Positions 1 through 12,198 of a stretch of DNA of 12,198 nt are shown here, in pieces. Both the position numbers and the translations under genes were made by a program. This DNA is from Isotricha intestinalis. Lineage: Eukaryota; Ciliophora; Litostomatea; Vestibuliferida; Isotrichidae. The DNA lies in assembly GCA_023807065.1 (NCBI GenBank), contig JAJJLU010004514.1, forward strand, positions 1 to 12,198, written 5' to 3'. The notes under the pieces were generated by a model. It saw only the letters and a list, made by a program, of their open reading frames with translations. It ran no database searches and was not told the origin of the DNA. How positions within the stretch are numbered: the first letter of the stretch is position 1; every line of letters starts with the position of its first letter.

Positions 1-136
1 AACTGATTATGTTTATGGAAAAGAAAAATGTAATATTTTTAAAAATGAATTTCCTGATCAACTACCTCAAAGTAGTATTAAAGTTACTCAAATGCCTGGA
101 GGAAATTCTAGAGTAAGATTTGCATCTCAACAATAA
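1..136 (+). CDS. C-terminal end of an unrecognised protein with a PGG-motif tail (partial)
   Basis: The frame beginning at base 2 is open from the left edge for 44 codons and ends in TAA at 134-136, after which the sequence becomes T/A-only spacer. The codons are balanced and non-repetitive, unlike the spacer, which supports real coding. The tail reads SSIKVTQMPGGNSRVRF, a short basic stretch around Pro-Gly-Gly. It loosely resembles the C-terminal S-x-x-V-x-x-x-PGG-x-S motif of small microtubule-associated proteins of the SPIRAL1 and HN1/Jupiter type, but 44 residues are too few to assign a family. The gene converges on the minus-strand TLDc gene, about 230 bases away. Confidence 0.6.
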   Translation, partial: TDYVYGKEKCNIFKNEFPDQLPQSSIKVTQMPGGNSRVRFASQQ

Positions 137-365
137 AATTTTTTAGAGAATTTAATTTGGATTTTTGATTTATCATTTATTTATTATATATAATGTTTTT
201 AATTTATTATTAAATTGAAATATTTTTCTTTATAAAAAAATTTTTTTTTTCATATATTTTTTATTTTTGTTTTTTTTTTAATGAGATTTATGATTTTAAT
301 ATATAAGAAATAGAATATAAATTTAATAACTTAGATAAAATATAAAAATAGAAAAAGATTATAAG
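137..365. other. A/T-only spacer between convergent genes
   Basis: Long T runs (for example around 239-250 and 270-279) and no usable reading frame. It lies between two gene 3' ends, so it probably holds only the two transcript ends. No terminator hairpin or RNA gene is seen. Confidence 0.7.
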
Positions 366-1115
366 TTACTCGAATATAATTTCATAAATTTCAACTTCTT
401 TAAGTTCAATATCATCATCATCTTTATTATAATATAAATCTTTATCATTTAAAAAAGAATATTGATTTGATTTATAAGAATAACAAATTTTCATATTTTT
501 TTCAAAATATAAATCATTACGTCCAAACCAAGGACCACAATCTTGATCAACATAAATATCTTTATTATCATTTAAATATTTTTTTTTAAATTTGATATTT
601 TTATTTAAACCAAATAAAAAAGTTTGACCATCAAATTTATTTGTCCATTTACCATCCCATGTACAAGTTGTATATCCTCCAAATTTTTGGCCATTAATTG
701 ATTCTATTATTATTAATGTTGGACTTTTATTATTACATTTTTCATGAAAAGTTTTAAATGATTCTCCATCTCTTGATAATCTATATAATAAATTTGCTTT
801 TATAAATGATGTTTTATTTATCCAATTTTTTAAAGATATTTTATATTCTTTTATATTGTTTATTATATGAGAATCTAATTGAATTCCTTTTTCTTTTTGT
901 TCTTTATTTTTTGCTTTTATAATATTTTTCTGTTTTTGAGGTTTTATTAATAAATTTTGCTTATATTCTAATAGTGATATTTTGCTTTTTAATGTTGATA
1001 TTTCAAGATTTAAATTATTTAACTTATTTAATTCTTTTTTTAAACAATTATTTTCATTTTCTAATTTATTTATTTTTTCTGTATGACTTTTTAAAATATT
1101 CAAAATGTTACTCAT
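366..1115 (-). CDS. Coiled-coil TLDc domain protein
   Basis: Intact 249-codon gene starting at ATG (1113-1115) and ending in TAA (366-368). Residues about 5-55 are a Leu/Ile/Lys/Glu/Asn heptad-like stretch that should form a coiled coil. A short Lys/Gln-rich linker follows. From about residue 95 to the end the pattern fits the TLDc domain (Tre2/Bub2/Cdc16, LysM-associated, catalytic): LLYRLSRDGESFKTFHEKCN, then GGYTTCTWDGKW, FLFGL, DCGPWFGRNDLYF and a closing acidic beta strand EVEIYEIIF. The GGY and CGPxFG-like motifs are the key signature. TLDc proteins such as OXR1 and NCOA7 are linked to oxidative-stress resistance and V-ATPase regulation in animals and fungi. Coiled-coil-TLDc proteins of this short form are expanded in several protists, where their role is unknown. 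The coding strand contains a 9-A run (T9 at 579-587) that stays in frame, a useful control for the broken neighbours. Confidence 0.85.
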   Translation of the reverse strand: MSNILNILKSHTEKINKLENENNCLKKELNKLNNLNLEISTLKSKISLLEYKQNLLIKPQKQKNIIKAKNKEQKEKGIQLDSHIINNIKEYKISLKNWINKTSFIKANLLYRLSRDGESFKTFHEKCNNKSPTLIIIESINGQKFGGYTTCTWDGKWTNKFDGQTFLFGLNKNIKFKKKYLNDNKDIYVDQDCGPWFGRNDLYFEKNMKICYSYKSNQYSFLNDKDLYYNKDDDDIELKEVEIYEIIFE

Positions 1116-1267
1116 TGTATTATTATTGAATTCATTATTTGAATTATTATAAATTTGATTAATATCTATATAAAATATTAAGATATTGAATAAAAAATAA
1201 TAATTAAAATAAAAAAATTTTAATTTAATTTAAATATTGAATGATTATAATATTATAATATTTACAA
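1116..1267. other. A/T-only spacer, probable promoter of the TLDc gene and 3' end of the large gene
   Basis: About 150 bases of nearly pure A/T lie between the start of the TLDc gene and the TAA of the large upstream gene on the same strand. It should hold the TLDc promoter, but no specific element can be recognised in such composition. Confidence 0.5.
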
Positions 1268-1800
1268 TTAATTATTAATAATGGAATGAACTGTAGAATT
1301 CTTAGAACCAACACTTAGAGTTCTTTTAGGTGATATTATTTTTCTATCATCATCATCACAAACAGTATAGTCTATACAAGTATAAACACCTTCAACAGTA
1401 AAACAATCCTCATAAGATTCTTCTTTAATTTGATATATTTCTTTATTATATTGATAAGGTTCAAAATTAGTAATTGTAGTTAAATTAATATCAGTCGATT
1501 TTGTATTAAAATCAACATTCATTGTATAATTAACATTATTAACTTCTACTTCTAAAGCCTCAACAATTCTTCCACATCCATTTAATGTATTTATCACATC
1601 AAAATTAATTTTTTTTTGGTCTATTTTGATTAACTATATTAATTTTAACATTTGGTTTTTTTATTCCATCATCTTCAAATTCTAAATCATATTTAAATTT
1701 TGTCTGTTTTGTCATATTAAATATTTTATAATCAACTGATATTATTTGATTTTGATTTCCAACAACATAAGTATTTTGTTTTTCTTCTTGAGCAATTTCT
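1268..1800 (-). other. C-terminal beta-rich, cysteine-containing domain of the giant protein
   Basis: After the helical region, the last 170 or so residues change character. Alternating hydrophobic residues suggest beta strands (KFKYDLEFED, VKINIVNQN, EALEVEVNNVNYTMNVDF). Cysteines appear in NGCGR, EDCF and YTCIDYTVCDDDD. The piece after the shift at the A9 run (1609-1617) ends in TAA at 1268-1270. It may be an independently folded cap. I do not recognise the family. Confidence 0.45.
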
Positions 1801-4800
1801 AATTCTTCTTTATTAAATGGTTCTACTTCTTTTGATATTAAATTATATTTATCTGCAAATGTAATATAAGTTATATTTGCATATTCATTTAAATAATTAT
1901 TAATTTCATTAATTGATTCGATTAAATAATCTTTTACTCTATAATAACTTTCATTTATTTGTTCATAATAATCTAAAGTTATTTGTTTTAAATATTCTAA
2001 TTTATTATCTAATACATTTAATATTTCTTCTTCATAATCATTATCTAAAATTCTATTTTTTGATACAATATATGCCGAATTTGCTTTATTAATATATTTT
2101 GTTATTAATTAATCAAATCATCAAATTTTTCATAAGAATTTATAAAATTTTTTGTATTATTTGAAGACTTTAATAAATTTTTAAATGTATCATCTATTGT
2201 TTTATCTGCAATTTTTTCTTGATTTATTAATTCAATTTCTTCTTCTGTTAAAAGTCTTTGATGTAATCTTCTATTTCTTTCATTTTGTCTTATAATTTCA
2301 TTTTCCAAATTATCTGGATAATCATTTTTTCCATATGAATTAATATTTTCTTTCATTCCATCAATATAATTAGTTTTAAATGCTAAATATGAATTATTTG
2401 AGTTTAGAATAAACTCTCTTAAATTAAAATATTCTTCATAATTATGACAATTTTCTTCAATATTTAATATTATTGCATCTTTTGTTGCTTCATCTAAAAT
2501 ATCTATTAATGATTTATAAAATGGTTGAATTTGAGTTTCTCCATAATAATTTAAATAATCAATTAATCCATTTGATATTTTAAATGTATTAAAATGATTA
2601 TTAAACTTTTCAATTGAATTTAAAGTATTATTCATTTTGGTGTTGATATCATTTAATACAGTATCGGGTTCTATTACAAATAATCATCAAGTTGTGCTTT
2701 TAAACTTTCTCTTTGATTTTTAATTACTCTAATCATTTCATTTGTTTTTGAATTCATAACATTTGAATATGAAGTAATTAATTGTTCTTTAAAATATTTA
2801 TTTAATGTTGAAATATAATCATTTTCAATTCCTTCTTGAACTAAATTCATATTTTGTTTTATTTTTTCATTTATTATTTCATTGAAATTTGATTCAATTG
2901 AAGTATCTGATTCAATCATTGTTTTGCTTTACAATAAATTCTTTAGAATCAATAATAAAATCATCTACTTTTGTTTCTAATAAATCTAAAACTTGTTTAT
3001 TTTTATTGTCTACAATAGTATCTAAATTATTTAAACTAAATATTTTTAATTTTAAATCTTTTGTTAAAGATGAAATTCTTGATGACTTACGTAAAAAGAG
3101 ATAATAGGTTAATGTTTCCACTAAAGAAAATTTTAAATTATTATATAAACTTGATATTTTGAAATTTTCATTATAATTTATTATTCTTTCAAAGAAATTG
3201 TTTCCAAATGAAGGAATTATATTATTTAACAAATTATTGAAATTTGATTTAATTATATTTTGTAAAATTTTATTAAAATTATTCTCTTCAATTTTTTTTG
3301 AGCAACAATAAATTCATCAAAACTATTTTTAATATTATTAAGTACATCTTGATTTACAAGAGAAAAATCTAAAATTTCCCATACTATAATATCAAGTTCA
3401 ACTTGAAAATTATTTCCTTTTGTTGTATCTAAAATTTTTGGAATTTCATTAATTTTTAAATTTATTGTAGATTCAATTTCATTTCTTATTTCATTACTTA
3501 AATCATATTTATTATATCCAGCATCACCAGAATTATATTGTTCAATTTCTTTTAAACTTAAATATAGAGTTTTATTGTATCCTTCAGATATTTCATTGTT
3601 AGTTAATTTTTGTAAATCATCTAAATTAACTTTATGTTTAATTTTTGAATGAAAATCATTATATTTAGAATCTATTTTTAATTGAGTAATACTTTTATAT
3701 TCATTTACATAATTATCAATAATATTATCAACAATTTTTATATAAAGAATTTAATAATTTTACTTCTTCATATTTTGATGTATATTTTTTTGATTCAATT
3801 ATATATTCATTTAAATCATTTTCAATGTAATTTTTATATACTTCATTAATCATATTTTGATGAAAATCATCAATAATTTTAAATACTGCAGATTCTAATT
3901 TATTAAAAATTGCTTTTTTATAATCATTTAATCTATTTTCTATTTGTGAATAATCTTTATTATATGAATCTGCAGAATTAACAAGTCTTTCTGCTTCTTT
4001 TGATAAATGTTCTTTTATTTTATTTAATATTTCTATTACTTTTTGTTTTATTGTTACAACTTGTTTGTTATCTAAATCTTTAACTTAAGATTTATATAAT
4101 TCATTTATTCTATTTTCTAATTCTTCTTTAGTAAAATAACGCGTTATTTGATTTTCTAATTTTTTAGAAAAATCTTCTTTCAAAGTTTCAAATTCTTTTC
4201 TAATTGCTATATTAGAATTATATAAAGTTATATTTAAAGTATTTATAAATTCATCTTGATCAAATATCCAATTATCTATCAATAATTGTTTAAATTTTTC
4301 AAGATTTAAATAAATAAATACTTTTTGATTTATTTGCTCATAAAATTCTTCAATTTCTTTTCCACTTATTGAATTTTCTAAATAAAATCTTGATGTAAGT
4401 GATATTTCATTATTAGCTTTTTTATTAGTAAGTCCTGAAAGATTTCTTATTTTAGTTGTTAAAGAATTATTTAAATTGAAAATATTATCTGATAAAATAT
4501 TATTTATTTTAAAGAAATTTGATTTTGAAACTTGAAGAACTCTAATTTGATTATCAAAAGATAAAGAATCATTTTGATAATTTTTAATATTTTGAATAAT
4601 AGAAGTAAATAAATTATTAACATCATTTTTTCTTTGATCAAGAATATCATTAAAAGCATTTTTATTTGTTGGTAAATTATTAATAATAAATTGATGAGTT
4701 GATTGAACAAATTTGATTAAAATATTATAATAATAATTAATAGTATAATTATATTCACTTTTTTGATGAGTTTCAATTGAATCAACATAAATTCTTGAAA

Positions 4801-7800
4801 TATTTTGTACTATTATAGAACTATAAATTTGAGCTAAAGAACTAAATTCCATCATGGAATTTTTAAATTTATTCAAATCATTATTTGTTTCTTCATATAA
4901 TAAATCATATGCTTCATTCCATTTTGATGTTATATTATTAAGTAAATCTCCTATTATTTCTTCTGTATAATTTTGATAATAATTATATGAACTACTAATA
5001 ATTTCATTTTCATATTTTTCATTTAATATATTATTTATTCCAGTTTCAAGTAAAGAAAATCCATTTAAGACTATATTATCATTAAAAGTTTCTTTTTCTG
5101 TTAATGAAATAGAATCTTTAAAATCATTTATTTTTTTACTATAAGAATTTACTTTTTCATTAATTGATGTATAAAAAGAGTTAAATTTTTCATTAAAATT
5201 GATTAAATTTTCATCTGAATTAATTGTATGTTCAATTAATTTCATATGATTATTTGAAATATCTGGTGATGAAAAACAATAATAATCTGAATTTACTCTA
5301 ACAGACCAAACACTATTTACACAAAGATAAGTTTTTTTTCTTTCAAAAGTAACACAAAATTCATTATTTTGAGCATTGACAGTATTTTTCTTATTTAGAA
5401 TTTTATCATTTTTATCTTCAATATAACTATATACATTTAAAATATCTGTATTTTTTTTAGATTGATAATCTTTTCTCCTACATATTTAGTATTAAATATA
5501 TTATCAGATATATAAGTATTAATTCTATCATATAAAGAATCAATATTTTTAATATGATCATTAATAAATGATAATTCTTCTATATCCAAATATTTATCAT
5601 TTAATTTATTTTTTTTAAATTTTTGTAATACTTCTCTAATTTGAGTTATAGGTTTTTTATATAATGATAATAAATATTTATATAATTGATTTTTAATATA
5701 TTCTTGAGATTTAGCAAAATTGTTTTTATATATTTGATATTTTGTTTTATATCCTGTAGTTATTGATTGAGATGTTATTGAATCTTCAAAATATTGTAAT
5801 GTAGTATAATGTTTTGGATCATAATTTGTTACTTTTACTAAATGTGCATCATCTGTATGATAATTACTTAATAATTCTTTAATTTTTGTTTTATTATTGA
5901 CTATTTCTTCTAAATTATTAAAATAATTATTTGTTAATAATGTATTTTTTTCTAATTCTTTATTTATTTTATCTAAACAACTAGAAAATGCTTTCTCATA
6001 TAAATTTGCTAATTCTTCTAAATTTTCTGAGAATAATATAATTATATCTGAAGTTAAACTAAATAAATATTCCTTATTGTCTAATAATTTATCAATTTCT
6101 TGTTTTACTTTATCTAAATAATCTTCATTTTCATTTTTTATTTTATTTAAAATATTAACACCAAGATTAGATATATTAGTTTCAATATTACTTATTTCTC
6201 TTTCACTTAATAAATTTTGACTTAATACATTTTCATTTAAAGTAAATAATTCTTCTTTTTTCATATCCATATATTTTATTATATTAATATAATTTTCTCT
6301 AAAATTGATCATTATTTCATCAAATATTTTATCAATATATTCATCATTATCTAAAATTTTTGCAATACTTAATGAACTTTGAATAATATCATAAAAAGAA
6401 TTATTATTTGAACATATATCATAATTTGATATCAAATATCCACTATCTTTTATTTCCATTTCTTTTATTATTTTTTCTTTTATCTTACTTACAAAATCAT
6501 TAATAGAATTTTGAATAAAATATAAATTATTCAATAGTTCTTCATAATCTTTATCATCTGCTCTATCAATAGTAAAGTTTTTATTTTCAATATTTCTATA
6601 TAAATTATCTATTATCTTTATTTCTTTTTGTAAATATTCAACTAAATTATCTTCAAATTTTTTAATCAAAGAATCAATTTGTGATTTTATTAAATTATAT
6701 TCTTATTTATAATAATTATTTAATAAATTTTCTGATTCTTGAATAGTTCCAATAAATGAATTTGGAATGTTATTTAAATAATAAGTTGAAATTTCTGCTA
6801 ATTTACTTTTATTTGAATTTAATGATTCAGATAATTTTTTAAGATTATCAAAAAGTTCAATAATTATATCATGAGACTTTGTTGTATAATCATATATATC
6901 TTTATTTAAAACATTTATATTTTTTTTAATTCCTCCAATTTCAATTTCATTTAATAATTGAGATATTTTATTTTTTAAAATTGAACTTTCTTTAATTATA
7001 GAAATTGGTAACTTTTTAATATAATCTAAAGATAAAGTAGAATCAAAAATTTCTGAAAAATCTTTATATTTAACTAGATCATTTAAATTAGAAATAGTTT
7101 CATTAATTTCAAGAGTCATACTATCTAAAGTATTATTTATCTTTTGAAGTAATTCTGTTACCAAATGATTTCCTGCTTGAGATAAAACAATTAATTCATT
7201 AATTATTTTATTAATATTTAAAGAAGATTGTTTTGTAGTTTCAATATTTGTTTTATCATCTTCTATTTTTACATTACAAGTTGTTTCACAATATTCTGTA
7301 TTTAAACCTGAATCAATCATTAATCCCATATTAATACCAACACTCATTGAACTATCATGATTGAAAAAATCTTTTTGTACTGCTATTATATTTTGTTAAT
7401 TTTCTTTTTTTTAATTTATTATATTGTAAATGATCTCTTAATTGTTCTACTCCTTCTATACTAGCAATATACACTTCTTCATAATCTTCTTTTGAAAATA
7501 AAATATCAGTTTGAAAATAAGGTTCTAATTTTGGTAATAATTTATTTAAATTCTCTTCATATTTTTCATAATTAAAAGAAGTTACATTATTAGTTTCATC
7601 AACTAATTTTGTAATTTTAGTCTTTTTATATGAATTTTTATCATCATTTTCAACTTCCATAATAGCAATTTCTTCATATTCTAAAAGATTAAATTCTGAA
7701 TCAATTGTTGTATTCATATCAGTTGAACAAAAAGAAGTAAATGCATTTTCAATATCACAAATTCCTCCATTTTTTTCTCTTATAATTTGTTTATTATCAT

Positions 7801-8592
7801 CTATTTTAATATAATTAATTGTAATATTTGATTCTTCTTTATTTATTCTTTTTACTGCAGGTGGTCTAAAAAAATATAAATCTAATACTATCATTCTCTT
7901 TTTATGTTCTGGAATTAATTTATGACAAGTTATTGATGTAATTGCATCATTATCAGTTATATTAAAAAGACAAATTGGTATTGGAATATCTTTTAAATCA
8001 TTTATTTCTTTTTTATCTTTATTTTCATTATAATCTGGAGATGTTAAATCTACTAATTTTTTAGGAACACATGTTTCATTTTCTGTACTGTAACATTCAC
8101 TTACTATTGAAATTGCAGCAGTATATATTTTTTCATAATACTTTTTTTCATCACCTTTTGATTCTTCTTCTGATATAAAATATACATCATAATTTGTTAT
8201 TCTATTTAAAAATATTCTAGTTAAATTATTATTTATTATGTAATCTTCATAATATTTTTGATGGACATTAAGTCTTCTTAAATCATGAACATTTGTTTTA
8301 AATTTGTATTCATATTCTAATTTTTTCATTTCTGGTTCAAAAATATTTGGTTCTACAATAGTAGTATTATCACAATTTTCACATATTATTTCTGGAGATG
8401 GTGTTTTTTTATTTTTTCTTATAAAGTAGATTGAGGCAAAAAGTACTAAACCAACTACAATTGCAATAGTAATAACAATATTAATATTTCCTAATTTATT
8501 GGTTTTTTTATCAGTTGTTATATCATCCCCTATTGGAAAGTTATCTTGATTTTCAGTTCTACTTTCTCCATTACTATAAATAACAATACCAT
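1268..8592 (-). CDS. Giant single-pass membrane protein, helical Asn/Lys-rich, frame repeatedly interrupted
   Basis: One gene of about 2,440 codons, not recognised. The standard-code pieces are 7355-8592, 6703-7347, 5437-6669, 4085-5245, 2912-3232, 2674-2919, 2105-2635 and 1268-1597, and the parts between them also translate sensibly in a shifted frame. Reading into each gap gives an unbroken style of protein, so these are pieces of one gene rather than separate genes. Order from the N terminus: a 35-residue polar tail, a 22-residue membrane segment, a cysteine-containing region with CENC, then long helical Asn/Lys/Ile/Glu-rich sequence, a short aromatic/Cys patch near 5251-5370, more helical sequence, and a C-terminal beta/Cys domain (1268-1800). 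Many N-x-S/T sites occur, but Asn is so common that this says little about topology. The frame shifts lie near 7391, 5451, 3735, 3292, 2928, 2680, 2107 and 1609. In-frame TAA codons are at 6703-6705 and 4085-4087. The start is uncertain: ATG at 8590-8592 needs one extra base in the following G pair to join the frame. It may be a surface or adhesion-type protein by shape only. Decay, sequencing error and recoding all remain possible. Confidence 0.7.
1609..1617 (-). other. Frame break at an A9 run in the giant gene
   Basis: The upstream frame gives VNQNRPKK and then meets TAA. The continuing frame INFDVINTLNGCGR needs eight A instead of nine, so here the run is one base too long. Confidence 0.7.
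3292..3299 (-). other. Frame break at a second A8 run in the giant gene
   Basis: The coding strand reads GCTC, eight A, then TTG. The upstream frame gives FDEFIVAQKK. The continuing frame IEENNFNKILQNIIKSNF needs a ninth A. The same one-base shortfall is seen at 5451-5458. Confidence 0.75.
4085..4087 (-). other. Second in-frame TAA inside the giant gene
   Basis: The frame of 4085-5245 continues beyond TAA as VKDLDNKQVVTIKQKVIEIL and stays open for more than 100 codons to about 3740, with the same composition. The stop therefore interrupts one continuous coding sequence. Confidence 0.75.
5451..5458 (-). other. Frame break at an A8 run in the giant gene
   Basis: The coding strand reads CT, eight A, then TAC. 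The upstream frame dies 6 codons later, while the frame that would follow nine A continues smoothly (NTDILNVYSYIEDKNDK) into the next large segment. One A is missing relative to the continuing frame. Confidence 0.75.
6703..6705 (-). other. In-frame TAA inside the giant gene
   Basis: The reading frame of 6703-7347 continues without a shift beyond TAA as EYNLIKSQIDSLIKKFEDN and on through the next 400 codons. A single C-to-T change (CAA to TAA) would explain it, as would read-through or a sequencing error. Confidence 0.75.
7397..8419 (-). other. Membrane-proximal cysteine-containing region of the giant protein
   Basis: This part has a more varied composition than the rest of the giant gene and looks like a folded domain. 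Cysteines occur in CENC, SECYSTENETCVP, IPICLF, ITCHKL and GGICDIENAFTSFCS. A conserved-looking hydrophobic core surrounds MIVLDLYFFRPPAVKR. No known family was recognised. The even number and pairing of Cys would suit disulfides in an extracellular domain, which is an inference only. Confidence 0.5.
8420..8485 (-). other. Transmembrane segment of the giant protein
   Basis: Translating upstream of the Met at 8329 in the same frame gives a 22-residue hydrophobic stretch, INIVITIAIVVGLVLFAS followed by IYFI, and then RKNKK. It is preceded by a polar tail of about 35 residues with no second hydrophobic stretch, so it acts as an anchor rather than a cleaved signal peptide. Charges lie on both sides (DKKTNK before, RKNKK after), so whether the giant C-terminal part is outside or inside the cell cannot be decided by the positive-inside rule. 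The CENC motif follows about 12 residues after the segment. Confidence 0.8.
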
Positions 8593-8615
8593 TCAGATTT
8601 TATATATATCCTTTA

Positions 8616-8790
8616 CAAAATAAATTCTCTTTCTAATCACTACTTTTTTCATCTATGTAATAATTTAAAAAAAAAATTAATTTTTAATCTCTACTTTTTT
8701 AATCTATTTTTGAGTTTAAAAAAATAAATTCTTTTTTTAATCTTACTTTTTAATCTTTTTTATAATTTAAAAAAATAATATGTTGATTTT
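8616..8790. repeat. Three-copy degenerate tandem repeat, about 52 bases per unit
   Basis: Units begin at about 8635, 8686 and 8739. On the plus strand each starts AATC-x-CTAC or AATCTTAC followed by a T run and AATCT- or CATCT-like bases, then TTTAAAAAAA and AAATTCTTTTT. Part of a further unit precedes 8635. The array fills the gap between the giant gene's start and the hypothetical gene at 8760, and the third copy overlaps that gene's stop. It may contain the giant gene's promoter, but no element can be singled out. Confidence 0.6.
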
Positions 8791-9610
8791 AATGCATTTT
8801 TTAATTTAAATTGTATTTTATTTCTATTATTTCTACTTGTATTATTTTCTATATTACTATTTATTAAAGTTGAATTATTTCTTCTTTTTGGTATTTTTAT
8901 TTTTACATCTTCACTTTGTAATAAAACTTCATTGTAATATAATCTTGAAAATACATTATTTATATTTAATTTTATATCTGGTAAATCAACTTTTGATTCT
9001 TCAGTATAAAAAGGATCATTTATTAAATCTGTTTCATTTGTATTATCATCTATTACTATATTTCCTTTTAATGTCTTTAATTTTGCTCTTATTTTATCAA
9101 ATGATTTTCTAAAACCTTTTATTCTATTTTCTTTTATTATATCAAAATATGAATTTCTATCTCTATTCATTTCTCTTCTTAATATTGTTTCATTATTTTT
9201 TTTTCTAAATAATTTTTATAGTCATCTCTATTTTTTTTAAATGTATCTACTTTAGTTCTCATTTGTATATATGCTTCTCTTCTAATTCTTTTTTTTACTA
9301 CTGAACTTGGTTCATTTTTTTCTTTTATATTTTTATTTTTTTCATTTTTTGTTTCTAAAGATTTTTTAACTTGATGATATTTTTTTATTTCTGCTTTTGC
9401 GTTTGATGCATATAATATTTTTGTAAAGTTTCTATCTGTTAATACATCATCTATAAATATGTCTAATTTTTTCTTTGGAAGTACTTTTATTGCATTATCT
9501 CTTACTGGACGTACTTCTTTTAATAAATATTCATCATCTTCTTTTAAAAAACGAATGTCATCATATTTTGATTTTTCTTTATCTTTTTTCATATATTTTT
9601 GTCTTAACAT
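8760..9610 (-). CDS. Basic, coiled-coil-like hypothetical protein with one frame break
   Basis: Two overlapping pieces, 9179-9610 (143 codons from ATG) and 8760-9170, belong together. At the A9 run (T9 at 9196-9204) the first frame ends after LEKKIMKQY, whereas ten A would lead through NNETILRREMNRDRNSYF into the second piece, giving about 283 residues. The protein is very basic. It has an N-terminal Lys-rich start, a segment KVLPKKKLDIFIDDVLTDRN, a helical core IRREAYIQMRTKVDTFKKNR and a second helical part RIKGFRKSFDKIRAKLKTL, followed by an Asn/Arg-rich tail. The mixture of long basic helices resembles cytoskeletal or axonemal proteins in style, but I recognise no family. The alternative, two separate overlapping genes, is less likely because the second Met lies inside a continuing open frame. 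Confidence 0.6.
9196..9204 (-). other. Frame break at an A9 run in the basic hypothetical gene
   Basis: One A fewer than needed for the continuing frame. It is of the same kind as the breaks at 5451-5458, 3292-3299 and 10105-10113. Confidence 0.7.
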
Positions 9611-9722
9611 TTTTTATTTTATAAAGTTTGATTTTTAATTTTTTAATTTTTTTTTAAATAAATTTTTAATTATTTTTTTAGTTTAATTGAATTTATTTTA
9701 TTTTTTATTTTTTTTATTTTTT
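9611..9722. other. T-rich spacer between two minus-strand genes
   Basis: Almost only A and T, with repeated TTTTTATTTT-like runs. It lies between the TAA of the AIM24-like gene and the ATG of the basic hypothetical gene, and so holds one 3' end and one promoter that cannot be told apart. Confidence 0.5.
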
Positions 9723-10584
9723 TTAATTAGGATTAGGATTTATTTTCTTTGATATACTTGATATAAATAAATCGAAAAATGATAATATAATTATAATTAT
9801 TAATAAACTTAATAAAGTTTGCATTTTAAAAGGGATATTTTTTCTTTCATTTAATTCATAAATTAATAAACCAGGACCATTGCAAATTATATCATTATCA
9901 CAATTTAAATAAGTAGTTTTATTTTCTTGTGATTTTATTATTTTTGAAAATGTAATTGTATTTTCAAAAGCAATTAATTGATTTTTCATTATTATTATTT
10001 GTTCATTTGTTCCTAATCTTTTTTCTACTAAATTTTTATTTGATGATATATATAAAAAATCTTTCATTAATGAATTAATATCTAATAATAATTTATCTAC
10101 TTCATTTTTTTTTGTATTTTTCTATTAAGTAAATAGTAATTTCTTTTTATATTATTTATATCTATTATTGAAAGACCATTTATATTTTCTTTTATTTTTT
10201 TATTTATTTCATTATCATTAATTAAATTTAATGATTCATTAAAACATAAAATACAATCTTCTCTTATAATTAAATCTTTATATAATAATGGATTAATTTT
10301 TATTATTTTTCCTAAATGTGATAATCCTATATATTCAATTGTATTATTTGTATTTTTTAATCTAATATAATTTGTATTATTTGCTTTATTATCATTTGAA
10401 TTTGAAATTAAATTATTTTATTATATTGTGTTTCTTGTAAATTCATTGAAGAAACATAAGATAAATAATTTGAATTAATAACTAAACTTTCATTATTTTT
10501 TAACACAACTTGCAAAGACTGTACTTCATTCCCAATAACACTTATACTAGGAAACTCAAAAGATGAACTTAACAAATTTTCCAT
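9723..10584 (-). CDS. AIM24-like protein with C-terminal membrane segment, two frame breaks
   Basis: ATG at 10582-10584 opens SFEFPSISVIGNEVQSLQVV followed by LKNNESLVINSNYLSYVSSMN. This matches the opening of the AIM24/TIGR00266 family (a buried beta start, Q-x-L-x-V-x-L, then E-x-[LV] and a Y/M-S step). The first frame stops at TAA 10408-10410. One missing A just before it restores NSNDNKANNTNYIRLKN and IEYIGLSHLGKIIKINP, then DLIIREDCILCFNESLNL, again typical of the family's beta repeats. A second break is the A9 run at 10105-10113. The last piece (9723-10067) ends with MQTLLSLLIIIIILSFFDLF, a membrane segment, then a short polar tail ending in TAA. The joined length would be about 287 residues. 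In yeast, Aim24 supports mitochondrial inner-membrane organisation. Bacterial homologues are uncharacterised, and a C-terminal anchor is not a feature I know for the family, so the location here is open. Confidence 0.65.
10105..10113 (-). other. Frame break at an A9 run in the AIM24-like gene
   Basis: The upstream frame gives YYLLNRKIQKKMK and a TAG stop. Ten A would give KKNEVDKLLLDINSLMKDF and run on into the membrane-anchored C-terminal piece. Confidence 0.7.
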
Positions 10585-10684
10585 TTAAAAAAAAAATAAA
10601 AATAAAAATTAAAACAAAAATTAAAATTAAAATAAAAAAAAATAAAAATAAAAAAGATTAATTTAATAAAAAAAATAATAATAA
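10585..10684. other. A-rich spacer between divergent genes
   Basis: The plus strand is nearly all A with scattered T, in AAAATAAAAATTAAAA-like units. It separates the ATG of the AIM24-like gene from the open frame of the calpain-like gene. It must hold the divergent promoters if the calpain-like gene is expressed, but contains nothing resembling the missing N-terminal calpain domain. Confidence 0.55.
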
Positions 10685-11608
10685 AAAAACTCTGGAAAAC
10701 CAATTTTTTCAAATTCACCTAATAAAGCAATTTGGGGTGTTTTATTAGAAAAAGCTTGGGCGAAAGTAAATGGTGGTTATTGTAATATTTTTAATGGGAA
10801 TTCTAAAAATGTTTTTAAAACTTTTACTCCTTTTTCTACTATTGAAATTGAAAATTGGGATAATAAATTTAATGAAAAAGATAATTTTAAATTATGGAAA
10901 AATATTAAAGATTCTAATGATAATAATTGTATTATTACTTGTACTATTAAATTAAATAATCCTGATGTTGTTAATTTTGGATTAGAATATGATTGTACTT
11001 ATTGTGTTATTGATTGTGAGGAATGTATAATAAATAGTGAAAATGTTAAGTTAATTAAATTAAAATCCCCTTTTGGTGAATTTAATTGGAATGGAGATTG
11101 GAGTTATCAATCATTAAAATGGAATGATAAAAGTAAAAAATCATTTAAATTTTATGATGAAAGTAAGAAAAAGGAAGGAGTTTTTTATATGGAATATAAT
11201 GATTTTATTAAATATTTTCAAATTAATACTTTTTGTATTCCTTTAACTTCAATTAAATCATCTTCATTTAAAGTTTCTAAAGAAAATGCAAAATTATTTA
11301 ATGTAATGAAAATAAATATATTATCAAAAGGTATAATAACATTTACAATAATTAAAAAAAATTCAATATTTCATAAAAAAATTGAACCTGGAAAATTACC
11401 TTCAGAAAATGGACTTTTAGTAAAAATAGAAGGAAAAAAATTGAAACATATTGAAAGTTCATTTAATCAACCATTAACAACAAGTTTACATGAAGGAGAA
11501 TATATTTGTATATATTATATTGATTATGAAAGTATTAATTCTCAAATTAGAAAATATACAGTTGATATTTCAAGTTGTGTTGACTTTAAATTTAAAGAAA
11601 TGAAATAA
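10685..11608 (+). CDS. Calpain-like core fragment (PC2 plus CBSW), catalytic residues lost, 5' truncated
   Basis: A frame open for 307 codons between TAA at 10682-10684 and TAA at 11606-11608, with no in-frame ATG before 11189. It opens GKPIFSNSPNKAIWGVLLEK and AWAKVNGGY, the calpain stretch (family C2) that links protease-core halves PC1 and PC2. The PC1 half with the catalytic Cys is absent. In PC2 the G-H-A-Y-x-V motif reads YDCTYCVID, so His is replaced by Cys104 (10994-10996). The R-N-P-W-G motif reads LKSPFGEFNWNGDWS, so Asn is replaced by Ser128 (11066-11068). The conserved FxMxxxDFxxYF stretch (FYMEYNDFIKYF) and a beta-rich CBSW/C2-like domain follow. It is therefore almost certainly not a protease. 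It may be a pseudo-calpain binding partner or a 5'-truncated copy. An A8 run (11354-11361) stays in frame and the whole frame is intact, which argues against long decay. The true start is missing or uses a non-ATG codon or an upstream exon I cannot see. Confidence 0.75.
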   Translation, partial: KNSGKPIFSNSPNKAIWGVLLEKAWAKVNGGYCNIFNGNSKNVFKTFTPFSTIEIENWDNKFNEKDNFKLWKNIKDSNDNNCIITCTIKLNNPDVVNFGLEYDCTYCVIDCEECIINSENVKLIKLKSPFGEFNWNGDWSYQSLKWNDKSKKSFKFYDESKKKEGVFYMEYNDFIKYFQINTFCIPLTSIKSSSFKVSKENAKLFNVMKINILSKGIITFTIIKKNSIFHKKIEPGKLPSENGLLVKIEGKKLKHIESSFNQPLTTSLHEGEYICIYYIDYESINSQIRKYTVDISSCVDFKFKEMK

Positions 11609-11768
11609 TTTAATTTTAAACAATAAAAAATAAAACATAAAATAAAAAAAATTTTTAAAAAAAAGAAATCACAGAAATCAAAAATTCAGAAAAAAAATAT
11701 AAAAAAAAATTTTCGGAAAAAAAAAATCAAAAAAACATCAAAATTCTCTAAAATCATCTAAAAATCAT
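11609..11768. other. A-rich spacer between convergent genes
   Basis: Purine-rich plus strand with repeated AAATCA-like words and runs of up to about ten A. It lies between the 3' ends of the calpain-like and DUF285 genes. No gene or RNA is seen. Confidence 0.6.
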
Positions 11769-12198
11769 TTAATGTTTCCACACTATTACTATTTTTTTAT
11801 CTTTACAATTTAAAGAAGTTAAAGAAGAACAACCAATAAACATATTACTCATATTACTCATATTAATAACATTATTAGTATTAAAATTAGATAAATTTAA
11901 AGAAGTTAAAGAAGAACAATTAGAGAACATATTACTCATATCTTTAACATTATTATTATTAAAATTAGATAAAGTTAAAGAAGTTAAAGAAGTATACCAA
12001 GAGAACATATTACTCATATCTTTAACATTATTATTATTAAAATTTATTAAATTTAAAGAAGTTAAAGAAGAACAATAATAGAACATATTACTCATATTAT
12101 TAACATTATTAGTATTAAAATTAGATAAATTTAAAGAAATTAAAGAAGAACAACCAGAGAACATACCATTCATATTATTAACATTATTAGTATTAAAA
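11769..12198 (-). CDS. BspA/DUF285-type leucine-rich repeat protein, C-terminal part (partial)
   Basis: The frame is open from the right edge to TAA at 11769-11771. It consists of 26-residue repeats with the consensus MSNMF-x-x-CSSLTSLNLSNF followed by N-T/N-N-N-V-x-x, the signature of the DUF285 (PF03382) BspA-like surface repeat. Five repeat starts are visible, spaced 78 bases apart where regular (about 11925, 12003, 12081, 12159), with a six-base MSN duplication in the last unit. The protein ends abruptly after the last repeat with CKDKKIVIVWKH and no membrane anchor. Proteins of this type are secreted or surface-exposed in bacteria and have spread by lateral transfer into several microbial eukaryotes. 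The ATG at 12171-12173 is inside a repeat, and the same frame continues to the edge, so the true start lies outside the window. Confidence 0.85.
   Translation of the reverse strand, partial: FNTNNVNNMNGMFSGCSSLISLNLSNFNTNNVNNMSNMFYYCSSLTSLNLINFNNNNVKDMSNMFSWYTSLTSLTLSNFNNNNVKDMSNMFSNCSSLTSLNLSNFNTNNVINMSNMSNMFIGCSSLTSLNCKDKKIVIVWKH
11838..12198 (-). repeat. 78-base tandem coding repeats of the DUF285 gene
   Basis: Near-identical copies of a 78-base unit containing GAACATATTACTCATAT on the plus strand recur at 78-base steps, differing mainly at the two residues after MSNMF and in the final loop. The high DNA identity suggests recent expansion or gene conversion. Confidence 0.8.

Follow-up and report, generated by a model that had tools for sequence, protein, structure and literature searches.

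A broken copy of a gene from a giant protein family of a litostomatean ciliate, with a predicted membrane anchor and a candidate lipid-carrier-type barrel

Arrangement of the gene copy in the window

The window, which is the whole 12,198-nucleotide stretch analysed, carries a broken copy of a giant gene on its minus strand. When P0005, a full-length relative (2,450 aa, 71% mean identity), was used as the tblastn query, nine collinear minus-strand HSPs were found that run from window position 8566 to 1271 and span residues 27-2450 of the query; both paralogues from the same genome, described below, were also used as queries against this copy. The frame shifts between the nine HSPs amount to eight successive changes, and neighbouring HSPs meet or overlap, with nothing inserted between them. 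At the N-terminal end, the open frame starts at 8599 and the final stop codon is at 1268-1270, in agreement with the limits given in the first-pass annotation (1268..8592). In-frame stops are present at 6703-6705 and 4085-4087, a third stop, at 2109-2111, falls within a junction between pieces, and no in-frame ATG, GTG or TTG was found upstream of 8329. The window copy as it stands cannot be translated into one continuous protein. The predicted features, all on the minus strand, are as follows.

1268..8599, minus strand: whole broken giant gene copy (tblastn, open pieces, in-frame stops)
8486..8599, minus strand: N-terminal tail without an in-frame start codon, predicted to be cytoplasmic (from the charge on either side of the membrane helix, 62 of 69 members)
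8417..8485, minus strand: single predicted membrane helix, model residues 39-61 (structure model, hydrophobic segment count)
7589..8317, minus strand: beta domain with six cysteines (model residues 95-337), predicted to be a barrel of the N-sheet type of large lipid transfer proteins, LLTPs (structure model)
7868..7909, minus strand: predicted helix between the two strand sets of the barrel, model residues 231-244 (model, hhalign, family alignment)
1827..7588, minus strand: long, mostly helical Asn/Lys/Ile-rich body (composition and helical periodicity, with a model of the last 514 residues only, in P0091)
5251..5370, minus strand: aromatic/Cys patch inside the helical body (Cys 1098, 1109 and 1125 of P0001)
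1268..1826, minus strand: predicted beta domain at the C-terminus, its cysteines less conserved (P0091 model, alignment)

Paralogues and relatives

Two further contigs of the same genome, C1592 and C1908, each carry the gene as a single unbroken frame (2,483 and 2,492 codons, respectively), and the intact proteins of 2,464 and 2,471 residues are read in the standard code without introns. Because these paralogues encode the same protein uninterrupted, the nine pieces almost certainly belong to one protein and one gene family, and are neither chance frames nor eight separate genes. A search for relatives found 88 metagenome proteins in which length and layout are conserved, none annotated beyond 'hypothetical protein'. 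At least 2,300 residues are present in 69 of the 88, which therefore span the positions of the window breaks; among the shorter proteins (the other 19 relatives, and others), end points were compared with the breaks for P0130 only. The giant single-pass membrane protein proposed in the first-pass annotation is thus backed by two intact paralogues and by full-length homologues that run through the breaks. Its single continuous protein of about 2,440 residues holds as nine collinear pieces that together match a protein of about 2,450 residues, while the window itself is discontinuous, and the hidden working gene is instead a broken copy, with eight frame changes, two in-frame stops and no in-frame start.

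Long frames in the host genome are open under the standard genetic code. A (CCCCAAT)n telomere pattern was seen at 5 of the 32 contig ends examined, and the sole match within L012-L037 (of which L018-L037 comprise 199,577 bases) is one of those ends. The same telomere and the standard code are given in PMC11316547 for Muniziella cunhai, a gut-dwelling ciliate that belongs to this group. Both the telomere and the genetic code mark the host as a litostomatean ciliate. Most relatives sit on contigs scarcely longer than the gene itself, and an FKBP-type gene neighbours the paralogue on C1592.

Membrane topology and predicted structure

Hydropathy of 71 full-length proteins revealed one hydrophobic segment in 66, two in 3 and none in 2, with the segment starting at a median of residue 43, after a charged tail. 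In 62 of 69 members the charge before the segment exceeds that after it (means +3.5 and -1.7), and the protein is predicted on this basis to be a type II single-pass membrane protein with the positive side cytoplasmic. Hydropathy, with one segment behind a charged tail, does not indicate the cleaved signal peptide of a soluble lumenal or secreted protein that characterises the LLTPs, the lipid carriers of animals.

No Pfam family scored above its cut-off for the window pieces or the paralogues, and searching the PDB by sequence gave no significant match. Weak Pfam names for individual pieces (Bacillus_HBL, BAR_3, LOR, SKA1 and others) were below cut-offs, did not recur in the paralogues, and were discarded. 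The protein was earlier described as unrecognised, which holds at the level of sequence and no longer for the predicted structure of the N-terminal Cys region. The predicted barrel there has five strands, a helix and five strands, and so displays the N-sheet beta-barrel with a helix between strand sets that typifies LLTPs. Structure comparison found the predicted head to be most like lipid carriers, ahead of all other folds, although the Foldseek TM-scores on the query were just 0.35-0.36 for MTP and lipovitellin, and a Foldseek probability of 1.00 was also reached by a bacterial haemophore. The corresponding helix of divergent members was aligned by hhalign on the NIKRG helix of LLTPs, with a non-significant score. 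In LLTPs an alpha-superhelical domain follows immediately on the barrel, and a lipid cavity is lined by C-terminal A and C sheets; the barrel model stops at residue 403, and the LLTP alignments stop at 367-382, short of any such superhelix.

Profile searches gave no LLTP match. The LLTP family (Vitellogenin_N) is absent from the Pfam matches of P0001, P0002 (E 1) and P0003 (E 10), none was recovered in the PDB profile search, and a four-sequence hhalign test against four LLTPs gave probabilities of at most 0.3, against 82 and 91 for control LLTPs compared with three other LLTPs; the set is too small for this test to rule homology out. On the structure model, the barrel is likely to have an LLTP-type fold.

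The remainder of the anatomy first described from the open frames (a short tail, one membrane segment, a Cys region, a Cys patch, a long helical part and a C-terminal beta/Cys domain) is borne out by models and composition. Within the body, Cys 1098, 1109 and 1125 of the patch (P0001 numbering) are kept in 20, 23 and 24 of 24 aligned sequences, respectively. Helical periodicity of the body is approximately 97 degrees, a value compatible with any globular helical protein. A heptad coiled coil as its main form finds no support in the periodicity, for which the control had 0 usable windows in 11 stretches. The C-terminal domain was modelled in P0091 (residues 518-697) as ten strands, with a pLDDT of 79.9 and a whole-model pTM of 0.39, and its four cysteines are present in 15-19 of the 24 aligned sequences. 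Structure matches to this domain were weak and mixed; those to membrane-attack-complex and Vip3 proteins were set aside (TM-scores ≤0.10). A search of a viral structure library gave two matches under E 0.001, with TM-scores ≤0.11, which were likewise discarded. Comparison by hhalign gave no support for the two terminal beta domains being duplicates.

Possible function

The first-pass annotation suggested a surface or adhesion protein. However, the predicted LLTP N-sheet barrel indicates lipid handling at least as much as adhesion, and lipid handling is tentatively proposed from the model as the main function. The tail would be cytoplasmic, while the body would face the secretory or endocytic lumen or the cell exterior. 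The exoplasmic part would consist of the Cys-bearing barrel, followed by a stretch of about 1,850 residues made up mostly of amphipathic helices, and then the C-terminal beta domain. Barrel and helices may bind lipids and pass them on, in a manner resembling that of animal LLTPs, from a protein that would be tethered to the membrane, not secreted.

It is also possible, if doubtful, that this large protein acts at the cell surface or in adhesion, or that it belongs to the pellicle or an extrusome; the helical body would then be an extended spacer holding the end domains away from the membrane, and the barrel a head with a structural or ligand-binding role and an LLTP-like fold unrelated to lipids. 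However, the structure match to Plasmodium merozoite surface protein 1 scored below approximately 13, the level asked by the tool for helical models, sequons occur at the shuffled level (39.3 vs 38.1), and the likeness of the head to lipid carriers above all other folds also speaks against such a role.

Origin of the breaks

The window copy is probably decaying, and recently so, or is in part an assembly error. A working gene in which all frame changes and stops are assembly errors is unlikely, even though no loss of constraint was detectable on the branch of the window copy, where the ratio is 0.78 (0.66-0.93) versus 0.69 and 0.74 for the branches of the intact copies. Visual inspection placed several breaks within or beside runs of A or T, and picked out three comparable frame changes, at A runs, in two gene candidates that neighbour the copy on its contig; the latter changes favour assembly error for part of the lesions. 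However, two in-frame stops and an absent in-frame start are atypical of run-length errors, at least two breaks are multi-base (by eye), and the paralogue contigs both hold unbroken 7.4-kb frames. In addition, an allele from another assembly that is 97-98% identical to the window copy is likewise fragmentary (440 residues, on a contig of 6,115 bp) and broken at a different place, whereas the counterparts of the intact copies are long (2,447 and 2,233 residues). The copy was probably broken in the organism and not merely in the assembly.

Ciliates are known for reassigned stops and Euplotes for frequent frameshifting. That the frame changes are real and are overcome in the cell through introns, reassigned stop codons or programmed frameshifting is nevertheless highly improbable, and for the gene family it is already contradicted. 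Both paralogues encode this protein in a single standard-code frame without introns, the HSPs follow one another without inserted sequence, the gut ciliate M. cunhai uses the standard code, and the pieces stay apart when TAA and TAG are read as Gln, since most of the breaks are frame changes. Stop reassignment and introns were rejected on these grounds.

Taken as a whole, the reading preferred here, and one that falls a little short of being probable, is that of a broken, probably recently decaying copy from a litostomatean family of type II, exoplasmic lipid-handling proteins of about 2,450 residues.

Comparison with known systems

We know of no LLTP outside animals, and a vitellogenin/apolipoprotein B-like fold there would be unexpected. 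A literature search, with most subscription papers outside its coverage, showed, among the entries listed, no report of an LLTP in a protist and no paper on the giant ciliate family, and the accessible part of PMC11077807 mentions neither 'vitellogenin' nor 'lipid transfer'. With a predicted LLTP-type barrel in an anchored ciliate family, an older origin of the fold and a lipid system of gut ciliates can now be tested, and 88 metagenome 'hypothetical proteins' gain an anatomy. That the family forms a genuine LLTP branch anchored in the membrane, with a barrel that predates animals (or crossed lineages) and giant tethered apoB/vitellogenin-like proteins that take up or move lipids at gut-ciliate membranes, is possible but unlikely.

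The bacterial lipid-binding folds of the RseB/MucB and LolA types scored clearly below LLTPs and belong to small periplasmic proteins. Merozoite surface protein 1 of Plasmodium, the match to which was below the level for helical models, is attached at its C-terminus and is not known to have an LLTP-type barrel. The LLTPs (vitellogenin/lipovitellin, apolipoprotein B-100 and MTP) share the predicted N-sheet barrel with the ciliate protein. However, LLTPs are soluble and secreted or lumenal, whereas the ciliate protein is predicted to be membrane-anchored and differs further in its helical part of about 1,850 residues, in the absence of a sequence match and in its ciliate host.

Giant gene broken in the window and intact elsewhere in the genome

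Contig C1950 is the entire window (12,198 bp; 13-21% GC in 600-base steps), and its parent assembly comprises 57.3 Mb in 2,153 contigs. Open pieces of the giant gene run from 8599 to 1271 on the minus strand with the frame changing between pieces, and a frame switch is found at all 8 of 8 junctions. Nine collinear HSPs, spanning 8566 down to 1271 at 66-78% identity, align the window with P0005, a full-length metagenome relative. The first-pass annotation had described one continuous giant protein, and the collinear HSPs bear out that the pieces belong to one protein. However, the window as it stands does not encode that protein, given its frame changes, its stops and an earliest in-frame start codon only at 8329. 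The stops are:

6703-6705, minus strand, in-frame stop in the window copy of the giant gene
4085-4087, minus strand, in-frame stop in the window copy of the giant gene
2109-2111, minus strand, further stop inside a junction of the window copy

Two paralogues in the same genome, on contigs C1592 and C1908, have unbroken frames of 2,483 and 2,492 codons, predicting proteins of 2,464 and 2,471 residues, respectively, from the first Met. A DNA search of the genome with window 1268-4000 found 24 places, of which three are long: the window itself and both paralogues. When the N-terminal 414 residues served as a protein query, 8 candidates were scored and the same three copies came out; more distant copies may exist. 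Upstream of the C1592 paralogue, a long AT-rich low-complexity repeat (∼1395-3128 of stretch L014, which covers C1592:14400-17527) reads as Leu/Ile/Tyr-rich frames.

With the C1592 protein as query, a search of ∼5.8 billion predicted proteins identified 88 relatives (E ≤ 3.4e-97, among 7,991 scored candidates), with identities of 28 to 97%. The median length of all 88 is 2,432 residues, and 69 have at least 2,300. Only P0059 has a name given ('hypothetical protein'), and it is also the only one with a precomputed Pfam domain (PF01442). In a tree of 77 tips (the window piece and 76 proteins of at least 2,100 residues), the window copy pairs with P0005 as its sister (support 1.0), and one 8-tip clade (support 0.999) contains all three copies from this genome.

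Most of the 88 relatives (P0003-P0090) are on contigs of ∼7.2-8.4 kb that barely exceed the gene; possible explanations are that the contigs are transcripts, that they end at AT-rich breakpoints or that they are small chromosomes. P0074 and P0076-P0087 form a divergent subfamily, mostly 28-30% identical to the family protein P0001, and lack LDLYFFRPP at the position of the barrel helix, where they have a II-x-AF-type helix instead.

Probable decay of the window copy

The window copy is probably decaying, and recently so. Changes at first and second positions were set against those at third positions in 2,339 codons that align to both paralogues. The resulting ratio is 0.78 (0.66-0.93) for the branch of the window copy, compared with 0.69 and 0.74 for the two intact ones, and gives no sign of long neutral decay. 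NG86 dN/dS values for the three pairs are 0.60, 0.62 and 0.56, with dS probably underestimated at such base composition. Querying predicted proteins with window piece 4088-5485 yielded P0130, a 440-residue protein on a 6,115-bp contig that is identical to window 4852-3737 at 363 of 372 residues and to 3738-3541 at 64 of 66. P0130 reads through the stop at 4085 and the break at ∼3738, yet ends where the window frame continues. As 440 codons occupy only part of the contig, at least one end of P0130 reflects a break rather than the edge of the contig, and this allele is therefore also broken, at a site other than in the window copy. The intact copies have long counterparts in P0003 (97.5% over 2,447 residues) and P0007 (96.6% over 2,233).

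Alternatively, the lesions could be assembly errors. Two adjoining minus-strand gene candidates (8763-9613 and 9726-10584), pieces of which have no Pfam match, are split, by eye, by three frame changes in A runs, which bears on sequencing errors in the contig. Assembly error as the sole cause is disfavoured by the in-frame stops, the absent start, at least two breaks that by eye are multi-base, and the lack of any break in the 7.4-kb frames on C1592 and C1908. Recent decay is the preferred reading.

Anatomy of the family

Among 71 full-length proteins (69 relatives and the two paralogues), exactly one hydrophobic segment was found in 66, two in 3 and none in 2. The first segment starts within 200 residues in 69 proteins (median 43), and net charge is higher before than after it in 62 of these 69 (means +3.5 and -1.7). 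The family, its length and its single membrane segment are established by these comparisons; topology and the barrel fold are predicted.

Cysteines were counted in an alignment of 24 among the 90 sequences at hand. Barrel Cys 193, 201, 234, 249, 305 and 315 (P0001 numbering) are kept in 24, 24, 24, 24, 23 and 24 of 24, respectively. The Cys patch picked out in the first-pass annotation corresponds to Cys 1098, 1109 and 1125, kept in 20, 23 and 24 of 24, and five cysteines after it are kept in 15-21. Sequons are not enriched in the family (39.3 versus 38.1 in shuffled sequences). Ordinary amphipathic helices have a periodicity of ∼97 degrees and heptads 102.9. The hydrophobic periodicity of the helical body, 97 degrees over 2,040 windows with a control that yielded no usable windows, is the ordinary amphipathic value and not that of heptads.

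Predicted fold of the head

The head was modelled from window 7391-8599 (403 residues, 31-row alignment; mean pLDDT 81.0, pTM 0.71). The model consists of the membrane helix (39-61), five strands (107-226), a helix (231-244), five further strands (259-334) and then helices. The top Foldseek matches in the PDB, each with probability 1.00, are MTP (E 1.6e-7, query TM-score 0.35), a bacterial haemophore (8.7e-6, 0.18) and lipovitellin (1.5e-5, 0.36), followed by MHC class I at probability ≤0.41. With VIA-align (998 chains), the six best are all large lipid transfer protein (LLTP) entries, namely lipovitellin (14.1), honeybee vitellogenin (14.0 and 13.9), apoB-100 (13.2 and 12.0) and MTP (12.5), aligned over 201-225 residues at rmsd 3.9-4.7. 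A type VI secretion cargo protein is seventh (9.0), then an autotransporter barrel, RseB/MucB and LolA-type folds. The LLTP likeness is read here as a real fold resemblance of a predicted model.

Sequence comparison with LLTPs

Homology to LLTPs is not supported by Pfam, a PDB profile search or hhalign against four LLTPs. Pfam matches of P0001, P0002 (a further family protein) and P0003 include no LLTP family; among 20 members, Apolipoprotein A1/A4/E was matched in 3 (best E 9.1e-5) and ApoLp-III in 1, among 25 of 54 families listed. At E values up to 10, the profile search of the PDB gave four chains, and LLTPs were not among them. N-domains of LLTPs, checked against the PDB, served as control queries: MTP and honeybee vitellogenin recovered no other LLTP and apoB recovered lipovitellin (E 0.038); since the controls mostly miss each other, single-sequence searches cannot decide LLTP homology.

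In hhalign, the family N-domain reached a probability of at most 0.3 against LLTPs and a best score of 16.1, against apoB plus lipovitellin combined. Divergent members scored 15.4 against all four LLTPs, and shuffling the columns gave no more than 13.2 in the 39 of 50 shuffles that scored. LLTPs compared with three others reached probabilities of 82 and 91, and single against single 3 to 22. As a lead, hhalign aligns a helix of the divergent members (e.g. NIKNDIINAF in P0084) with the apoB helix NIKRGIISAL; P0089 and P0090 depart from this type. In the head model, this family helix lies between the two sets of strands.

Other genes, genetic code and telomeres

Downstream of the giant gene, 369-1115 (minus strand) predicts an intact TLDc-domain protein of 249 residues (Pfam TLD, E 9.8e-23). 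Near the other end of the contig, 11772-12197 (minus strand) predicts DUF285-type leucine-rich repeats (E 3.7e-22) truncated by the contig end. An open frame of 307 residues at 10685-11605 (plus strand) looks calpain-like; Pfam gives nothing at E 0.01 for the stretch 11189-11608.

Long frames in this genome are open under the standard code. Of 32 contig ends, made up of 20 arbitrary contig starts and 12 further ends, 5 carry at least two units of (CCCCAAT)n, and a sixth such end, L043, was seen by eye outside this count. Within L012-L037 the only match is one of those ends. Telomeres of this type are at the ends of C244 (L034), L039, L040, L044 and L046; these contigs measure 12-44 kb and so suggest multi-gene macronuclear chromosomes. 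The gut ciliate Muniziella cunhai is likewise reported to use the standard code and to have a (CCCCAAT)n telomere, described as typical of Litostomatea (PMC11316547). Telomere and code thus place the host among the litostomatean ciliates, probably those of the gut.

Possible role and relationship to LLTPs

The libraries searched hold no name for the giant family. The protein would be membrane-tethered and handle lipid on the exoplasmic side. Lipid handling is slightly preferred over an adhesion or structural role because lipid carriers are the closest likeness of the modelled head, though the difference in support is small. The family differs from LLTPs in two tested features, sequence profile and soluble form, and is therefore not filed among them, but it may work like one. 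What would be new is the setting of a known fold, in an architecture that is membrane-anchored and in this lineage.
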